Source: Egicoccus sp. AB-alg2
Lineage (GTDB): Bacteria > Actinomycetota > Nitriliruptoria > Nitriliruptorales > Nitriliruptoraceae
Length of the DNA stretch: 64,000 nt
Assembly (NCBI RefSeq): GCF_041821065.1
Contig: NZ_JBGUAX010000002.1
Location: 248,001 to 312,000, forward strand
Direction: 5' to 3'
Part shown: one piece after another, positions 1 to 64,000 of the stretch
Layout: each line of letters starts with the position of its first letter
Position numbering within the stretch: position 1 is the stretch's first letter
The notes under the pieces: generated by a model
What the model was told of the DNA's origin: nothing
The model's database searches: none
The model's input: the letters and a program-made list of their open reading frames with translations, nothing else
Program-made: the position numbers and the translations under genes

Positions 1-804
1 GCGACGCGCGCCGAGGCGCTCGCGTCCGCCCATGCCGCCGCGGACGACGTGGTGGTCGGTGCCGCCGTGCACTCCGTACGGGCGGTCCCTGTCGACGCGC
101 TGGGCGCCGTCGCGGGGTGGGCCGCGGACCATGGCGCGCCGGTGCACGCCCACGTGTCCGAGCAGCCGGCGGAGAACGAGGCCTGCCACGCCATCCACGC
201 GACGACACCGAGCCAGCTGTTGTACGACCACGGCCTGCTGGGCGAGCGCTTCACGGCCGTGCACGCCACTCACGTCACGCCCGAGGACCTGACGGTCCTG
301 GGGCAGACCCGCTCGACGGTGTGCCTGTGCCCCACGACCGAACGCGACCTCGCGGACGGGATCGGCCCGGCCCGCGCGATGCTGGAGGCCGGGATCCGTC
401 TCGCGTTCGGCTCGGACAGCCGGGCGGTCGTGGACCCGTTCGAGGAGGCTCGCGCCGCAGAGCTGGACACGCGGCTGCTCACCCTGCAACGTGGGGTGCT
501 GACCGTGGAGGACCTCGCCACCGCCCTGACCGTGGACGGCCACGCCTGCCTGGGGTGGGCGGACGCCGGCCGGATCGCCGAGGGCGCCCGCGCGGACCTG
601 GTGGCGGTGCGCCTGGACTCGGTGCGCACGGCCGGCGCCGACGCCGCCAGCGCCCTCGACACGGCCCTGTACGCCGCCGCCGCCCCGGACGTCACCGACG
701 TGGTCGTTGGCGGGCGCGAGGTCGTGCGTGACGGCCAGCACGTGCTGGGCGACGTCGGTCGCCTGCTGGCCGACGCGATCGCGTCGGTCGTCGAGGAGAC
801 CTGA
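1..804 (+). CDS. hutF: formimidoylglutamate deiminase HutF, 5'-truncated by the window edge
   Basis: The open frame runs in from the window edge, so the N-terminus and first metal-binding histidines are missing; about 267 residues remain. HutF converts N-formimino-L-glutamate to N-formylglutamate plus ammonia in the five-step histidine degradation route. It belongs to the amidohydrolase superfamily. Visible family marks are [14 protein letters not shown], the HATHV metal-ligand strand, and LAFGSDSR with the catalytic aspartate. The TGA stop shares one base with the ATG of hutI, so the two genes are translationally coupled. The earlier hut genes are presumably upstream, outside the window. A general guanine-deaminase-like amidohydrolase is the alternative, made unlikely by hutI next door. 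Confidence 0.9.
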
Positions 805-1976
805 TGGGAAGCGTGCTGTACGACCGGATCGGTGAGCTGGTCACCAACGACCCGTCGCAGGGCGACGGGTCGCTTCTCGGACGGCTGCACGACGCCGCCG
901 TCGTGGTCGAGCACGGCCGCGTGGCCTGGCTGGGTGCCAGCGCAGCGGCGCCCGCCACCGATCAGCGCGTCGACCTGGACGGACGGTGCGTACTGCCCGC
1001 GTTCGTCGACTGCCACACGCACCTGGTCTTCGCGGGCGACCGTTCCGAGGAGTTCGCCGCCAGGATGGCGGGTCGGCCGTACGCGGCGGGCGGGATCCGC
1101 ACCACCGTGGCCGCGACGCGGGACGCCTCCGCCGACGCGCTGCTGAGCCGGGCCCGCCGGCGCCTGCACGAGGCGCGCCGGCAGGGCACCGGGCTGGTCG
1201 AGATCAAGTCCGGCTACGGCCTCGACGTCGCGGCCGAGGCCCGGATGCTGCAGGTCGCGCGGCAGCTCACGGACGAAACGACGTTCCTCGGCGCCCACGT
1301 CGTCCCCACGGAGTGGCAGCACGACCCGGACGGCTACGTCGACCTCGTGTGCGGTCATATGCTGGACGCCTGCGCCCCCCACGCCAGGTGGGTCGACGTG
1401 TTCGTCGAGGACGGCGCGTTCGGTGCCGAGGCGGCCCGCGAGATCCTGCTCGCCGGGCGGAAGAAGGGCCTGGGGTTGCGGGTCCACGCCAACCAGCTGC
1501 AGAACGGTCCGGGCGTGCAACTGGCCTGCGAGCTCGGCGCCGCCAGCGCCGACCATTGCACGCACCTGACCGACGACGACGTCACGGCGCTGGCGGACAG
1601 CGGCACCGTGGCGGCCCTGGTGCCGGGCGCGGACTTCTCGACCCGCTCCCCCGTCTACCCCGACGGTCGTCGCCTGTGGGACGCCGGCGCGACGGTCGCG
1701 CTGGCGACGGACTGCAACCCGGGCACCTCGTTCACGACCTCCATGCCGTTCTGCGTCGCGCTGGCCGTGCGCGAGTGCGGCCTGACCCCGGCCGAGGCGG
1801 TGTGGGCCGCCACCGCCGGGTCCGCCCGGGCACTGCAGCGCGACGACGCCGGTCACCTCGTCGTCGGGTCGCCGGCGGCCATGACGCTGCTCGACGCGCC
1901 CAGCCACGTCCACCTCGCGTACCGCCCCGGCGTGCCGCTGGCGGGCCCGCTCGTCGCACCGGACGCGGCGCCGTAG
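804..1976 (+). CDS. hutI: imidazolonepropionase HutI
   Basis: This enzyme hydrolyses 4-imidazolone-5-propanoate to N-formimino-L-glutamate, the step just before HutF. It is a 390-residue cytosolic metal-dependent amidohydrolase. Family blocks appear in order: [10 protein letters not shown] (metal-binding HxH), [33 protein letters not shown], and [11 protein letters not shown] with the catalytic aspartate. Length is close to the family norm of about 400. The ATG overlaps the hutF stop, so both are read as one operon. No convincing terminator was seen in the roughly 200 bases that follow. Confidence 0.95.
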
Positions 1977-2172
1977 GCACGGCCGTCCGGCGCCCTCGCA
2001 CGGCGTGCGCAGGCGGGACCGCCGTGTTCACGTGCGGCCCGCCGGGGGGTGACGGCTCAAGTCGGGCCGCCGTTCGGCCGTCAACCAGGGGCACGGGCCG
2101 GACGCCGACCGGCCGCCACCACGGGGTCGGCCGCCGCACGGTCGCCGCCGCCCACCGATCGACACCGCGAGG

Positions 2173-2667
2173 ATGCCCGTGCTGCTCCGCCGGATGACCG
2201 TCTCCCTGCTCGCCGCCGCGCTCCTGGCCGCGCCGCTGACCGCCACGTCGGCGGCGGTCGCACCTGCCGAAGCCCACGCCGCCGCGAAGAACGGCTGCAA
2301 GGTCGTCGCCAAGCCCGAGGCGGCGTCGCGCGACTTCATCGCTGCCCAACGCAAGAAGGCCAAGGTCGGCGCGATCAAGCACGCCGGCGACCTTCGCGAC
2401 GTGGCCCGCGACCACGCCATGCGCATGTGCACCAGGGACCGCCTGTACCACAACCCCAACCTGACCAAGGAGGTCAGGAACTGGCGCTCGGTCGGGGAGA
2501 ACGTCGGTCGCGGCACGACCATCGACCGCCTCAACCGGGCGTTCATGGACTCGCCCGGACACCGGGCCAACGTGCTCGACAAGCGCTGGACCCAGTACGG
2601 CGTCGGGGTGGCCGTCAACGGCCAGGGCAAGGTCTACGTGGTGCAGGTCTACCGCCGCCACCGGTGA
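2173..2667 (+). CDS. secreted CAP-domain (SCP/PR-1-like) protein
   Basis: The protein has 164 residues. Residues 1 to about 38 form a signal peptide: arginines, then the hydrophobic run LLAAALLAAP, then small residues ending near AEAHA. The rest is a CAP domain, seen from HAMRMC, GENVG (CAP1-like) and the CAP2 signature MDSPGHRANVLD. Bacterial CAP proteins are extracellular; most have no assigned activity, though lipid binding and peptidase roles are reported for some. An in-frame GTG at 2179 sits at better distance from the GAGG ribosome-binding site than the ATG at 2173, so the true start may be two codons later. The 3' end overlaps the end of the convergent SDR gene by 19 bases. Confidence 0.85.
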   Translation: MPVLLRRMTVSLLAAALLAAPLTATSAAVAPAEAHAAAKNGCKVVAKPEAASRDFIAAQRKKAKVGAIKHAGDLRDVARDHAMRMCTRDRLYHNPNLTKEVRNWRSVGENVGRGTTIDRLNRAFMDSPGHRANVLDKRWTQYGVGVAVNGQGKVYVVQVYRRHR

Positions 2668-3503
2668 CCATCACCGTTCGGCACGGAAGGGTCGCGCAAC
2701 CCGCCACGCTCAACCGGCGAGCCGAGTGTGCCGACATCGACCGCGCCGCCCCCGCCGTCGGCGACCAGCGTGGAGCCGGTGACGAACGACGACTCGGGAC
2801 CGGCGAGGAACCGCACGCACGCAGCGATCTCGTCGGGATCCGCGGCCCGCCCCAGTGGCAGCGGCGCGACCAGTCGCGTCCACAGCGCCTCGGCGGTCGT
2901 GCCCTGCTCGGCAGCGATCGCCGCCGTCTCGCGTTCGCTCATCTCGGTCCGGGTCCATCCCGGGCACAGGGCGTTGACGCGGATCCGGTCGGGGCCGAGG
3001 TCGACGGCCGCCGAGCGCACCAGGCCCAGCACGGCGGTCTTCGAGGTGACGTACGCCGCGTAGTCGGGGCCGGCGGTCAGCCCGGCCACCGACGACACGA
3101 CGACGATGCTGCCGCCACCGCGCCGGCGCAGCAGGGGCGCGACGGCACGGATTCCCAGCAGCACTCCGTCGACGTTCGTGCGCTGGACGGCGTGCCAGTC
3201 GTCGAGCCGGACCGACTCCACCGACCCGAATGCCTCGACGCCCGCGTTGGCCACGAGCACGTCGGCGCCGCCGAAGCGGTCCTGCGCCGTCGCGGTGACG
3301 CGCGCCCAGTCGCCCGGCTCGGTGACGTCGGCGACCACGGCGATCCCGCCGCACGATGCCGCCACCGCCTCGAGCGGTGCCGGACGCCGGCCCGTCAGGA
3401 TCACCGCGGCGCCGTCGGCCGCCAGCCGCCTGGCCGTCGCGGCGCCGATGCCGCTGCCTGCCCCGGTGACGATCGCGATCCGGCCTGCCAGCGGTGCCGT
3501 CAT
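2649..3503 (-). CDS. SDR-family NAD(P)-dependent oxidoreductase
   Basis: A 284-residue classical short-chain dehydrogenase. It has the TGAGSGIG nucleotide-binding glycine motif near the N-terminus, VANAGV, the active-site serine in VVSSVAG, and a YVTSK catalytic Tyr-xxx-Lys. The C-terminal FVTGSTLVADGG is typical of FabG-like enzymes. The substrate cannot be told. The ATG overlaps the stop of the LLM-family gene upstream by four bases (ATGA), so these two oxidoreductases are co-translated and may act on the same compound. About 25 residues beyond the usual C-terminus (rich in Gly, Pro and Arg) run into the end of the convergent CAP gene. Confidence 0.9.
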   Translation of the reverse strand: MTAPLAGRIAIVTGAGSGIGAATARRLAADGAAVILTGRRPAPLEAVAASCGGIAVVADVTEPGDWARVTATAQDRFGGADVLVANAGVEAFGSVESVRLDDWHAVQRTNVDGVLLGIRAVAPLLRRRGGGSIVVVSSVAGLTAGPDYAAYVTSKTAVLGLVRSAAVDLGPDRIRVNALCPGWTRTEMSERETAAIAAEQGTTAEALWTRLVAPLPLGRAADPDEIAACVRFLAGPESSFVTGSTLVADGGGGAVDVGTLGSPVERGGLRDPSVPNGDGHRWRR

Positions 3504-4441
3504 GCCATCAGCTCCTGCACACGGCTGACGACCCGGCGACAGAACGCCGGCAGCTGGCTCGGGTCGTCGAGGAACTGCGACGGTTTCACACAGATCGTCC
3601 CGAAGCCACGCGCGATCTGGACGGGCACCTGCTCGAGGGCCTCGTCGAGGTCGGCCGGCGCGTGCTCGTCGGGGAACCGGCCGCGGATGCCGCCGATCCA
3701 CTCCAGCGACGCCGGGTCGCGGCCCGCCGCGCGCAGGGCGTCGCGCAGGTCGGCCAACGCGTCGTCGGACGGCTGACCGAGCGGGTGGAAGCCGTCGGCG
3801 TGCTCGACCAGTCGTCGTCGCACGGCCGGGTGGACCGAACTGCCGCCGATCCACAGCCACGGCCCGGTCGGTCGCGCGGGCTTGGGTTCGAGGTAGACGT
3901 CCTCGAAGCGGTAGTGGCGGCCGTGGAACGTGGCCGGCGACTCGCGCCACGACGCGCGCCAGGCGGCGAGATGCTCGTCCAGCCGCGCGCCGCGCTCCCG
4001 GAACGGCACGTCGAGAGCCCGGTACTCGTCCTCGTGCCAGCTCACGGTCGGCTGCACGACCAGGCGCCCGCCACTGAGCAGGTCCAGGGTCGCGAGCTGC
4101 TTGGCGAGCAGGAGCGGGTGGCGAAGCGGCGCGATGATGGCTGCCAGTGCGATCCGCAGGGTCGTGGTGGCGGCGGCGACGGCGCTCGCGACCACCAACG
4201 AGTCGGGCCACGGCATCGCCGGGTCCTGGTTGCCGGGCAGCGCGTAGTCGCGCGGGTTGCCCATCACGCCGGCGGCCCCGGCGGACGGTCCGAGCACGAC
4301 GTGTTCGGACAGCATCACGGTGTCGATGCCGGCGTCCTCGGCGATGCGAGCCACCTCGACCAGTCGTCGCGGCTCACGCGGGTCGATCAGGGTCCAGTTC
4401 TCGGACAGGACCAGGACGACGCGCGGCGATGTGGGGATCAT
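3500..4441 (-). CDS. LLM-class (probably F420-dependent) oxidoreductase
   Basis: A 313-residue TIM-barrel protein of the luciferase-like monooxygenase class. Evidence: a VVLVLSENW first strand, AEDAGIDTVMLSEHVV, HPLLLAKQLATLDLLSGGRL, and the family block PKPARPTGPWLWIGG. In actinomycetes this group usually uses coenzyme F420, and an NpdG-like F420:NADPH oxidoreductase is also encoded in this window. The ATG was chosen because it directly precedes the first beta strand; in-frame GTG codons exist upstream. It is the first gene of a two-gene operon with the SDR and is divergent from the crotonase. FMN-dependent monooxygenase activity is the alternative. Confidence 0.85.
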   Translation of the reverse strand: MIPTSPRVVLVLSENWTLIDPREPRRLVEVARIAEDAGIDTVMLSEHVVLGPSAGAAGVMGNPRDYALPGNQDPAMPWPDSLVVASAVAAATTTLRIALAAIIAPLRHPLLLAKQLATLDLLSGGRLVVQPTVSWHEDEYRALDVPFRERGARLDEHLAAWRASWRESPATFHGRHYRFEDVYLEPKPARPTGPWLWIGGSSVHPAVRRRLVEHADGFHPLGQPSDDALADLRDALRAAGRDPASLEWIGGIRGRFPDEHAPADLDEALEQVPVQIARGFGTICVKPSQFLDDPSQLPAFCRRVVSRVQELMA

Positions 4442-4612
4442 GGGCCACCAGCCTGCGGGAGACGCCCGAACTCTACGGCCGGCGCCGTTCGGCGACGTCC
4501 GGGGCGCGCGATGGCGCCGCGCTCGCGAGTTCTCCGCCGGCCGGACCGGGCTGCTTTCCTCGGTCGCGGACGGCGTGCGTCCGGCACGTCGGACCGGACA
4601 CGAGGAGTGCCC

Positions 4613-5551
4613 ATGGACGGGCTGGAGACGATCCGCTACGAGCGTGACGGCCACGTGGCGCGCATCACCCTGGACCGTCCGGAACGGGGCAACGGGCTGA
4701 CCCGGCGACTGATCGACGAGTTGGCGGCCGCGGTCGAGTACGCCGACCTCGACCCCGAGGTGCGGGTCGTGCTGCTGGCGGGCAGCGGCAGCGGCTTCTG
4801 CGGTGGCTACGACCTCGTCGACGCCGCGGAAGAGCTCGGCGAGGACGCGCCCGACGATTCCGCCCTCCCCCGCGGTGCCCCGCCCGTCCCGGACGGCGCC
4901 CCCACCGACCCGCGGGTCATGGCCGCCAACCACGATCCGTCGCGGCCGTGGGACCCGATGGTCGACCACGGGATGATGAGCCGCAACGTGCGCGCCTTCA
5001 TGACGCTGTTCCACGTCGCCACGCCGGTGATCTGCAAGGTGCACGGGTTCTGCGTGGCCGGCGGGACGGATTTGGCGCTGTGCTCCGACCTGCTCGTGAT
5101 CGCCGAGGACGCCAAGATCGGCTACCCGCCGGCACGGGTGTGGGGCTCGCCGACGACCGCCATGTGGGCGGCGCGGCTGGGCCCCCAGCGCGCGAAGCGG
5201 CTCCTCTTCACCGGCGACTGCCTCTCGGGCGCCGAGGCGCTGGAGTGGGGACTGGCCATCGAGGCGCCGCCGGCCGACCGCCTCGACGAGCGTGCCGACG
5301 CCCTGGCGGCCCGGATCGCCCGGATGCCGCTGAACCAGCTGCAGATGATGAAGTTGCTGGTCAACCAGCAGGTGTACGGCCAGGGACTGCACGCCACCCA
5401 GCTGCTCGGCACGGTCTTCGACGGCATCACCCGCCACACGGCGGAGGGGTACGCGTTCCGCCGGCGCGCCGCCGAGGCCGGTTTCCGGCAGGCCGTCCGG
5501 GAACGCGACGAGCCGTTCGGTGACGCGGGACGCTCCACCTTCAAGGGCTGA
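4613..5551 (+). CDS. crotonase / enoyl-CoA hydratase family protein
   Basis: A 312-residue crotonase-fold protein, longer than the usual 260. There is an insertion of about 50 residues between GFCGGYDL (the first oxyanion-hole block) and KVHGFCVAGGTDLALCSDL (the second oxyanion glycine block). The fold binds acyl-CoA thioesters; members act as hydratases, isomerases or hydrolases. The usual hydratase catalytic glutamates are not clearly placed: the position after the second block reads GYPPARVWGSPTTAMW. The exact reaction is therefore open. A GAGGAG ribosome-binding site precedes the ATG by about eight bases. The gene is divergent from the LLM/SDR operon and ends at a strong hairpin shared with the convergent oxidase gene. 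Confidence 0.88.
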   Translation: MDGLETIRYERDGHVARITLDRPERGNGLTRRLIDELAAAVEYADLDPEVRVVLLAGSGSGFCGGYDLVDAAEELGEDAPDDSALPRGAPPVPDGAPTDPRVMAANHDPSRPWDPMVDHGMMSRNVRAFMTLFHVATPVICKVHGFCVAGGTDLALCSDLLVIAEDAKIGYPPARVWGSPTTAMWAARLGPQRAKRLLFTGDCLSGAEALEWGLAIEAPPADRLDERADALAARIARMPLNQLQMMKLLVNQQVYGQGLHATQLLGTVFDGITRHTAEGYAFRRRAAEAGFRQAVRERDEPFGDAGRSTFKG

Positions 5552-5584
5552 GAAGCGGCGGCAACCCGCGTCGGCGCGGACGCA

Positions 5585-5619
5585 GCAGGGGCAGCGCACC
5601 CGGCGTGCGCTGCCCCTGC
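5585..5619. terminator. bidirectional terminator hairpin
   Basis: A perfect 14-base-pair inverted repeat (GCAGGGGCAGCGCA and its complement) with a 7-base loop. It lies between the convergent crotonase and FAD-oxidase genes. It has no long T run on either side, as is usual for GC-rich actinobacterial terminators. Confidence 0.75.
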
Positions 5620-5635
5620 CGTCCGGGCACCGGGC

Positions 5636-7024
5636 TCAGGCGAGCGCGCGACCGATCGCCATCACCCCGTCGGGGTCGTAGCTGCGGATGGCGGCACGGA
5701 TCCGCGCGAGGGCGCGCGCGTCGAACGCGTGGACCAGGTCGTCCGCGTCGAACGTGAAGTTCGGCATGCGGGGACCGCCGATCCATGGCGCCAGCGCGAC
5801 CAGGACCTCGGTGGCATGGGCCGTCACGTCGGGCTCGTCGAGACCGACCGTGAGCAGGCAGTAGGCGGCGGAGCGCGACGAGAAGGCGGCTTCGTGGGCA
5901 CCGCCGCGCGCCGTCGCGCCGCCCATCTGCCGGATCTCGACCAGCAGCTGCGGCGAGTCCGACCCCGGCCCGGTGGCGTCCAGCAGGGCCGCCGCCGCCT
6001 GCGCCGGGAAGTCGGTCAGCACCGCCGCGGCCTCGCGCACGGGCATCGGGTCCAGCGGGTCGGTGTGCACGGAGTCGATGGCCGTGAACGGCTTGTGGGC
6101 GACGTCGTCGAGGAGGACGGGTGCGGCGGCACGCATCGGTGCGAACCGGCGCGCGCCCTCCGCAGGGTCGCCGGTCCACACGTAGCGGATGGACAGCGTG
6201 AGGCGGCCGGCCAGCTGCGGCGGCGTGTCCGGGCCGTTCGGCAGGCGGAACAGCGCGAAGGAGGTCGTCGCCTCTTCCGGGAGCCGTGCGCACCACTCCC
6301 GCCAGCGGGCGATCACGGCGGCGGCGTCCTCACCATCGAACCAGAGCGAACCGCCGTAGAAGGTCGGCTGGTGGACGAGGTCGAACTCGACGGCGGTGAC
6401 GATGCCGAGGCTGCCCTTGCCGCCGCGCAGGCCGAAGTACAGCTCGGGATGCTCTGACGGCGTCACGCGGCGCAGCACGCCGTCGCCCGTGACGACCTCG
6501 AAGGCACGCACGCGGTCGGCCGCCAGGCCGTAGGTGCGGGCCATGGGACCCAGGCCTCCGCCGGTGGTGTAGCCGACGATGCCGACGTCGGTGATCGAAC
6601 CCGACAGCGGGGCCAGACCGTAGGGCGCCGCAGCCTCGACGACGCGGATCCACTTGACCCCGGCGCCCACCCGGGCCCAGCCCTCCGGGTGGACGGTGCA
6701 CTCGTCGAGGTCCTTCGTCGTGACCAGGAGCTGCCCCACGAGGGCGGAGATCGCCCCGTGCCCGGTGGCCTGCGGGGTGACCAGCAGGCCGTGCTCGCCC
6801 GCGAAGCGGACGGCTTCGACGACGTCCTGTGCCGTCCGGGCCGCCAGCACGGCGGCCGGTTGCACGGCCACCGCCAGGTTCCACGGCGACACGAGTGCCT
6901 GGTAGGCGTCGTCGCCCGGCACGGCCAGCGTGCCCGTGGTACGTGCGTCGAGGTCATCGAAGGGCACGCGCGTCGGCGTGAGATCGCCCTGCGGCCGTTC
7001 CAGCAGTTGTCCGATGAAGCTCAT
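5636..7024 (-). CDS. FAD-binding oxidoreductase (PCMH/BBE-like), paralogue 1
   Basis: A 462-residue flavoprotein of the FAD-linked oxidase family. The N-terminal FAD domain shows AVAVQPAAV, TPQATGHG, the strand VGAGVKWIRVVEAA, the glycine turn GIVGYTTGGGLGPMARTYGL, and GGKGSLGIVTAVEFDL. The TGHG histidine sits where related enzymes attach FAD covalently. The classical C-terminal berberine-bridge motif is weak (IRSYDPDGVMAIGRAL). The substrate is unknown. It shares block order and length with the next gene upstream, so the pair looks like an old tandem duplication. ACTTGAG-type repeats lie about 75-95 bases before its start and resemble those before the second oxidase, suggesting shared control by the SARP-type regulator. 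Confidence 0.88.
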   Translation of the reverse strand: MSFIGQLLERPQGDLTPTRVPFDDLDARTTGTLAVPGDDAYQALVSPWNLAVAVQPAAVLAARTAQDVVEAVRFAGEHGLLVTPQATGHGAISALVGQLLVTTKDLDECTVHPEGWARVGAGVKWIRVVEAAAPYGLAPLSGSITDVGIVGYTTGGGLGPMARTYGLAADRVRAFEVVTGDGVLRRVTPSEHPELYFGLRGGKGSLGIVTAVEFDLVHQPTFYGGSLWFDGEDAAAVIARWREWCARLPEEATTSFALFRLPNGPDTPPQLAGRLTLSIRYVWTGDPAEGARRFAPMRAAAPVLLDDVAHKPFTAIDSVHTDPLDPMPVREAAAVLTDFPAQAAAALLDATGPGSDSPQLLVEIRQMGGATARGGAHEAAFSSRSAAYCLLTVGLDEPDVTAHATEVLVALAPWIGGPRMPNFTFDADDLVHAFDARALARIRAAIRSYDPDGVMAIGRALA

Positions 7025-7090
7025 CTCAGGTCCTCCGTGGTGATCGGTGCCGATGTGGGCGCACGATGCGACGGCGGACTTGCGAGGCGG

Positions 7091-7118
7091 TTGTGAGCGA
7101 CCTGAGACGGGACTTGAG
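7091..7118 (-). promoter_or_regulatory. degenerate heptamer repeats before FAD oxidase 1
   Basis: Reading the plus strand, TTGTGAG (7091-7097), ACCTGAG (7100-7106) and ACTTGAG (7112-7118) follow each other at 9- and 12-base steps. The last is identical to the heptamer repeated upstream of the second oxidase. Heptamer repeats near an 11-base period are the usual binding pattern of SARP regulators, and such a regulator is encoded in this cluster. Here the spacing is imperfect, so this is a weaker candidate. Confidence 0.4.
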
Positions 7119-7165
7119 ACCCGGCGTCGGGGCGAGCACGCGGCCGGCCCGTCTCCTCGGGTCGG

Positions 7166-8566
7166 TCAGGCGTCGGCGGGCTGCGCCGCCGAACCCTCGT
7201 GCGGGACGACGAAGCGGCCCTCGGGATCGGCGGCGGCACGGATGGCGGCCAGACGCTCCCAGGCCGTCGGCGACAAGCCCCGTCGCCCGTCGTTGGCCTG
7301 GTCGACCATCGGCAGGTAGAGCCCGCTGGAGGCCCACCGCGCCAGCGCGGCGAAGATGCGGGTCGTGTCCCGGCGCAGCGAGGCGAGCCCGGCCGGCTCG
7401 TCGGCGATGCCGACGCCCAGCACCAGGAAGGCGCCGTCGAGCCGGTCGAGAGCGCCGCCTCGCGGGGACGGACGGGCCAGGGCACCGCCGAGCTGGCGCA
7501 CCTCGAGGTCCACCAGCCCGGAACCGGAGCGGGGACCGGCAGCCGCGACCAGCGCCTCGACGGCCTCCTCGGGCAGGTCGTCGAGGAGCACGCTGCTGGC
7601 GTGCGCGACGGTCGGCGCCTCCGGGTCGAGGTGCAACCGCGGCAGGGAATCGGCGCGGGCGACGTGGAAGGTGTCCAGCTCGGGCCGCAGCGCCCGCAGC
7701 GGTGCGAGGAGCTGGGCGGCCCGTCCCGGCGGGCCGAGGACGGCACCGTCCACCACGACCACCTGACGACCGCGCAGACCGGCCGGCAGGTCCGGCTGGT
7801 CGGGTGCCTGGAACAGGCGGGCGACCGTGGTCACGTCCTCGGGTGTCTCGCGGGTCCAGTCGGCCCACGCCCGCAGCACGCGCTCGGCATGCCGCCAGTC
7901 CCAGGCCAGCAGCCCCGCGAACGCCGTGGCGATCGGCAGCAGGTCGAACTCGACCGCCGTCACGACGCCGAAACCACCGCCCCCGCGGGCCGCCCACAGC
8001 AGGTCGTCGTGCCCGGTGGCACGCACGAAGCTGCCGTCGGCCAGGACGACCTCGATGGCGGTCAGCGCGCTGCACTGCAGCCCGTGGCGTCGCGCGTACC
8101 AGCTGATCCCCCCGCCGAGGGACGAACCGACGACCCCCACGCTGGGACTGGACATGTGGCGGGCGGCGAGCCCGACCTCCCCGGCCCGCTCGACCACGTC
8201 CCCCCACAGCACACCGGCGCCGACCCGTGCGGTCTGCCGGTCGGTGTCGACGTGCAGCTCGGTGAGGGCCGACGTGCGCAGCAGGACGGCGTCACCCAGG
8301 CGGCCGGACAGCGGCGGTGCGCCGTGTCCGGTCCCCATCGGCGCGACCCGGAGGCCCGCCGCCGCGGCGGCACGCACGACGGTCGCCACCTCGTCGGGGA
8401 ACGCGGGATATGCGACGGCCGCGGGACGGGCGTCGACCTGCAGGTTCCACGGCAGGCGCGCACGGTCGTAGCCGGCATCGCCGGGCAGGTGCACGGCGCC
8501 CCCGCACAACCCCCGCAGCAGGTCCAGCCGGCTGCCACGCTCGGCGGTGGGTGGCGTCGCGGCCAT
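7166..8566 (-). CDS. FAD-binding oxidoreductase (PCMH/BBE-like), paralogue 2
   Basis: A 466-residue homologue of the neighbouring flavoprotein. Matching blocks are LPWNLQVDARPAAVAYP, APMGTGHG (candidate flavin-linking histidine), VGAGVLWGDVVERA, GVVGSSLGGGISWYARRHGL and GGGGFGVVTAVEFDLLP. The C-terminus ends in AIRAAADPEGRFVVPHE, which is like the short tail of FAD-linked oxidases. ATG was chosen as the first in-frame methionine. The 98-base gap to the regulator gene upstream holds an exact heptamer direct repeat 40-58 bases before the start. Its substrate is unknown. No other biosynthetic genes adjoin, so a stand-alone oxidation or detoxification role is as likely as secondary metabolism. 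Confidence 0.88.
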   Translation of the reverse strand: MAATPPTAERGSRLDLLRGLCGGAVHLPGDAGYDRARLPWNLQVDARPAAVAYPAFPDEVATVVRAAAAAGLRVAPMGTGHGAPPLSGRLGDAVLLRTSALTELHVDTDRQTARVGAGVLWGDVVERAGEVGLAARHMSSPSVGVVGSSLGGGISWYARRHGLQCSALTAIEVVLADGSFVRATGHDDLLWAARGGGGFGVVTAVEFDLLPIATAFAGLLAWDWRHAERVLRAWADWTRETPEDVTTVARLFQAPDQPDLPAGLRGRQVVVVDGAVLGPPGRAAQLLAPLRALRPELDTFHVARADSLPRLHLDPEAPTVAHASSVLLDDLPEEAVEALVAAAGPRSGSGLVDLEVRQLGGALARPSPRGGALDRLDGAFLVLGVGIADEPAGLASLRRDTTRIFAALARWASSGLYLPMVDQANDGRRGLSPTAWERLAAIRAAADPEGRFVVPHEGSAAQPADA

Positions 8567-8605
8567 CGCGGGTCCTGACGTCGACGAGGCGATCGTGCAC
8601 CGGGA

Positions 8606-8623
8606 ACTTGAGTTTCACTTGAG
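8606..8623 (-). promoter_or_regulatory. SARP-type direct repeat operator before FAD oxidase 2
   Basis: The heptamer ACTTGAG occurs at 8606-8612 and again at 8617-8623, an exact 11-base period. On the coding strand this reads CTCAAGT-N4-CTCAAGT, followed after eight bases by CACGAT, a plausible -10 box. Known SARP targets have heptamer repeats at 11-base steps about 8 bases upstream of the -10. The oxidase start lies about 40 bases downstream. The match to that geometry, beside a BTAD-domain regulator, makes this a good operator candidate. Confidence 0.6.
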
Positions 8624-8664
8624 CCGTATTCGGGCCGGGGCCGGCACCTGAACGCGGCGATGGG

Positions 8665-11600
8665 TCACGGGCCTGCGGCGGTGGTCGGGGCGAGGACGGC
8701 CAGGACGGTTCCCGGGGTCAGCAGCAGGCGCTGCGCCACCTCGTTGATCCCGAGTCCCGCTGCGGCCAGCTCGCGGATCTGCTGGTCCCGCGCGCTGGTG
8801 CGGCGCACCGGGGCCCGTTCCGACGCGGCCGCGTCGCCCCGCGCCGCGAGGGCGGCGACGGTCTCACGGTGCACCCCGTCCGCACCGCAGGCGCTCGCCA
8901 CCTGCAGCGCCTGCCGCAGCAGCGGCAGGGCCTCGGCGGTGGTGACGTCGTCGGCGCGCCCGAGCGCGAGGCGTGCACGGGCCAGTTCGAGCGGCGCGTG
9001 GCCGGACTGCAGGTGCTGCACCGCTTCCCGGAGGTGTCCCGTGCCGCCCGCGCCGACCAGTTCGCCGAGCCGGTGCAGGGACGCGCCCAGCGCCGACGGG
9101 GCACCCCAGCGCCGCAGCAGCGCGACCTCCTCCCGAGCCAGCGCCACCGCCGCGGCGTGGTCGCCGATGTCGGCGAGGGCGCGTGCCTTCAGCCCGCGCC
9201 AGGGCGCCCAGGCGGGGTTGCGGATCCCGAAGGGGTCGGTCGCCATGCCCAGCTCCGCCAGCGCGTCGGCGGGTCGGCCCTCGGCGAGCAGGAGGCGGAC
9301 CGCGGATTCGTGCAGCAGCCGTGTCCCCTCGCCGACCGGCGGCAGCCGGCGCGCGGCGTCGATCACGTGGCGGGCCGCCCGGAGATCCCCCCGGTCGAGA
9401 TGCGCGCCGGCCGTGAAGGCGGCGACGTAGGTCGCGCCGACCGGTGAGCCACCCCACATGTCGTTCTGATCGGCCGCGTCCGCGAAGGACTGCAAGGCGT
9501 CGTCCAGCACGCCGGTTCGCCACTGGAAGTAGCCCCGCCACAGGTTGGCCGACAGCGCGGCGAACAGACTGCCGGTGGCATAGGCGTGCTGGCGGGCGCG
9601 TTCCCAGAAGGCCCCCAGCCCCTCCCCCGGGCGAAGGTCGCGGCCGTGCCCGGTGAGGTCGCCATCGGCCACCAGCAGCACGGTCGCGGCGAACACCCAG
9701 AACAGGCCGTTGTCCACCTCGAGCAGACGATCGTCGGCCAGCGCGAACCGCGCCAGGTCGATCGTGCCGACGCGGTCCTCGCCGTCCAGGAGCCGCTCGT
9801 AGCTCGAGGTCGCCGCGAGCATCCTTGCGCCGTCGCCGTCACCACGCGGCGTCGGTGTCGGGCCGTCGCGGTACGACGACGGCGCGAGCCCGCCCATCGA
9901 GCCGCTGATGCGCTGCAGCGCCACCAGCGCCTGGCGTGCGTCGTCGACCTCGTCCGGCAGGCCGGCTGCCGCCTGGCCCGCGAAGGCGGTCGCGACGCCG
10001 GGCGGCGACGCGAACACGTGGGTCCGCGCCAGTGCGACCGCCACGCGGGCACGTGCGTCGGCATCCGGCAGGGCGCCGAAGGCCTCGGCCAGGTGCACGG
10101 TCGCCGCAGGGCCGTCCACGAACGTCTCCGCGAGTCCGAGCTCGACCAGCACGTCGACGGGCTCGGGTCCCTCGCCGGACTCGGCGAGCGCCCGGCGCAG
10201 CAGCTCGACCGCGCTGTCCGGGGCACCGCGGCGCAACGCCGTCCGCCCGGCCTCGCGCAGCGACGCGACACGGTCGGCCCGGCCACGACGCGGCGCACGC
10301 AACAGGTGTGCGGCGACCTGCTCGACCCCGCCGCCGCGACGCTGCAGGATCTCGGCGGCGTGCTCGTGGAGCAGCTGACGGTCGCCCAGCGGCAGGTCGT
10401 CGTACACGGCGTCGCGCACCAGCGGATGCGCGAACCCGAGGTCGTCGCGATCGGTGAGGACGTCACAGCGCAGCAGCGTGTCCATGGCGGCGGCAGCGGC
10501 GTCCTCGGTGAGGCCGGCCAGCTGCGCCACCGTCACCAGGTCGGCGCCCTCGCCCAGGACCGCCACCGCCCGCGCGACCGCGGTGGCGGTCGGCGGCAGA
10601 CGCCGCAGCCGCAGAGCGACCAGGCCGGCGATGGCGCGCGACCCGACCGCGCGAACGGTGTCGACGTGGACCACGTCCGGCCGGATGCCGTCGGCTTCCA
10701 GCGCCCGCGACAGCTGATGCAGCAGCAGCGGATTGCCCGATGTCACCTGGTGGCACGCGGAGACGAAGGCGTCGTCCGCGTCGCTGCCCAGCCGGTCGCG
10801 CACGACGACGGCCGTCGCCTCCCTGGACAGCGGGCGCGGCCGCAGCACCGACACGGACGGCTCGAGCGCGAGTTCGCCGAGCAGCATCTCGTCCGCGTCG
10901 GCCTCACCCGTCCGCGACGCGAGCACGACCAGAGCCGGCACCGCCTCCAGGCGTCGCACCAGGTAGCCGAGGAAGCGCAGCGAGCCGGCGTCGCACCACT
11001 GGACGTCGTCGACGGTGATCAGCAGCGGGCTCTCGGCCGCCAGGTCGACCGTCAGCCAGTACAGGCCGTGCAGGACCGCGAAGGTGCCGTCGGCCCGCCG
11101 CTCCTCGGCGACGGTGTCGAACACGCCCGCGGCGCTGGCGGCGGCGCCGACCAGGAGGTCGGCGCGGCGGGCCGGGTCGAGGAGCGCCGGTTCGAACAGT
11201 TGGCGGACGGCCCCGAAGCCGAACGTCCGCTCCAGCCGACTGCAGCGCGCAGAAAGCAGCCGCACGCCGGCCTCGGCCGCGAGCCGTGCCGCCTCCGACA
11301 GCAGGCGGGTCTTGCCGATACCGGCCGGTCCCTCGACCAGCACGACGCCGCCCGTTCCCGTCCGGGCGGCGGACAGTGCGGCCGACAGTTCGGCGGCCTC
11401 CGTTGCCCGGTCCACGAGGTCGGCACGTGCGACGCGGACCGGCGACGTCGCCCGGTCGACGTCGGTCGCCCTGATCGCGGCATCGTCCGTGTCGCGTGAG
11501 GGCACGAGTGCGGGTGGCCGCGGCGGGTCCAACGTGGGCGACTGGGCGAGCACGTCGCGCTCCAGCATGCGCAGGCGCGGGCCGGGGTCGACCCCCAGCA

Positions 11601-12294
11601 CCTCTGCGAGCGTCTCGCGCGCCCGGCGCAGCGCCGCCAGCGCGTCGGCCTGTCGCTGCGAGCGGTACAGGGCGAGCACCAGCAGCGCCCAGCGCTCCTC
11701 CCGCAACGGGTCCTCGGCCACGAGCGCCTCCAACTCGGACACGAGCAGCGGCGCGTCGCCGAGCTCGAGCCGGGCGCCGAGCAGCCGCTCACGGGCGACG
11801 GCCCGCAACGCGTTCAGGCGGACCACCTCGGCTCGGGCCCAGTCCTCGTCGGCGTACTCCGCATAGGCGGGTCCCCGCCACAGGCCCAGGGCGTCGTCCA
11901 GCACGGCGACGGCATCGACCGACGGCAGCGAGGCTCCCGACGCCACCGCACGCTCGAAGCGCCAGGCGTCGACGGCGTCCAGGCCGAGCCGGATGGCGTA
12001 GCCCGGACCGACCTTGGCGATGACCCCGTCACGGGTCCGTGCCGCGGCCTGCGGCTCCAGGCACCGACGGAGGTGGCTGACGTACGACTGCAACGCGCCA
12101 GTCGGGTTGCCGGGCGCGTGCTCGCCCCACACGCAGTCCGCCAGCCGGTCCGCGGGCACGGCCTCACCACGCGCGATCACGAGCGCGGCGAGCACCGCCC
12201 GCTGGCGCCGGCCACCGAGGCCGATGGGGCATCCGTTCAGCGAGCCGCTCAGCTCGCCCAGCACGCCCAGACGCAGGTCGCTGGCTTCGTCCAC
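8665..12294 (-). CDS. AfsR/SARP-type transcriptional regulator with AAA ATPase and TPR regions
   Basis: A 1209-residue regulator. Residues about 5-95 form an OmpR-like winged helix (LRLGVLGELSG to VGPGYAI). About 100-250 is a BTAD domain (LWRGPAYAEY, ALYRSQRQADALAAL). About 320-650 is an ATPase, with Walker A GPAGIGKT near 321-329 and Walker B LLITVDD near 428. The rest is TPR-like helices. The C-terminus starts a LuxR helix-turn-helix (IRELAAAGLGINEVAQRLLLTPGTV) but stops about 12 residues later, so that domain is incomplete. The GTG at 12294 is chosen because GGGAGG lies six bases before it; another GTG lies at 12315. TATACG upstream is a likely -10. It probably controls the two downstream oxidases. 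Confidence 0.87.
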   Translation of the reverse strand: MDEASDLRLGVLGELSGSLNGCPIGLGGRRQRAVLAALVIARGEAVPADRLADCVWGEHAPGNPTGALQSYVSHLRRCLEPQAAARTRDGVIAKVGPGYAIRLGLDAVDAWRFERAVASGASLPSVDAVAVLDDALGLWRGPAYAEYADEDWARAEVVRLNALRAVARERLLGARLELGDAPLLVSELEALVAEDPLREERWALLVLALYRSQRQADALAALRRARETLAEVLGVDPGPRLRMLERDVLAQSPTLDPPRPPALVPSRDTDDAAIRATDVDRATSPVRVARADLVDRATEAAELSAALSAARTGTGGVVLVEGPAGIGKTRLLSEAARLAAEAGVRLLSARCSRLERTFGFGAVRQLFEPALLDPARRADLLVGAAASAAGVFDTVAEERRADGTFAVLHGLYWLTVDLAAESPLLITVDDVQWCDAGSLRFLGYLVRRLEAVPALVVLASRTGEADADEMLLGELALEPSVSVLRPRPLSREATAVVVRDRLGSDADDAFVSACHQVTSGNPLLLHQLSRALEADGIRPDVVHVDTVRAVGSRAIAGLVALRLRRLPPTATAVARAVAVLGEGADLVTVAQLAGLTEDAAAAAMDTLLRCDVLTDRDDLGFAHPLVRDAVYDDLPLGDRQLLHEHAAEILQRRGGGVEQVAAHLLRAPRRGRADRVASLREAGRTALRRGAPDSAVELLRRALAESGEGPEPVDVLVELGLAETFVDGPAATVHLAEAFGALPDADARARVAVALARTHVFASPPGVATAFAGQAAAGLPDEVDDARQALVALQRISGSMGGLAPSSYRDGPTPTPRGDGDGARMLAATSSYERLLDGEDRVGTIDLARFALADDRLLEVDNGLFWVFAATVLLVADGDLTGHGRDLRPGEGLGAFWERARQHAYATGSLFAALSANLWRGYFQWRTGVLDDALQSFADAADQNDMWGGSPVGATYVAAFTAGAHLDRGDLRAARHVIDAARRLPPVGEGTRLLHESAVRLLLAEGRPADALAELGMATDPFGIRNPAWAPWRGLKARALADIGDHAAAVALAREEVALLRRWGAPSALGASLHRLGELVGAGGTGHLREAVQHLQSGHAPLELARARLALGRADDVTTAEALPLLRQALQVASACGADGVHRETVAALAARGDAAASERAPVRRTSARDQQIRELAAAGLGINEVAQRLLLTPGTVLAVLAPTTAAGP

Positions 12295-12393
12295 CCGGAC
12301 CCTCCCGCCGTGCACGGCGGCGAATGGGCCAGCGTATACGGACGACCGCCCGCGACGGGGCGGAGCGCGCCCCCCGTCATGATGCCCGCCGGG

Positions 12394-13095
12394 TCAGCTG
12401 ACGTCGGCCGCCTGCACCTCGGCCAGGACGATGGTGACGTCGTCGGGGAACCGGGCGGCCTCGACCATGCCGTACAGCTGCGAGACGGCCTGGTCCGCCG
12501 GGCCGCGGAGGGCCTGCGCGATCGTGTCGGCGTCGACCACGTCCGTCAGACCGTCGCTGGCCAGCAGCAGGCGATCCCCGGCGGTGAGGTCGACCGTGCG
12601 CACGTGGGGGGCGAGGTCGCCGGTCGCCCCCAGGCACTGGCCGATCTGTGAGCCGCCGATGCGGTCACTGACGGTGAGCGGCTCGAGTTGCGCGTCCGAG
12701 TACCGCCACGCCGTCGTGTCACCGACGTTGGCCGTGACGAGGTGGCCGTCCAGGACGGCGAGCATCGCGACGGTGGCGCCCATGCCGGTCAGGGCGGGGT
12801 CGGTCGCCGTCGCGTCGTGCAGGGTCTGGTCGGCGAGTTGCAGCAGGGCTTCGGCCGCGGGTTCGTCCCGGGGGACGTCGGAAGCCGCCAGCAGCTTCGC
12901 CGCGAGGTGGCTGGCGACGTTGCCGGCGCTGTGGCCGCCGAGGCCGTCCAGGGCCGCCAGCATGGTCGGCGCCGACAGCTGGTGGTGTTCGACGCTGGCT
13001 GCCTCGGCAAGGACCGTGTCCGCCACGACGGCCCGGTCCTCGTTCTCCGTGTGGGTCAGCGACGCATGCGTCACGACCCAGACGTCGAGATGCAT
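12394..13095 (-). CDS. PP2C-family serine/threonine phosphatase
   Basis: A 233-residue single-domain PPM/PP2C phosphatase with no membrane segment. The metal-binding blocks are all present: HTENEDRAVVADT at the N-terminus, ALDGLGGHSAG (DGxGG), GMGATVAMLAV, VGDTTAWRY, LLLASDGLTDVVD and the terminal PDDVTIVLAEV. It removes phosphate from Ser/Thr residues, usually opposing a Hanks-type kinase; no kinase is encoded in this window. The ATG start follows a strong GGAGGAG by five bases. It lies upstream of, and in the same direction as, the SARP regulator, whose ATPase/TPR class is often controlled by Ser/Thr phosphorylation. A link is possible but unproven. Confidence 0.9.
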   Translation of the reverse strand: MHLDVWVVTHASLTHTENEDRAVVADTVLAEAASVEHHQLSAPTMLAALDGLGGHSAGNVASHLAAKLLAASDVPRDEPAAEALLQLADQTLHDATATDPALTGMGATVAMLAVLDGHLVTANVGDTTAWRYSDAQLEPLTVSDRIGGSQIGQCLGATGDLAPHVRTVDLTAGDRLLLASDGLTDVVDADTIAQALRGPADQAVSQLYGMVEAARFPDDVTIVLAEVQAADVS

Positions 13096-13404
13096 GGTCA
13101 CTCCTCCAGGTGGGGGTCTCGGTCGGCAGTCTCGTGGATTGCAGATCGGAAGCATCGCGGCATCCGAGACGTTCCGGCGGCGGCGACTGCCACCGCGCGC
13201 TGGTGGCAGTTCGTGCCATGGCCGCCGGACCCGTCCCCCGCCGGCCACCGGCGGGCGGCCACCCCGGGCGGCAGGACCGGCGCGGCCTGGCACTCGGGCA
13301 TAGACTCGATCGGTGACCTGCGGAGGATCGACGACGACATCCGAGGGACGCGGACCTGCGCCCCTCTGCCGGCGATATGGGCCCGATCGCCGTCGTCTGG
13401 GCCG
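13096..13404. other. divergent intergenic region between PP2C and PiT genes
   Basis: About 309 bases without a gene. TAGACT at 13301-13306 matches the TAnnnT -10 form seen before several genes here and could drive the PiT transporter on the plus strand; no clear -35 accompanies it. GGAGG at 13322 is too far from the chosen GTG to be its ribosome-binding site. No RNA fold or repeat was recognised. Confidence 0.4.
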
Positions 13405-14364
13405 GTGACCTGGCTCCTGGTCGTCGCCATCGCCTTCGCCTTCGTCAACGGGGTGAACGACGGCGGGGCGCTGCTGTCGGTCGGCCTCTCGGTCCGGGGC
13501 CACCGGCCATTGACCGGGTTGTTCATCGCCGCCGGGGCGGTCGCCGTCGCCCCGCTCGTCGTCGGCACCGCGGTGGCGACCACGCTGGCGGACCGTCTGG
13601 TCACCTTCGACGGTCAGGACGGACAGGTCGCGCTCGGGGTCGCGGTGGTCGCGGCCGTCGCCGTCACCTGGCTGCTGGCCGCCCGCGGCCTGCCCACCAG
13701 CCTCACCCTGGCTGTCGTCGGCGCGATCGCCGGTGCCGGCGTCGGCGCCCGGTTACCGGTGACCTGGGGCACGGTCGCGCTGGTGCTGCTGCTGGCAGCG
13801 GTCGCGCCGGTGATCGGACTGCTCGTCGCCCGAGGGCTCGGCCGGGTGGTCACGGCCTGGCCGTCGCGTGGCGTGCTGCACCGTCGTGTCCGCCGCTGGC
13901 ACCGGGCCGGATTCCTGCTCCAGTGCCTGGCCTACGGCGCCAACGACGGACAGAAGATGCTGGCGGTGCTGGCGGTCGCCGTCGGCACGGTCGGCGCATC
14001 GGGGGTGCCGGTCGTCGGCTGGCAGCTCACCGCAGTCGCCGTGGCGTTCCTCGTGGGGGCGATGGTGGGTCTGCCCCGGGTGGCGCGGACCATCGGCGCC
14101 GGCGTGGTGCCGTCGCGGCCGCACGAGGCCGTGGTGACCGAGATGTCGTCCGCGACCGTCGTCCTGGCCACGGGGGCGGTGGGCTCCCCGGTGTCGATGA
14201 CGCAGGCCATCTCCGGCGGGTTGGTGGGTAGCGTGCTGGACCGCGGCAAAGGCAGCGTCCGGTGGCGCACGGTGGCCCAACTGGGGCTGGCCTGGGTCGC
14301 CACCCTGCCGTCGGCCTTCGTGGTCGCCGGTGCGGCGACCGGTGTCGCCCTCGCCGTCTCGTGA
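13405..14364 (+). CDS. PiT-family inorganic phosphate transporter
   Basis: A 319-residue membrane protein with about ten hydrophobic segments. It carries both PiT half-signatures: GVNDGGALLSVG near the N-terminus and AYGANDGQKMLAVLAV near residue 180, each with the conserved Asn-Asp. PiT carriers import phosphate, often as a metal-phosphate complex, with protons. The start is uncertain: GTG at 13405 begins the first membrane helix but has no good ribosome-binding site, and no in-frame ATG exists nearby. The next gene is a DUF47/PhoU-like protein, the usual PiT partner. Confidence 0.88.
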   Translation: MTWLLVVAIAFAFVNGVNDGGALLSVGLSVRGHRPLTGLFIAAGAVAVAPLVVGTAVATTLADRLVTFDGQDGQVALGVAVVAAVAVTWLLAARGLPTSLTLAVVGAIAGAGVGARLPVTWGTVALVLLLAAVAPVIGLLVARGLGRVVTAWPSRGVLHRRVRRWHRAGFLLQCLAYGANDGQKMLAVLAVAVGTVGASGVPVVGWQLTAVAVAFLVGAMVGLPRVARTIGAGVVPSRPHEAVVTEMSSATVVLATGAVGSPVSMTQAISGGLVGSVLDRGKGSVRWRTVAQLGLAWVATLPSAFVVAGAATGVALAVS

Positions 14365-14386
14365 CCTCGACGACAGGAGCGTCCCC

Positions 14387-15028
14387 GTGACCGAGCGGGT
14401 CCGCCGGTTCTTCCGCAACCTGACCGGGCGCAGCGACGCGGTCCTGGTGTCGCACCTGCTCGCCCAGTTCGACGCCACCACGAAGGCGGTCGACCTGGTC
14501 CGCGCGCTGGCCGGCGGCGAGATCGACGCCGCGGAGGGCGACCGGCGGATGGACGCCATCGAGAGCGAGGGCGACGACGCCCGCCGCGAACTGATCGTGG
14601 AGTTGCGCCAGACCCTGGCGGCACCCATGGACCGCGAGGACCTCAACCGCCTGTCACGGTCCGTGGACGACGTGCTCGACAACCTGCGCGATCTCGCGCG
14701 CGAGTTCCACCTGTACGGGTTCGCCGCGGAACCGCTGCTCCTCGAGGGGGTCGACAACCTGGCGACCGGCCTCGCGATGCTGCGGACGGCGACGGAAGTG
14801 CTGGTCGACCATCCCGAGGACACCGCCAGACATGCCGCCGAGTCGAAGAAGAACGACGTGCGGCGCAGCTACCAGCACGCCATGGCCCAACTGCTGACCG
14901 GGTGCGACGACGTCGACACGCTCCTGCTGCGGCGCCGGGAACTGTTGCGTCGCCTGGACATCACCGGGCTGCGACTGGCCGAGGCGGCGGACGCACTCGT
15001 CGACGGCGCCGTCAAACGCAGTCACTGA
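14387..15028 (+). CDS. DUF47 / PhoU-like phosphate transport accessory protein
   Basis: A 213-residue all-helical protein of the DUF47 (PhoU-related) family. Visible blocks are RRMDAIESEGDDARRELIVEL and LNRLSRSVDDVLDNLRDLARE, which carry the acidic metal-binding E/D repeats of this fold. These proteins are thought to regulate the adjacent PiT carrier. GTG was chosen because AGGAG lies seven bases before it. The gene starts 22 bases after the PiT stop, so the two form an operon. It converges on the ECF42 sigma gene with a 33-base gap. Confidence 0.9.
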   Translation: MTERVRRFFRNLTGRSDAVLVSHLLAQFDATTKAVDLVRALAGGEIDAAEGDRRMDAIESEGDDARRELIVELRQTLAAPMDREDLNRLSRSVDDVLDNLRDLAREFHLYGFAAEPLLLEGVDNLATGLAMLRTATEVLVDHPEDTARHAAESKKNDVRRSYQHAMAQLLTGCDDVDTLLLRRRELLRRLDITGLRLAEAADALVDGAVKRSH

Positions 15029-15061
15029 CGGCCGCGGCAGGGCTCGCCGGCAGCCTGCTCG

Positions 15062-16327
15062 TCAGGCGCTGCTCACCGCGTCACGCCGGGCCAGGAGAAA
15101 GCGGCGCTCGGCAGCGTTGGTCGTGAGGGCGGCGGCGGTGGCGTAGGCCGCCGCCGCCTCGTCGGCTCGCCCGAGCCGACGCAGCAGGTCGGCCCGTGTG
15201 GCGTGGAAGAGGTGGTAGCCGTCGAGCGGCAGGCCCTCGATGGCGTGCAGGCCCGCACCGGGGCCGCGGACCTCGGCCAGCGCGACGGCCCGGTTGAGTT
15301 CCACGACCGGCGTGGGCGCGATCGCCAGGTGCTGGTCGTAGAGGGCGACGATCTGCCCCCAGTCGGTGTCGGCCGCCGTCGGCGCGGCGCTGTGTACGGC
15401 GTTGACGGCCGCCTGCAGTTGATAGGGACCGGGACGGTTCCGCCGCAGGCACGTCCGCACGAGCGCCTGCCCTTCGGCGATCATGGCCGCGTCCCAGCGG
15501 GACCGGTCCTGATCGGCCAGCAGGATCGGCGTCCCGCCCGGTCCGACCCGGGCCGGCCATCGCGCGGCGACCAGCAGCATCAGCGCCAGCAAGCCCATCA
15601 CCTCGGGTTCGTCGGGCAGGAGCGCCGCGAGCAGGCGTCCGAGCCGGAGCGCCTCGTCGCACAGTCCCTCGCGGACCAGCGCGTCGCCGCCGGTGGCGAT
15701 GTGGCCCTCGTTGAAGACGAGATAGACGACCGCGAGGACGCCGGCGAGGCGATCGGGCAGTTCGTGGTCCTCGGGGACGCGGTAGGGGATGTTGGCGGCG
15801 CGGATCTTGCGCTTGGCCCGGACGATCCGTTGGGCCAGCGTCGGCTCGGGGATCAGGAAGGCGCGTGCGATCTCGCCGGTGTCCAGGCCGCACAACAGCC
15901 GCAGGGTCAGCGCGATCTGTGCGTGGGTCGCCAGGGCCGGGTGGCAACACGTGAAGATCAGCCGCAAGCGGTCGTCCTGCACGGATCCCACGCGCTCCGG
16001 CGGCCCGGCCGGCGATTCGATCACGGCTGCCTGCGCCTGCCGCTCGTCACGCCGCTTCTCGCGGCGCAGGCGGTCGATCGCCCGGCGTCTGGCCGTGGTG
16101 GTGATCCACCCACCCGGGTTTGGCGGGATCCCCCGCTCGGGCCAGGTCCGCTGGGCGACCAGGAAGGCCTCCTGGACCGCGTCCTCGGCGACGTCGATCT
16201 CGCCGAACACGCGGACCAGGCTCGCCACGACCTGCCCGTACTCGCGCCGGAACACGCCGGCCACCGTGGTCTCGTCGGTCGGCGCCACGGACCGGTGCTG
16301 CCCGGGACCGACGGCGTGGAACACCAC
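15062..16327 (-). CDS. ECF42-type RNA polymerase sigma factor with C-terminal helical extension
   Basis: A 421-residue sigma factor, more than twice the usual ECF length. Sigma region 2 is around residues 25-90 (FRREYGQVVASLVRVFG, VAEDAVQEAFLVA, GGWITTTARRRAIDRLR). Region 4 is around 130-170 (LTLRLLCGLDTGEIARAF, PTLAQRIVRAKRKI). The remaining 240 residues are TPR-like helices (IVALYDQHLAIAPTPVVELNRAVALAE is part). This layout plus adjacent DGPF genes is the hallmark of group ECF42, which has no anti-sigma factor; the C-terminal domain is thought to be needed for activity. The GTG follows the DGPF stop by one base with GAGG six bases upstream. A GTG at 16288 is an alternative start. Confidence 0.93.
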   Translation of the reverse strand: MVFHAVGPGQHRSVAPTDETTVAGVFRREYGQVVASLVRVFGEIDVAEDAVQEAFLVAQRTWPERGIPPNPGGWITTTARRRAIDRLRREKRRDERQAQAAVIESPAGPPERVGSVQDDRLRLIFTCCHPALATHAQIALTLRLLCGLDTGEIARAFLIPEPTLAQRIVRAKRKIRAANIPYRVPEDHELPDRLAGVLAVVYLVFNEGHIATGGDALVREGLCDEALRLGRLLAALLPDEPEVMGLLALMLLVAARWPARVGPGGTPILLADQDRSRWDAAMIAEGQALVRTCLRRNRPGPYQLQAAVNAVHSAAPTAADTDWGQIVALYDQHLAIAPTPVVELNRAVALAEVRGPGAGLHAIEGLPLDGYHLFHATRADLLRRLGRADEAAAAYATAAALTTNAAERRFLLARRDAVSSA

Positions 16328-16328
16328 G

Positions 16329-16685
16329 TCACACCTCGGGCTCGTCCTGGAACGGGCGCACCTCGACCGGCCCGCGACACGCGCGAGTGGCCTTCCTCGC
16401 CCAGTCGAGTGCCTCCTCCTCGTCCGCGACCTTCAGCACCCAGAAGCCACCGAGGTGTTCCTTGGCTTCCGGGAAGGGGCCGTCGGTGGTGACGACCCGT
16501 CCGTCCTGTTCCCGTACGACGGTGGCGAGGTGGGGTTCCTCGAGTCCCCCGGCGAACACCCACGCGCCGGCGGAACGCATCTCGCCGTTCAGTTCCTCGA
16601 CGTCGGCGTACATCTGCTTCATCGTGTCGGCGTCCGGTTCCGGCTCGCCCGCCACGTAGTGGACCGACAGCAGGTACTGCTTCAT
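16329..16685 (-). CDS. YCII-related DGPF-domain protein 1
   Basis: A 118-residue cytosolic protein with the DGPF signature in VVTTDGPFPEAKEHLGGF, in a dimeric alpha/beta-barrel-like YCII fold. DGPF proteins of unknown activity are the standard partners of ECF42 sigma factors. The gene is separated by a single base from the sigma gene and is co-transcribed with it. An ECF42-type promoter box lies 45-75 bases upstream, matching the one in front of the second DGPF gene. ATG was chosen with GAGAG at normal distance. It is homologous to the other DGPF protein along its whole length. Confidence 0.93.
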   Translation of the reverse strand: MKQYLLSVHYVAGEPEPDADTMKQMYADVEELNGEMRSAGAWVFAGGLEEPHLATVVREQDGRVVTTDGPFPEAKEHLGGFWVLKVADEEEALDWARKATRACRGPVEVRPFQDEPEV

Positions 16686-16729
16686 GGTCTCTCGCTCCTC
16701 ACGTCGGGGCCGTGGCCCGGCCCTCACCA

Positions 16730-16760
16730 TCCCCACGAACGACCGGTGGCGTTTTCGACA
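16730..16760 (-). promoter_or_regulatory. ECF42-type promoter before DGPF gene 1
   Basis: Reading the minus strand: TGTCGA (16760-16755), a 13-base spacer, then CGTTCGTGGGGA (16741-16730). The same two boxes with the same spacing stand before the second DGPF gene, while the spacer differs. TGTCGA is the reported -35 of ECF42 target promoters. This would make the sigma operon self-activating. Confidence 0.8.
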
Positions 16761-16792
16761 GGCCGTCGAGGCGTCCTCACGCCCGCCCCGGA

Positions 16793-17149
16793 TCATTCCG
16801 TCGACACGTCCTGGAAGGGGCGGACCTCGATCGGGCAGGTGGTGGCCAGCGACACCTGCTCGCCCCACCGCAGGGCGGCGTCGAGATCCGGCACCTCGAT
16901 GACGCTGAAGCCGCCGATCTGTTCCTTGGTCTCCACGAACGGCCCGTCGGTGATCAGCACGTCACCACCGCGGACCGTCACCACCGTGGCGGTACCGGGA
17001 TCGTGCAGTGCGCCGCCGAACACCCACACGCCGGCCACGACCATGGCGTCGTGGACGCGTTCGGTGTCCGTCGCGATCCTCGACAGTTCCTCCGGGGCGG
17101 GCGGCAGGCGGTCGGCCGGATAGCAGACGGACAGCAGGTACCTCGTCAT
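16793..17149 (-). CDS. YCII-related DGPF-domain protein 2
   Basis: A 118-residue paralogue of the neighbouring DGPF protein, with ITDGPFVETKEQIGGF as the signature and a matching PIEVRPFQD C-terminus. Function is unknown; a role as sigma-controlled enzyme or ligand-binding protein is inference. It is transcribed in the same direction as the first DGPF gene but is separated from it by 107 bases that hold a separate copy of the ECF42-type promoter box. Each DGPF gene therefore seems to have its own sigma-dependent promoter. ATG start is clear; GAGGAG lies upstream. Confidence 0.93.
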   Translation of the reverse strand: MTRYLLSVCYPADRLPPAPEELSRIATDTERVHDAMVVAGVWVFGGALHDPGTATVVTVRGGDVLITDGPFVETKEQIGGFSVIEVPDLDAALRWGEQVSLATTCPIEVRPFQDVSTE

Positions 17150-17194
17150 AACCGTGCTCCTCGTGTGGGACCGGCCCGGTGCCGGTCCTCGTCC

Positions 17195-17225
17195 TCCCCA
17201 CGAACGACGGTGCGCCACTTCGACA
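17195..17225 (-). promoter_or_regulatory. ECF42-type promoter before DGPF gene 2
   Basis: Minus-strand TGTCGA (17225-17220), 13-base spacer, CGTTCGTGGGGA (17206-17195). It is identical in both boxes and spacing to the box before DGPF gene 1. The start codon lies about 45 bases downstream. Confidence 0.8.
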
Positions 17226-17377
17226 TTCTGGGTCACGTCCCCCGCCGGTCGACGCCGGGAGCGCCTGACGGACACCGCACCGCAGGGCCACCGGGATCCA
17301 CCGTGTCGACCGCGTGCTAGAAGTGCTCGGCGGACACCGACCAGCGCACCCAGGAGCGTGCCGTGGAGAAGGACGCC

Positions 17378-17938
17378 ATGACGGACTGGGACGGGGCCGA
17401 CTACCAGCGGCGGGTGGAGGCTCAACTGGCCGGGAAGGACCCCCACGGTGAGGTCCGGTTCGTCCTGCGGTACGCGCCGTCGTCGGTGCTCGACGCCGGC
17501 TGCGGAACCGGCCGGGTCGCCACCGAACTGGCCAGACGCGGTGTCGAGGTGGTCGGCGCGGACGTCAACGAGTCCATGCTCGCGGTCGCGCGGGAGCACC
17601 AGCCCGGGCTCCGATGGGTCCTGTCCGACCTGGTCGAGCTCGACCTCGGCCGGACCTTCGACGTGGTCGTCATGGCCGGCAACGTGCCGCTGTTCACGCC
17701 GCCGGGCACGACCGGCCGGCTGGTGGCCGGCTGCGCACGTCACGTCGCGCCGGACGGCGTCCTGGTCGCCGGCTTCTCGCTCGACCGCGGCTATGGCATC
17801 GAGCACTACGACCAGGAGGCCGCCGCCGCGGGTCTGGAACTGCACGAGCGCTACGCCACGTGGGACCGTGCCCCCTTCGCGGCCGGCGCCGACTACGCCG
17901 TCAGCGTCCACCGGCCGCTGGACGCCGCACGACCGTGA
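17378..17938 (+). CDS. class I SAM-dependent methyltransferase
   Basis: A 186-residue Rossmann-fold methyltransferase. Motif I is VLDAGCGTGRVATELARRG, followed by the acidic end of strand 2 (VVGADVNESML) and motif IV FDVVVMAGNVPLF. The target molecule is unknown. The ATG at 17378 has GGAGAAGG at good distance; an in-frame GTG at 17363 is a weaker alternative. The gene is divergent from DGPF gene 2. A TGTCGA hexamer at 17304-17309 recalls the ECF42 -35 box but lacks the CGTTC box, so membership in that regulon is only a possibility. Confidence 0.88.
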   Translation: MTDWDGADYQRRVEAQLAGKDPHGEVRFVLRYAPSSVLDAGCGTGRVATELARRGVEVVGADVNESMLAVAREHQPGLRWVLSDLVELDLGRTFDVVVMAGNVPLFTPPGTTGRLVAGCARHVAPDGVLVAGFSLDRGYGIEHYDQEAAAAGLELHERYATWDRAPFAAGADYAVSVHRPLDAARP

Positions 17939-17962
17939 GGTGGTGGCGTTCCCTGCGCCCGC

Positions 17963-18430
17963 TCAGCCGCCGCGTCGATACGGCGCGAACTCGTCCGGGT
18001 GAGCCAGCAGGTAGCGGATCAGGTGCTCGATGAGGACGTCGCCGCGGTCCTCCAGGGCGTAGTAGGCGGCGTCGAACGCCTCGAAGCGCTCTTCGTGCTC
18101 GAGCACGAAGTCGCACAGGCGTTCGCGATCGTCTCGCGCGTCGGCGGGGAGCACCTGCTCGACGCGGCGGAAGAGGGCGGCGTGGGCGGCGGCTCCCACG
18201 TGGGCGGCTGCCTCGACCAGTTCCTCGGCATCGAGGTCGAGGTCGAGGTAGATGGCGGGGAAGCCGTCGCCGTCCGCGGCGTTGGCGGCCAGGTAGAGCA
18301 CGACGACGGCCCGGGGTCCTGACGGCAGCTCGGCGCGCCGCTCCCAGTAGTCGGGGCCGTGGGCCCGCGGGACGTCCTGGCGCACGATCGCGTCCAGTGC
18401 TCGGTGGTGCTGGCTTCGCAGCAGATCCAT
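17963..18430 (-). CDS. DUF4375 (DMP19-like) hypothetical protein
   Basis: A 155-residue acidic cytosolic protein. The pattern ends in FDAAYYALEDR followed by LIRYLLAHPDEF, with a middle block VEAAAHVGAAAHAALFRR. This resembles the DUF4375/DMP19 family, whose members have no settled function (some are DNA-mimic-like). I recognise the family only by this pattern, so the call is tentative. It lies downstream of, and in the same direction as, the OsmC gene, 35 bases away, so they probably share a transcript. Confidence 0.6.
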   Translation of the reverse strand: MDLLRSQHHRALDAIVRQDVPRAHGPDYWERRAELPSGPRAVVVLYLAANAADGDGFPAIYLDLDLDAEELVEAAAHVGAAAHAALFRRVEQVLPADARDDRERLCDFVLEHEERFEAFDAAYYALEDRGDVLIEHLIRYLLAHPDEFAPYRRGG

Positions 18431-18465
18431 CGGCGCTCCTGCCGGTGGCCGGTGTCGAAGTCGAC

Positions 18466-18900
18466 TCAGGCGTCGCCGTTCGCGATGCGTACGTCGACGG
18501 GGGTGCCGGCCTCGACCGTGCGGCTCACGGTGCAGGTGCGGTCGTGGGAGGTGCGCAGCGCCCGCGGAAGCACCTCGCGGGCACGGTCACCGTCCTCGCC
18601 GTCCGGGAAGGTGACGTGGAAGGTCATCCGGATGTCCTCGAGCAGGTTGCCGACGTCGTCACGGATCTTCTCGGCCTCGACGACGACCTCGAACCGCTCC
18701 GGCGTCGCCCGACGGCCGGTGACCACGTCGACGTCGACCGCCGAGCAGCCGCCGAGGGCCGCGAGGAGCAACTCGACCGGCGAGAAACCGGACTCGTCCA
18801 TGCTGCCGAACGTCAGCTGGACACCGCGCGGATTGGTCGCCCGGTACACGCCGGTGTCCAAGCGCTCGAGGGTCACGCGGCGGTGGTCGGCCTCCGTCAT
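18466..18900 (-). CDS. OsmC/Ohr-family protein 1
   Basis: A 144-residue OsmC-fold protein. The helix block SPVELLLAALGGCSAVDVDV carries the conserved first cysteine; the second peroxidatic position falls in DRTCTVSRTVEAG near residue 120. OsmC/Ohr proteins reduce organic hydroperoxides using this cysteine pair as homodimers; several subfamilies have no proven activity. ATG follows GGAGCC. It is first in a short operon with the DUF4375-like gene. It is not close in sequence to the second OsmC-like protein of the window. Confidence 0.9.
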   Translation of the reverse strand: MTEADHRRVTLERLDTGVYRATNPRGVQLTFGSMDESGFSPVELLLAALGGCSAVDVDVVTGRRATPERFEVVVEAEKIRDDVGNLLEDIRMTFHVTFPDGEDGDRAREVLPRALRTSHDRTCTVSRTVEAGTPVDVRIANGDA

Positions 18901-19380
18901 CACGGCTCCAGGGTCGGGGATGGCGCACGACCCTACTCCCACGACCGGCGGCGCCCTGCGTGAGGGGGCCGCCGGCCCTTGCCCGGCGACGGCGACGCCG
19001 GTTCAGGCCTCGTCGAGTTCGCCGGGGTGCGGTCGGATACGCGTACCGGCGGTGCCTGCCATGTTGGGTCACGCGTCCGTGTGCGTGCGGTTCCAAGAAC
19101 GCGCCTGTACCCACACGCACGGGCGGGGCGCCGGCGTTCGGGGGCGGCGTTCGTGGGCGGCGAGGGGCCGCGATGCCCGGCGGACGCCCTCGGGCGGCAT
19201 CGTCGTCACCCCACCGCTCGACTGCTTCCCATCCCCGGGCACAGTTCAACGTCTCGGGACCCGCACGTCAGACCAACGTCGTCGACCAGGACTCGTCGAG
19301 CCACGCAGCGTGATCGATGATCGGCCGAAGCCGCACGGCAACGACCCGCGCCAGGACATCGCCAGCAGCCGCTGACGAGG
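18901..19380. other. gene-free stretch between the OsmC and DUF4287 genes
   Basis: About 480 bases with no convincing gene. Open frames here are GC-driven, contain no recognisable domain and lack ribosome-binding sites. The right-hand end next to OsmC must contain its promoter, but no clear -10/-35 pair stands out. I see no repeat, hairpin terminator or RNA gene. Confidence 0.5.
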
Positions 19381-20034
19381 TCACGCCTCGTCGAGGGCCG
19401 CCAGCCAGTCGCCCCAGAAGGCCTTCCAGTGGGCGACGTCGTCCGGCGAGAGCAACTTGGCGTGCGCGACCGTGACGGTCGCGCGTCGCTCCCCCTTCGC
19501 GCTGACCTGGATCTCCGCCACGCCGTCACCCATGCCGAGTCGGACGTTCTTCGAGGTCGGCCGGGACCGCAGCTCGACGTCCATGTCGGGGAACAGCGCC
19601 GCGCGGCCGTCGGCGTCGCGCAGCGTTTCCCGGAGCACGACCGGGTCGACGCCGATGGTCGCCGACCGGCCGGCCGTGAACGTGCCGTCGGCCATCTGGT
19701 TGGGCAGTCGGCGCCCGGTGATGCGCTCCCAGCTGACGGTGATGTTCTGCGCCCACCAGCCGGGAACGTCGTGCTGGTCCTGGAGCCAGGTGGCAACGGC
19801 GGCGTGACCGTCGGCGTGTCCGGGCCAGGCGTCGATCAGCTCGCGCCACTCGTCCCAGCCGCGGCCGGTCTGCCGGCGGATGACGTCGTCGGAGTGTTCA
19901 GGATCCGACGCCCAGTTCGGCGCGTCCCGGTCGGCCGCCTGCTCGAGCAGGACGCGGCGGGCCGCGCCGTACTTCTCGCCGGTCTTGGCCATGCGCGACC
20001 GGATGCGGCGCTTGAAGGATTCGTTGCGGGTCAT
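19381..20034 (-). CDS. DUF4287 and SRPBCC-like domain protein
   Basis: A 217-residue cytosolic protein. The N-terminus has the DUF4287-type pattern, with MAKTGEKYGAARRVLL near residues 14-29. It is followed by VIRRQTGRGWDEWRELIDAW, which often precedes an activator-of-Hsp90/SRPBCC fold. The second half (NVRLGMGDGVAEIQVSAKGE, then HWKAFWGDWLAALDEA) fits an SRPBCC ligand-binding domain. No catalytic function is known. ATG was chosen at the conserved MTRNESFKRR start. It stands alone on the minus strand, divergent from the ZIP transporter. Confidence 0.8.
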   Translation of the reverse strand: MTRNESFKRRIRSRMAKTGEKYGAARRVLLEQAADRDAPNWASDPEHSDDVIRRQTGRGWDEWRELIDAWPGHADGHAAVATWLQDQHDVPGWWAQNITVSWERITGRRLPNQMADGTFTAGRSATIGVDPVVLRETLRDADGRAALFPDMDVELRSRPTSKNVRLGMGDGVAEIQVSAKGERRATVTVAHAKLLSPDDVAHWKAFWGDWLAALDEA

Positions 20035-20336
20035 GTGAGCAGCCTCGTGTGTCCGGCGGCCACGATCGGCGACCCGCGCTCGCCGTCGCGGACGCACCAC
20101 ACGACAGCCGTACCACCCGTGTCGAGCACTCGAGGTCCCCTCTGCCTCCCCGAACTCGGCAGCGCGGGCGCCGAGGTGGAGGTCGGGCGTGACACACCGC
20201 CTGCCTCGCACGGTACTGCGTCGGCGCGCCCTGGTCACGGAAGACGCCGCGTGTCGGCGCGGGCCGCCATCGCCCGGACAGGCTGGTGGCGCCACGACGG
20301 CCGTATCGTCCGATGCAGTCCGACCCGAGACACGGC

Positions 20337-21152
20337 ATGCAGGCCCTGCTGATCGGCGCGATCGGATCGAGCGCACTCGTGATCGGCGGCACGCTCGGGG
20401 CGTTGTGGCGTCCGCCCATGCGCTGGACCGGTGTGCTGCTCGCGTTCGCCAGCGGCACGCTGCTGAGCGCGTTGGCGTTCGAACTGTTCCCGGACGCCGT
20501 CGAGGACGGGGGCCTGATGCCGGCCGGTCTCGGTCTCCTGGCCGGCGCACTCACGTTCGTCGTCGTGAACACGCTGCTGGACGCGCGGGTGGCGCGCTCG
20601 GCCGGCGATCCGCATCAAATGCCCGCCGTGCCCGACGAAGCGGCCGAACGCCTACGCGGTGCAGAGGCGCAGCAGACCGAACGCGTCGAGGACGCGGCCC
20701 GCGGTGGCAAGCCCCTGGCGGTCGGCCTCGCCCTCGTCGCCGCCGTGACGCTGGACGGCGTCCCGGAGAACGTCGCCCTGGGCGTCTCCATGGCAACGGA
20801 CGCCGGCGGTGGATTCAGCCTCGCGCTGCTCGTCGCGATCTTCTCGTCGAATCTGCCCGAGTCCCTGGCCGGAGCGGTCTCCATGCGCCGAGGCGGCCGG
20901 TCCGCCGCGTTCGCGATCGCGGTGTGGACCGTCACCGCGGTGGTGCTGACCTTCGCGGTGGTGGCCGGCCGTGCGACCGCCCTCGGGCTCGGCGCAGCGC
21001 AGCTGGCCTTCGCGGCCGCCTTCGCCGGAGGCGCCGTGCTGGCGTCACTGGCGGACACATTGATGCCGGAGGCGTTCGAGCACGGCCGGCCGCTGAACGC
21101 GATGGCGACGACTGCGGGCTTCTTCCTGTCGTTCCTGCTCGCGCAGCCATGA
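20337..21152 (+). CDS. ZIP-family metal transporter (atypical)
   Basis: A 271-residue membrane protein with about eight hydrophobic segments and a loop with charged residues after the third. The transmembrane 4 and 5 signatures read LDGVPENVALG and SSNLPESLAGA. The usual ZIP histidines (HNxPEG and HxxPE) are replaced by Asp and Ser/Asn, so metal binding must differ from the classical zinc carriers. This variant subgroup is common in actinomycetes; its substrate is not established. ATG at 20337 begins the first helix; ATG at 20313 lies just after a TATCGT box and is an alternative start. A 15-base palindrome covers the stop codon. Confidence 0.8.
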   Translation: MQALLIGAIGSSALVIGGTLGALWRPPMRWTGVLLAFASGTLLSALAFELFPDAVEDGGLMPAGLGLLAGALTFVVVNTLLDARVARSAGDPHQMPAVPDEAAERLRGAEAQQTERVEDAARGGKPLAVGLALVAAVTLDGVPENVALGVSMATDAGGGFSLALLVAIFSSNLPESLAGAVSMRRGGRSAAFAIAVWTVTAVVLTFAVVAGRATALGLGAAQLAFAAAFAGGAVLASLADTLMPEAFEHGRPLNAMATTAGFFLSFLLAQP

Positions 21153-21304
21153 TGGCAGCCATCACGGGCGGCTGCTACGCGGAGGCCCGTCCGCGGCGCC
21201 CGGGTGTGACCAGGCGACGCGATCACGACGAGCAACTCGCCTGCCCGGACGACCGGGCATTGCGTGCTTTGCCCCTCGGGCCGGGGCCGGCATCATGCCG
21301 CGCC

Positions 21305-21754
21305 ATGCCGACCGCGACCCGCACGCTCCCCCGCTCCAAGAGCGACGTCCGCCGCGCTGCGGCCGCGGTGTGTGTCCGTCGCAGGCGCGGGCGTGTGCAG
21401 GTCCTGCTGGTGTCCACGCGGGCCGGACGCGTCACGCTGCCCAAGGGACGCGTGGAGGCGCACGAGGACCCTGCCGCGGCTGCTCTGCGCGAGGCGCGTG
21501 AGGAGGCGGGCGTGCACGGCGCCGTGCAGGCGCACGTGGGCTCCTGGCGGCACGGCGACGCCCGCCAGCACGTCGACGCCTTCGTCGTGGCGGTGCGGCG
21601 GCGGGGCCGGCCGGTGCCGTCGGAGCGTTGGCGCACCGTCGCGTGGGTCGATCTCGAGCACGCAGCCGACCGGCTGGCACGTCGCTGTGCCACACGGCGC
21701 GACCGCGACGCCGTCCGTCGCGCGCTGACCGCCGCCGCCAGCCGGCTGGGCTGA
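21305..21754 (+). CDS. Nudix hydrolase
   Basis: A 149-residue protein with a complete Nudix box at about residues 47-69, in GRVEAHEDPAAAALREAR followed by EEAGV; it fits Gx5Ex7REUxEExGU exactly. Nudix enzymes hydrolyse nucleoside diphosphates linked to another group, using Mg2+ bound by the REUxEE glutamates. The preceding LLVSTRAGRVTLPKG resembles DIPP/MutT-like members acting on diadenosine or inositol polyphosphates or on mRNA caps; the substrate is not settled. ATG at 21305 was chosen as first methionine before the basic N-terminus. It stands as a single gene with no clear promoter. Confidence 0.92.
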   Translation: MPTATRTLPRSKSDVRRAAAAVCVRRRRGRVQVLLVSTRAGRVTLPKGRVEAHEDPAAAALREAREEAGVHGAVQAHVGSWRHGDARQHVDAFVVAVRRRGRPVPSERWRTVAWVDLEHAADRLARRCATRRDRDAVRRALTAAASRLG

Positions 21755-21829
21755 CCGGCTTCCGCCCGGGCTCCCGACCCACGCCCGCAGGTGTCAGACT
21801 CCACGGCGATGGCGGCGTACGGAACGGCG

Positions 21830-22555
21830 ATGGACGCGCGGGCGGTGGCGGACGCGTTGGAGCGCGACCTGGCGGAGCACGGCACCCCGGAGCGGGCCGA
21901 GAAGGAACGCCGGTATCTGAAGAGCGAGCTTCGCCACCTCGGTGCGAGCGTGCCGGCGACCCGTGCGGCGGTGAAACGGCTGGTCGCGGGGCTCCCCGAG
22001 CTCACCCATGACGACGCGGTCGACCTCGCCGTGGCGCTGTGGGACGCGCCCGTGCACGAGCGCCGCGCTGCCGCCGTCGAACTGCTCGACCTGCGCAGCG
22101 ACCTGCTCACCGCCGCCGACCTGCCGGTGCTGGAACGGCTGCTGCGGGAAGCGCGGACCTGGGCGCTGGTCGACGGGCTGGCGGCCAGCGTCGTCGGCGC
22201 GGTCCGCGAGCGCCACCCCGACGAGGCCGAACCGACGCTGCGGGCGTGGGCGGGTGACGAGGACTTCTGGCTGCGCCGCGCCAGCCTGCTGGCCTACCTC
22301 GTGGCACTGCGGGCGGGCGCCGGCGACTTCGACCGCTTCGCCGACAAGGCGGACCGGCTGCTCGAGGACCGCGAATGGTTCGTTCGCAAGGCGCTCGGCT
22401 GGGTACTGCGCGACACCGGCCGGCGGCGGCCGGCGATGGTGGTCGACTGGCTCGAACCCCGCGTCGCGCGCGCCGCGCCGCTCACCCTGCGCGAGGCCGT
22501 GAAGCACCTGCCGGACGACGACCGCGCCCGGTTGTCGCGGGCCGCCGACCGGTGA
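21830..22555 (+). CDS. AlkD-like DNA alkylation repair protein
   Basis: An all-helical HEAT-like repeat protein of about 241 residues. Family marks are EKERRYLKSELRHLGAS near the N-terminus, LWDAPVHERRAAAVELL, and EDFWLRRASLLAYLV followed by DREWFVRKALGWVLRD. AlkD glycosylases excise bulky or positively charged alkylated bases; the WxxR and WVRKA-like residues line the DNA-binding groove. The start is uncertain: ATG at 21830 is used, with ATG 21809 and GTG 21791 as in-frame alternatives, none with a strong ribosome-binding site. It converges on metZ with a 27-base gap. Confidence 0.85.
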   Translation: MDARAVADALERDLAEHGTPERAEKERRYLKSELRHLGASVPATRAAVKRLVAGLPELTHDDAVDLAVALWDAPVHERRAAAVELLDLRSDLLTAADLPVLERLLREARTWALVDGLAASVVGAVRERHPDEAEPTLRAWAGDEDFWLRRASLLAYLVALRAGAGDFDRFADKADRLLEDREWFVRKALGWVLRDTGRRRPAMVVDWLEPRVARAAPLTLREAVKHLPDDDRARLSRAADR

Positions 22556-22582
22556 CCGACCGCTCCCCGTGCACCGCCCTCC

Positions 22583-23797
22583 TCAGTGGGCGAGTGCCCG
22601 GTCCAGGTCCTCCTGCAGGTCGGCAGGGTCCTCGAGGCCGATCGAGACGCGGATCACGCCGTCGGTGACCCCCATCTGCGCCCGGACCTCCGGCCCGATC
22701 CGGTGGTGGGTGGTCGTGGCCGGGTGGGTGACCAGCGTCTTGGCGTCGCCGAGGTTGTTGGAGATGTCGATCAACCGCAGCGCGTCGATCACCTCGAACG
22801 CCCGTGCCGTACCGCCGGGTACCCAGAACGTGATGACGGACCCGCCCGCGCGCATCTGCGCCCGGGCGAGGTCGTGCTGGGGGTGGGACGCCAGCATCGG
22901 GTAGCGGACTCCCTCGATGGCCGGGTGCTGCTCGAGCCACCGTGCCAGGGCCGCCGCCGTCGCCGTCTGCCGTTCCACACGCAGCCGCAGGGTCTCCAGG
23001 CTCTTCAGCACGACCCAGGCGTTGAACGGGCTCATCGTCGGGCCCGTGTGGCGCATCAGCGGGCGCAGCTCCTCCTGCACGAACGCGGCGGAGCCGAGGA
23101 TCGCGCCGCCCAGCGTCCGGCCGTGTCCGTCGAGGTGCTTGGTGGTCGAGTACACGACCACGTCGGCGCCCAGCTCCAGCGGCCGCTGCAGCACCGGTGT
23201 GGCGAAGATGTTGTCGACGACGACCCGGGCACCGGCCGCGTGGGCCAGCTCGCAGACCGCGGCGATGTCGACCAGTTCCTGCATCGGGTTCGACGGCGTC
23301 TCGAAGAACACCGCCCGGGCCGGCTCCGACAGGGCGTCCTTCCACTGAGCGAGGTCGGCGCCGTCGACGAAGTCGGTGCGGATCCCCCAGCGCGGCAGGA
23401 TCTGGTCGAGCACCTGGAAGCACGAGCCGAACAGATCGCGGGCGGCGACGACCCGGTCCCCCGCCCGCAGCGTCGCCGCCAGCGCGTTGAACACCGCGGA
23501 CATCCCGCTGGCGGTCGCCCACGCCGCCTCGGCGCCCTCGAGCCGGCGCAGCCGTTCTTCCAGCATGGTGACGGTCGGGTTGCCGAGGCGGCTGTAGATG
23601 TAGCGGTCCTCGTCGCCCGCGAAGGCCGCAGCGGCCTCGGCAGCCGACCCGTAGACGTAGCCGGAGGTCAGGAACAGCGCCTCGGAGGTCTCGCCGAAGG
23701 CACTGCGCTCCGTCCCGGCCCGCACGGCCAGCGTGTCGGGCCGCCACGTCGCCGAGGGATCCTCGGCCGACGGGATCGGCGCCTGCTCGTCCGACAC
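22583..23797 (-). CDS. metZ: O-succinylhomoserine sulfhydrylase MetZ (Cys/Met metabolism PLP enzyme)
   Basis: A 404-residue fold-type I PLP enzyme of the Cys/Met metabolism family. The N-terminal block PDTLAVRAGTERSAFGETSE and YSRLGNPTV match sulfhydrylases of the MetZ type, and the PLP lysine sits in YSTTKHLDGHGR near residue 220. MetZ makes homocysteine from O-succinylhomoserine and sulfide. Cystathionine gamma-synthase is the alternative; the FETPSNPM and TGPTMSPFNAWV blocks favour MetZ. GTG was chosen because AGGAGA lies seven bases upstream. It is divergent from valS across a region with an inverted repeat. Confidence 0.88.
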   Translation of the reverse strand: MSDEQAPIPSAEDPSATWRPDTLAVRAGTERSAFGETSEALFLTSGYVYGSAAEAAAAFAGDEDRYIYSRLGNPTVTMLEERLRRLEGAEAAWATASGMSAVFNALAATLRAGDRVVAARDLFGSCFQVLDQILPRWGIRTDFVDGADLAQWKDALSEPARAVFFETPSNPMQELVDIAAVCELAHAAGARVVVDNIFATPVLQRPLELGADVVVYSTTKHLDGHGRTLGGAILGSAAFVQEELRPLMRHTGPTMSPFNAWVVLKSLETLRLRVERQTATAAALARWLEQHPAIEGVRYPMLASHPQHDLARAQMRAGGSVITFWVPGGTARAFEVIDALRLIDISNNLGDAKTLVTHPATTTHHRIGPEVRAQMGVTDGVIRVSIGLEDPADLQEDLDRALAH

Positions 23798-23870
23798 GGA
23801 ACTCTCCTGGCGGGGGTGGAGGGCTGGCGTGCCATCCTGCCGAGTCGTTCGCGGCTTGGCCAGCCGGCAG

Positions 23871-23898
23871 CGCGCCAGGGCTTTCGGTGGCTGGCGCG
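23871..23898. promoter_or_regulatory. inverted repeat between metZ and valS
   Basis: CGCGCCAG (23871-23878) is mirrored by CTGGCGCG (23891-23898) across 12 bases. It lies just upstream of the valS -35 box and about 75 bases before metZ, so it could be an operator for either gene. Confidence 0.35.
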
Positions 23899-23907
23899 GG
23901 CAGACCA

Positions 23908-23937
23908 TTGCCGCCGCCGTCGACCACCCGCTACCGT
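23908..23937 (+). promoter_or_regulatory. valS promoter
   Basis: TTGCCG (23908-23913), an 18-base spacer and TACCGT (23932-23937). The ATG of the leader peptide begins eight bases after the -10 box, which puts the likely transcription start at or next to that ATG, as in leaderless genes. Confidence 0.55.
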
Positions 23938-23944
23938 GGCTGGC

Positions 23945-24001
23945 ATGCAGCGTCACCAGCACGTCGTCGTACCGGGTCTTCGCGAAGGCCTGGTTCCCTG
24001 A
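23945..24001 (+). CDS. valine-rich leader peptide of valS (candidate attenuator)
   Basis: An 18-codon frame, ATG to TGA, encodes MQRHQHVVVPGLREGLVP. Codons 7-9 are three consecutive valine codons (GTC GTC GTA), and a fourth valine is at codon 17. It sits between the valS promoter and the valS gene and appears leaderless, starting eight bases after the -10 box. Directly after the Val run, GGGTCTT/AAGGCCT (23974-23991) can form a stem. A strong hairpin follows at 24034-24057. This is the layout of ribosome-mediated attenuation sensing charged tRNA-Val. It is too short to be judged by homology. Confidence 0.6.
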   Translation: MQRHQHVVVPGLREGLVP

Positions 24002-24033
24002 TGCGCTGACACGCACACACGCGTTTCGCGTTC

Positions 24034-24057
24034 GGCCCCGGGCACCCGCCCGGGGCC
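24034..24057 (+). terminator. attenuator-like hairpin in the valS leader
   Basis: GGCCCCGGG and CCCGGGGCC form a perfect 9-base-pair stem with a 6-base loop, followed by GTCGTCGTTTCG. It lies between the leader peptide and valS, 23 bases before the ATG, so it can act only as an intrinsic or translational attenuator. A smaller stem (ACGCG-TTT-CGCGT, 24019-24031) precedes it. Confidence 0.55.
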
Positions 24058-24079
24058 GTCGTCGTTTCGAGGAGCATCC

Positions 24080-26665
24080 ATGGACGGCTCGTCCGCCATC
24101 ACGACGCCCACCGCGGCGCCACCGGCGCACCCCACGCTGGACGGTCTGGAGGAACGCTGGGTCCGCCGCTGGGACCAGCAGGGCATCTACGCGTTCGACC
24201 GCACGCGCCCGCGGGAAGCGGTGTTCTCCATCGACTCCCCGCCGCCGACGGTCAGTGGCGTGCTGCACGTCGGCCACTGCTTCTCCTACACCCACACCGA
24301 CCTGGTGGCCCGCTACCGCCGGATGCGCGGCGACGAGGTCTTCTATCCCATGGGGTGGGACGACAACGGCCTGAACACCGAACGGCGGGTGCAACTGCTG
24401 CGCGGCATCACCTGTGACCCGTCGCTGCCCTACGACCCCGATTTCGTCGCACCCGGTCCGACCGACGCGCCAGTCGCCTGCTCGCGCCGCAACTTCGTGG
24501 AGATCTGCGAGGAGGTCGCCGAGGAGCTCGAGGCGGACTACCGGCGGCTGTGGACGCGGCTGGGCCTGTCCGTCGACTGGGACCAGCACTACCGCACCAT
24601 GGGTCACCGTGCCCACCGCGTTTCGCAGTACGGGTTCGCCGAGCTGTACCGGGCCGGGCGCGCCTACCGGGCCGACGCGCCGACCCTGTGGGACGTGGAG
24701 TTCGGCACCGCGGTCGCCCAGGCCGAGGTCGAGGAGCGCGAGATCCCGGGTGCCCTCCATCGGCTGTGGTTCGACGCCGGTGACGGCACGGGCATCGAGG
24801 TGGACTCGACCCGACCGGAGCTGCTGGCCGCCTGCGTGGCCGTGGTCGTGCATCCGGACGACGACCGGTTCGCCGGCCGGCTGGGCACGACCGTGCGCAC
24901 GCCCGGTTACCGGGTCCCCGTGCCCGTCCTGGCGCACCCACTGGCCGATCCTGCCATGGGCACGGGGGCGGTGATGGTCTGCACCTTCGGTGACGCGACG
25001 GACGTCGTCTGGTGGCGCGAACTGGATCTGCCGACCCGGACGATCCTGGGCGCGGACGGCACCCTCCTCGACGTCGAGTGGGGCAGCGAACGCTGGCCGA
25101 GCGAGGACCCCGACCGGGCACACGAGCTGCACGCACGGCTCGTCGGCGCCACACCGGAGCAGGCCCGCGAGGTGCTCGCGACCGCGCTGGCTGCGACGCG
25201 TGAGCTGCGCGGCGAACCGCGCCCCACCACGCACCCCGTTCGGTTCTGGGAGAACGGGCGTCGGCCGCTGGAGATCCTGGTGACCCGCCAGTGGTTCGTC
25301 CGCACGCTCGACGAGCGCGACGTGTGGCGTCGCCGCGGTCGCGAGCTGCGGTGGCACCCGGCCGCGATGCGCCAGCGCTACGACAACTGGGTCGACGGCC
25401 TCAACGCGGACTGGAACGTCTCGCGGCAGCGCTACTTCGGGGTGCCCTTCCCGATCTGGTACCCGATCGACGCCGACGGCACGGTCCGCCACGACGAGCC
25501 GATCCTGGCCGCCGACGACCGGTTGCCGGTCGACCCGGCCACGGACCTGCCCGCGGGCTACCGCGCCGACCAGCGCGGCGCGCCGGGTGGCTTCGTCGCC
25601 GAATCCGACGTGATGGACACGTGGGCGACCTCGTCCCTGTCGCCCCAGATCGCCGGCGGCTGGCCCGACGATCCCGACCTGTTCGCGCGGGTGTTCCCGT
25701 TCGACCTGCGCCCCCAGGCACACGAGATCATCCGCACGTGGCTGTTCACCACGGTGGTCCGCGCTCACGCCCACCACGGCGTGCTGCCGTGGCGGCACGC
25801 CGCCATCTCCGGCTTCGTGGTCGATCCCGACCGCAAGAAGCTGTCCAAGTCGAAGGCCAACGCGCCGGACGAGCCGATGGCGCTGCTGGCCCGCTACGGC
25901 GCGGACGCCGTGCGCTACTGGGCCGCCGGCGCTCGGCTGGGCAACGACACCAGTCTGGACCACAACCGGCTGAAGATGGGTCGGCGGCTGGCCACCAAGC
26001 TGCTGAACGTCTCCCGCTTCGTGCACAGCGCCGTCACGCGCGCGGGCGGCCTCGTCGAGGCCCCCACCGTCGACGAGTCGCTCGACCGCGCCTGGCTGGC
26101 GCAGCTGGCCGCCGACGTCGACGACGCCACCCGGCACTTGGACGCACTCGAGCATGCCGCCGCGCTGCGCACGATCGAGGACGTGTTCTGGACTTTCTGC
26201 GACGACGTCGTGGAGCTGCTCAAGGGCCGGGCCTACGGCGACCTGGGCCCGGAGCGCGCCACCTCGGCGCACGCGACGCTGACGCGGTCGCTGTCCGTGC
26301 TCCAGCGGCTGCTGGCGCCCTACCTGCCGTTCGCGGCCGAGGAAGCCTGGTCGTGGTCCCGACCCGGGTCGGTCCACCGCGCGGCCTGGCCGACGGTCGA
26401 CGAGCTCCGGGTGGCCGGTGCGGCCGGGGGCGCGGCCGGCATCGACGCCGTCCGGCACGTGCTCGCGGACGTCCGCCGCCGCAAGTCGGACGCCTCGGTG
26501 CCGCTGCGGACACCGGTCACGACCCTCGCGATCGTCGCACCCGACGCCCAGCTGGACGTGCTGCGGGAGGCGGCCGACGACCTCGCGGCAGCCGCGCGGG
26601 CGTCCGACGTCGTCGTGAGCGCTGGCGAGCGGCTGGCCGTCGAGGTGGAGCTGGCACGGACGTGA
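24080..26665 (+). CDS. valS: valyl-tRNA synthetase
   Basis: An 861-residue class Ia aminoacyl-tRNA synthetase. The HIGH-type motif is HVGH at residues 63-66, and the KMSKS-type motif is KLSKS at about 587-591. An editing (CP1) domain lies between, with DSTRPELLAACVAVVVHP. The blocks SPPPTVSGVLHVGHC and MGWDDNGLNTERRVQ mark the short ValS type found in archaea and some bacteria, rather than the E. coli type. The C-terminus ends after the anticodon-binding domain with no long coiled-coil arm. It charges tRNA-Val and hydrolyses Thr-tRNA-Val. GAGGAG precedes the ATG. A valine leader peptide and hairpin upstream suggest control by tRNA-Val charging. Confidence 0.93.
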   Translation: MDGSSAITTPTAAPPAHPTLDGLEERWVRRWDQQGIYAFDRTRPREAVFSIDSPPPTVSGVLHVGHCFSYTHTDLVARYRRMRGDEVFYPMGWDDNGLNTERRVQLLRGITCDPSLPYDPDFVAPGPTDAPVACSRRNFVEICEEVAEELEADYRRLWTRLGLSVDWDQHYRTMGHRAHRVSQYGFAELYRAGRAYRADAPTLWDVEFGTAVAQAEVEEREIPGALHRLWFDAGDGTGIEVDSTRPELLAACVAVVVHPDDDRFAGRLGTTVRTPGYRVPVPVLAHPLADPAMGTGAVMVCTFGDATDVVWWRELDLPTRTILGADGTLLDVEWGSERWPSEDPDRAHELHARLVGATPEQAREVLATALAATRELRGEPRPTTHPVRFWENGRRPLEILVTRQWFVRTLDERDVWRRRGRELRWHPAAMRQRYDNWVDGLNADWNVSRQRYFGVPFPIWYPIDADGTVRHDEPILAADDRLPVDPATDLPAGYRADQRGAPGGFVAESDVMDTWATSSLSPQIAGGWPDDPDLFARVFPFDLRPQAHEIIRTWLFTTVVRAHAHHGVLPWRHAAISGFVVDPDRKKLSKSKANAPDEPMALLARYGADAVRYWAAGARLGNDTSLDHNRLKMGRRLATKLLNVSRFVHSAVTRAGGLVEAPTVDESLDRAWLAQLAADVDDATRHLDALEHAAALRTIEDVFWTFCDDVVELLKGRAYGDLGPERATSAHATLTRSLSVLQRLLAPYLPFAAEEAWSWSRPGSVHRAAWPTVDELRVAGAAGGAAGIDAVRHVLADVRRRKSDASVPLRTPVTTLAIVAPDAQLDVLREAADDLAAAARASDVVVSAGERLAVEVELART

Positions 26666-26734
26666 CCGACGGCGTCGTCGCGGGTTCGTCCTGCACGGGC
26701 CGATGGCGGGCCGGAGGGCGCCGCCGGCAGGCGT

Positions 26735-27049
26735 CTACCTCGACGTCGGCGGCGGTGCAGCGTGGCGCAGGATGCCGGCGACGACCCCACTGACGGCCGC
26801 GCCCAGCAGGAAGGCCACGGCCAGGACGCCGCCGCCCAGAGCGACCATCGCCTCGGTCGTGCCACCCCCCGTGAACACCACCAGCGAGGCCAGCAGGGCC
26901 ACGACCCCGGCGACGGTCGCGGCCACGCTGGCCCAGGCGAAGGGCCGCCAACGCCGGTCGGCCGGTAGCCGGCGCACGCCGACCACGAAGGCGGCGCCGG
27001 CGGGCCAGATCGCACCGGCCGCGCCGAGCAGCAGGAAGCCGTTGTCCAC
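26735..27049 (-). CDS. small membrane protein of unknown function
   Basis: A 104-residue protein with four hydrophobic segments: an N-terminal one (FLLLGAAGAIWPAGAAFVVG), two central ones (ATVAGVVALLASLVVF, VALGGGVLAVAFLLGAAVSG) and the start of a short tail. No family was recognised. GTG at 27049 was chosen because AGG lies five bases before it and the first helix begins right after. It follows the Ddl-like gene in the same direction by 32 bases, so it may be the third gene of that operon. Confidence 0.55.
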   Translation of the reverse strand: MDNGFLLLGAAGAIWPAGAAFVVGVRRLPADRRWRPFAWASVAATVAGVVALLASLVVFTGGGTTEAMVALGGGVLAVAFLLGAAVSGVVAGILRHAAPPPTSR

Positions 27050-27081
27050 GTCGGACCTGCGGGTCGGGCCGGTGACGGGGA

Positions 27082-28191
27082 CTACACCCGGTTCCCGAGG
27101 GCGCGCAGCAAAAGGTGCTCGCACAGTTCGGCGTGCGCGAGGCCGGCGGCTCGCGCCGAGATCGCGAAGCCGCTGGTGGGGGTGATCCCGGGCAGCGGGT
27201 TGACCTCGAGGAACTGGAAGCGACCGTCGGGACCCAGGCGGAAGTCGGACCGTGACGAGGTGTCACCGATCCCGAGGCATCGGTGGACCTCACCGGCCAG
27301 CCGCTGGATCTCGGCCGTCTGCTGCGGCGTCAGGTCGGCCGGCGCCTGCTTGCGGGACGCCCCAGGCGCGTACTTGGCCTCGTAGTCGTACAGACCGCGG
27401 TCGGTCACGAGTTCGACGGCGGCGAGGACCCGATCGCCCAGCGTCCCGACCGTGAGGTCCCGGCCTGGGACGTACTCCTCGACGAGCGCGTCCTCGCCGG
27501 CGGCGCCCGCTCGCGCCACGGCCGCGGGGAGCTCGCCGGCGTCCGTGACGTACGAGAGCCCGATGGTCGAACCACCGCGCACGGGCTTGACGATCCACGG
27601 CGGCGACAGCGCGAGCGCGGCCAGGTCGGACGACTCCCGGCCGCGGCGGACCCGGTGCCAGGCCGGTGTGCTGATGCCGTGGTCGACCAGCACGCGCTTG
27701 GTGGCCTCCTTGTCGAAGGTCAGCGCGCACACCTCGGCGCTCGGTCCGGTGTAGCGGATCCCGTGCGCGTCCAGTAGGCGCTGCGTCGCGCCCGCCTCGC
27801 CCTCGTCGCCGTAGACGGTCAGGAAGACCACGTCGGCGGCGGCCAGGAGCGGGAGCAGTTCCGGCGCGAGCACCCCGCCGTCCTGCCTGGCACGCAGGAC
27901 CGCCAGCATCTCCGGATCGGGCGGTGCGCCGTGTCCGTCGCCGACCGGCGGGGTGGCGAGATCGGGGCCATCGGGGTCGCTGTGGAAGGCCCCGTCGACA
28001 CGCCCGTCCCACCCGTCGGGCACCGCGGCGGAGTCGACTCCGGCCACCCGGTGCCCACGCGCTCGCAGGGCGCGTACGACGGCGACGCCACATGCCAGCG
28101 AGACGTGCCGCTCGCTGTTGGCACCACCCATCAGCACCGCCACGCGCAGCCGGCTCGCACTCGAAGCCGGGGCCACCCCGGGCGTGCTCAT
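27082..28191 (-). CDS. D-alanine--D-alanine ligase-like ATP-grasp enzyme
   Basis: A 369-residue ATP-grasp ligase. The N-terminus has the Ddl-type loop LMGGANSERHVSLACG. The central part has WIVKPVRGGSTIGLSYV (ATP-binding lysine and glycine loop) and LVEEYVPGRDLTVG. The C-terminus has FQFLEVNPLPGITPTSGF with the Mg2+-binding Glu/Asn. Housekeeping Ddl usually reads ExNTxPGMT; here NPLPGIT. The ATG overlaps the stop of the PLP-fold gene by four bases, so the two proteins are made together. This, plus the motif changes, suggests a dedicated D-Ala- or amino-acid-ligating role rather than the cell-wall Ddl. A housekeeping role cannot be excluded. Confidence 0.82.
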   Translation of the reverse strand: MSTPGVAPASSASRLRVAVLMGGANSERHVSLACGVAVVRALRARGHRVAGVDSAAVPDGWDGRVDGAFHSDPDGPDLATPPVGDGHGAPPDPEMLAVLRARQDGGVLAPELLPLLAAADVVFLTVYGDEGEAGATQRLLDAHGIRYTGPSAEVCALTFDKEATKRVLVDHGISTPAWHRVRRGRESSDLAALALSPPWIVKPVRGGSTIGLSYVTDAGELPAAVARAGAAGEDALVEEYVPGRDLTVGTLGDRVLAAVELVTDRGLYDYEAKYAPGASRKQAPADLTPQQTAEIQRLAGEVHRCLGIGDTSSRSDFRLGPDGRFQFLEVNPLPGITPTSGFAISARAAGLAHAELCEHLLLRALGNRV

Positions 28192-30383
28192 CGGCGCTCC
28201 GTCCACTGGTCGACTCCGTGTTCGAGAAGAAGGCGGAGTTTGTCGAGCCCGGCCCGCAGGTCTGCCACCTCGGCCCGCAGGCGGCTCGCCAGGTCGGGGC
28301 CGCGCAACCGGTCGCGCACCACGCGACACACGGTCGGGGCGCCGATCGCCAACCGCAGGGCCGCGCCGCCGTGCCCTCGCGGGCCGAGCGCGACGGGTTG
28401 GCCGAACTCGAAGCGTCGGCCCAGGGTGGCACGCGCGGCGGCTGCGACGCCTGGCGGGGCCTGTGCGGCGAGGTCCGTCCGCAGCAGCCGGTCGACGGTC
28501 CGCAGCGCCGTGAGCTCCAGTGGCTCCCCGTCGGCCAAGACGCGGAAGGTGAAGATGCTCGGTGCCTCCTCCAACGGCACCGGCCGCGCCGCTCCCGCGC
28601 CGGCGCCGGACGGCACGCTGGCCGCGACCGCGGGCGGGGTGTCGAGCGGCTCGGCAACAGGGCTGCGGTCGAGGGCGGCGCACGCGGCGTCGGTCAGGTG
28701 TGCCAGGACGCGCCGACGCAGGTCGACCGGGAGTCGAAGGTAGACGTCGGCCTGCGCCAGCGCGGCCGACCAGCGCAGCAGCAGCCCGGGGTTGGGTGCC
28801 GGCGACGCGACCCGACGAAGCGCACGCAGCGCCGGCGGGACGGCGCCGCGGTCGAGATAGACACCGACGCCCTCCGGCCAGGGCCGGGCCCGCACCCGGT
28901 CGATCAGCGACGGCGGGATCAGCAGCGCGCCGGAGAACGGCGGACCGGCCAGGAACTTCGAGCCCGTCACGACGACCTGGCGACCGGCCGCGAGATGCGT
29001 GCCGACCGTGGCCGCACCGACCCGCAGCTGCGCCGCGTCGATGACGACGTCGAGCCGGTCGCCGTGCGCGGCTTCCCAGCTCCGGAGCGCCGCTGGCCTG
29101 GGCAGGCGGACGCCGGTCTTGCTGCCTTCGACCACGTGGAGGACCGCCTGCCGACCGTCGGCGACGATGGCCGCCAGATGCGTGGCGATCTCCGCCTCGA
29201 TCGCGTCGGCGTCGCGCAGCCGCCCGTCCTCGTCACGCACCTCGACCGCCACGCTGCGGACGTCGGCCGGCATGCCCGGCAGCAGCTTGCCGGTGCACAG
29301 CCGGCCGCCCTGCGGGGTCCGATCGGTGAAGGCGCGGCCGGTCGCGGCCAGTTCCGTGCCGCTGCCCAGCTCGAGCGGTGCGACGAGGACGGTCGTCGTC
29401 GCCCGGCCGGCGCTGGCCGCGACGGTCAACGCCAGCGTCTCTGCGTCGGTCCCGGACGGCGTCGGGACCACCGTCGTCCCTCGGGGTCGGCCGCGGCCGG
29501 CCAGCGTTCGTGCCAGGGCGTCGCGGAGGGCCGTCCACTCCCGGTCGAGCGTGGTCTCGAGACCATGGCACAGCGCCCGCGCGACCAATCGCCGCCGACG
29601 AGCGTCGGCGGCGGCGAAACCGGCCATGGACGACGACGATGCCGTGCACGAGGAGAACGAGACCACCTCCGGCCGTGGCAGCGGCGAGACCCCGTAGCGG
29701 TTCTCGACGCTCGTCCAGTCGACGACCACCCGGTCGTCCCCGCCGGAGCCCAACAGCACGGCCGTGGGCAGCGCCACGGGCAGCACGTCCGAGGCACGAC
29801 GTGCCGCCGCGTCGAGGGTGGCGGCGTCCAGGCCGGCGATCCGAGAGGCGCCGTCCTCCCGGTCCCGGAGCGCGTGCAGGACGTCGGCCGCGACCGCGCG
29901 GGCGTCGTCGGGACCGATCCCGGGCACGGCATCCGCGAGGGCGTGCAGTGACCGGCGGGCGGCGGCGGAGGTCGCCGGCAGCGGCGCGTCGGCGTGCCCC
30001 CGGACGAGGTCGGTGTACACGACGGCCGCGGCGTGGGCGAGGATGCGACCGGCCAGTTCACAGACACCATCGGTGACCCCGGCCGAGGATTCGAGCCACG
30101 ACCGTTCGAGCGCCTCACGGACGACCAGCGCGGCCAGCGCCGGTTCGCGCGCGAGCTCAGGCCGCAGGAGCACGTCGTCACCGTCGACGAGACACGGCTC
30201 GCTCTGGCCGGCGTGCGCCCGGAGGACGCGACCGCGAAGCAGGGGGCCGAGGTCTGGGCAGGCCCCCAGCGCCTCGAACGGCCGGCTCACCGGCGCACCA
30301 CGGCCGCCGCCGGTGCCGATCCCCTCGGCCACCTCCCACCAGAACGCGCGCGCATCCACCCCCCGCTGGACCGACGTCGCCAC
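28188..30383 (-). CDS. aminotransferase class V-like PLP protein with extra N-terminal region
   Basis: A 731-residue protein with a class V-like PLP fold from about residue 240 to 560. VVIDAAQLRVG carries the Asp that contacts the PLP ring nitrogen, and VVTGSKFLAGPPFSGALL carries the likely PLP lysine. GTTVVPTPSGTDAETLAL resembles the cofactor phosphate-binding loop. Residues 1 to about 230, and about 150 at the C-terminus, match nothing I recognise. The GTG start lies just after a TAGCGT box, so it may be near-leaderless; other GTG codons downstream are possible. Its stop overlaps the ATG of the Ddl-like ligase. It may feed an amino acid or amine to that ligase, but this is inference. Confidence 0.65.
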   Translation of the reverse strand: MATSVQRGVDARAFWWEVAEGIGTGGGRGAPVSRPFEALGACPDLGPLLRGRVLRAHAGQSEPCLVDGDDVLLRPELAREPALAALVVREALERSWLESSAGVTDGVCELAGRILAHAAAVVYTDLVRGHADAPLPATSAAARRSLHALADAVPGIGPDDARAVAADVLHALRDREDGASRIAGLDAATLDAAARRASDVLPVALPTAVLLGSGGDDRVVVDWTSVENRYGVSPLPRPEVVSFSSCTASSSSMAGFAAADARRRRLVARALCHGLETTLDREWTALRDALARTLAGRGRPRGTTVVPTPSGTDAETLALTVAASAGRATTTVLVAPLELGSGTELAATGRAFTDRTPQGGRLCTGKLLPGMPADVRSVAVEVRDEDGRLRDADAIEAEIATHLAAIVADGRQAVLHVVEGSKTGVRLPRPAALRSWEAAHGDRLDVVIDAAQLRVGAATVGTHLAAGRQVVVTGSKFLAGPPFSGALLIPPSLIDRVRARPWPEGVGVYLDRGAVPPALRALRRVASPAPNPGLLLRWSAALAQADVYLRLPVDLRRRVLAHLTDAACAALDRSPVAEPLDTPPAVAASVPSGAGAGAARPVPLEEAPSIFTFRVLADGEPLELTALRTVDRLLRTDLAAQAPPGVAAAARATLGRRFEFGQPVALGPRGHGGAALRLAIGAPTVCRVVRDRLRGPDLASRLRAEVADLRAGLDKLRLLLEHGVDQWTERR

Positions 30384-30484
30384 CCGTCGCAGGAAACGCT
30401 ATCGAGCGGCCCGTCCGCGGGAGGCTCGATGGCGCAGAGTGCTCGAAAGGTCGCCGGCCGGCACCGCGTTGCGACGGACGCACG

Positions 30485-31420
30485 TCACCGGCTGGCGGGA
30501 TGCAACACCCCGGTCAGGCGCTCCGTGAGCTCGAACAACGCCCCCGCCACCTCGCCGTCCTGGGCCGCCCGACTCGGGCTCGCCGGTGCGGGCGCACCCC
30601 GCACGCCGGAGCTGGGTCCCCAGTAGCTGCCGCGGGGCACGTCCGGTGCGGTTGCCGCGTACAGCTGCGGGAGTGCGCCCGTGCGCGCCGGCTGGGCGAA
30701 CAGCGTGTTCGCCGTGGCACTGAAGGTGCGGTTGACCAGGCCGGACAGGCCCCCCTGCAGCGCCGGCCCCTTCGTCTGCAACTCCGTGCGGGCGTAGCCG
30801 GGATGGGCGGCGGCGACCACGACGTCACGGTCCGTCGCATCGAGCCGGCGCTGCAGCTCGCGCACGTACAGCAGGTTCGCGAGTTTGGTCTGCCCGTAGG
30901 CCAGCCACCGCTGGTAGCGGCGACGTTCGAAGTGCGGGTCGTCGAGGTCGATCCGGCCGATGCGGTGCATCTCCGACGACACGACGACGACGCGGGGATC
31001 GACCGCGGCCTCCATCGACGGCAGCAGCTGGGCGATCAGCGCGGCGTGGCCGAGATGGTTGACGGCGAGCTGCAGCTCGAAGCCGTCGACCGTGCGCCGC
31101 AACGGTGTCGCCATCAGCCCGGCGTTGGCGATCACGACGTCCAGGACCGGGTACCGGTCACGCACCATCGTCGCTGCGGCCCGGACACTGGCCAGCTCCG
31201 CGAGGTCGAGCGGCACGTGGTCGAGGCGGGCACTCGGGACCGCCCGCCGGATCCGCTCCGCCGCGGCGACGGTCTTGGCCTCGTCGCGCGTGGCCATGAC
31301 GACCGTGGCACCGGCCGCCGCCAGCGCCCGGGCGTTCTCCAGGCCGAGGCCAGCGGACGCCCCCGTCACCACGAACGTGCGCCCGTCCTGCCGTGGCACG
31401 TCGTGTTCGTCCCAGCGCAC
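30485..31420 (-). CDS. SDR-family oxidoreductase (retinol-dehydrogenase-like)
   Basis: A 311-residue short-chain dehydrogenase of the long form. It has VVTGASAGLGLENARALAAAGA as coenzyme-binding block, VIANAGL, the NHLGHAAL block, VVVSSEMH with the catalytic serine, and YGQTKLANLLYV with Tyr-xxx-Lys. The YxxxKLAN pattern and the tail length fit retinol dehydrogenase / protochlorophyllide reductase-like enzymes, which reduce or oxidise bulky hydrophobic alcohols. The actual substrate is unknown. GTG at 31420 was chosen since GAGGAG lies six bases before it. It is 101 bases upstream of the PLP gene on the same strand. Confidence 0.9.
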   Translation of the reverse strand: MRWDEHDVPRQDGRTFVVTGASAGLGLENARALAAAGATVVMATRDEAKTVAAAERIRRAVPSARLDHVPLDLAELASVRAAATMVRDRYPVLDVVIANAGLMATPLRRTVDGFELQLAVNHLGHAALIAQLLPSMEAAVDPRVVVVSSEMHRIGRIDLDDPHFERRRYQRWLAYGQTKLANLLYVRELQRRLDATDRDVVVAAAHPGYARTELQTKGPALQGGLSGLVNRTFSATANTLFAQPARTGALPQLYAATAPDVPRGSYWGPSSGVRGAPAPASPSRAAQDGEVAGALFELTERLTGVLHPASR

Positions 31421-31520
31421 CGGCACTCCTCGCCGTCGTCGGCCGGCAGCCGAGCACGGCCGGCACCCACTGGCATTCGGAGGGGCCGGTCGTCCGGACG
31501 TGCCGCCCGCGTCGGGCCCC

Positions 31521-31549
31521 GTCGACCAGGTCCGGGTGGTGCCTACGCT
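31521..31549 (+). promoter_or_regulatory. promoter of the Smr gene
   Basis: GTCGAC (31521-31526), a 17-base spacer and TACGCT (31544-31549). It stands 37 bases before the Smr ATG. The -10 form matches that of several other genes in the window; the -35 is only approximate. Confidence 0.45.
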
Positions 31550-31585
31550 GGCGAACGCCGACGCCGCCAGCGAGCTGGGGTTCCG

Positions 31586-31858
31586 ATGTCCTCGCGCAAG
31601 CTGACCCTCGACCTGCATCCGATCTTCGACCGGGGCCGGGAGATCGACGCCGCCTTGGCGCAGGCGATGGACGAGGCCGAGGCGCGCAAGGCCAAGCAGC
31701 TCGAGATCATCTGCGGCAAGGGTTCGGGCGCGCTGAAGAAGCGGGTGCTGCGCTTCCTGGACCAGAAGCACGTCCGCCGGCGCTACCACCGCGTCGACAA
31801 GGACCCGGGCAACTCCGGCCACCTGTACGTGCACTTTCGCTGGTCACGCGGCCAGTGA
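31586..31858 (+). CDS. Smr-domain protein
   Basis: A 90-residue stand-alone Smr domain (the C-terminal domain of MutS2). LTLDLHPIF holds the LDLH motif near residues 8-11, and IICGKGSGALKKRV holds the GxGxG-type loop (usually HGxGxG, here with Cys replacing His) near residue 45. Smr domains have nicking or RNA-cleaving endonuclease activity in some proteins; in others they only bind nucleic acid. The histidine loss in the loop makes activity uncertain. ATG follows GAGCTGGGG. It is first of a pair with the fructosamine-kinase relative. Confidence 0.88.
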   Translation: MSSRKLTLDLHPIFDRGREIDAALAQAMDEAEARKAKQLEIICGKGSGALKKRVLRFLDQKHVRRRYHRVDKDPGNSGHLYVHFRWSRGQ

Positions 31859-31919
31859 GCCGCGCGCAGGCGGGCCTCCCCGCCCCCACGCCAACGCACC
31901 AGCCTGCCGGAGCCACCAC

Positions 31920-32717
31920 GTGAACGCGCCACCGCAACTGCCCGACGACCTTCCCGCGATCCGTCACGCCACGCCGCTCGGTGGCGGGGACACGGCCCGG
32001 GCCTGGCGCGCCCAACTCGCCGACGGCCACCACGTCGTGGTCAAGGCCACGCCCTACGACGCGGGCCTGGAGGCCGAAGGGCTGCGGGTCCTGGCCGAGG
32101 CCGGCGGCCCGGTGCCAGCGGTGCTGGGTGTCGCGCAGCACGTCCTGGTCATGGAGCACGTCGCCGGGCCGGCGGACTGGGAGCGGCTGGGCGCGGCGCT
32201 GGCCCACGTGCACGGCCACCACGGCGAGGGTTTCGGCTGGTACCGCGACAACGTGATCGGCCCCCTCCCCCAGCGAAACGGCTGGCGGGACTCGTCCGGC
32301 GCGTTCGTGGTGGAACGCCGAATCCGTCCGTACCTCGACGACCTTCCGCACGAGGTCGCCCGGCGACTGGCCGCCGCCTGCGACGGTCCGCTGCCGGACC
32401 TGCTCGACGCGCACGCCCCCGCCCCGAGCCTCGTCCACGGCGATCTCTGGACCGGCAACGTCGTCGACGGTCGTTGGCTGGTCGACCCGGCCGTGCACCA
32501 CGCCGACCGGGAGACCGACCTCGCCATGCTGACCCTGTTCGGCGCGCCGCCGCCGGCCTTCTGGAGCGGCTACGAGGCGGTGGCGCCGCTCCCGGACGGC
32601 TGGCGCCGGCGACGTCCGGCCCTGCAACTTCCGCCGCTGCTCGTCCACGTGCGTCTGTTCGGCCACGGCTTCGTCCCGAGCGTCGTTCGGGCGCTCGACG
32701 CCGCCGGCCTGCCCTGA
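31920..32717 (+). CDS. fructosamine kinase family protein
   Basis: A 265-residue protein-kinase-fold enzyme. VVVKATPYDAGLEAEGLRVL supplies the ATP-binding lysine and its glutamate partner. LVHGDLWTGNV is the catalytic loop with Asp. LVDPAVHHADRETDLAM holds the metal-binding DPA motif typical of fructosamine-3-kinases (FN3K). These enzymes phosphorylate ketosamines on glycated proteins or small molecules so that they decompose, a deglycation repair step. GTG start lies 61 bases after the Smr gene. Other aminoglycoside-kinase-like functions are possible, but the DPAxHxAxRExDLA pattern is specific. Confidence 0.9.
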   Translation: MNAPPQLPDDLPAIRHATPLGGGDTARAWRAQLADGHHVVVKATPYDAGLEAEGLRVLAEAGGPVPAVLGVAQHVLVMEHVAGPADWERLGAALAHVHGHHGEGFGWYRDNVIGPLPQRNGWRDSSGAFVVERRIRPYLDDLPHEVARRLAAACDGPLPDLLDAHAPAPSLVHGDLWTGNVVDGRWLVDPAVHHADRETDLAMLTLFGAPPPAFWSGYEAVAPLPDGWRRRRPALQLPPLLVHVRLFGHGFVPSVVRALDAAGLP

Positions 32718-32738
32718 CCCGGCGCGGCGGCCTGGCGG

Positions 32739-33551
32739 TCAGACCGGCCGGCGGGCGAAGAACGGATAGCCGTGGACGTCGTAGCTGCGGGCGTTGGCCT
32801 CGCCGGGTGCGTCGGCGAACGTGTCCACGGGATCACCGACCTCGACGTCGACGAACCCGGCCGCGTGCAGCAGCGCGACCCAGCCGTCCACGGTCTGCCC
32901 GCCGGCGATGCAGTCGGTCCAAAGGTCGATGTTGCAGGCCGCCTCGGCAGGCACGGCGCGCCCCAGCGCGATGTCCGCGAACTGCAACCGTCCTCCCGGT
33001 CGCAGCACGCGGTGGATCTCGGCGAACGCGCGCCGCTTGTCGGCGACGAGGTTGATGACGCCGTTGGAGATCACGACGTCGGCCCACCCGTGCTCGACGG
33101 GCAGGTCCTCGATGATCCCCTCGCGGAACTCGACGTGGTCGTGACCGAGAAGACGCGCCGTGTCACGGGACTTCCTGAGCATCTCCGGGGTCATGTCGAC
33201 GCCGACGACCGCGCCGCCCGGGCCAACGAGGTGAGCCGCGACGAACGCGTCGAAGCCCCCACCGGAACCCACGTCGACGACGTGGTCGTCCTGCCCGAGC
33301 GGACGCAGGCAGAACGGGTTCGCGACCCCGGCGAAGGATTCCACAGCACGGTCCGGCAACCGGTCCACCAGGGTTGCGTCGTAGCCGAGCCGCGCCGCCA
33401 GAGGCCGGCCCGTGTGGAAGTGGAACGCACCATCCGGGTCGGTCGCCACCGTCCGGTACTTGCTCCGGACCGACGCACGCAGCGCCTCGGGGTCGACTTC
33501 GGGTCGCTCGTGCTGGTGCACGTCGGTTCGTCGCAGATCACCAACGGTCAT
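32739..33551 (-). CDS. ArsM-like SAM methyltransferase 1
   Basis: A 270-residue class I methyltransferase similar to arsenite methyltransferases. Motif I is VVDVGSGGGFDAF and the next strand is VVGVDMTPEMLRKSR. It has ADVVISNGVINLVADK, where ArsM usually has SNCVINL, and TDCIAGGQT, which keeps the C-terminal ArsM cysteine. The middle arsenic-binding cysteine is thus a glycine here. It is divergent from the OsmC/ECF operon and paralogous to the methyltransferase ending that operon. Binding of arsenite is doubtful; another soft or thiol-linked substrate is possible. ATG follows GAGGCGGA. Confidence 0.85.
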   Translation of the reverse strand: MTVGDLRRTDVHQHERPEVDPEALRASVRSKYRTVATDPDGAFHFHTGRPLAARLGYDATLVDRLPDRAVESFAGVANPFCLRPLGQDDHVVDVGSGGGFDAFVAAHLVGPGGAVVGVDMTPEMLRKSRDTARLLGHDHVEFREGIIEDLPVEHGWADVVISNGVINLVADKRRAFAEIHRVLRPGGRLQFADIALGRAVPAEAACNIDLWTDCIAGGQTVDGWVALLHAAGFVDVEVGDPVDTFADAPGEANARSYDVHGYPFFARRPV

Positions 33552-33612
33552 GTCCGCCTCCTCGGCTCGTCACGGGTCCCACATCCCGTAGGACGTCGAG
33601 CGGTGCCGGCGA

Positions 33613-33636
33613 ATTGCACGACGTGGCGGATGCAAT
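33613..33636. promoter_or_regulatory. inverted repeat in the divergent promoter of the ECF/OsmC module
   Basis: ATTGCA (33613-33618) and TGCAAT (33631-33636) are perfect inverses across 12 bases, in the 170-base gap between methyltransferase 1 and OsmC. On each strand ATTGCA is followed 17 bases later by TCGGTG or TCGCCG. It could be an operator or two back-to-back sigma promoters. Confidence 0.5.
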
Positions 33637-33721
33637 CGGTGCACGGCGCCGAACGTCCTCTCCGACACCGGGGGGACGACCCCGGGCTGCCACCGGCAGC
33701 ACCACCGAGGGAGGGACCACC

Positions 33722-34285
33722 ATGACCACCGTCACGGCACGCAACGGCATCGACGTCGGGCAACTCGTGGAGACCATCGAGGCCATTCGCGGCGACGAGG
33801 GGCTCGCCGCGTTCACGTTCCGGGCGAACAGCCGCTGGGAGGGCGGCACGCACAATGTCGGCACGATCGGTGCCTTCACGCACGCCGGCGCCACCGACGA
33901 CACCCGCCAGGTGCCCTTCGTGCTCCACGGGGACGAGCCACCGGTGCTGCTCGGCAGCAACGAGGGACCCAACGCCGTCGAACTCGTCCTGCAGGCGCTG
34001 GCCTTCTGCTACGCCGTCGGCTACGTCGCCAACGCCGCCGCGCGTGGGATCGACATCGACCGGATGGAGTACGAGGTGGAGGGCGACTTCGACGTCCGCG
34101 CGTTCCTCGGCCTCGAGGGTGCGCGGCCCGGGTTCACGCGGATCCGTGTCACCGGTCGCGTCTCGAGCTCCAACGCGACGGACGAGCAGCTGCGCGACCT
34201 GTGTGACTACGTGCAGCAGACCTCGCCCGTGCGCGACGTTCTGGCCCACCCGACGCCCGTGGAGACCCACCTGGAGATCGTCTGA
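33722..34285 (+). CDS. OsmC/Ohr-family protein 2
   Basis: A 187-residue OsmC-fold protein. The helix VELVLQALAFCYAVGYVANAA holds the first conserved cysteine, and RWEGGTHNVGTIGAF opens the domain. A second peroxidatic cysteine may be in LRDLCDYVQQTSPV, later than normal, so hydroperoxide reduction is not certain. It differs from the other OsmC protein in the window. GGAGGG lies before the ATG. It is the first gene of a four-gene operon with an ECF sigma factor, a zinc anti-sigma factor and an ArsM-like methyltransferase, so it is probably a target of that sigma factor. Confidence 0.88.
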   Translation: MTTVTARNGIDVGQLVETIEAIRGDEGLAAFTFRANSRWEGGTHNVGTIGAFTHAGATDDTRQVPFVLHGDEPPVLLGSNEGPNAVELVLQALAFCYAVGYVANAAARGIDIDRMEYEVEGDFDVRAFLGLEGARPGFTRIRVTGRVSSSNATDEQLRDLCDYVQQTSPVRDVLAHPTPVETHLEIV

Positions 34286-34337
34286 ATCGCTGGACACGCC
34301 GCCCGGCGGGCGCCAGGGTGGGACGTGGGGGTACGCC

Positions 34338-34940
34338 GTGCTGCAGAGGAGCGAACGGGACGCGCTGCGACAGCTCGCCCACGCCGAGCTGCCGCGGCTG
34401 TACGCCCTCGCACGGCGGCTGGGCGGCGGCGACCCGGAGGACCTGGTCCAGGAGACGCTGCTGCGGGCCTGCCGGTCCTTCGGTTCGCTGCGTGACGTGC
34501 GGGCCGGCCCGAAGTGGCTGACCACCATCCTCACCAACGTCTGGCGGGACTGGCTGCGCCACGAGCACCGCGTCCCCGACGAGGTACCGGTCGACGACGA
34601 GGACGGCTTCTCGCTGTACCGGACGTTGGAGGAGGAGGACCCGTTCCCCTACTCCGACACCCTCCACGTCGACTTCCTCGGAGCCTTCTCCGAGCACGAC
34701 GTCCACGTCGTCCTCCAGCGGATCCCGCCGCTGTACCGCGCCCCGTTGGTGCTGCGCTACGTCGAGGGGTGCAGCGTCGACGAGGTCGCGCGGATGCTCG
34801 AACGGCCGGCCGGCACGGTGATGTCCCAGCTGCACCGGGGCCGGCAGCGGTTCGAGCGTGAGCTGTGGCGCTACGCCGAGGAGTCGGGACTGCTCTCCGG
34901 CGCCGCCGGTGAACCGCACCTGCAGGAGGCCGCCCCATGA
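34338..34940 (+). CDS. ECF-family RNA polymerase sigma factor
   Basis: A 200-residue ECF sigma factor. Region 2 is around residues 10-75 (LPRLYALARRLGGGDPEDLVQETLLRA, KWLTTILTNVWRDWLR). Region 4 is near 135-185 (LQRIPPLYRAPLVLRYVEG, DEVARMLERPAGTVMSQLHRGR). A short acidic linker joins them. GTG was chosen with GGGGG at normal distance. Its stop overlaps the ATG of the zinc-finger anti-sigma gene (ATGA). It recruits core polymerase to stress promoters when released; here probably those in front of the OsmC operon and the divergent methyltransferase. Confidence 0.93.
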   Translation: MLQRSERDALRQLAHAELPRLYALARRLGGGDPEDLVQETLLRACRSFGSLRDVRAGPKWLTTILTNVWRDWLRHEHRVPDEVPVDDEDGFSLYRTLEEEDPFPYSDTLHVDFLGAFSEHDVHVVLQRIPPLYRAPLVLRYVEGCSVDEVARMLERPAGTVMSQLHRGRQRFERELWRYAEESGLLSGAAGEPHLQEAAP

Positions 34941-35197
34941 CGCCAGCGATGGGTTGCGCCGACGCCGTCCGGAACCTGTGGGAGTACCTCGACGGCGAAC
35001 TCGCTCGCCACGACCACGACGCGCTCGAGGCACACCTTGACTGGTGCCGCCGCTGCTGCGGCGAGCTGGCGCTGGCCGAGGAACTGCGCAGCCTGCTGAC
35101 GGACCGAACCACGACCGACGTGCCGGTCGACGTCCTCGACCGGCTGGAGACGTTCGTGGCGGGACTGCACGACGACGACGGGAAGGTGCACGGATGA
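34937..35197 (+). CDS. zinc-binding anti-sigma factor (ZAS/zf-HC2)
   Basis: An 86-residue cytosolic protein. HLDWCRRCC gives the H-x3-C-x2-C zinc site at about residues 33-41, and an upstream cysteine is in MGCADAV. EYLDGELARHDHDALEAHLDWC is the usual helix pair. ZAS anti-sigma factors hold their ECF factor inactive and release it when the cysteines are oxidised, alkylated or bind metals. The gene overlaps the sigma gene and is itself overlapped by the next methyltransferase gene (both ATGA). There is no membrane segment, so the signal should be cytosolic, e.g. thiol stress. Confidence 0.92.
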   Translation: MTPAMGCADAVRNLWEYLDGELARHDHDALEAHLDWCRRCCGELALAEELRSLLTDRTTTDVPVDVLDRLETFVAGLHDDDGKVHG

Positions 35198-35997
35198 CCG
35201 ACCAGGCCGCTCGGGACCTGCTGTTCCAGGACGACGTCCGCGCCGCGGTGCGCAGCGCCTACGGCGGCATCCCGACGGGTGCCGGACGGGCCATGGCGGC
35301 GCGGCTCTACGCGCCCGAGGAGCTCGCGCTCGTTCCCGACGCGGCCATCGACTGGGCATTGGGTGTCGGCAACCCGACCAGGTACGCCGCCATCGCCCGC
35401 GGTGAGGTGGTCCTGGACGTCGGCTGCGGCGGGGGCATCGACAGCGTGCTCGCGGCGCGACGGGTCGGCGACGAAGGGCGGGTCGTCGGTCTCGACCTGC
35501 TGCCCGAGATGCGCGATCGCGCTCGACGCGCCGCCGGGGATGCCGGCGTGGCGGACCGGTGCGAGTTCCGGGTCGGCGAGATGGAGGCCATCCCCCTGGC
35601 CGACGACTCGGTGGACGTCGTCGTGTCCAACGGCGTGCTCAACCTCTCGCCACGAAAGAGTCGCGCCCTCGCCGAGGCCGCCCGGGTGCTGCGCCCGGGC
35701 GGTCGGCTGTGCATCGTCGACCTCGCCGTCGACGACGACCTGCCAGACGAGGTGCTGTCGAGCCCCGCCGCGTGGGCCGGCTGCATCGCCGGCGCCGTCT
35801 CGCAAGGCGTCCTGGCCAAGAAGCTCGCGAACGCCGGCTTCGACGCGATCCGGATCGAGCGCCTGGAGGCCTTCGGCATCGACGACGTGGCGCTCTACCC
35901 GCTGTTCACCGACGACGTGCTGACGATGATGCGCCGACTGCTGGCGGCAGACGCCCAGGTCGCGCTCAGCGTGCTCGTGCAGGCCCGCATGCCCTGA
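35194..35997 (+). CDS. ArsM-like SAM methyltransferase 2
   Basis: A 267-residue class I methyltransferase. VVLDVGCGGGIDSVLAAR is motif I, VVGLDLLPEMRDRARR the next strand, and VDVVVSNGVLNLSPRKSRAL corresponds to the ArsM SNCVINL block, again with Gly instead of Cys. WAGCIAGAVSQ keeps the C-terminal cysteine. It is a paralogue of the divergent methyltransferase 32739-33551, and its ATG overlaps the anti-sigma stop, so it is co-expressed with the sigma factor. The substrate may be a metalloid or thiol compound; the missing cysteine argues against classical arsenite methylation. Confidence 0.87.
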   Translation: MTDQAARDLLFQDDVRAAVRSAYGGIPTGAGRAMAARLYAPEELALVPDAAIDWALGVGNPTRYAAIARGEVVLDVGCGGGIDSVLAARRVGDEGRVVGLDLLPEMRDRARRAAGDAGVADRCEFRVGEMEAIPLADDSVDVVVSNGVLNLSPRKSRALAEAARVLRPGGRLCIVDLAVDDDLPDEVLSSPAAWAGCIAGAVSQGVLAKKLANAGFDAIRIERLEAFGIDDVALYPLFTDDVLTMMRRLLAADAQVALSVLVQARMP

Positions 35998-36017
35998 TCC
36001 GCCCGCGGGAGGCGGCC

Positions 36018-39000
36018 CTACCAGCCGTTGGTGTGCTGGCCCGGGTCCAGCCCGTAGAAGAGCCGGTCGAAGACCTGCCGCACGTGACGCTGGTGGCGTC
36101 GGCGGTCCTCCTCGAGGTCCTGCCAGCGACCGCGCGGGTAGCCCATCGAGCGGGCCAGCAGCTCCAGCGTCTGCGGGTTGGCCGGCACCACGTCCACGTC
36201 ACGCTGACGCAGCAGGTACAGCCGGTTGCGCACGAGCGACAGGAACCGGTAGCCCTCCCGCAGGCACTTGGCGTCGGCGTGGTCGAGCAGGCTCGCGTCC
36301 TGGGCGCCGTCCAACGCCGCCATCGTCGCGGTGCTGCGCACGGCGGTCTCCGTGGACCCGTGCTGCAGTTGCAGCATCTGCACGATCCATTCGACGTCCG
36401 AGAGCCCGCCGGGTCCGAGCTTGAGGTGCCGTTCCGGATCGACCCGACGCGGGATCCGCTCCTTCTCGATGCGCGCCTTCATGCGACGGATCCGCTGCGC
36501 GTCACGCTCGCCGAACTCGGCCGGGTACGCCAGGTCGCGGGCGGCGTCGACCATCCGCTGGCCGAGGTCGCGGTCGCCGGCCACGACCCGCGCTTTCAGC
36601 AGCGCCTGCGCCTCCCACGGTTCGGACCAGCGGCTCCAGTACGTCAGGTACGACCCGAGGGACCGTGACAACGGCCCGTTGCGGCCTTCCGGTCGCAGGT
36701 CCGCATCGACCTCGAAGGCGGTGCCCTCGGCGGTGATGTCCGACAGCGACCGCATGACGTTGCCGGCGACCGTCAGCGCGAGCTTGTTGGCGTCCGACTC
36801 GTCGGCGCCCTCGGCCACGTCGTGCACGAACAGCACGTCGAGGTCCGAGACGTAGTTGAGCTCGCGGCCCCCGAGCTTGCCCATCCCGACGATCGCGACG
36901 GAGACCGGCAGGTCGTCGGGCGATTCCAGCCCCCGTTCGCGGGCCTGACGCCGCAACTCGGCACGCAGCGCCCCCGTCAGGCAGGCCTCGCCGAGGGCCG
37001 TCAGCTCCTCCCCGACCCCCGAGACGGTCGTCGCGTCGGCCAGGTCGCGCAGCACGATGCGCAGCAGTTCCAGCCGCTTGAAGCGCCGCAGCGCCGCGGT
37101 CGTGTCCTGCCAGTGCAGGCGTCCCATCGCCATGCGCACGAGGTCGTCGCGGGTGCGTGGCCGGTCCCGGAGGTGGTCGTCACGCAGCCAGTCGATGCCC
37201 TGCGGCTGGCTGACCAGCAACTCGCCGGCGACCCGGCTGGTGCCGAGGACGCGGGCCAGCAGCTCGGACGCGGGCGGATGGTCGCGCAGGTGCTCGAGCA
37301 GCTTGGCGGTGTCGCCTTGCGCGTCGACCAGCTCGCGGAAGCTCTTGAGTCCCGTGTCGGGGTCGGGGGTGTCCTGCAGCAGGCTCAGGATCGCGGGCAA
37401 CACGGCCCGCATCGTGCGCGCACGCCGGCTGACGCCGGCCGTCATGGCCCGCACGTGACGCAGCGCGGCGCGCCCGTCGCGGAAGCCCAGGGCCACCAGG
37501 CGTTCCTCGGCGGCGGTGTCGCCCATCCGCTTGGCCTCGACCGGCACCGACAACCCGGCGGCCTCGGCCGGGATGGTGGCGTAGGTTTCCAGCAGCGGGC
37601 GGTAGAACAGCTTGGCGTGCAGCTCCCGGACGCGGGTCTGCACCCGGTTGAGCTCGCGCAGGAATGGCGTGCGGGCCGGTTCCTCGCCGTCGCTGCGGTA
37701 GCCCAGCGACCGGGCCAGCCACTCCTGGCGGTCGGCGTCGTCGGGGATGGTGTGGGTGCGCCGCTCGTGGGCGAGCTGCAGACGGTGCTCGACGGTGCGC
37801 AGCATCCGGTAGGCGTCGGCGAACGCCTCCGCGTCCTCCTCGGCCACGTACCCGTTGCGCTGCAGGGCCCGCAGGGTCGGCAGCGTGCCGGTCAGCCGCA
37901 GCGAGCGGTCGCCGCGCCCGTGGACCAGTTGCAGCAGCTGGACCGCGAACTCGATGTCGCGCAGCCCACCGGGTCCGAGCTTGAGCTGGCGCTCGCCGTG
38001 GCGGACCACCTCCGGCTTGGCCTCGATGCGCGACTTCATCTCGCGGACCTCGGCGACCACGTCGGCGTCGAGGCGGTCGGGCCACACGAACGGCTCCGCC
38101 TTGGCCAGCAGCTCGGCACCGAGCGCCCGGTCGCCGGCGACCGGGCGCGCCTTCAGCAGTGCCTGGAATTCCCACGTCTTGGCCCACCGCTCCCAGTAGG
38201 CCACGAACGAGGCCACCGGCCGCGACAGCGGGCCGGACCGACCCTCGGGCCGAAGGGTCGGGTCGACCTCGTACGCGCGCCCCATCGTGGTGGACGCGTT
38301 GAGCAGCTCCAGGCAGCGGGTGAACACCTGCTTGGCCTCACGCGTGGCCTGCTCGGCCGCACCCTCGGCGTCCGGTGACACCGGCTCGTGCACGAACACG
38401 ACGTCCACGTCGGAGACGTAGTTGAGCTCCTCACCGCCGAGCTTGCCCATGCCGATGACGCTCAGCCGGGCGCAGGGCGACCCCTGCGCGACCTCCTCGT
38501 GCACCGCACGGACCGTGCCCTCGAGCACGGCCTCGGCCAGGCGCGCGAGCTCCGCCCCCACCTCTTCGACGTCGGCGATGCCGGTCAGGTCCCGGGCCGC
38601 GATGTCGGCGGTCGCGCCGCGCCGGATGCTGGCGACCGCCGCCGCCTGCCGGGGCGGGTCGTCCTCCGCGCGGATCGCGTCGGCGACCTGGTCGGCGACC
38701 CGGTCGACGTCGACCGGCTCCAGGGTCCGCAGCGCGTGGACGGCGTCGGGGTGCAGCGAGAGCAGGTCGCCGAGCGGCCGCGACACGCCGCCGACCGCGA
38801 TCACGCGGGCGAGCCAGTCCTCCTCGTCGCGGACCTCGCCGTACAGCGAGGGATGGCGGGAGGCCAGCTCGGTGAGGCAGTTGAGCGCGTCCGACGGGTC
38901 GGCCGCCCGCGAGAGTGCGGAGAGCAGCTCGTCGTCGAGCTGCTCGTTGCGCAGCAGGCCGGCCTCGTCCAGGCGCTGCCGTGCGCGGTCGGGGTCGAGC

Positions 39001-39050
39001 CCGGCCGCCGCGAGGCGGGCCCGCACGGAACGTCGGCGCGGGGTGGCCAT
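36018..39050 (-). CDS. glnE: bifunctional glutamine synthetase adenylyltransferase / deadenylylase GlnE
   Basis: A 1010-residue protein with two nucleotidyltransferase halves. The N-terminal half has VIGMGKLGGEELNYVSDVD and the C-terminal half has VGMGKLGGRELNYVSDLD, each with the Gly/Ser-Asp pair that binds metal and nucleotide. In GlnE one half adds AMP to glutamine synthetase and the other removes it, under control of PII and glutamine. Length fits the actinobacterial form. The ATG starts only two bases after the stop of glnA, so the pair is translationally coupled; the same adjacency (glnA2-glnE) is known in mycobacteria. Confidence 0.95.
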   Translation of the reverse strand: MATPRRRSVRARLAAAGLDPDRARQRLDEAGLLRNEQLDDELLSALSRAADPSDALNCLTELASRHPSLYGEVRDEEDWLARVIAVGGVSRPLGDLLSLHPDAVHALRTLEPVDVDRVADQVADAIRAEDDPPRQAAAVASIRRGATADIAARDLTGIADVEEVGAELARLAEAVLEGTVRAVHEEVAQGSPCARLSVIGMGKLGGEELNYVSDVDVVFVHEPVSPDAEGAAEQATREAKQVFTRCLELLNASTTMGRAYEVDPTLRPEGRSGPLSRPVASFVAYWERWAKTWEFQALLKARPVAGDRALGAELLAKAEPFVWPDRLDADVVAEVREMKSRIEAKPEVVRHGERQLKLGPGGLRDIEFAVQLLQLVHGRGDRSLRLTGTLPTLRALQRNGYVAEEDAEAFADAYRMLRTVEHRLQLAHERRTHTIPDDADRQEWLARSLGYRSDGEEPARTPFLRELNRVQTRVRELHAKLFYRPLLETYATIPAEAAGLSVPVEAKRMGDTAAEERLVALGFRDGRAALRHVRAMTAGVSRRARTMRAVLPAILSLLQDTPDPDTGLKSFRELVDAQGDTAKLLEHLRDHPPASELLARVLGTSRVAGELLVSQPQGIDWLRDDHLRDRPRTRDDLVRMAMGRLHWQDTTAALRRFKRLELLRIVLRDLADATTVSGVGEELTALGEACLTGALRAELRRQARERGLESPDDLPVSVAIVGMGKLGGRELNYVSDLDVLFVHDVAEGADESDANKLALTVAGNVMRSLSDITAEGTAFEVDADLRPEGRNGPLSRSLGSYLTYWSRWSEPWEAQALLKARVVAGDRDLGQRMVDAARDLAYPAEFGERDAQRIRRMKARIEKERIPRRVDPERHLKLGPGGLSDVEWIVQMLQLQHGSTETAVRSTATMAALDGAQDASLLDHADAKCLREGYRFLSLVRNRLYLLRQRDVDVVPANPQTLELLARSMGYPRGRWQDLEEDRRRHQRHVRQVFDRLFYGLDPGQHTNGW

Positions 39051-39052
39051 CG

Positions 39053-40399
39053 CTATAGCAGCGGCAGGTAGCGATCGAGCTCGAACGTGGTCACGTGGGC
39101 CTGGTACTCGTCCCACTCACGCCGCTTGTTGGCCAGGAAGAACGCGAACAGGTGCTCGCCGAGCGTCTCCGCGACCAGCTCGGAGTTCTCCATGACCGCC
39201 AGCGCCTCGCCCAGGCTGGCCGGCAGACGCTCGATGCCCGAGGCGGCACGCTCCGCCGGGGTCAGCTCGAAGGCGTTCTCCTCCGACTCCTCGGGCAGCT
39301 CGTAGCCCTCCTCGATGCCCTTCAGCCCGGCCGACAGGATCAGCGCGAACGCCAGGTAGGGGTTGGTGGCCGGGTCCGGCGCGCGGTACTCGATGCGGGT
39401 CGAGGCACCCTTGCGCGGCTTGTACATCGGCACCCGCACGAGCGCGCTGCGGTTGGAGTGGCCCCAGGTGACGAAGATCGGCGCCTCGCCGGACGGCTGG
39501 GGTCCGTGCAGCCGCGCGGTCAGCCGCTTGTAGGAGTTCACCCACTGGTTGGTGACGGCAGTGATCTCGCGGGCGTGCCGCAACAGTCCGGCCGTGAAGG
39601 CACGGGCGGTCGGCGAGAGGTGGTACGAGTCACCGGCGTCGTGGAACGCGTTGTTGTCGCCCTCGAACAGCGACAGGTGCAGGTGCATCGCACTGCCCCA
39701 CTCCCCCTCCATGGGCTTGGGCATGAAGGTCGCGTAGATGCCCCGCTGCAGCGCCGTCTCCTTCACGACGAGGCGGAACGTCATGATGTTGTCCGCCATC
39801 GTCAGGGCGTCGGCGTAGCGCAGGTCGATCTCGTGCTGCGACGGCGCCACCTCGTGGTGCGAGAACTCGACGGAGATCCCCATGCGCTCCAGCGTGTTGA
39901 TCGTCTGCCGCCGGAAGTCCTGCTGCACGTCGAGGGGCGTCATGTCGAAGTACGAGCCGTTGTCCAGCGGCTTGGTCGACTCCGCACTCTCGAACAGGAA
40001 GAACTCCATCTCCGGGTGCACGTAGAACGTGAACCCCATGTCCGCGGCCCGCTCGAGCGTGCGCTTGAGCACGTAGCGCGGATCCGCGCCGAACGGCTGG
40101 CCGTCCGGGGTCAGGATGTCGCAGAACATCCGCGCGACGCCCTGCGACTCCGGCCGCCACGGCAGGATCTGGAACGTCGAGGCATCCGGGACGACCAGCA
40201 TGTCGGCTTCCTGGACGCGCGCGAACCCCTCGATGGAGGAGCCGTCGAAGCCGATGCCCTCCGTGAAGGCGTTTTCCAGTTCGGCCGCCGTGATCGCGAC
40301 GCTCTTCAGGAAGCCCTGCACGTCGGTGAACCACAGCCGGATGAAGCGGACGTCGCGCTCCTCGACGGTGCGGAGCACGTACTCCTGCTGCTTGTCCAT
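39053..40399 (-). CDS. glnA: type I glutamine synthetase (GlnA2-like)
   Basis: A 448-residue GlnA. It has LWFTDVQGFLKSVAI near residues 23-37, FDGSSIEGFARVQEADM, VHPEMEFFLF (metal-binding glutamate), SHHEVAPSQHEIDLRY, and GEAPIFVTWGHSNRSALVRVP. The tail EEGYELPEESEENAFELTPAE replaces the NLYxLP adenylylation loop of the type I-beta enzyme. This and the overall sequence match GlnA2 rather than GlnA1. It condenses glutamate and ammonia using ATP. It precedes glnE by two bases. A GCGGCC/GGCCGC hairpin and a TACGCT -10 box lie upstream. The main GlnA1 must be elsewhere. Confidence 0.94.
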   Translation of the reverse strand: MDKQQEYVLRTVEERDVRFIRLWFTDVQGFLKSVAITAAELENAFTEGIGFDGSSIEGFARVQEADMLVVPDASTFQILPWRPESQGVARMFCDILTPDGQPFGADPRYVLKRTLERAADMGFTFYVHPEMEFFLFESAESTKPLDNGSYFDMTPLDVQQDFRRQTINTLERMGISVEFSHHEVAPSQHEIDLRYADALTMADNIMTFRLVVKETALQRGIYATFMPKPMEGEWGSAMHLHLSLFEGDNNAFHDAGDSYHLSPTARAFTAGLLRHAREITAVTNQWVNSYKRLTARLHGPQPSGEAPIFVTWGHSNRSALVRVPMYKPRKGASTRIEYRAPDPATNPYLAFALILSAGLKGIEEGYELPEESEENAFELTPAERAASGIERLPASLGEALAVMENSELVAETLGEHLFAFFLANKRREWDEYQAHVTTFELDRYLPLL

Positions 40400-40450
40400 G
40401 TGGCGAGACCCCGGGTCGGCCCGCGGCCGGCAGGCCGCGATCACACCGGC

Positions 40451-40480
40451 AGCGTAGTGAGTCGGTCGACGGCCACCGAC
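40451..40480 (-). promoter_or_regulatory. probable glnA promoter
   Basis: On the minus strand TACGCT (40456-40451) forms a -10 box about 52 bases before the glnA ATG. The region 17 bases upstream reads TCGGTG, which is a poor -35. A short leader with a GC-rich hairpin (40424-40439) follows. Confidence 0.4.
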
Positions 40481-40504
40481 GTGGCCGGCGGGTCACTCGC
40501 CGGC

Positions 40505-41452
40505 TCACTCGAACAGGACGCTGACGCTCTCGCGCATGGCGATGCGGCGGATGGCCTCGCCGAAGAGGGCGGCGACCGACACGACCGTGATCTTCGGCAG
40601 GTCGTCGTCGGCGCCGCGGTCGATCGTGTCGGTCACGAACAACTCACCGATGTGGCTGTCCCCCAGCCGCCGCAGCGCGGCGCCGCGCAGCAGGCTGTGG
40701 GTCACGGCGGCCGACACCGACGCCGCCCCACGCTCGTGCAGCAGGCGGGCCGCCTCGATGAGCGTGCCGCCGGAGACGGTGAAGTCGTCCACGATCAGCG
40801 CGTGCCGACCGGCCACGTCACCGATGAGGTCGAGCACCTCGGCGGTCTCCGTGTGGTCGATGCGCTGCTTGTCCGCGATGGCCAATGGCGCCCCCAGCCG
40901 GGTCGCGTACAGCCGTGCCTTCTTCGCGAAGCCGGCGTCCGGGGAGACGACCACGAGGCCACCGGTCCTCCGGGCCGCCACGCGATCGCAGAGCACGGGC
41001 ATCGCGTAGAGGTCGTCGACCGGGATGCGGAAGAAGCCCTGCACCTGCGGGGCGTGCAGGTCCATCGTCACGACCCGGTCCGCGCCGGCCGCCTCGATCG
41101 CATCCGCGCACACCCGGGCCCGGATCGACACGCGCGGCTCGTCCTTCTTGTCGCCCTTCGCGTAGCTGAAGTAGGGCATCACGACGGTGACGGTGCGGGC
41201 GCTGGCGCGCTTGAGCGCATCGATCCAGAACAACAACTCCATGAAGTTGTCGTTGGCCGGCGGGCCGGTGCCCTGGACGAGGACCACGTCGCGTTCGCGG
41301 ACGCTCACGGGCACCCGCACGAAGGTGTTGCCCTCGGAGAAGCGCAGCGCCTCGCCCTCCTCGAGCGGGTGGTCGAGGTAGTCCGCGATGGCGCCGGCCA
41401 GCCGACGGTTCGCCGAACCGGCCAGCAACACGATGTCGAGCGGCTCCGCCAT
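40505..41452 (-). CDS. prs: ribose-phosphate pyrophosphokinase (PRPP synthase)
   Basis: A 315-residue PRPP synthase. It has FSEGNTFVRVPVSVRERDV, VVMPYFSYAKGDKKDEPRVS, VVTMDLHAPQVQGFF (metal/ATP-binding His) and VVVSPDAGFAKKARLYA. The PRPP loop is IVDDFTVSGGTLIEAA, whereas housekeeping Prs reads DD(M/I)IDT(G/A)GT, so this may be the second, specialised copy found in some actinomycetes. It makes PRPP from ribose-5-phosphate and ATP for nucleotides, histidine and NAD. It lies between amt and glnA on the same strand, about 130 bases after the amt terminator. Confidence 0.93.
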   Translation of the reverse strand: MAEPLDIVLLAGSANRRLAGAIADYLDHPLEEGEALRFSEGNTFVRVPVSVRERDVVLVQGTGPPANDNFMELLFWIDALKRASARTVTVVMPYFSYAKGDKKDEPRVSIRARVCADAIEAAGADRVVTMDLHAPQVQGFFRIPVDDLYAMPVLCDRVAARRTGGLVVVSPDAGFAKKARLYATRLGAPLAIADKQRIDHTETAEVLDLIGDVAGRHALIVDDFTVSGGTLIEAARLLHERGAASVSAAVTHSLLRGAALRRLGDSHIGELFVTDTIDRGADDDLPKITVVSVAALFGEAIRRIAMRESVSVLFE

Positions 41453-41532
41453 GCCGTCGACCCTAGCCGAGCCGGTCCGGCGGCCCCGGACCACCGTTCG
41501 TCCGGCTGCCGGACCCAGCCGACGACCGGAAA

Positions 41533-41561
41533 CGGCCGCGCCCTCCCTCGAGGCGCGGCCG
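41533..41561 (-). terminator. terminator of amt
   Basis: CGGCCGCGCC and GGCGCGGCCG pair over 10 bases with a 9-base loop. On the minus strand it is followed by GTTTCC. It lies 23 bases after the amt stop codon and before prs. Confidence 0.75.
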
Positions 41562-41583
41562 CGTCCGACTCCCTCCCGGGTCG

Positions 41584-42984
41584 TCACTCCTCGACGGGTT
41601 CGGCCACCGGCGCACTCGCCGTCCGTGGCGAGAACCCGTACTCGCCGCCCGTGCTGAGCCCCGGGCCGTGGACCAGCTCCGGGTAGCCCGGCACGCCGTG
41701 CTCGTGGACGTCGAGGCCCTCGATCTCCTCCTGCTCGGACACGCGCAGGAAGTCGGCAGCCTTCAGCGCGAGGAACAGGGTCCCGACCGTCACGCCGACG
41801 AAGCCGACCACGGCCACGACGCCGAGCGCCTGCACCGCCAGCAGCCCCGCGCCGCCGCCGTAGAACAGGCCGTCCTCGACGTGGGCGAGCCCGACCCAGA
41901 GGGTGCCGAGGATGCCGCACACGCCGTGCACGGAGCTCGCGCCGACCGGGTCGTCGATGCGTAGCGCGTCGATCGAGGCGACCGCCACGCTGACCAGTCC
42001 ACCGGCCAGCAGGCCGACGGCCAGGGCCATGAGGTGCGACACGGAATCGGCGCCGGCCGTGATCCCGACCAGGCCAGCCAGGATGCCGTTGGCCGTCATC
42101 GCGACGTCGAACTTTCCGCTTCGGAAGCGGGTGAACAGGGCCGCGGACAGGCCGCCGGCGCACCCGGCCATGGCGGTGGTGACGATCACGTGTCCGAGGA
42201 CCGGACCGTCCAGAGCCAGCACCGAGCCACCGTTGAACCCGAACCAGCCGAAGAACAGCAACAGGGTGCCCAGCGCCGCCAGCGGCATGGAGTGGCCGGG
42301 GATCGCGCGTGGACGGCCGGTCCTCGCGTCGAACTTGCCGATCCGGGGACCGATGATCGCGGCGGCCACGAGGGCGGCGGCGCCACCGGTCAGGTGCACG
42401 ATCGTGGAGCCGGCGAAGTCGGTGAAGCCGAGCTCCGACAGCCAGCCGCCACCCCAGGTCCAGGCGCCGACGATCGGGTAGATCAACCCGGTCAGCACCA
42501 TCACGACCACGAGGTAGGCGCCGAACTTGATCCGCTCGGCGACCGCGCCCGACACGATCGTCGCCGCCGTCGCTGCGAACATGGCCTGGAACGCGAAGTC
42601 GATCTCCGTGGTGATGAGCTGCCCGCCACCGCCGGTGGCGTCCGACAGCAGGAACCCGCTGGTGCCGATGAAGCCGCCGGCGCTGTCGCCGTACATGAAC
42701 GCCCAGCCGACCACGTAGTACGTGACCGTCCCGAGCGCGATGGTCAACAGGTTCTTGCCGATGATGTTCGCGGCGTTCTTCTGCCGCGTCATGCCGGCCT
42801 CGAGCATCGAGAAGCCGGCGTGCATCAGGAAGACCAGGCCGGTCGCGAAGGTCAGGTACAGGGTCATGGCGAAGACGTTGAGCGCTTCAAGGTCCACCGT
42901 GTCCTCGACCTGCGCGAAGGCGGGGACCGCCGCCAGCACCAGCAACGTGGCCGTGACCACACCCAACTTCAGCAGTCGTCTCAC
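41584..42984 (-). CDS. amt: ammonium transporter (Amt family)
   Basis: A 466-residue membrane protein. The N-terminus is a signal-like segment (LGVVTATLLVLAAVPAFAQ), followed by about eleven transmembrane helices. Family blocks are FLMHAGFSMLEAGMTRQKNA, WGGGWLSELGFTDFAGSTIVH (with conserved Asp and His of the pore), and GGSVLALDGPVLGHVIVTT. The C-terminal tail has HEHGVPGYPEL, the usual PII-binding region. It conducts NH3/NH4+ into the cell. No glnK or glnD lies beside it. GTG was chosen because GGAG is eight bases upstream. TCGAAC direct repeats lie about 100 bases before the start. Confidence 0.93.
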   Translation of the reverse strand: MRRLLKLGVVTATLLVLAAVPAFAQVEDTVDLEALNVFAMTLYLTFATGLVFLMHAGFSMLEAGMTRQKNAANIIGKNLLTIALGTVTYYVVGWAFMYGDSAGGFIGTSGFLLSDATGGGGQLITTEIDFAFQAMFAATAATIVSGAVAERIKFGAYLVVVMVLTGLIYPIVGAWTWGGGWLSELGFTDFAGSTIVHLTGGAAALVAAAIIGPRIGKFDARTGRPRAIPGHSMPLAALGTLLLFFGWFGFNGGSVLALDGPVLGHVIVTTAMAGCAGGLSAALFTRFRSGKFDVAMTANGILAGLVGITAGADSVSHLMALAVGLLAGGLVSVAVASIDALRIDDPVGASSVHGVCGILGTLWVGLAHVEDGLFYGGGAGLLAVQALGVVAVVGFVGVTVGTLFLALKAADFLRVSEQEEIEGLDVHEHGVPGYPELVHGPGLSTGGEYGFSPRTASAPVAEPVEE

Positions 42985-43080
42985 GTGGTTGTCTCCAAGA
43001 GGTCGTCGTCCGGGACCGCACATCTGCTGCGTGGCGGACACTCTCGTGAGCGGCTGTTGCCCCGGGTTGTGGTCCGTGTT

Positions 43081-43097
43081 TCGAACGTGTGTCGAAC
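43081..43097. promoter_or_regulatory. TCGAAC direct repeat upstream of amt
   Basis: TCGAAC at 43081-43086 and 43092-43097 repeats with an 11-base period, between the divergent amt and nadE genes. It could be a binding site for a regulator of amt, but it does not match the GTnAC-n6-GAAAC GlnR consensus. Confidence 0.3.
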
Positions 43098-43138
43098 CAG
43101 CCGCACGGTGTGAAGAGTCCGTTTCGTCGACGCCCACG

Positions 43139-43200
43139 GTGGACGGCAGCGATGGACGGCGGCGTGGACGGCGGCGTGGACGGCGGCGGTGGACGGCGGT
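43139..43200. repeat. 12-base tandem repeat
   Basis: Five near-identical 12-base units of GTGGACGGCGGC lie at 43139, 43152, 43164, 43176 and 43189, with single-base slips between units 1-2 and 4-5. It lies in the divergent region between amt and nadE, about 70 bases before the nadE start. It encodes no part of nadE. Confidence 0.85.
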
Positions 43201-43270
43201 GCACGCCCCGGCCGGGGGCATGGCCGGTGGCGACCGCTAGCGTCGGCGACCCACTGCCTCGGAGGCTTCC

Positions 43271-45046
43271 GTGCCGCTGCGTCTCGCCCTCGCCCAGATC
43301 CGCGCCCAGGTCGGCGACATCGACGGCAACGTCCGGCGCGTCCTCGCGGCCTGGAACGAGGCCGCCGAGCAGGGCGCCGACCTGGTCGTCTTCACGGAGC
43401 TGACCACGACCGGCTACCCGCCCGAGGACCTGCTGCTCAAGCCCGAGTTCGTGCAGGCCAACCTCGACGCGGTCCGGCGCCTCGCACACGAGGGCCCGGC
43501 GGGGACGGTGGCGGTCGTCGGCTACGTCGGCACGGAGGAGGGCGACCTCGTCCGCGACGACCCGGGCCACCCGGCGGGCTGGGAGGTGGCCTCCGCGGCC
43601 GGCGACGCACTGACCAACTCCGCCGCCGTCCTGGCCGAGGGTCGGGTCGTGGCGACCTACGACAAGTTCCGCCTCCCCAACTACGGCGTCTTCGACGAGG
43701 CGCGCTACTTCACCCCGCGCGACGAGCCGCTGGTCGTGCGCGTCGCCGGCGTGCCGGTCGGCATCACCGTGTGCGAGGACCTGTGGGTGGAGCAAGGCCC
43801 GGTCGGTCACGCCGCCGAGCACGGCGCCCGCGTGGTGGTGAACCTCAACGCCTCCCCCTACCACCGCGGCAAGCGCGAGGAGCGCGAGCACTGGGCCGAC
43901 ACCCACGTCCGGCGCGACGGCACCTGGTTGGCCTACGTCAACGTCGTCGGCGGCCAGGACGACGTGGTGTTCGACGGCGACTCGTTCCTCATGGCACCCG
44001 ACGGCGAGGTGGTGGCCCGCGGCGCACAGTTCGTCGAGGACCTGGTCGTCGTTGACGTCGAGGTGGAGCCGACCGAGCTCGCGGACGTCCCGGACCTGCC
44101 GGGCGGGCCCTCGTCGCGGCCGACGCTCGCGTCCCACCGCACGGCCGAGCGCCTGGACCCCGTCGGCGAGGTCTGGCACGCCCTGGTCACCGCCACCCGC
44201 GACTACTGCCATCGCAACGGCTTCACGGAGGCCGTGATCGGGCTGTCGGGCGGGATCGACTCGGCCGTCGTGGCGGCCGTCGCCGCCGATGCCCTGGGCG
44301 GGCAGAACGTGCTGGGTGTGGCGATGCCCTCGCCCTACTCCAGCGAACACTCGCTCGCCGACGCCCGGCGACTGGCGGACAATCTCGGCTGCCCCTACCA
44401 CGAGCTGCGGATCGACACGCCGTTGCGGTCGGTGGGCGAGGTGCTCGGTGACCTGGTCGTGACCGGCTTCGGCGAGCAGCGCGACGACGGCCGCGAGCCC
44501 GGCGTCGCCTACGAGAACCTCCAGGCGCGCCTGCGCGGGCTGTTGGTGATGGCGCTGTCGAACGAACGCGGCTCCATCGTGCTGACGACGGGCAACAAGT
44601 CCGAGTACGCGGTCGGCTACGCCACCCTGTACGGGGACATGGCCGGCGGGTTCGCGCCGCTGAAGGACGTCCCGAAGCTGCTCGTGTACGAGTTGGCCCG
44701 CTGGCGCAACTCCAAGCTCGCGGCCGACGGCGACCCGGGCGAGGTGATCCCCACCTCCACGATCGAGAAGGCCCCGTCGGCGGAGCTGCGCCCCGACCAG
44801 CGCGACGAGGACAGCCTGCCGCCCTACGCGGTCCTCGACGACATCATCGAGGGCTACGTCGAGCAGGACCTCGGCATCGCCGGGCTGGTCGAACGCGGCC
44901 ACGACGAGGACACGGTGCGCCGGGTGCTGCAGCTGGTGGACCGCGCCGAGTTCAAGCGCCGCCAGGCCGCACCGGGTCCGAAGATCACGCGCCGGGCATT
45001 CGGCCGGGACCGGCGCGTGCCGATGACGAACGGCTGGCGCGGCTGA
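43271..45046 (+). CDS. nadE: glutamine-dependent NAD+ synthetase
   Basis: A 591-residue two-domain enzyme. The N-terminal amidase (CN-hydrolase fold) has VFTELTTTGYP with catalytic Glu near 43, YDKFRLPNYGVFDEARY with Lys near 132, and GITVCEDLW with Cys near 168. The C-terminal synthetase has IGLSGGIDSAVV near 322, the ATP-binding P-loop. It makes NAD+ from nicotinic acid adenine dinucleotide using ammonia channelled from glutamine. GGAGG lies five bases before the GTG. TAGCGT at 43238 is a likely -10 box. It is monocistronic. Confidence 0.96.
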   Translation: MPLRLALAQIRAQVGDIDGNVRRVLAAWNEAAEQGADLVVFTELTTTGYPPEDLLLKPEFVQANLDAVRRLAHEGPAGTVAVVGYVGTEEGDLVRDDPGHPAGWEVASAAGDALTNSAAVLAEGRVVATYDKFRLPNYGVFDEARYFTPRDEPLVVRVAGVPVGITVCEDLWVEQGPVGHAAEHGARVVVNLNASPYHRGKREEREHWADTHVRRDGTWLAYVNVVGGQDDVVFDGDSFLMAPDGEVVARGAQFVEDLVVVDVEVEPTELADVPDLPGGPSSRPTLASHRTAERLDPVGEVWHALVTATRDYCHRNGFTEAVIGLSGGIDSAVVAAVAADALGGQNVLGVAMPSPYSSEHSLADARRLADNLGCPYHELRIDTPLRSVGEVLGDLVVTGFGEQRDDGREPGVAYENLQARLRGLLVMALSNERGSIVLTTGNKSEYAVGYATLYGDMAGGFAPLKDVPKLLVYELARWRNSKLAADGDPGEVIPTSTIEKAPSAELRPDQRDEDSLPPYAVLDDIIEGYVEQDLGIAGLVERGHDEDTVRRVLQLVDRAEFKRRQAAPGPKITRRAFGRDRRVPMTNGWRG

Positions 45047-45084
45047 CACGCCCGCCCCCGTCGAGCGGCTGCCGGGGTGCCGCG

Positions 45085-45642
45085 TCAGTCGTCGAAGGCC
45101 AGCGGGCCGTCCTCGAGGTCGTCGAGGTCGTCGACCTCGTGGACGCGCAGCACCTCGCCCCGTTCCAGGATGCGGCGCACCCGACGCTGCTGGCGTTCCG
45201 AGCCGATGCGGACGCCGACACCGACGCCGCCCGGGACCATCGGCGCGAACGTCCGCTCCCACGAACTCGCCATCGTCGGCGTGGACAGCAGGCCCGTCAG
45301 CACGCCGATGCTGGCGCCGAAGGCGGCCCCGCCGCCGGCGCCGGCGGTGATCGCGAACAGCGTCGGTTCGGTGGTCAGGGCCAGCAGCACCGCGCCGAAC
45401 ACCGCACCGGGCGGCGCGCCGTACAGCAGCCCCCGGGCCGCCCGGCCGCCCAGCGCCAGCGAGCTGCCGAGGTCGGTCTGACGGTCCCCGTAGCGGCCGG
45501 CGGTCGTCACCTCGACCCGCCCCAGCAGCCGGATCGAGCCGCCGTCCACGCCGGCGCGGGACAACCGCTCGATGGTCTGGCGGGCGTCGGAGCCGTTGCG
45601 GTGCACGGCCACGACGTCGGGCACGCCGGCGCTGCGGGTCAT
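45085..45642 (-). CDS. general-stress-protein-17M-like membrane protein
   Basis: A 185-residue protein. The N-terminus (VVAVHRNGSDARQTIERLS) resembles the YflT/17M stress-protein domain. It is followed by a Gly/Ala-rich hydrophobic pair (GAVFGAVLLALTTEPTLFAI, then GGAAFGASIGVLTGLL) that likely crosses the membrane or packs as a hairpin. The C-terminus is charged. No enzymatic motif is seen and the function is unknown. ATG at 45642 has GGAGG about ten bases upstream. It converges on nadE. Confidence 0.7.
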   Translation of the reverse strand: MTRSAGVPDVVAVHRNGSDARQTIERLSRAGVDGGSIRLLGRVEVTTAGRYGDRQTDLGSSLALGGRAARGLLYGAPPGAVFGAVLLALTTEPTLFAITAGAGGGAAFGASIGVLTGLLSTPTMASSWERTFAPMVPGGVGVGVRIGSERQQRRVRRILERGEVLRVHEVDDLDDLEDGPLAFDD

Positions 45643-45813
45643 GGGCTCGACGACCTCCTCCGGCGGCAGCCTACGACGACCACGGCGCGACCCCGGACGG
45701 TGTGCCGGCCGCGCGATGGTGGCGGACCGGCGTCGACAGGGCACACTGGCGGGCGTCCACCGACAGACGACCGCTGGACCCGCCTCGGCGGGCCGGCAGG
45801 GATGGAGTCCCCG

Positions 45814-46647
45814 GTGTCCGTTCACGTGTCCGAGAACACGGCCGCCCGGCGGCGGCCCGTCAGCATCCACGACCTGCGCGCCGCGAAGGAACGTGGCGAG
45901 AAGTTCGCGATGCTGACCTCCTACGACTACAGCTCCGCGGCCCTGCTCGACGAGTTGGGTGTCCCGGTCCTGCTGGTCGGCGACAGCCTGGGCATGGTGG
46001 TGCTCGGCTATGACTCGACGGTGCCCGTCACCCTCGACGAGATGCTCCACCACACCCGGGCGGTGGCCCGCGGCGCGCCCAACGCCATCGTGGTCGGTGA
46101 CCTGCCCTTCGGCACCTACCAGGACGGCCCGTCCCAGGCGCTGGCGTCCGCGACCCGCATGCTGAAGGAGGGCGGGGCGAACGCCGTCAAGCTCGAGGGC
46201 GGCGGCGCGATGGTCGAGGTGACCGCCCGCCTGGTCGCCGCCGGCATCCCGGTCATGGGCCACCTGGGACTCACGCCCCAGTCCGTCAACCAGTTCGGCG
46301 GCTTCAAGGTGCAGGGCCGCGACGACGACGCCGCGCGGCAACTGCTGGAGGACGCCGGGGCGCTGGCCGAGGCGGGGGCGTTCGCCATCGTGCTCGAGTG
46401 CGTCCCCAGCGAACTCGGGGCACGGGTCACCGCGGCGATCGACGTGCCGACCATCGGCATCGGCGCCGGTCCGGACACGGACGGCCAGGTGCTGGTCTGG
46501 CACGACCTGCTCGGGCTGACGACCGGGCGTCTACCCCGCTTCGTCAAGCAGTACGCCGACCTGCGCTCGGAGATCTCCGGGGCGATCAAGGCGTTCGTGA
46601 GCGAGGTGGCCGACGGCGAGTACCCCGCGCCCGAGCACACGTACTGA
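45814..46647 (+). CDS. panB: 3-methyl-2-oxobutanoate hydroxymethyltransferase PanB
   Basis: A 277-residue enzyme of pantothenate synthesis. It transfers a hydroxymethyl group from methylene-tetrahydrofolate to 3-methyl-2-oxobutanoate. Family blocks are FAMLTSYDYSSAALLDELG, LLVGDSLGMVVLGYDST (metal-binding Asp), VVGDLPFGTYQ, and LEGGGAMVEVTARLVAAGIPVMGH split as KLEGG and GIPVMGHLGLTPQ. IGIGAGPDTDGQVLVWHD is near the C-terminus. GTG at 45814 has GGAG at good spacing; ATG at 45802 would add four residues. It is followed by two copies of a REP-like element. Confidence 0.95.
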   Translation: MSVHVSENTAARRRPVSIHDLRAAKERGEKFAMLTSYDYSSAALLDELGVPVLLVGDSLGMVVLGYDSTVPVTLDEMLHHTRAVARGAPNAIVVGDLPFGTYQDGPSQALASATRMLKEGGANAVKLEGGGAMVEVTARLVAAGIPVMGHLGLTPQSVNQFGGFKVQGRDDDAARQLLEDAGALAEAGAFAIVLECVPSELGARVTAAIDVPTIGIGAGPDTDGQVLVWHDLLGLTTGRLPRFVKQYADLRSEISGAIKAFVSEVADGEYPAPEHTY

Positions 46648-46654
46648 TTGGCGG

Positions 46655-46812
46655 CCGGTTCCTTCGAACCGGGTGACGCTGCCGCGCCGGTGGCGGGCCC
46701 CAACCGTCACCGGCCGCACGCTGCAATGGCTCAGATCGTTGCCGTCCGGCTCGTTCGAACCGGGTGACGCTGCCGCGCCGGTGGCGGCCCCAACCGTCAC
46801 CGGCCGCACGCT
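46655..46812. repeat. two tandem copies of a 60-base REP-like element
   Basis: The stretch TTCGAACCGGGTGACGCTGC... recurs at 46663-46722 and 46754-46812, one G missing in the second copy, otherwise identical over the 59 aligned bases. Period is 91. Each copy folds: GGTGACG pairs with CGTCACC, and GCCGC with GCGGC inside. The first copy also has CCGGTT/AACCGG at its left end. It fills the gap between convergent panB and the BtuF-like gene, so it may act as a terminator for both. Confidence 0.85.
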
Positions 46813-46815
46813 TCG

Positions 46816-47664
46816 TCACCGGTTGCGGCGGGAGGTGAGCTGACGGGCGAGCCGGGCCAGGTCGCCGAGCGCGTGTGGCGTGCGCGGCCCCCACCACGAC
46901 AGGGCGGTGCCGTCGACCAGCCGCGTGCGCGCGGACCAGTCGTCGAACACGGCACGGTCGTCCTGTCCGAAGGCGTAGGGCTCGTCCGGCAGCAGCACCA
47001 CCTCGGGGTCCAGCGCGGCGACCTCCGACAGCCGGTGGCGGGGGTAGCGGCCGTCCGGTGCAGAGGGCACCACGTCGAAGCCGCACCGGGTCAGGAGGTC
47101 GCCACCGAACGTGTCGCGCCCGAGCGCCCACCACCGCTCGTCCCCGGCCCGGCCGTCCGCCGGGACGCCGTCGCGCCAGACCGGGCAGAAAGCCGTCAGC
47201 CGGCATCGCGGGGCGGGCAGCTGGTCCAGCGCGCGCCGGATCGTCTGGGCGCTGCCGGCGCCGGCGCGCCCGACCCCCAGTACGGCGCCAAGCCGGGCCA
47301 GGGCGTCGGCGGCGTCGTCCACGGTGCGCACCCGGGTCACGTAGACCGCGATACCGGCCTCACGCAGGCGCCGCACGTCGAGCTCGCGGTTCTCCTCCTC
47401 GTTGGCGACCACGAGGTCGGGTGCGGCCGCGACGATGGCGCGAACGTCGGGGTTCTTCGTGCCGCGGACCCGCTGCGCCGTGGGAAAGGCCGATGGTGGT
47501 GCCACGCACCAGTCGGTGACGGCCACGAGCCGGTCGGCGAGCTGCCACCACCACAGCACCTCCGACAGGCTCGGCACCAGGCTGACCAGCCGCTCGGGGG
47601 CGTCCGGGACGCCGACGGTGGCGCCCAGGTCGTCGACGACCTCGCGCAGGATCGTCGTGCTCAT
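46816..47664 (-). CDS. BtuF-like helical-backbone metal receptor (cobalamin-binding)
   Basis: A 282-residue protein of the helical-backbone metal-receptor (periplasmic binding) superfamily. Key blocks are ERLVSLVPSLSEVLWWW, RGTKNPDVRAIVAAAPDLVVAN (typical for cobalamin-binding proteins), and LDPEVVLLPDEPYAF. No signal peptide or lipobox is visible, so a transport role is doubtful and the protein may act in the cytosol. It overlaps the PduO gene by four bases (ATGA), which supports corrinoid handling. Substrate-binding protein of an ABC importer is the alternative. Confidence 0.8.
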   Translation of the reverse strand: MSTTILREVVDDLGATVGVPDAPERLVSLVPSLSEVLWWWQLADRLVAVTDWCVAPPSAFPTAQRVRGTKNPDVRAIVAAAPDLVVANEEENRELDVRRLREAGIAVYVTRVRTVDDAADALARLGAVLGVGRAGAGSAQTIRRALDQLPAPRCRLTAFCPVWRDGVPADGRAGDERWWALGRDTFGGDLLTRCGFDVVPSAPDGRYPRHRLSEVAALDPEVVLLPDEPYAFGQDDRAVFDDWSARTRLVDGTALSWWGPRTPHALGDLARLARQLTSRRNR

Positions 47665-48206
47665 CGGTCGGCCCGTGACGAGGTGTGCGTGCCCTCGACC
47701 TCCCTGGCCAGCACGTACAGGTAGTCGGCGCACCGGTTGAGGTAGCGCAGCGGTGCGTCGTCGGGCAGCTGCCCGGCACGCCGCATGGCCACCACGTGCC
47801 GTTCGGCCCGGCGGCACACCGTCCGGGCGAGGTCGAGTGCCGCGGCGGCACGCGATCCGCCCGGCACCACGAACTCCTGTGGCAGCGGATGCCGTTCCAC
47901 ACACGCGTCGATCCGGCCGTCCAGGGCGTCGACCATCGCGTCGTCCACGCGGCTCAGGCCGGGCTGCAGGCGCTCCCAGTGCTCCACCAGCGTCGCCAGC
48001 TGCGCCCCGACGACGAACAGTTCGCGCTGGACCTCCAGCACGAGGTCGTGGAGGTGGCCCGTCAGCTCGGCCCGGGCCAGCCCCAGCGCACTGCAGGTCT
48101 CGTCGACGGTGCCGTAGGCGGTCGTGCGCAGGTCGTCCTTGTCGACCCGACCGCCGTAGAGCAGCCCGGTCGTGCCGTCGTCGCCGCGCTTGGTGTAGAC
48201 CTTCAA
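47661..48206 (-). CDS. PduO-type cob(I)alamin adenosyltransferase
   Basis: A 181-residue ATP:corrinoid adenosyltransferase that moves the adenosyl group of ATP to cob(I)alamin, giving coenzyme B12. The N-terminus VYTKRGDDGTTGLLYGGR is the ATP-binding motif, followed by TTAYGTVDETCSALG. C-terminal marks are RTVCRRAERHVVAM and LRYLNRCADYLYVLAR. TTG start, since the family begins MKVYTKxGDxGxT and only TTG fits. It is first in an operon with the BtuF-like gene. A methylmalonyl-CoA mutase or similar B12 enzyme must be elsewhere. Confidence 0.92.
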   Translation of the reverse strand: MKVYTKRGDDGTTGLLYGGRVDKDDLRTTAYGTVDETCSALGLARAELTGHLHDLVLEVQRELFVVGAQLATLVEHWERLQPGLSRVDDAMVDALDGRIDACVERHPLPQEFVVPGGSRAAAALDLARTVCRRAERHVVAMRRAGQLPDDAPLRYLNRCADYLYVLAREVEGTHTSSRADR

Positions 48207-48292
48207 GCTTCGTCTCGTTCGCTCGTCGCCCGGCCGCCGAGCGTAGCCACGCGGGACCGGCGGCCCCTGCCGACGGCCGGCCGCTCGGCGCG

Positions 48293-48322
48293 TTGTGGGC
48301 CGCCTGACCAAGCCGGTAGGTT
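48293..48322 (+). promoter_or_regulatory. promoter of the pab operon
   Basis: TTGTGG (48293-48298), an 18-base spacer and TAGGTT (48317-48322). The GTG of the 80-residue leader gene lies 25 bases downstream with GGAG in between. Confidence 0.5.
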
Positions 48323-48347
48323 CCGCTCCCCCATCGCTGGAGACGCC

Positions 48348-48590
48348 GTGGCCACGGATCGTTCGCCCCGCCGGGACTTCCGTGTCCTGACCCGGCGGCG
48401 CGGTGGCTACGACGGCGCGGAGATGTACGACGTGCAGCTCCAGGTCGCCGGCACCGGCGCGCTCGTGTGGGCCCAGACGTTCTCCGACCACGCGCAGGCG
48501 GACGCGTTCGAGCGCCAGCTCGAGGAGGACCTCGACACGCTCGACGACGCGTCGTTCCGGCGCAAGTACGGCGTGCCGTCCACGACGTGA
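48348..48590 (+). CDS. conserved small protein of unknown function
   Basis: An 80-residue protein. It has a basic N-terminus, an aromatic/beta-rich middle (AEMYDVQLQVAGTGALVWAQ) and an acidic helix ending ERQLEEDLDTLDDASFRRKYG. No known domain was recognised. GGAG lies six bases before the GTG. It overlaps pabB (GTGA) and so is translated with the folate genes; whether it aids them is unknown. Confidence 0.6.
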   Translation: MATDRSPRRDFRVLTRRRGGYDGAEMYDVQLQVAGTGALVWAQTFSDHAQADAFERQLEEDLDTLDDASFRRKYGVPSTT

Positions 48591-50107
48591 GCGACACGGC
48601 CGTGGGCAGGGAGGACGAGCTGCGGTACGCCGAGGTGCCGCGTCCGCCGCGACTCGCCGACGGCACCGTGGACCTCGACACGCTGGTCGAGCGGTGTCAG
48701 GCCGCCGCCCTGCTGGAGTCGGGCGACGGTGACGGCTGGTCCTACGTGGTGCCGCCGTCCACCGCCCGGCTGGTCGACGACGGCAGCCGTACGTGGTTCG
48801 TCGACGGCGAAGGTGGCGTGCACGACGCGGGAGCGGATCCCTTCACGGCGGTGGACGCGTGGTGCGAGCGCCTGGGGATTCGACCCACCGACCCACGTCC
48901 GACGACGCCGGGCCTGCCCGCCTTCACCGGCGGTTTCGTCGGTGCGCTGTCCTACGACCTGGGCCACCGGATCGAGGACCTGCCCCGGCGACTGGCGGAC
49001 GACCGCGGCAGCCCGGCCCTGTGGCTGCAGTTGACCGAAGTCGTGGTCGCCGTCCCGCCCGCCCGTGACCGCGTGGTGGTGGTCGGCCGCGACCTGCTCC
49101 GCCGCGGCCGCGCCGAGGCCGAGGTCCGCGAGGTGTGCCGCCGGCTGGACACCCGCTCCCGCCCCACGACCACGCCGCCCGGGACCTCGCCGCCCTCCCC
49201 CGCGACCGCGGTGTCCCCCACGACCGACGTCGCGTTGACCACCAGCCTCCACCGCGACGCCCATCTCGCCGCCGTGCGTGCCGTGTTGGAACACATCGCC
49301 GCTGGCGACGTGTTCCAGGTCAACCTGACCCAGCGCCTCACCAGCCGCTGGCCGCACGACCTGTGGCGCCTGTACCGCGCGCTGCGGCATGAGTCGCCCG
49401 CGCCGTTCGCGGCCGCCATTCCTGCGATCGGCGTGGCCTCCATCTCCCCGGAGACGTTCCTCGCCGTCGACGGTTCCCGGGTCATGACCAGGCCGATCAA
49501 GGGCACGCGGCCGCGCGCGCCCGACCCCGACCTCGACGCCGCGCTCGCCGACGACCTGGCCACCTCCGACAAGGACCGGGCGGAGAACGTCATGGTCGTC
49601 GACCTCGAGCGCAACGACCTCGGGCGCGTGTGCCGTGACGGCAGCGTGCAGGTGCCCGAGCTGGCCGTCGTCGAGGCACATCCCACCGTCTGGCACCTGG
49701 TTTCCACGGTGGTCGGCGACCTACGCGCCGACGTCGGTTACGGCGACCTGCTCCGTGCCACGTTCCCGTGCGGCTCGATCACCGGCGCGCCGAAGATCGC
49801 GGCGATGCGCATCATCGAACGGCTGGAGCAGGCCCGCCGCGGCTGGTACTGCGGCGCGGTCGGCTTCCTCTCACCGGGGGCGGCGCGCCTGTCCGTCGCG
49901 ATCCGGACCGCCACCCTGCACCCGGGCGGGCAGGTCGACTACGGCGCGGGCGGCGGGATCGTGGCGGACTCCGACCCGGACGACGAGCGTCGGGAGAGCT
50001 TCGACAAGGCCGCCGCGTTCCTGCGGGCCGTCGGGGCCCGGCGGCCGGACGGCGGCGGGCCCGGCTCGCCGGCCGTCGCCGGCCACGGACGCACGGAGCC
50101 GCGATGA
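48587..50107 (+). CDS. pabB: aminodeoxychorismate synthase component I
   Basis: A 506-residue chorismate-binding enzyme. The N-terminal region has TGGFVGALSYDLGHRIE. The catalytic half has FQVNLTQRLTSRWPHD, SPETFLAVDG, RPIKGTRPR, NVMVVDLERNDLGRVC and FPCGSITGAPKIAAMRIIE. With glutamine or ammonia it makes 4-amino-4-deoxychorismate. Anthranilate synthase TrpE and isochorismate synthases are close relatives; PIKGTRPR and neighbouring pabC favour PabB. The pabA-type amidotransferase is not beside it. GTGA overlap with the small gene before and ATGA overlap with pabC after. Confidence 0.93.
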   Translation: MSDTAVGREDELRYAEVPRPPRLADGTVDLDTLVERCQAAALLESGDGDGWSYVVPPSTARLVDDGSRTWFVDGEGGVHDAGADPFTAVDAWCERLGIRPTDPRPTTPGLPAFTGGFVGALSYDLGHRIEDLPRRLADDRGSPALWLQLTEVVVAVPPARDRVVVVGRDLLRRGRAEAEVREVCRRLDTRSRPTTTPPGTSPPSPATAVSPTTDVALTTSLHRDAHLAAVRAVLEHIAAGDVFQVNLTQRLTSRWPHDLWRLYRALRHESPAPFAAAIPAIGVASISPETFLAVDGSRVMTRPIKGTRPRAPDPDLDAALADDLATSDKDRAENVMVVDLERNDLGRVCRDGSVQVPELAVVEAHPTVWHLVSTVVGDLRADVGYGDLLRATFPCGSITGAPKIAAMRIIERLEQARRGWYCGAVGFLSPGAARLSVAIRTATLHPGGQVDYGAGGGIVADSDPDDERRESFDKAAAFLRAVGARRPDGGGPGSPAVAGHGRTEPR

Positions 50108-50982
50108 GCGCTTCCCTGCAGGTGTGGATCGGCGGTCGTCTGATGCCGGCCGAGCAGGCGACCGTGTCCGTCTTCGACCGCGGCTTCCGGAACGGCGAGG
50201 GGGTCTTCGAGACCTTCCGGGCCTACGGCGACCACGTCTTCCGCCTCGCCGGTCACGTGGACCGGGCCATCGCCGGTGCCGCCGAGCTCGGCTTCTCGCC
50301 CGGCCCTCGCGACGTGCTGTGTGCGGCGGTCGCCGACACGGCGCGCGCCAACCTCGACGCCCTCGACGGTCAGGACAGCGCGCTCCGTCTGACGGTCTCG
50401 GCCGGCAGCATCGAACCGGACTCGCCGTTCCCCGGCCGAGCCGTCGGCGAGCCGACGATCGTGGTCACCTCGCACCGGCTGCAGCTGGACCCGCGACGCA
50501 CCGAGGTGGGCCTGCGGGCGATCACGGTCCCGATGGCGCGGGAGCTGCCGCACGTGAAGGCGGTCTCCTACCTGGTGGCCGTGACGGCCAAGCGCCGCGC
50601 CCGCGAGGAAGGCGCCGACGAGGCCCTTTTGACCAGCCCGTCCGGCGAGGTCCTCGAAGGGGCCAGCTCGAACCTGTTCGCCGTGGTCGACGGGGTCCTC
50701 GTCACCCCGCCGACGGACGCGGGCCTGCTCGCCGGCGTGACCCGGCAGGTCGTCCTGGAGGTCGCCGAACGGTTCGGCATCCCGGTGGAGGCCCGGACGC
50801 TGACGGCCGACGGGCTGGCTGCTGCCGACGAGGCGTTCCTGACGGCGACGACCCGCGAGGTGGTGCCCCTGGTCGCGGTGGACGGGCGGCCGCTGGGCGA
50901 CGGACGCCCGGGGCCGCTGACCGCCCGGCTGGTCGCCGGCTACCGGCAGGCCGTGGCCGACGAGCGCGCCGCCGCCCGCTGA
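50104..50982 (+). CDS. pabC: aminodeoxychorismate lyase (class IV PLP enzyme)
   Basis: A 292-residue class IV PLP enzyme. It has VSVFDRGFRNGEGVFETFRAY, with the Arg and Glu typical of the fold, HVKAVSYLVAVTAKRRA with the PLP lysine, and EALLTSPSGEVLEGASSNLF. PabC releases pyruvate from aminodeoxychorismate to form 4-aminobenzoate for folate. A branched-chain or D-amino-acid transaminase is the alternative, less likely beside pabB. ATG overlaps the pabB stop. Confidence 0.88.
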   Translation: MSASLQVWIGGRLMPAEQATVSVFDRGFRNGEGVFETFRAYGDHVFRLAGHVDRAIAGAAELGFSPGPRDVLCAAVADTARANLDALDGQDSALRLTVSAGSIEPDSPFPGRAVGEPTIVVTSHRLQLDPRRTEVGLRAITVPMARELPHVKAVSYLVAVTAKRRAREEGADEALLTSPSGEVLEGASSNLFAVVDGVLVTPPTDAGLLAGVTRQVVLEVAERFGIPVEARTLTADGLAAADEAFLTATTREVVPLVAVDGRPLGDGRPGPLTARLVAGYRQAVADERAAAR

Positions 50983-50987
50983 GTTCC

Positions 50988-51003
50988 CGCGGGTCGACCC
51001 GCG
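50988..51003. terminator. palindrome after pabC
   Basis: CGCGGGTCGACCCGCG is a perfect 16-base palindrome six bases after the pabC stop. A 6-base-pair stem with a TCGA loop could act as terminator; no T run follows. Confidence 0.4.
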
Positions 51004-51167
51004 CGCGGTCCGGCGTTCGTCGGCCGTGGACGCGCGACGAGTGGACGCCTGTCTACACTCCGCGCGCTTCCGGTCCGGAAGCACGGGGGCGAGCAGTGCC
51101 CGGCGACGCCGGTCGGAGAGGCGGCGCCGTCCGCCCCCGTCACGAATCTCGACGAAGAGGGCATCCC

Positions 51168-52982
51168 TTGTCGACGCACACCTCCACCGGGCTGTGCCCG
51201 GAGCCGGGGGCGGGCGGCATCCGGCGCGGTTCCCGTGCCACCCTGCTGCTCGTCCTGCTGTTGTCATTGACCCTGGCCACCAGCGGGCTCGCCCAGGCCA
51301 AGCCCGCTGGCACCCCCGGTCACGACGCCAAGACCTTCGAACTGACCATCATGGGCACGACCGACATCCACGGTCATGTCTGGGACTGGGACTACTTCGC
51401 GGACGCGCCGTTCTCCAGCGCCCGCGGTCTCGCGCACCTCTCGACGCTCGTCAACGAGGTCCGTGCCGAGCGCGGCGCCGAGCGCACCCTGCTGCTGGAC
51501 AACGGTGACTTCCTGCAGGGCAACCAGCTCGCGTACTACTACGCCGAGGTCGAGCGCGACACCGGCATGACCGACAACCCGATCGCGGCCGCCATGAACC
51601 ACATGGGCTTCGACGCGACGTCGGTCGGCAACCACGAGTTCAACTACGGGCTGGACTTCCTCGACGGCTTCATCGAGCAGGCCGACTTCCCGCTGCTGTC
51701 GGCCAACACCTACCACCACGGCACGCAGGACCCGGCCTACGAGCCCTACACCATCCGCCGCGTCAACGTGCCGGGCCACAAGCCCGTCGACGTCGGCATC
51801 ATCGGGTTCACCCCGCCGGGCGTCGCCATCTGGGACCAGCGCCACGTCGAGGGTGTGCTCGAGTTCGGTGACATCGTCGAGTCGGCCAAGCGCTTCGTAC
51901 CCGAACTGGCGCGCAAGACCGACCTGGTCGTCGCCGTTGCCCACTCCGGGCTGACCAGCCGTTCCAGCTACGGCCCGGAGCTGCCGCTGGAGAACGCCGC
52001 CACCGAGCTGGCCCAGGAGGTCGCCGGCCTCGACGCGATCCTGGTCGGGCACACGCACGTGTCGATCCCCGAGCGCTTCATTGCGAACGACGTCACCGGC
52101 GAGCAGGTGCTGGTCACCCAGCCCCAGCAGCACGGCCGCCAGCTGTCCGTGATGGACTTCACGCTGCGCCTCGAGCGCGGTCAGTGGACCGTCGCGCACA
52201 AGGGCTCGCACGTGCGCAACGCGACCAGCGTCGCCCCGGACCCGGCGATCCTCGACCTCACCCGCGAGGCGCACGAGACGACGGTCGCCTACGTCAACAC
52301 GCCGATCGGGACCTCGACCGGCGAGTGGTCGAGTCGCGAGTCGGTCTACCGCGACACCCCGATCATGGACCTCATCCACACCGCGCAGATCGGTGAGGTC
52401 GAGGCCCGGCTCGAGGCGCTCGGCGGCCCGGACCTGCCGGTGCTGTCGATCGCGGCGCCGTTCACCCGCGACGCCTTCATCCCGGCCGGCCAGGTGACGA
52501 TCCGCAACGTCGCCAGCGCCTACATCTACGACAACACGCTGCTGGCGGTCGAACTCACCGGCGCCCAGATCGCCGACTTCCTGGAGTACTCCGCGAAGTA
52601 CTTCCAGACGCCGTCGAGCTGGCCGGTCGACCCGGAGACCATCCTCCAGGCCAACAACGAGCCGCACTACAACTACGACATCATCGGTGGGCTGACCTAC
52701 GACGTCGACGTCGCCAAGCCGGTCGGCGAGCGCATCCAGAACCTGCAGTTCGAGGGTGCGCCGCTCGACCCGGAGCAGCGCTTCGCGGTCGCCATCAACA
52801 ACTACCGCCAGTCGGGCGGCGGCGGGTTCCCGCACGTCACGACCGCGCCGGTGCTCCTCGACGAGCAGCGCGAGGTCCGGCAGCTGATCATCGACTACGT
52901 GTCCGACGTCGGTGTCATCGACCCCGAGGAGATCTTCGAGGACTCCTGGCGTCTGGTCCACGACGGCACGCCGCTCGACTGA
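51168..52982 (+). CDS. secreted CpdB-like 2',3'-cyclic-nucleotide phosphodiesterase / nucleotidase
   Basis: A 604-residue exported phosphoesterase. Residues about 22-45 are a signal peptide (TLLLVLLLSLTLATSGLAQA). The N-terminal metallophosphatase domain has MGTTDIHGHVWDWDYF, LLDNGDFLQGN, SVGNHEFNYGLDFL, VAVAHSGL and ILVGHTHVSI, all metal ligands. The C-terminal 5'-nucleotidase domain has SIAAPFTRDAF, NTLLAVELTGAQIADFLEYSA and NYRQSGGGGFP, the substrate-stacking region. It scavenges phosphate from nucleotides outside the cell. TTG with AGAGGG upstream is the only start before the signal peptide. TACACT at 51054 is a likely -10. Confidence 0.9.
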   Translation: MSTHTSTGLCPEPGAGGIRRGSRATLLLVLLLSLTLATSGLAQAKPAGTPGHDAKTFELTIMGTTDIHGHVWDWDYFADAPFSSARGLAHLSTLVNEVRAERGAERTLLLDNGDFLQGNQLAYYYAEVERDTGMTDNPIAAAMNHMGFDATSVGNHEFNYGLDFLDGFIEQADFPLLSANTYHHGTQDPAYEPYTIRRVNVPGHKPVDVGIIGFTPPGVAIWDQRHVEGVLEFGDIVESAKRFVPELARKTDLVVAVAHSGLTSRSSYGPELPLENAATELAQEVAGLDAILVGHTHVSIPERFIANDVTGEQVLVTQPQQHGRQLSVMDFTLRLERGQWTVAHKGSHVRNATSVAPDPAILDLTREAHETTVAYVNTPIGTSTGEWSSRESVYRDTPIMDLIHTAQIGEVEARLEALGGPDLPVLSIAAPFTRDAFIPAGQVTIRNVASAYIYDNTLLAVELTGAQIADFLEYSAKYFQTPSSWPVDPETILQANNEPHYNYDIIGGLTYDVDVAKPVGERIQNLQFEGAPLDPEQRFAVAINNYRQSGGGGFPHVTTAPVLLDEQREVRQLIIDYVSDVGVIDPEEIFEDSWRLVHDGTPLD

Positions 52983-53001
52983 GCCGAAGCACGTGACGGT
53001 C

Positions 53002-53031
53002 GGCGGGGTGGCCTTCGGTGGCCACCCCGCC
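53002..53031 (+). terminator. terminator of the CpdB-like gene
   Basis: GGCGGGGTGGCC and GGCCACCCCGCC form a perfect 12-base-pair stem with a 6-base loop, followed by ACCGTTTCT. It lies 19 bases after the stop codon. Confidence 0.85.
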
Positions 53032-53327
53032 ACCGTTTCTCGACGGTTTCACGTCCCCCGCCGGTGTCCGCGTCTGGCGTCGCGCGTCGCTACCGAACCG
53101 GGGAAGCCGAGTGGGCCGTTTCGTTCTCCACGTCTCCACGGTGCTGCACCTCGTCGCCCAGGAGAGCGAGATAGCACCCACCCATCACCTGCTCGCGCCG
53201 ACCCTGCTGCATTCCGCAGACACTGTCGATGCTGCACGCGGCGGTGCACCGCGTCCAAGGGCGAGTTGCCCGCCGAACGCGCCCTTGAACGCGCTGCAGG
53301 CCGATTCGGGAGACGACCTCGGATGAC
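53032..53327. other. gene-free region between two terminators
   Basis: About 300 bases with slightly lower GC than the neighbours, enclosed by the terminators of two convergent genes. No open frame has a recognisable domain or a ribosome-binding site. No repeat or RNA structure was recognised. It may be remnant sequence. Confidence 0.5.
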
Positions 53328-53358
53328 GGGAGGGGCGACGGGCGCCGTCGCCCCTCCC
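53328..53358 (-). terminator. terminator of the LVIVD gene
   Basis: GGGAGGGGCGACGG and CCGTCGCCCCTCCC form a perfect 14-base-pair stem with a 3-base loop, eight bases beyond the stop codon of the minus-strand gene. Confidence 0.85.
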
Positions 53359-53366
53359 GCGGCGGT

Positions 53367-54851
53367 CTAGCGTTGCAGGCGCAACACGTAGAGCCCGGAG
53401 TTCCGGTCCGAGGCGAGGACCAGGTCACCGTCGAGCGCCACGCCCCAGACGCTGGTGTCGTTGCCCGGTCGCTCGCCTGGCCCGATCGGGTTCGGGTTCG
53501 GCGTCGGCGTCTTCCACTGGGCGACGAAGGTCGGCTCCCCGCCGTTGCGGATCCCGGCGATGTCCACGGCGACGATGCCCTCGGCGTACCACGAGAAGAA
53601 CACCGTGTTGCCGCGCACCTTCGGGTCGTGGACCGTGTAGTCGTTCGGCCCGGGCGGCGGGAGCTGGCGCGTCGTCGGCAGCTCGAAGTCGGCCAGATGC
53701 ACCGGCTCGGTCGGGTTCGAGATGTCGTAGAAGCGCGGATAGCCCCACGCCTGCTCGCGGACGAGTTCGCCATCGGCGTCGTACTGGGGCGCGACGGAGA
53801 AGTCCTCCTCGGTCTGGATGAGGACGTTGCCGCCCTGCGCCAACCAGGCGGAATGGGCGTTGCCCTCGTCCTCGGGGCGGTACAGGTCGCCGGTGTTGCC
53901 CTCGTACACGGGGTTGGCGGGGTCACGGAGATCGAGGATCACGGTCCCCATGTCCCAGTACGACAGGTAGGCGCGACGCCCGTCGCCGATGACGGAGTGC
54001 ACGAAGTTCAGGCCCTTGCCGTCGAAGATGTCGATGCCGAGTTCCTCGGTGATCCCCCACTCGGAGATCCGCACCGGCTCGCCCGGCTCGGAGACGTCGA
54101 AGACCATGAAGTCCTTCTCGGCTCCCCGTGTGGCGTACTCCGCGTAGATGGCGGCGGTGTAGACGTAGGCGGCGTTCGGGCGCGCCTCCAGCCAGAGCTC
54201 GTGAACGCCGTACGGGCTGTCCGTCGGCACGAGCGCCAGCTCCACCGGGTCGGTGGGGTCGGAGACGTCATAGACGCCGAACCCACGGAAGGCGTCCGAG
54301 CTGAGCGAACAGGGCTGGAACGAGACGGCCGCGAGGTCACCGCGGAAATGGCGGGTGTTGACGCGCTGGACGATCACCTTCTCGGTCCAGGTGCCGGCCA
54401 GCTCCGGGTTGCTCTCGGCGTCGGCGAATCGGGACAGCGGCGTCGGGTTCGCCGGGTCGCGCAGACTGACGGCTTCGACGCCGCTGGACCGGCAGCCCGC
54501 GCGCCAGCTCGCGAGGTACGCGACCCGCTTGTGCGCCCACACGTCGGCGATCGAGTTCTGGGGGTCGTAGTTACCGAGCGTCACGAACTCCCCGGCGTCG
54601 GCTGCCATCGCGGGCATGGGCCCTGGTTCACCGGGCTCTGCGTCGGGGTCGAAGTCGGCGGCGGCGTCACCCTTGTCCATGGTGTCGCCGGGGCCGAGGT
54701 GGGCGGCGGCCGGGTTGCAGGCGAAGAAACTGGTGTCGTGTGCACACGCCAGCTCGTGGGCGTGCAGCAGCGGCGTGACCGTGAGGGTGAAGGCCACCGC
54801 TGCCACCAACAGCAGGTAGCGGTGGACGCGGCCAATGGATCTGGACGGCAT
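53367..54851 (-). CDS. secreted LVIVD-repeat beta-propeller protein
   Basis: A 494-residue exported protein. Residues about 8-32 form a signal peptide (YLLLVAAVAFTLTVTPLLHA). Repeats of the LVIVD type run through it: GVYDVSDPTDPVELALV, MVFDVSEPGEPVRISEW, VILDLRDPANPVYEGN and FYDISNPTEPVHLADF, each with the DxSxPxxPV core. It probably folds as a beta-propeller outside the cell. Such proteins are common but have no proven role. Four cysteines (two in ACAHDTSFFAC, plus AGCRSSG and FQPCSLSS) could form disulfides. It is monocistronic. Confidence 0.88.
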   Translation of the reverse strand: MPSRSIGRVHRYLLLVAAVAFTLTVTPLLHAHELACAHDTSFFACNPAAAHLGPGDTMDKGDAAADFDPDAEPGEPGPMPAMAADAGEFVTLGNYDPQNSIADVWAHKRVAYLASWRAGCRSSGVEAVSLRDPANPTPLSRFADAESNPELAGTWTEKVIVQRVNTRHFRGDLAAVSFQPCSLSSDAFRGFGVYDVSDPTDPVELALVPTDSPYGVHELWLEARPNAAYVYTAAIYAEYATRGAEKDFMVFDVSEPGEPVRISEWGITEELGIDIFDGKGLNFVHSVIGDGRRAYLSYWDMGTVILDLRDPANPVYEGNTGDLYRPEDEGNAHSAWLAQGGNVLIQTEEDFSVAPQYDADGELVREQAWGYPRFYDISNPTEPVHLADFELPTTRQLPPPGPNDYTVHDPKVRGNTVFFSWYAEGIVAVDIAGIRNGGEPTFVAQWKTPTPNPNPIGPGERPGNDTSVWGVALDGDLVLASDRNSGLYVLRLQR

Positions 54852-55014
54852 GGGTGCCTCGTTCGCCGATGACAGTGACCGGCCGAGTCAAGCCGCCCGA
54901 GCGACAGGATCAGTCCGAAAGGCGCATACCGCACGTGGCCATTCCGGGCCCGCTCTTTCGTGCCACGCCCGCAGGGCCATGGTGACGGAGACCCGAGGCG
55001 CGCGGTGAGCCGGT

Positions 55015-55674
55015 TCAGCGGGGGGTGAGGCGGCTGAGGCGCAGGCCGACGTGAGCCTTGTGGCGCTTGTTCACGGCGATGATCACCGCTGTCAGCCCCT
55101 CGAGCGGCGCGGCGAGCCGCAGCGCGCCGGCCGGATACGACCGCACCCCGTCGATCCGGTTCGCCAACGTCGCCACGGCGTCGACGGCCTCGGTGTCGTC
55201 GCCGAACACCGGGACATCGTCCTCGAGCGGCGTGTCGAGGCGCTTGAGTGCGGTCGACGAGACGCTGTGGAACGCGGCGGTCATCCGGGCGCCCGGCAGC
55301 CTGGCGGCGCAGGCCTGCGCGACACTGCCTTCGGCGACGGGTTCGTTGTAGGGACCGTGTGCGTCGAAGGCCAGGGGGTTGACGGCGCTCACGACGATCC
55401 GGCCCTCGACGGCCGGGGCCAGCGGCTCCAGCACCGCATCCAGCCCCTCGTACGGGACGGCCAGCACGACCACCGGCGCTTCGCAGGCGCCCAGGTTGTC
55501 GACGCCGACGACCTGTCCGGCGGCGTCCGGCAGCTCTGCGCGCAGCTCGTCGGCCGCCGCCTGCCCGCGCGACGCGTCCCGCGATCCGAGCCGCACGTCG
55601 ACGCCCGCCACCAGCCAGCGGCGCGCCAGACCGCGGCCGAGGGCCCCGGTGCCACCGACGATCCCGACCTCCAC
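55015..55674 (-). CDS. NADPH-dependent F420 reductase (NpdG-like)
   Basis: A 219-residue Rossmann-fold reductase. VGIVGGTGALGRGLARRW is the NADP-binding loop, followed by VRLGSRDASRGQAAADEL with the Arg that binds the NADP 2'-phosphate. The rest has VVLAVPYEGL, VVSAVNPL and AAFHSVSSTAL. NpdG transfers hydride between NADPH and F420, supplying reduced F420 to enzymes such as the LLM-type oxidoreductase of this window. GTG at 55674 has GGAGG six bases upstream. A plain oxidoreductase with the same fold is the alternative. Confidence 0.85.
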   Translation of the reverse strand: MEVGIVGGTGALGRGLARRWLVAGVDVRLGSRDASRGQAAADELRAELPDAAGQVVGVDNLGACEAPVVVLAVPYEGLDAVLEPLAPAVEGRIVVSAVNPLAFDAHGPYNEPVAEGSVAQACAARLPGARMTAAFHSVSSTALKRLDTPLEDDVPVFGDDTEAVDAVATLANRIDGVRSYPAGALRLAAPLEGLTAVIIAVNKRHKAHVGLRLSRLTPR

Positions 55675-55802
55675 GCTGACCTCCTCGAGTTCCGACGCGC
55701 CGGCGCAGGCTGCCACACCAGCCGCCCGCATGCCGCACCCGGGCCCCACGTGCCGCAGCCCGGCCCCGCAAACCCGCACCCGGGCCTCGCATGCGGCGCC
55801 GC

Positions 55803-55808
55803 TAGACT
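55803..55808 (+). promoter_or_regulatory. -10 box of the hydrolase-nadB operon
   Basis: TAGACT matches the -10 seen before PiT. It lies 91 bases before the hydrolase start. No good -35 is visible. The sequence before it is full of CCGCACCCGGGCC-like imperfect repeats (55727-55797). Confidence 0.4.
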
Positions 55809-55898
55809 CCGTCGCGGTCCGCGGTGGTTCCTCGCCGGGACCGTCACGGGGCGGCCGGTGACCGCCCCGTCGTCTCGTCCAGCGGCAACGGAGGGCAG

Positions 55899-56744
55899 GT
55901 GACGAGCTCCCCCGACGCTCAGTTGCGCTGGCACCGAACGACGTTGGAGGGCCGCGTCGCCGTCTACGGCGAGGCCGGTGACGGCCCGCCGCTGGTCTTC
56001 CTGCACGGCTGGGGCCTGTCGGCCCGTTCCTACGCCCGCGCCCTGCCAGGCATCGCCGCCAGCGGCTGGCGGGTGCTCGCGCCGGCCCTGCCCGGCTTCG
56101 GCCGCAGCGACGCCCTGCCGGGCGAGTACACCTTCGAGAAGCTGGCCAACTGGGTCGACGACCTGCTCGACCACGCGGGCGTCGAGGAACCGGCCGCGCT
56201 GGTCGGGCACTCGTTCGGCGGTGGCGTGGCGACCGCGACGGCCTGGTACCACCCCGAGCGCGCCCGGTCGCTGACGCTCGTGAACTCCATCGGCGGCTCG
56301 GTGTGGAAGACCGGCGGACGCGCCGACCGGCTGCTGGCCGAGCGACCGCTGTGGGACTGGGGGCTCCGCCTGCCCCGCGAGTTCGGGCGGCGCGACTACC
56401 GGCGGGTGCTGCCGGTGGTGCTGCGCGATCTCGTCGGCAACGCCGTCACCAACCCCGCGGCGGTGTGGCGGGCCGGCGAACTGGCCCGCAACGCCGACCT
56501 GCGCGAGGAACTCGCCACCCTGGCCGCGCGCGGCCTGCCGGTGACGATCCTGTGGGGCTCGGCCGACAAGGTGGTCCCGGAGGCGACCTTCCTGGCGATG
56601 TGCGACGCGGCGGGCGCACCGGGCGACATCGTGACCGACGCCGGCCACTCCTGGCTGCTCGCCGACCCGGACGGGTTCGGGGAGTTGCTGACGAACTCCC
56701 TCACGGTCCGGCGCACCCTCTCCGAACGCACGCGAGCCTCATGA
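55899..56744 (+). CDS. alpha/beta-hydrolase
   Basis: A 281-residue hydrolase. LVFLHGWGLSARSYARAL holds the oxyanion-hole HGW, GHSFGGGVATATAWYHP the nucleophile serine, ILWGSADKVVP the acid, and DAGHSWLLADPDGF the catalytic histidine. Substrate is unknown; esterase, lactonase or thioesterase are possible. GTG has GGAGGG upstream. Its stop overlaps the nadB ATG, giving an operon without evident metabolic link. Confidence 0.9.
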   Translation: MTSSPDAQLRWHRTTLEGRVAVYGEAGDGPPLVFLHGWGLSARSYARALPGIAASGWRVLAPALPGFGRSDALPGEYTFEKLANWVDDLLDHAGVEEPAALVGHSFGGGVATATAWYHPERARSLTLVNSIGGSVWKTGGRADRLLAERPLWDWGLRLPREFGRRDYRRVLPVVLRDLVGNAVTNPAAVWRAGELARNADLREELATLAARGLPVTILWGSADKVVPEATFLAMCDAAGAPGDIVTDAGHSWLLADPDGFGELLTNSLTVRRTLSERTRAS

Positions 56745-58324
56745 CGATCTCCGCACCCCCTCCCCCGCCCAACATCGTGGACGACCGGGTCCGCGCCGAC
56801 GTCGTGATCGTCGGTGCGGGCGTCGCCGGTCTCTACGCCGCCAGCCGGCTGCCCGACCACCTCGACGTGGTCGTGGTGGACAAGGGCGTGCCGGGCGGCG
56901 ACTCCGGCTCGTCGCCCTGGGCGCAGGGTGGCCTGGCGGTCGCGATCGGCGCCGACGACAGCCCCGAGCTGCACGCACAGGACACGCTGCTCGCCGGCGA
57001 CGGCCTGTGCGATCCGGTCGCCGTCGCCGTGCTGGCCCGTGAGGCGCCCGGTCACGTGCGCGAACTGCTGCACCTCGGCGCGGCCTTCGACCGGGTCCCG
57101 GGCGAGGTCACCTCCGACGACCCGGCGCACCTCGACCTCGCGCGCGAGGGCGGACAGCGGGTGCCCCGCTCGGTGCACCGCGCCGACGCGACCGGCGCCG
57201 AGCTGGTGCGGGTCCTGCGGGCCGCGGCCGCCCCGAAGGTCTCGCGCCTTCCGGGCATCGTCGTGGCGCTGGCCCAGGACGAGGCCCGGCGCGTCACCGG
57301 GTTGTGGGTCCTCGCCGACGGCCGGCTGCTGGCCGTCGAGGCGCGGGCGGTGCTGCTGGCCACCGGCGGCTGTGGCGGCCTGTTCGCCGCCACCACCAAC
57401 CCCGCCCATGCGACCGCGGACGGCGTCTCGCTGGCGATGGCGGCCGGCGCCGCCGTGCGTGACCTGGAGTTCGTGCAGTTCCACCCCACCGGGCTGGCCG
57501 TCGCCGGGACGTGGCGGTTCCTGCTGACCGAGGCCCTCCGCGGCGCGGGTGCCACCCTGCACGGCTCCGACGGCGAACGGTTCCTCGTCGACCGCCATCC
57601 CGACGCGGAGCTCGCACCGCGCCACGTCGTCGCCAAGGCGATCCTCGACCAGCCCGACGGCACCGCCTGGCTCGATGCCACGCACCTGTCGGAGCAGGCG
57701 TTCGCGCACGAGTTCCCGACCGTGCTCGCCGGCGCCCGCCGGTACGGCTTCGACCTGGTGACCGAACGGGTGCCGGTCACGCCGGCCGCCCACTACCAGG
57801 TCGGCGGCGTCCGCACGGACCTCGACGGACGCACCTCGCTGCACGGCCTCTATGCCGCCGGCGAGGTGGCCTCGACCGGCGTCCACGGTGCCAACCGGAT
57901 GGCGGGCAACTCCCTGACCGAGGCGCTGGTGTTCGGCGCGCGTGCGGCCACGGCCCTCGCGGCCGAACTGCCCGGCCGCCACGGGGAACTGGGCGAACCT
58001 CCCCGACTCGCGGACCATGCGCCCGTCCCCGCGCAGGCGCTGCGCGAGCGGCTGCGGACCGCCATGCTCGAGGGCGCGGGGCCCGTGCGCACCGAGGCGG
58101 GGCTGGCCACCGTCGCGACCGAACTCGAGGCCCTGTCGGCCGACCTGCACCGTCCCGGCGCGGCCGACGACGAAGTCGAGTTGTGGCACGCCCTGCGGGT
58201 GTCGCGGGTGCTGGTGCGCGCCGCACGGCTGCGCACGGAGTCACGCGGCGGCCACTGGCGCGACGACTTCCCGGCGCCCGACCCGGCCTGGGCCGACGTC
58301 CACCTCGAGCACGTGACCGGCTGA
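56741..58324 (+). CDS. nadB: L-aspartate oxidase
   Basis: A 527-residue flavoenzyme that oxidises L-aspartate to iminoaspartate, the first step of de novo NAD synthesis. VVIVGAGVAGLYAAS is the FAD-binding Rossmann loop, DSGSSPWAQGGLAVAIG binds FAD and substrate, LLATGGCGGLFAATTNP and FVQFHPTGLAV follow, and HYQVGGVRTDLDGRTSLHGLY with the substrate-binding HYxxGG. C-terminal helical domain as in succinate-dehydrogenase relatives. nadA and nadC are not adjacent. ATGA overlap with the hydrolase. Confidence 0.93.
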   Translation: MTISAPPPPPNIVDDRVRADVVIVGAGVAGLYAASRLPDHLDVVVVDKGVPGGDSGSSPWAQGGLAVAIGADDSPELHAQDTLLAGDGLCDPVAVAVLAREAPGHVRELLHLGAAFDRVPGEVTSDDPAHLDLAREGGQRVPRSVHRADATGAELVRVLRAAAAPKVSRLPGIVVALAQDEARRVTGLWVLADGRLLAVEARAVLLATGGCGGLFAATTNPAHATADGVSLAMAAGAAVRDLEFVQFHPTGLAVAGTWRFLLTEALRGAGATLHGSDGERFLVDRHPDAELAPRHVVAKAILDQPDGTAWLDATHLSEQAFAHEFPTVLAGARRYGFDLVTERVPVTPAAHYQVGGVRTDLDGRTSLHGLYAAGEVASTGVHGANRMAGNSLTEALVFGARAATALAAELPGRHGELGEPPRLADHAPVPAQALRERLRTAMLEGAGPVRTEAGLATVATELEALSADLHRPGAADDEVELWHALRVSRVLVRAARLRTESRGGHWRDDFPAPDPAWADVHLEHVTG

Positions 58325-58332
58325 CCCGGCCG

Positions 58333-59463
58333 TCAGAGGCTGGCCGCCATCCGGTGCACGGCTTCCTCGAGGATCGACGTCGAGGTGGCGAAGTTGAGCC
58401 GGACGTGGCCCTCGCCGCCCGTGCCGAAGTCCCGGCCGTCGACGACCGCCACCCCGGCCGCCAGGAAGTGGTCGGCCGGGTCACGGTCGAGCCCGAGTCC
58501 ACGGCAGTCGAGCCAGGCGAGGTAGGTCGCCTCGCCGGGGCGCCACCGCACGTCCGGCAGATGCCGTGCCAGCAGGTCGCCGAGCCGTGCCCGCCGCTCG
58601 GTCACTGAGGCCACCACGGCGTCGAGCCAGTCCTCGCCGTCACGCAGCGCCGCGGTGTGGGACAGCACCCCGAAGTGCGTCGCGCCGTGCGCCACCTCGA
58701 CCGGCAGGCTGGCGAGCTGTGCCGCCGCGGCCGGCCCGGCGACCGCGACGGCCGCCTTGAGCCCGGGCAGGTTCCAGCCCTTGGAGGCCGACAGCAGCGA
58801 GAAGGCGTCCTCGCTGCCGGGCACGGTCAGGTAGGGCACGAAGTCGGCCCCGGACAGCACCAGCGGCGCGTGGATCTCGTCGACGACGACCCGCACCCCG
58901 TGGCGCGACGCGGAAGCCGCGACGGCGGCCAGCTCCTCACGCCGGTGGACGGTGCCCGTCGGGTTCTGCGGGTTGCACAGCAGGTAGGCCGCCGACCGCC
59001 CGGCGAGTTCCGCCATCGCGTCGTCGACGGCGCGGAGGTCGAGACGACCGTCGACGTCCAGCGGCACCTCGACGACCGTGCGTTCGGCGTGGCGCAGGTA
59101 GGCGTAGAACGGCGGGTACACGGGCGGGTTCACGATCACCGGCGCGCCGGGCGCGGTCACGAGCCGCACGAGCTCCATGGCGCCGCGCATGACGTCCGGC
59201 ATCAGCGCCATCCGTGTGACGGGCACGTCCCAGCCCCAGCGCCGTCGCGCGAAGTCGGCCATCGCGTGCTGGTAGCCGTCGCCCGCCGGATAGCCGGTGT
59301 CGCTGCGCGCGACGGCGTCGGACAGCACACGGGCGACGGGCTCGGCCAGGGCCGCGTCCATCTCCGCGACCCACAGGGGCAGCACGTCGGGCGGGTACGT
59401 CCGCCACTTCACGCTGCGGCGCTGGCGCAACTCCTCGAGGGTGAACGACTCGAGCGGGTCCAC
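58333..59463 (-). CDS. MalY/PatB-type C-S lyase (class I/II aminotransferase fold)
   Basis: A 376-residue fold-type I PLP enzyme. It has RRSVKWRTYPPDVLPLWVAEMD at the N-terminus, typical for MalY/PatB, then CNPQNPTGTVHRREELA, DEIHAPLVL and SLLSASKGWNLPGLKAA with the PLP lysine. Such enzymes cleave cystathionine or other S-conjugates to homocysteine or thiol plus pyruvate and ammonia. GTG at 59463 has GAGGAG six bases upstream. It ends nine bases from nadB, head to head. Confidence 0.9.
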   Translation of the reverse strand: MDPLESFTLEELRQRRSVKWRTYPPDVLPLWVAEMDAALAEPVARVLSDAVARSDTGYPAGDGYQHAMADFARRRWGWDVPVTRMALMPDVMRGAMELVRLVTAPGAPVIVNPPVYPPFYAYLRHAERTVVEVPLDVDGRLDLRAVDDAMAELAGRSAAYLLCNPQNPTGTVHRREELAAVAASASRHGVRVVVDEIHAPLVLSGADFVPYLTVPGSEDAFSLLSASKGWNLPGLKAAVAVAGPAAAAQLASLPVEVAHGATHFGVLSHTAALRDGEDWLDAVVASVTERRARLGDLLARHLPDVRWRPGEATYLAWLDCRGLGLDRDPADHFLAAGVAVVDGRDFGTGGEGHVRLNFATSTSILEEAVHRMAASL

Positions 59464-59555
59464 GCGGGCTCCTCGACGGGCGGGCGGCGGCAGGCGACGG
59501 GCGGTTTCGGGGGGGCCGGGCCGGGCGCGGACGCCGCGGTCCACGCCAATGGCCG

Positions 59556-60233
59556 TCAGGTGATCTCCTCGAGGTCCTCGAGGCCCAGCTCGATCATGCG
59601 ACGGTGGTGGCCCTGCATGACGCCGATCGCCAGCCGCTTGACCCGCGTCTCGCCGGTCTCGCCGTCGTCGGCACCGCTGGCGAGGATCACCTTCAGCGCG
59701 TCCGTGTCCGACACGATGCCCTGGAAGCCCTGCAGCGCGCGTCCGAGGACGTTGGCGACCAGCTGGCGGGCGCGTTCGCAGGCCGTGTCGTCGACCAGTT
59801 GTTCGCGGAGGTGAGCGGTCGCGAAACGCTCGAACGGGCCGCGGTCGGCCAGGGAGGCGACCAGCACCATCCCCGTCTCGCGGTCGAGCGACGGTGCCAG
59901 TTCACGGCTGAAGTCCGCCGCGATCGGCAGGCCCAGGGCGAAGAAGGCGCAGGCGCTGAACCAGTCGTCCATCGGCACACGGTCGAAGTAGGCGTCGAAG
60001 TGGGGCTTCTGCCGGTCCATCACCGCGCCGGGCAGGTCCGTGTGGCTGGCCAGCGTGTCACGCAGCAGCACGTAACCGGCGTGCTCGCGGACGGCGAGCT
60101 CCGCCAACTCGTCGGCGGTGCGGGCGTCGGGCGCGTGACCGACCGCGCGGGCCGTGACCTGGAACGAGCGCAGCTGCCCGTACGCGAGCGCGCCCAACAC
60201 CTCGACCGTCGCGAGCTCCACTTCCTCCGACAC
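59556..60233 (-). CDS. ferritin-like-fold protein (MiaE-like)
   Basis: A 225-residue helical protein. The conserved pattern is EVLGALAYGQLRSFQVTARA near the N-terminus, REHAGYVLLRD with a likely iron-ligand Glu-x-x-His, then DRETGMVLVASLADRG and MQGHHRRMIELGLED near the end. This matches the ferritin-like family related to tRNA hydroxylase MiaE that is common in actinomycetes. Function is unproven. GTG at 60233 was chosen since GGAG lies seven bases upstream; GTG 60284 is an alternative. It is downstream of hmgA on the same strand. Confidence 0.75.
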   Translation of the reverse strand: MSEEVELATVEVLGALAYGQLRSFQVTARAVGHAPDARTADELAELAVREHAGYVLLRDTLASHTDLPGAVMDRQKPHFDAYFDRVPMDDWFSACAFFALGLPIAADFSRELAPSLDRETGMVLVASLADRGPFERFATAHLREQLVDDTACERARQLVANVLGRALQGFQGIVSDTDALKVILASGADDGETGETRVKRLAIGVMQGHHRRMIELGLEDLEEIT

Positions 60234-60342
60234 CGTCGCCACTCCTGCCGTGTCCGCGGCCCCAGGACCGGCCAGCGTAGACACCTGGCGGGGCGCCGAC
60301 CCGGCGTGGCCCCGGTGACGAAGCCAGTCCGTCCCCGGCCGG

Positions 60343-61554
60343 TCAGGCCAGCGGACCGGGCGTGGGCACGGCCGGGTCGGCCGCCTGGTCCAGGTGCACC
60401 GTCGGCGTCCACGACCAGGCGTAGTCGGGGCGGTCGAGCTCCCGCGCCAGCGCGGTCAGACGCAACGGCCGGAACGCGTCGATCATGACCGCGACCTCGT
60501 CGGTGTGTGTCGAGCCGAGGCTGGCCTCGGCGACGCCCGGCTGTGGGCCGTGGGTCAGGCCCGACGGGTGCAGCGTCAGCGAGGCGACGTCGATGCCCTT
60601 GCGGGACCCGAACGAGCCGGCCACGTAGTAGATGAGCTCCTCGGAGTTGAGGTTGGCGTGGCTGTACGGGATCGGGACGGCCTCGGGATGCCAGTCGACC
60701 GGCCGCGGCACGAACGAGCACACCATGAACCCGCGACCCTCGAACGTCTGGTGCACGGGCGGCGGCGGGTGGATCTGCTTGGCCAGCGGTTCGAGGTCGT
60801 GGATGTTGAGCGTCCACGGATACAGGTAGCCGTCCCAGCCGACCACGTCGCAGGGGTGGAACGGGACCACGTAGTCCTGCAGCCCCCCGCGGATGCGCAG
60901 CGTGACCGTGTAGTCGCCCTCCTCGTCGACCGTGCGCAGGTTCGCCGGGACGTGCAGGTCGCGCTGGCAGTACGGCGCGTGCTCCAGCAGCTGTCCGTAG
61001 CCGTTGCGGTAGCGGGCCGGGACCTCGACGAGACCGCTGGAGACGAGGACGAGGTGGCGCTGCGGCCCCGGTCCGGACGGCACCACGCGGTAGGTCACCC
61101 CGCGCGGGACCACCACGTAATCGCCGTCGCGGTACGGGAGGTCGCCGAGCACGGTCTCGAAGGTGCCGGCGCCCTCGTGGACGAAGACCAGTTCGTCGGC
61201 CTCGCCGTTGCGGTACCAGCCGACCATGGCCCGGTCCGGGCGCGACAACCAGACCTCGAGGTCGTCGTTGAAGGCCAGGAGCCGACGCGCGGTCAGCGCG
61301 TCGCCCCCGGGCGCGAGCTCGCGGCTGTCGAAGTGGTGGTGGAGGTGGTGGTCGGGCTGCCACTCGTCGCGGGCCAGCGGCCGGAAGGTGCCGACCTGGC
61401 GCAGCTGCATCGGCTGGTGCAGGTGGTAGAGCGTCGAGGAGGGACCGTCGAAGCCCTCGAGGCCGATCACTTCCTCGACCAGCAGCCGCCCCTCGTGCCA
61501 CAGCTGGGTGTGCCGCTTCGGTGGCACCGTCCCGAACCGGTGGTAGCTCGTCAT
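60343..61554 (-). CDS. hmgA: homogentisate 1,2-dioxygenase
   Basis: A 403-residue iron dioxygenase that opens the ring of homogentisate in tyrosine and phenylalanine breakdown. PYSHANLNSEELIYYVAGSF holds two of the iron ligands (His and Glu) and LHPSGLTHGPQPG holds the third. DELVFVHEGAGTFETVLGDL is a cupin block. Length is close to the bacterial norm. Fumarylacetoacetase and HPPD are not adjacent. An IclR regulator stands just upstream on the same strand, with a 9-base inverted repeat in the promoter. Confidence 0.95.
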   Translation of the reverse strand: MTSYHRFGTVPPKRHTQLWHEGRLLVEEVIGLEGFDGPSSTLYHLHQPMQLRQVGTFRPLARDEWQPDHHLHHHFDSRELAPGGDALTARRLLAFNDDLEVWLSRPDRAMVGWYRNGEADELVFVHEGAGTFETVLGDLPYRDGDYVVVPRGVTYRVVPSGPGPQRHLVLVSSGLVEVPARYRNGYGQLLEHAPYCQRDLHVPANLRTVDEEGDYTVTLRIRGGLQDYVVPFHPCDVVGWDGYLYPWTLNIHDLEPLAKQIHPPPPVHQTFEGRGFMVCSFVPRPVDWHPEAVPIPYSHANLNSEELIYYVAGSFGSRKGIDVASLTLHPSGLTHGPQPGVAEASLGSTHTDEVAVMIDAFRPLRLTALARELDRPDYAWSWTPTVHLDQAADPAVPTPGPLA

Positions 61555-61597
61555 CTCGTTCGCCCTCCCACCGGGGAGAACCCGGCCGAAAGAGCAT

Positions 61598-61648
61598 GCT
61601 GGTCGCCGCGCGGACGTCGAGCCACGGCCCGTGCGCGTAGCGACCAGC
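61598..61648. promoter_or_regulatory. inverted repeat in the hmgA promoter
   Basis: GCTGGTCGC (61598-61606) and GCGACCAGC (61640-61648) are perfect inverses with centres 42 bases apart, or four DNA turns. A further GACCAGCC half-site is at 61655-61662. It lies 44-94 bases before hmgA and is a likely site for the neighbouring IclR regulator. Confidence 0.55.
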
Positions 61649-61739
61649 CGGACGGACCAGCCACCGGGCCGGCGCGGCCGGGGCGGGACGCCGCGGTGGG
61701 CTGGACGCCGCCCGCCCCGCCGGGAGGATGACGTGTCGG

Positions 61740-62477
61740 TCAGGTGGCCCGCCGCGGGCGCCAGCCCAGTCGCTCGGAGATCTCGCGGGCGCTGCGCAGC
61801 ACCCGCAGGGCGATCGACTCGGGTTCCGGCAGCCGCGCCGTCGGCGCGACGATCCCGACCGCCGCGACCGCCCGACCGGTGTGGTCGAAGACGGGCGCCG
61901 CGACCCCCGACGCGCCCGGCTCCAACTCGTCGCGGGTGTAGGCGACACCGCGCTGGCGCACCGGCTGGAGTTCCGGGTTGCGGGCCCCCTCCGGCAGGAA
62001 CGCCAGCAGCGCCTTGCCGTGGGCCGCGACCCCCAGCGGGTGGCGGAACCCGATCCGGTAGTTGACCTGCACGAACCGGTCGCCGGGTTCGATCACCTCG
62101 ACGACGACGAGGTCGTCGCGGTCGCGCACGGCAAGGCAGGCCGTCTCGTTGGTGTCCTCGGACAACGCCCGGAGCGGCGGCCCGGCCAGGCGCCGGACCT
62201 CCAGTCCCTGCGCGGCCCGGACCCCCAACTCCAGCATCGAGAGCCCGAGGCGGTACTTGCGCGTCTCCGGGTCACGTGTGACGAAGCCCTCGCCGGTCAG
62301 CGTGTCCAGCAACCGGTACAGCACTGCCCGGTCCAGGCCGGTGGACTCCGCCAGACCCGAGACGGTCGCGCCGTCGCTGTGCTCACCGAGCGCGTTCAGC
62401 AGCGCCAGCCCGCGGGCGAGGGTGCGTGACCCGCTGGAACGGCGGCCGCGCTTGTCGTCGTCGTCGTCCGGTGCCAC
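61740..62477 (-). CDS. IclR-family transcriptional regulator
   Basis: A 245-residue regulator. The N-terminal winged helix is near residues 20-80 (LARGLALLNALGEHSDGATV, DRAVLYRLLDTLTGEGFV). The C-terminal ligand domain has YRIGFRHPLGVAAHGKALLAFLP, typical of IclR, and GVAAPVFDHTGRAVAAVGIVAP. IclR proteins often respond to aromatic acids, which fits control of hmgA directly downstream. GTG at 62477 has AAGGA upstream. A repressor or activator role cannot be told. Confidence 0.93.
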   Translation of the reverse strand: MAPDDDDDKRGRRSSGSRTLARGLALLNALGEHSDGATVSGLAESTGLDRAVLYRLLDTLTGEGFVTRDPETRKYRLGLSMLELGVRAAQGLEVRRLAGPPLRALSEDTNETACLAVRDRDDLVVVEVIEPGDRFVQVNYRIGFRHPLGVAAHGKALLAFLPEGARNPELQPVRQRGVAYTRDELEPGASGVAAPVFDHTGRAVAAVGIVAPTARLPEPESIALRVLRSAREISERLGWRPRRAT

Positions 62478-62703
62478 GTGTCGGATCCTTGTTCGTCGGG
62501 GGCCAAAGAACCCTGGGGGGACGCGTTCCGCACACCCGAGTGCGTTGTCGCGGTTGGCGAGTGTGCTGCGCGACCCGCGCACGGTCAAGCGCTGTGGCGA
62601 CCGAATGGGCGGGGAGCCGTCCGTGCCCCGTCCGCGCGGTCCGTCACGACGCCGTCACCGACCCGCCACCGGCTCGTTGCGATGCACGACTCGGGAGGAC
62701 CGG

Positions 62704-63468
62704 ATGCCCAGCGTGAAGGCGGGTGTGCAACAGCTCGGCGGCGTCGCGTCGATGGGCGTCGACGGCATGTTCGCGGTGCGCAGGGGCTTCCCGTTCGGCG
62801 AATTCGTCCAGCAGTGCTGGTTCATCGCCAAGGTCACGATGGTCCCGGTCGTGCTGATCTCCATCCCGTTCGGGGTCATCCTCGCCCTGCACGTCGGCTC
62901 GTTCGCCCGGCAGCTCGGCGCGGAGAGCTCGGTCGGCGCGGCGATGGTGCTCGGCATCGTGCGCGAGGCCGCGCCGGTCGCCACGGCGCTGCTGATCGCC
63001 GGGGCCGGCGGCTCGGCCATGACGGCCGACCTCGGCTCACGACGCATCCGCAACGAGCTCGACGCCATGGAGGTCATGGGCGTCGACCCGGTGCACCGCC
63101 TGGTGCTGCCACGGCTGTTCGCCGCCGCCCTCGTCGCCGTGCTGCTCAACGGGCTCGTGTCGGCCGCCGGCATCCTCGGCGGCTGGGTGATGGCCGTCCC
63201 GGTCCAGGGCGGGACCAGCGGGGCCTACTTCTCCTCGTTCACCGAGCTCGCCCACCTGCCCGACCTGTGGTCGGCGATGATCAAGGCGACCCTGTTCGGC
63301 TACCTCGCCGCGGCCATCTCCTGCTGGTACGGCTACAGCGCCCACGGCGGGCCCAAGGCGGTCGGCGACGCGGTCAACCGTGCGGTCGTGCTGACCTTCA
63401 TCGTGCTGTTCTTCGTGAACTTCGTGCTGACGGCGCTGTACTTCCAGCTCGTCCCGCCGAAGGTCTGA
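62704..63468 (+). CDS. YrbE/MlaE-type ABC transporter permease 1
   Basis: A 254-residue membrane protein of the MlaE (YrbE) family. Blocks are VTMVPVVLISIPFGVILALH, MVLGIVREAAPVATALLIAGAGG (conserved ERAP-like region with Glu), DLGSRRIRNELDAMEVMGVDP and NGLVSAAGILGGW. It forms, with the next permease, the membrane part of an mce lipid importer; in actinomycetes paired YrbE genes precede six mce genes. GGAGG lies six bases before the ATG. The mce genes would be beyond the window. Confidence 0.94.
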   Translation: MPSVKAGVQQLGGVASMGVDGMFAVRRGFPFGEFVQQCWFIAKVTMVPVVLISIPFGVILALHVGSFARQLGAESSVGAAMVLGIVREAAPVATALLIAGAGGSAMTADLGSRRIRNELDAMEVMGVDPVHRLVLPRLFAAALVAVLLNGLVSAAGILGGWVMAVPVQGGTSGAYFSSFTELAHLPDLWSAMIKATLFGYLAAAISCWYGYSAHGGPKAVGDAVNRAVVLTFIVLFFVNFVLTALYFQLVPPKV

Positions 63469-63471
63469 GCC

Positions 63472-64000
63472 GTGGCCGCCACCGACCCCGGTTTCACCCC
63501 CGGTGCCCACCAACCCGGTCTCACCCCCCGCGCAGACGTCCGCGCCCTGCGTGCGGTGTCCCGGCCGCTGCGGCCCTTCGAGGAGTTCACCGACCAGCTG
63601 CGGTTCTGGGGCGAAGCACTGTCCGCGCTGCCGTTCAGCCTCAAGTGGTGGCGCAAGGTCATCCTGCCGCAGATCTCGGACGTCGTCGTCGGTGCCGGCG
63701 GGTTCATCGTCGGTGGCGGGATGCTGTTCGTCATCGCCTCGCTGGCGTTCTTCACCGGCACGCAGGTCGGCCTGCAGGGCGTCGCCGGCCTCGAGCAGAT
63801 CGGCGCGCAGGCCTACGTCGGCCTGGTCAGCTCGTTCGCGAACGTGCGTGAGATCACACCGCTGATCGCCGGCGTGGCGCTGGCCGCCAAGGTCGGGGCC
63901 GGCTACACCGCCGAGCTGGGCGCCATGCGGATCAGCGAGGAGATCGACGCCGCCGAGGTCATCGGCGTACGCCCGATCCCCTACCTGGTCTCCACGCGCA
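63472..64000 (+). CDS. YrbE/MlaE-type ABC transporter permease 2, 3'-truncated by the window edge
   Basis: Starts at GTG 63472, three bases after permease 1, and runs off the window. About 176 residues are visible. SFANVREITPLIAGVALAAKVGAGYTAELGAMRISEEIDAAEVIGV is the MlaE core, split into REITPLIAG, KVGAGYTAELG and ISEEIDAAEVIGV. It is the usual YrbE-B partner of permease 1, with a longer Pro-rich N-terminus. It confirms an mce-type locus at this end. Confidence 0.93.
   Translation, partial: MAATDPGFTPGAHQPGLTPRADVRALRAVSRPLRPFEEFTDQLRFWGEALSALPFSLKWWRKVILPQISDVVVGAGGFIVGGGMLFVIASLAFFTGTQVGLQGVAGLEQIGAQAYVGLVSSFANVREITPLIAGVALAAKVGAGYTAELGAMRISEEIDAAEVIGVRPIPYLVSTR

Follow-up and report, generated by a model that had tools for sequence, protein, structure and literature searches.

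A candidate valine leader lies upstream of an auxiliary valS gene

The window analysed here, a 64,000-nucleotide stretch of the Egicoccus sp. AB-alg2 genome (contig NZ_JBGUAX010000002.1, positions 248,001 to 312,000), contains a valine--tRNA ligase gene preceded by a leader of 135 bases, in which a run of valine codons, a predicted hairpin 1:2, a predicted antiterminator, a predicted terminator and a Shine-Dalgarno sequence follow one another in the 5' to 3' direction (Table 1). A preliminary description of this DNA had reported an 18-codon frame with GTC GTC GTA in a row and a fourth valine codon, situated between a TAnnnT box and valS, and this was confirmed at base level, the fourth valine codon being GTT at 23993-23995. 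The TACCGT box and the ATG were also found as described, with 7 intervening bases. No sigma-70 site upstream of the leader was called by a consensus scanner.

Table 1. Features of the valS leader and gene (positions in the window)
Feature	Position	Strand	Details
Putative promoter	23908..23937	+	TTGCCG 23908-23913, 18-nt spacer, TACCGT 23932-23937; direct reading
Leader-peptide ORF, MQRHQHVVVPGLREGLVP	23945..24001	+	18 codons, ATG 23945, TGA 23999; probably leaderless
Valine triplet	23963..23971	+	GTC 23963, GTC 23966, GTA 23969; proposed stall site
Hairpin 1:2, 10 bp	23971..23994	+	23971-23980 / 23985-23994; folding
Antiterminator 2:3	23988..24043	+	GCCUGG 23988-23993 : CCGGGC 24038-24043; -25.9 kcal/mol; folding
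Predicted terminator 3:4, perfect 11-bp stem	24033..24058	+	24033-24043 / 24048-24058; -28 kcal/mol; folding
Shine-Dalgarno sequence of valS, GAGGAG	24069..24074	+	Outside the three attenuator stems; direct reading
alt_ValS, auxiliary valine--tRNA ligase, 861 aa	24080..26665	+	ATG 24080; NCBIfam NF000540

The product of the gene was assigned to the alt_ValS family (NCBIfam NF000540, 1188.9 bits against a curated cut-off of 900). The gene is valS, as described, behind a leader carrying codons for its own amino acid, but by this family assignment it is an auxiliary gene and not the housekeeping valS. The ordinary, resident ValRS of the source genome is encoded on another contig (G000:C5:393550-395685) without such a leader, and alt_ValS shares 33% identity with it. 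The flank of the ordinary valS locus (L002:614-681) matches the ASdes sRNA family in Rfam (50.9 bits).

Within the class, alt_ValS was found in 2 of 66 species at E <= 1e-110, these being the window species and one relative, G015. Proteins of 50-58% identity are spread across actinobacteria and acidobacteria, and no closer relative of the window protein, above 57% identity, was found among 396 species of the phylum. Close to alt_valS in the window, at 27085-28683 on the reverse strand, lies a gene for a D-Ala-D-Ala ligase-like ATP-grasp protein.

Plasmid copies of alt_valS occur in apparent metabolic gene clusters of Streptomyces and Variovorax; the plasmid-borne genes H1, H3 and H4 were considered by annotation only, and in H1 and H3 valS follows immediately on the gene before it. 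In Streptomyces sp. NBC_01724 and Variovorax sp. SRS16 (plasmid loci L153 and L154), alt_valS stands directly behind metabolic genes (radical SAM and arginine deiminase family; aminotransferase and amidohydrolase). Such placement might signal self-resistance to a ValRS inhibitor or a valine analogue.

The leader RNA is predicted to form mutually exclusive hairpins

Folding of the leader, which the preliminary description had proposed as a check, yielded three mutually exclusive stems in single-sequence predictions, and as modelled these 1:2, 2:3 and 3:4 hairpins are a textbook attenuator set. The first base of hairpin 1:2 is the last base of the third valine codon; the GGGTCTT/AAGGCCT pairing noted earlier after the valine codons is real and belongs to a longer hairpin, of 10 bp. 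A perfect stem is likewise present further downstream, although its length is 11 bp (24033-24058) and not 9 bp (24034-24057) as first given. It reads CGGCCCCGGGC-ACCC-GCCCGGGGCCG and is followed by the weak tail UCGUCGUUUCG; this tail is T-poor, and the candidate terminator drew no call from a terminator scanner.

In the predicted antiterminator, segment 2 (the 3' arm of hairpin 1:2) pairs with segment 3 (the 5' arm of the terminator) around a nested helix (23998-24014 / 24021-24035). The alternative stem proposed earlier, CGCGAA/TTCGCG, does exist as a complementarity, but in folding it was rejected as the antiterminator because it has no contact with the terminator arm and leaves the terminator free; GCCUGG/CCGGGC takes this part instead.

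RNA was folded downstream of ribosomes modelled at each valine codon and at the stop codon. For ribosome positions Val7, Val8 and Val9, with the 3' arm of the terminator still unmade, the best fold was the antiterminator (energy in Table 1). When the ribosome was placed at Val17 or on the stop codon, segment 2 was covered and the antiterminator impossible in the folding model, and the terminator alone remained. The terminator is thermodynamically the stronger of the two, so the choice between them would have to be kinetic; in known attenuators, too, the terminator is the thermodynamically stronger structure.

From this layout we infer a start site, translation of the leader, termination and regulation as follows. 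Transcription would begin at or next to the leader ATG, and the leader peptide would be translated without a Shine-Dalgarno sequence. With ample Val-tRNA, the ribosome would get to the TGA and cover segment 2 (about 23984-24012), upon which the terminator hairpin would form and transcription would stop. With Val-tRNA scarce, the ribosome would stall at the three valine codons with hairpin 1:2 opened, so that 23988-23993 could pair with segment 3 and RNA polymerase could continue into valS. If the leader were not translated, hairpin 1:2 would form and the terminator would win. We consider it likely that this leader works as a ribosome-mediated transcription attenuator of the classical type, through which the supply of Val-tRNA controls the auxiliary ValRS gene, the spare enzyme probably being made only when charged Val-tRNA is low.

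Comparison of the leader with shuffled and genomic sequence

This site was chosen by eye, which weakens all chance estimates made for it. The minimum free energy of the whole leader gave z = -4.3, with none of 200 shuffles as stable. None of 2000 shuffles of 23938-24079 gave an ATG-started mini-ORF with three valine codons in a row, the frequency of such frames rising to 0.25% once GTG starts were allowed. When segment 23981-24032 was shuffled and the terminator arm kept fixed, the antiterminator was matched with P = 0.08 by energy and P = 0.027 by energy and segment-2 pairing jointly; taken alone, it is supportive and modestly unusual, not decisive.

A mechanical scan for an ATG mini-ORF with a run of three codons for one amino acid, a hairpin of at least 9 bp, a Shine-Dalgarno sequence and a gene was run over 464 kb of the source genome (the window and a further 400 kb of stretches; 928 kb with both strands). 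It returned 3 matches for any amino acid and a single one for valine, located at valS, the match between amino acid and gene not being among the scan criteria. The tryptophan match is a frame ahead of a GGDEF/EAL gene, within coding-looking sequence, and does not precede a Trp gene.

Leaders and promoters of valS, ilvB and ileS in relatives

The sole close relative of the window alt_valS, in G015, is 79% identical and has a different gene neighbourhood. Its homology to the window protein spans residues 10-233 only (L007 / L206 1-1008), and since it ends near residue 233 the G015 gene looks truncated. The G015 contig begins inside the terminator hairpin (CCCGGGCTCTCGGTCCGGGG TTCTTCGTGTT CCGAGGAGG); a hairpin is retained at the same place before the valS Shine-Dalgarno sequence, with a T-richer tail, UUCUUCGUGUU. 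A search of the other G015 contigs for the missing upstream half of the leader found neither the junction sequence nor an adjacent metZ-like gene, and a DNA search with the leader over 66 species of the class returned short G+C-rich chance matches only. No convincing valine leader was seen upstream of 78 distant alt_valS genes, nor in a second set of 23 such genes which may overlap with the 78, and none was convincing before the ordinary valS genes of the class.

What many of the distant loci do have is a TAnnnT box 5-9 nt upstream of the valS start codon itself. It occurs, in a sharp peak, in 46 of the 78 (L036-L115), and in 20 of the 23 in the second set, where the start was chosen to fit. 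Judged from this spacing, the usual alt_valS mRNA appears to be leaderless, and the attenuator seems here to have been inserted between a leaderless-type promoter and its gene. The distance from the -10-like box to the leader ATG in the window falls within the start spacing of these distant genes, and the leader peptide is itself probably leaderless; across the source genome the leaderless signal is weak, with a weak enrichment at 6-8 nt.

The source genome also carries an upstream peptide before ilvB (L151, G000:C4, about 1273-1392), which starts with GTG, is Val/Leu-rich (VRETITRVGRLGVLFVVVVVLVT) and ends ...GVLFVVVVVLVT-stop. Two strong, terminator-like hairpins follow, the second of which has a short T-rich tail. 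Similar Val/Leu/Ile-rich ilvB leaders are present in the relatives G001, G004 and G005, which suggests that valine-sensing attenuation is probably established and in use in this lineage. Shortly upstream of ileS, a T-box-like TGGTACCGCG motif was found in both the source genome and G015 (L004:1422-1431; L116 about 378-388), the one in L116 giving no call at the Rfam gathering threshold. With attenuators at ilvB and valS and a T-box-like leader at ileS, a single genome would have three branched-chain-amino-acid RNA controls, all of them predicted.

Alternative explanations of the valS leader

The valine frame could be accidental. The leader would then be a structured 5' UTR of the ordinary sort, with a hairpin that ends or stabilises the transcript and no sensing of valine. 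Strong hairpins do arise easily in GC-rich DNA, GTCGTCGT words are common (the G015 genome has 123 GTCGTCGTNNCG sites) and the distant relatives lack the leader, yet shuffling never reached the valine run in an ATG frame, the single valine case of the scan is sited at valS, and both the stop position and the order of the segments are correct for an attenuator, so that we regard this explanation as unlikely. Distinctly less probable still is that the peptide is translated and acts by translational coupling, Rho-dependent termination or mRNA decay, without an intrinsic terminator. Such a route would suit the weak U tract after the 11-bp stem, and it has parallels in actinobacterial cysteine leaders, for which candidate Rho sites are reported (PMC1262725), and in the leaderless Cys-rich mini-ORF attenuators of mycobacteria (Canestrari 2020, as described in PMC9031893). 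Three exclusive stems, however, suit an intrinsic switch, the valS Shine-Dalgarno sequence lies outside all of them, and a strong hairpin with a short T tail ends the ilvB leader of this genome as well.

Synthetase genes are often under T-box control, and the motif just upstream of ileS would give direct sensing of uncharged tRNA-Val by a T-box riboswitch a precedent within the source genome. Typical T-box leaders are longer than 135 bases, though; no TGGNACCGCG or TGGNACC-type motif was seen on reading the leader, and there is no Rfam match anywhere in the window, which rules out the described T-box families at the gathering threshold. We judge a T-box here to be extremely improbable. The attenuator layout with a probably leaderless valine leader peptide, which the preliminary description had put forward, is the explanation best supported by folding, shuffles and the genome scan.

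We tentatively propose, with confidence falling just short of even, that an acquired second ValRS is silenced by a leaderless Val-codon attenuator and induced only upon failure of the resident ValRS to charge its tRNA, be it through an inhibitor, a valine analogue or starvation. It would then be an inducible backup or resistance synthetase, under the first attenuator described on valS, and would suggest how a newly acquired, redundant synthetase stays off until needed.

Comparison with known attenuators

The preliminary description had treated it as exceptional for a synthetase gene to be attenuated by its own amino acid, but among actinobacteria there is precedent: a survey of leaders reports candidate attenuators before trpS2 and leuS in Streptomyces, and T-boxes before ileS (PMC1262725). 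No valS attenuator is reported in the passages of that survey consulted, and valS is absent from its text; none emerged from a literature search that covered part of the literature. An auxiliary TrpRS gene is under ribosome-mediated attenuation according to a title cited in PMC4787780 (Vecchione & Sello 2010). The Streptomyces trpS2 and leuS attenuators and that of the auxiliary TrpRS would, like the one proposed here, place an actinobacterial synthetase gene under ribosome-mediated attenuation by its own amino acid, and the TrpRS, too, is a second synthetase, whereas the window leader involves valine and alt_ValS in place of Trp or Leu and is probably leaderless.

The leader peptide of C. glutamicum ilvBNC is made without a ribosome binding site, to go by a title cited in PMC10272879 (Morbach 2000). 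This leader (ilvB-II motif, PMC10272879) and that of ilvB in the source genome share with the window a Val/Leu/Ile-rich upstream frame followed by a terminator, which in the window is a predicted one. The mycobacterial polycysteine mini-ORFs (Canestrari 2020, as described in PMC9031893) are short leaderless frames, as the window frame probably is, and carry the codons of the amino acid they sense in one block; they sense cysteine, whereas the window leader has valine codons and predicted hairpins of the classical exclusive kind. The ilvB leaders control biosynthesis and the window leader would control charging; in the source genome, the ilvB leader further differs from that of valS in its SD-like AGGAG and its longer run, FVVVVVLV. 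A housekeeping synthetase is encoded by pheST. Its attenuator in gamma-proteobacteria, mentioned in PMC1262725, sets a synthetase operon under a leader peptide with many codons for the operon's own amino acid, in this case another amino acid and another phylum. Each element of the window leader has precedent, and their combination with valS appears to be new. If correct, the attenuator reading would extend ribosome-mediated attenuation to valS, in parallel with the attenuated auxiliary TrpRS of Streptomyces.
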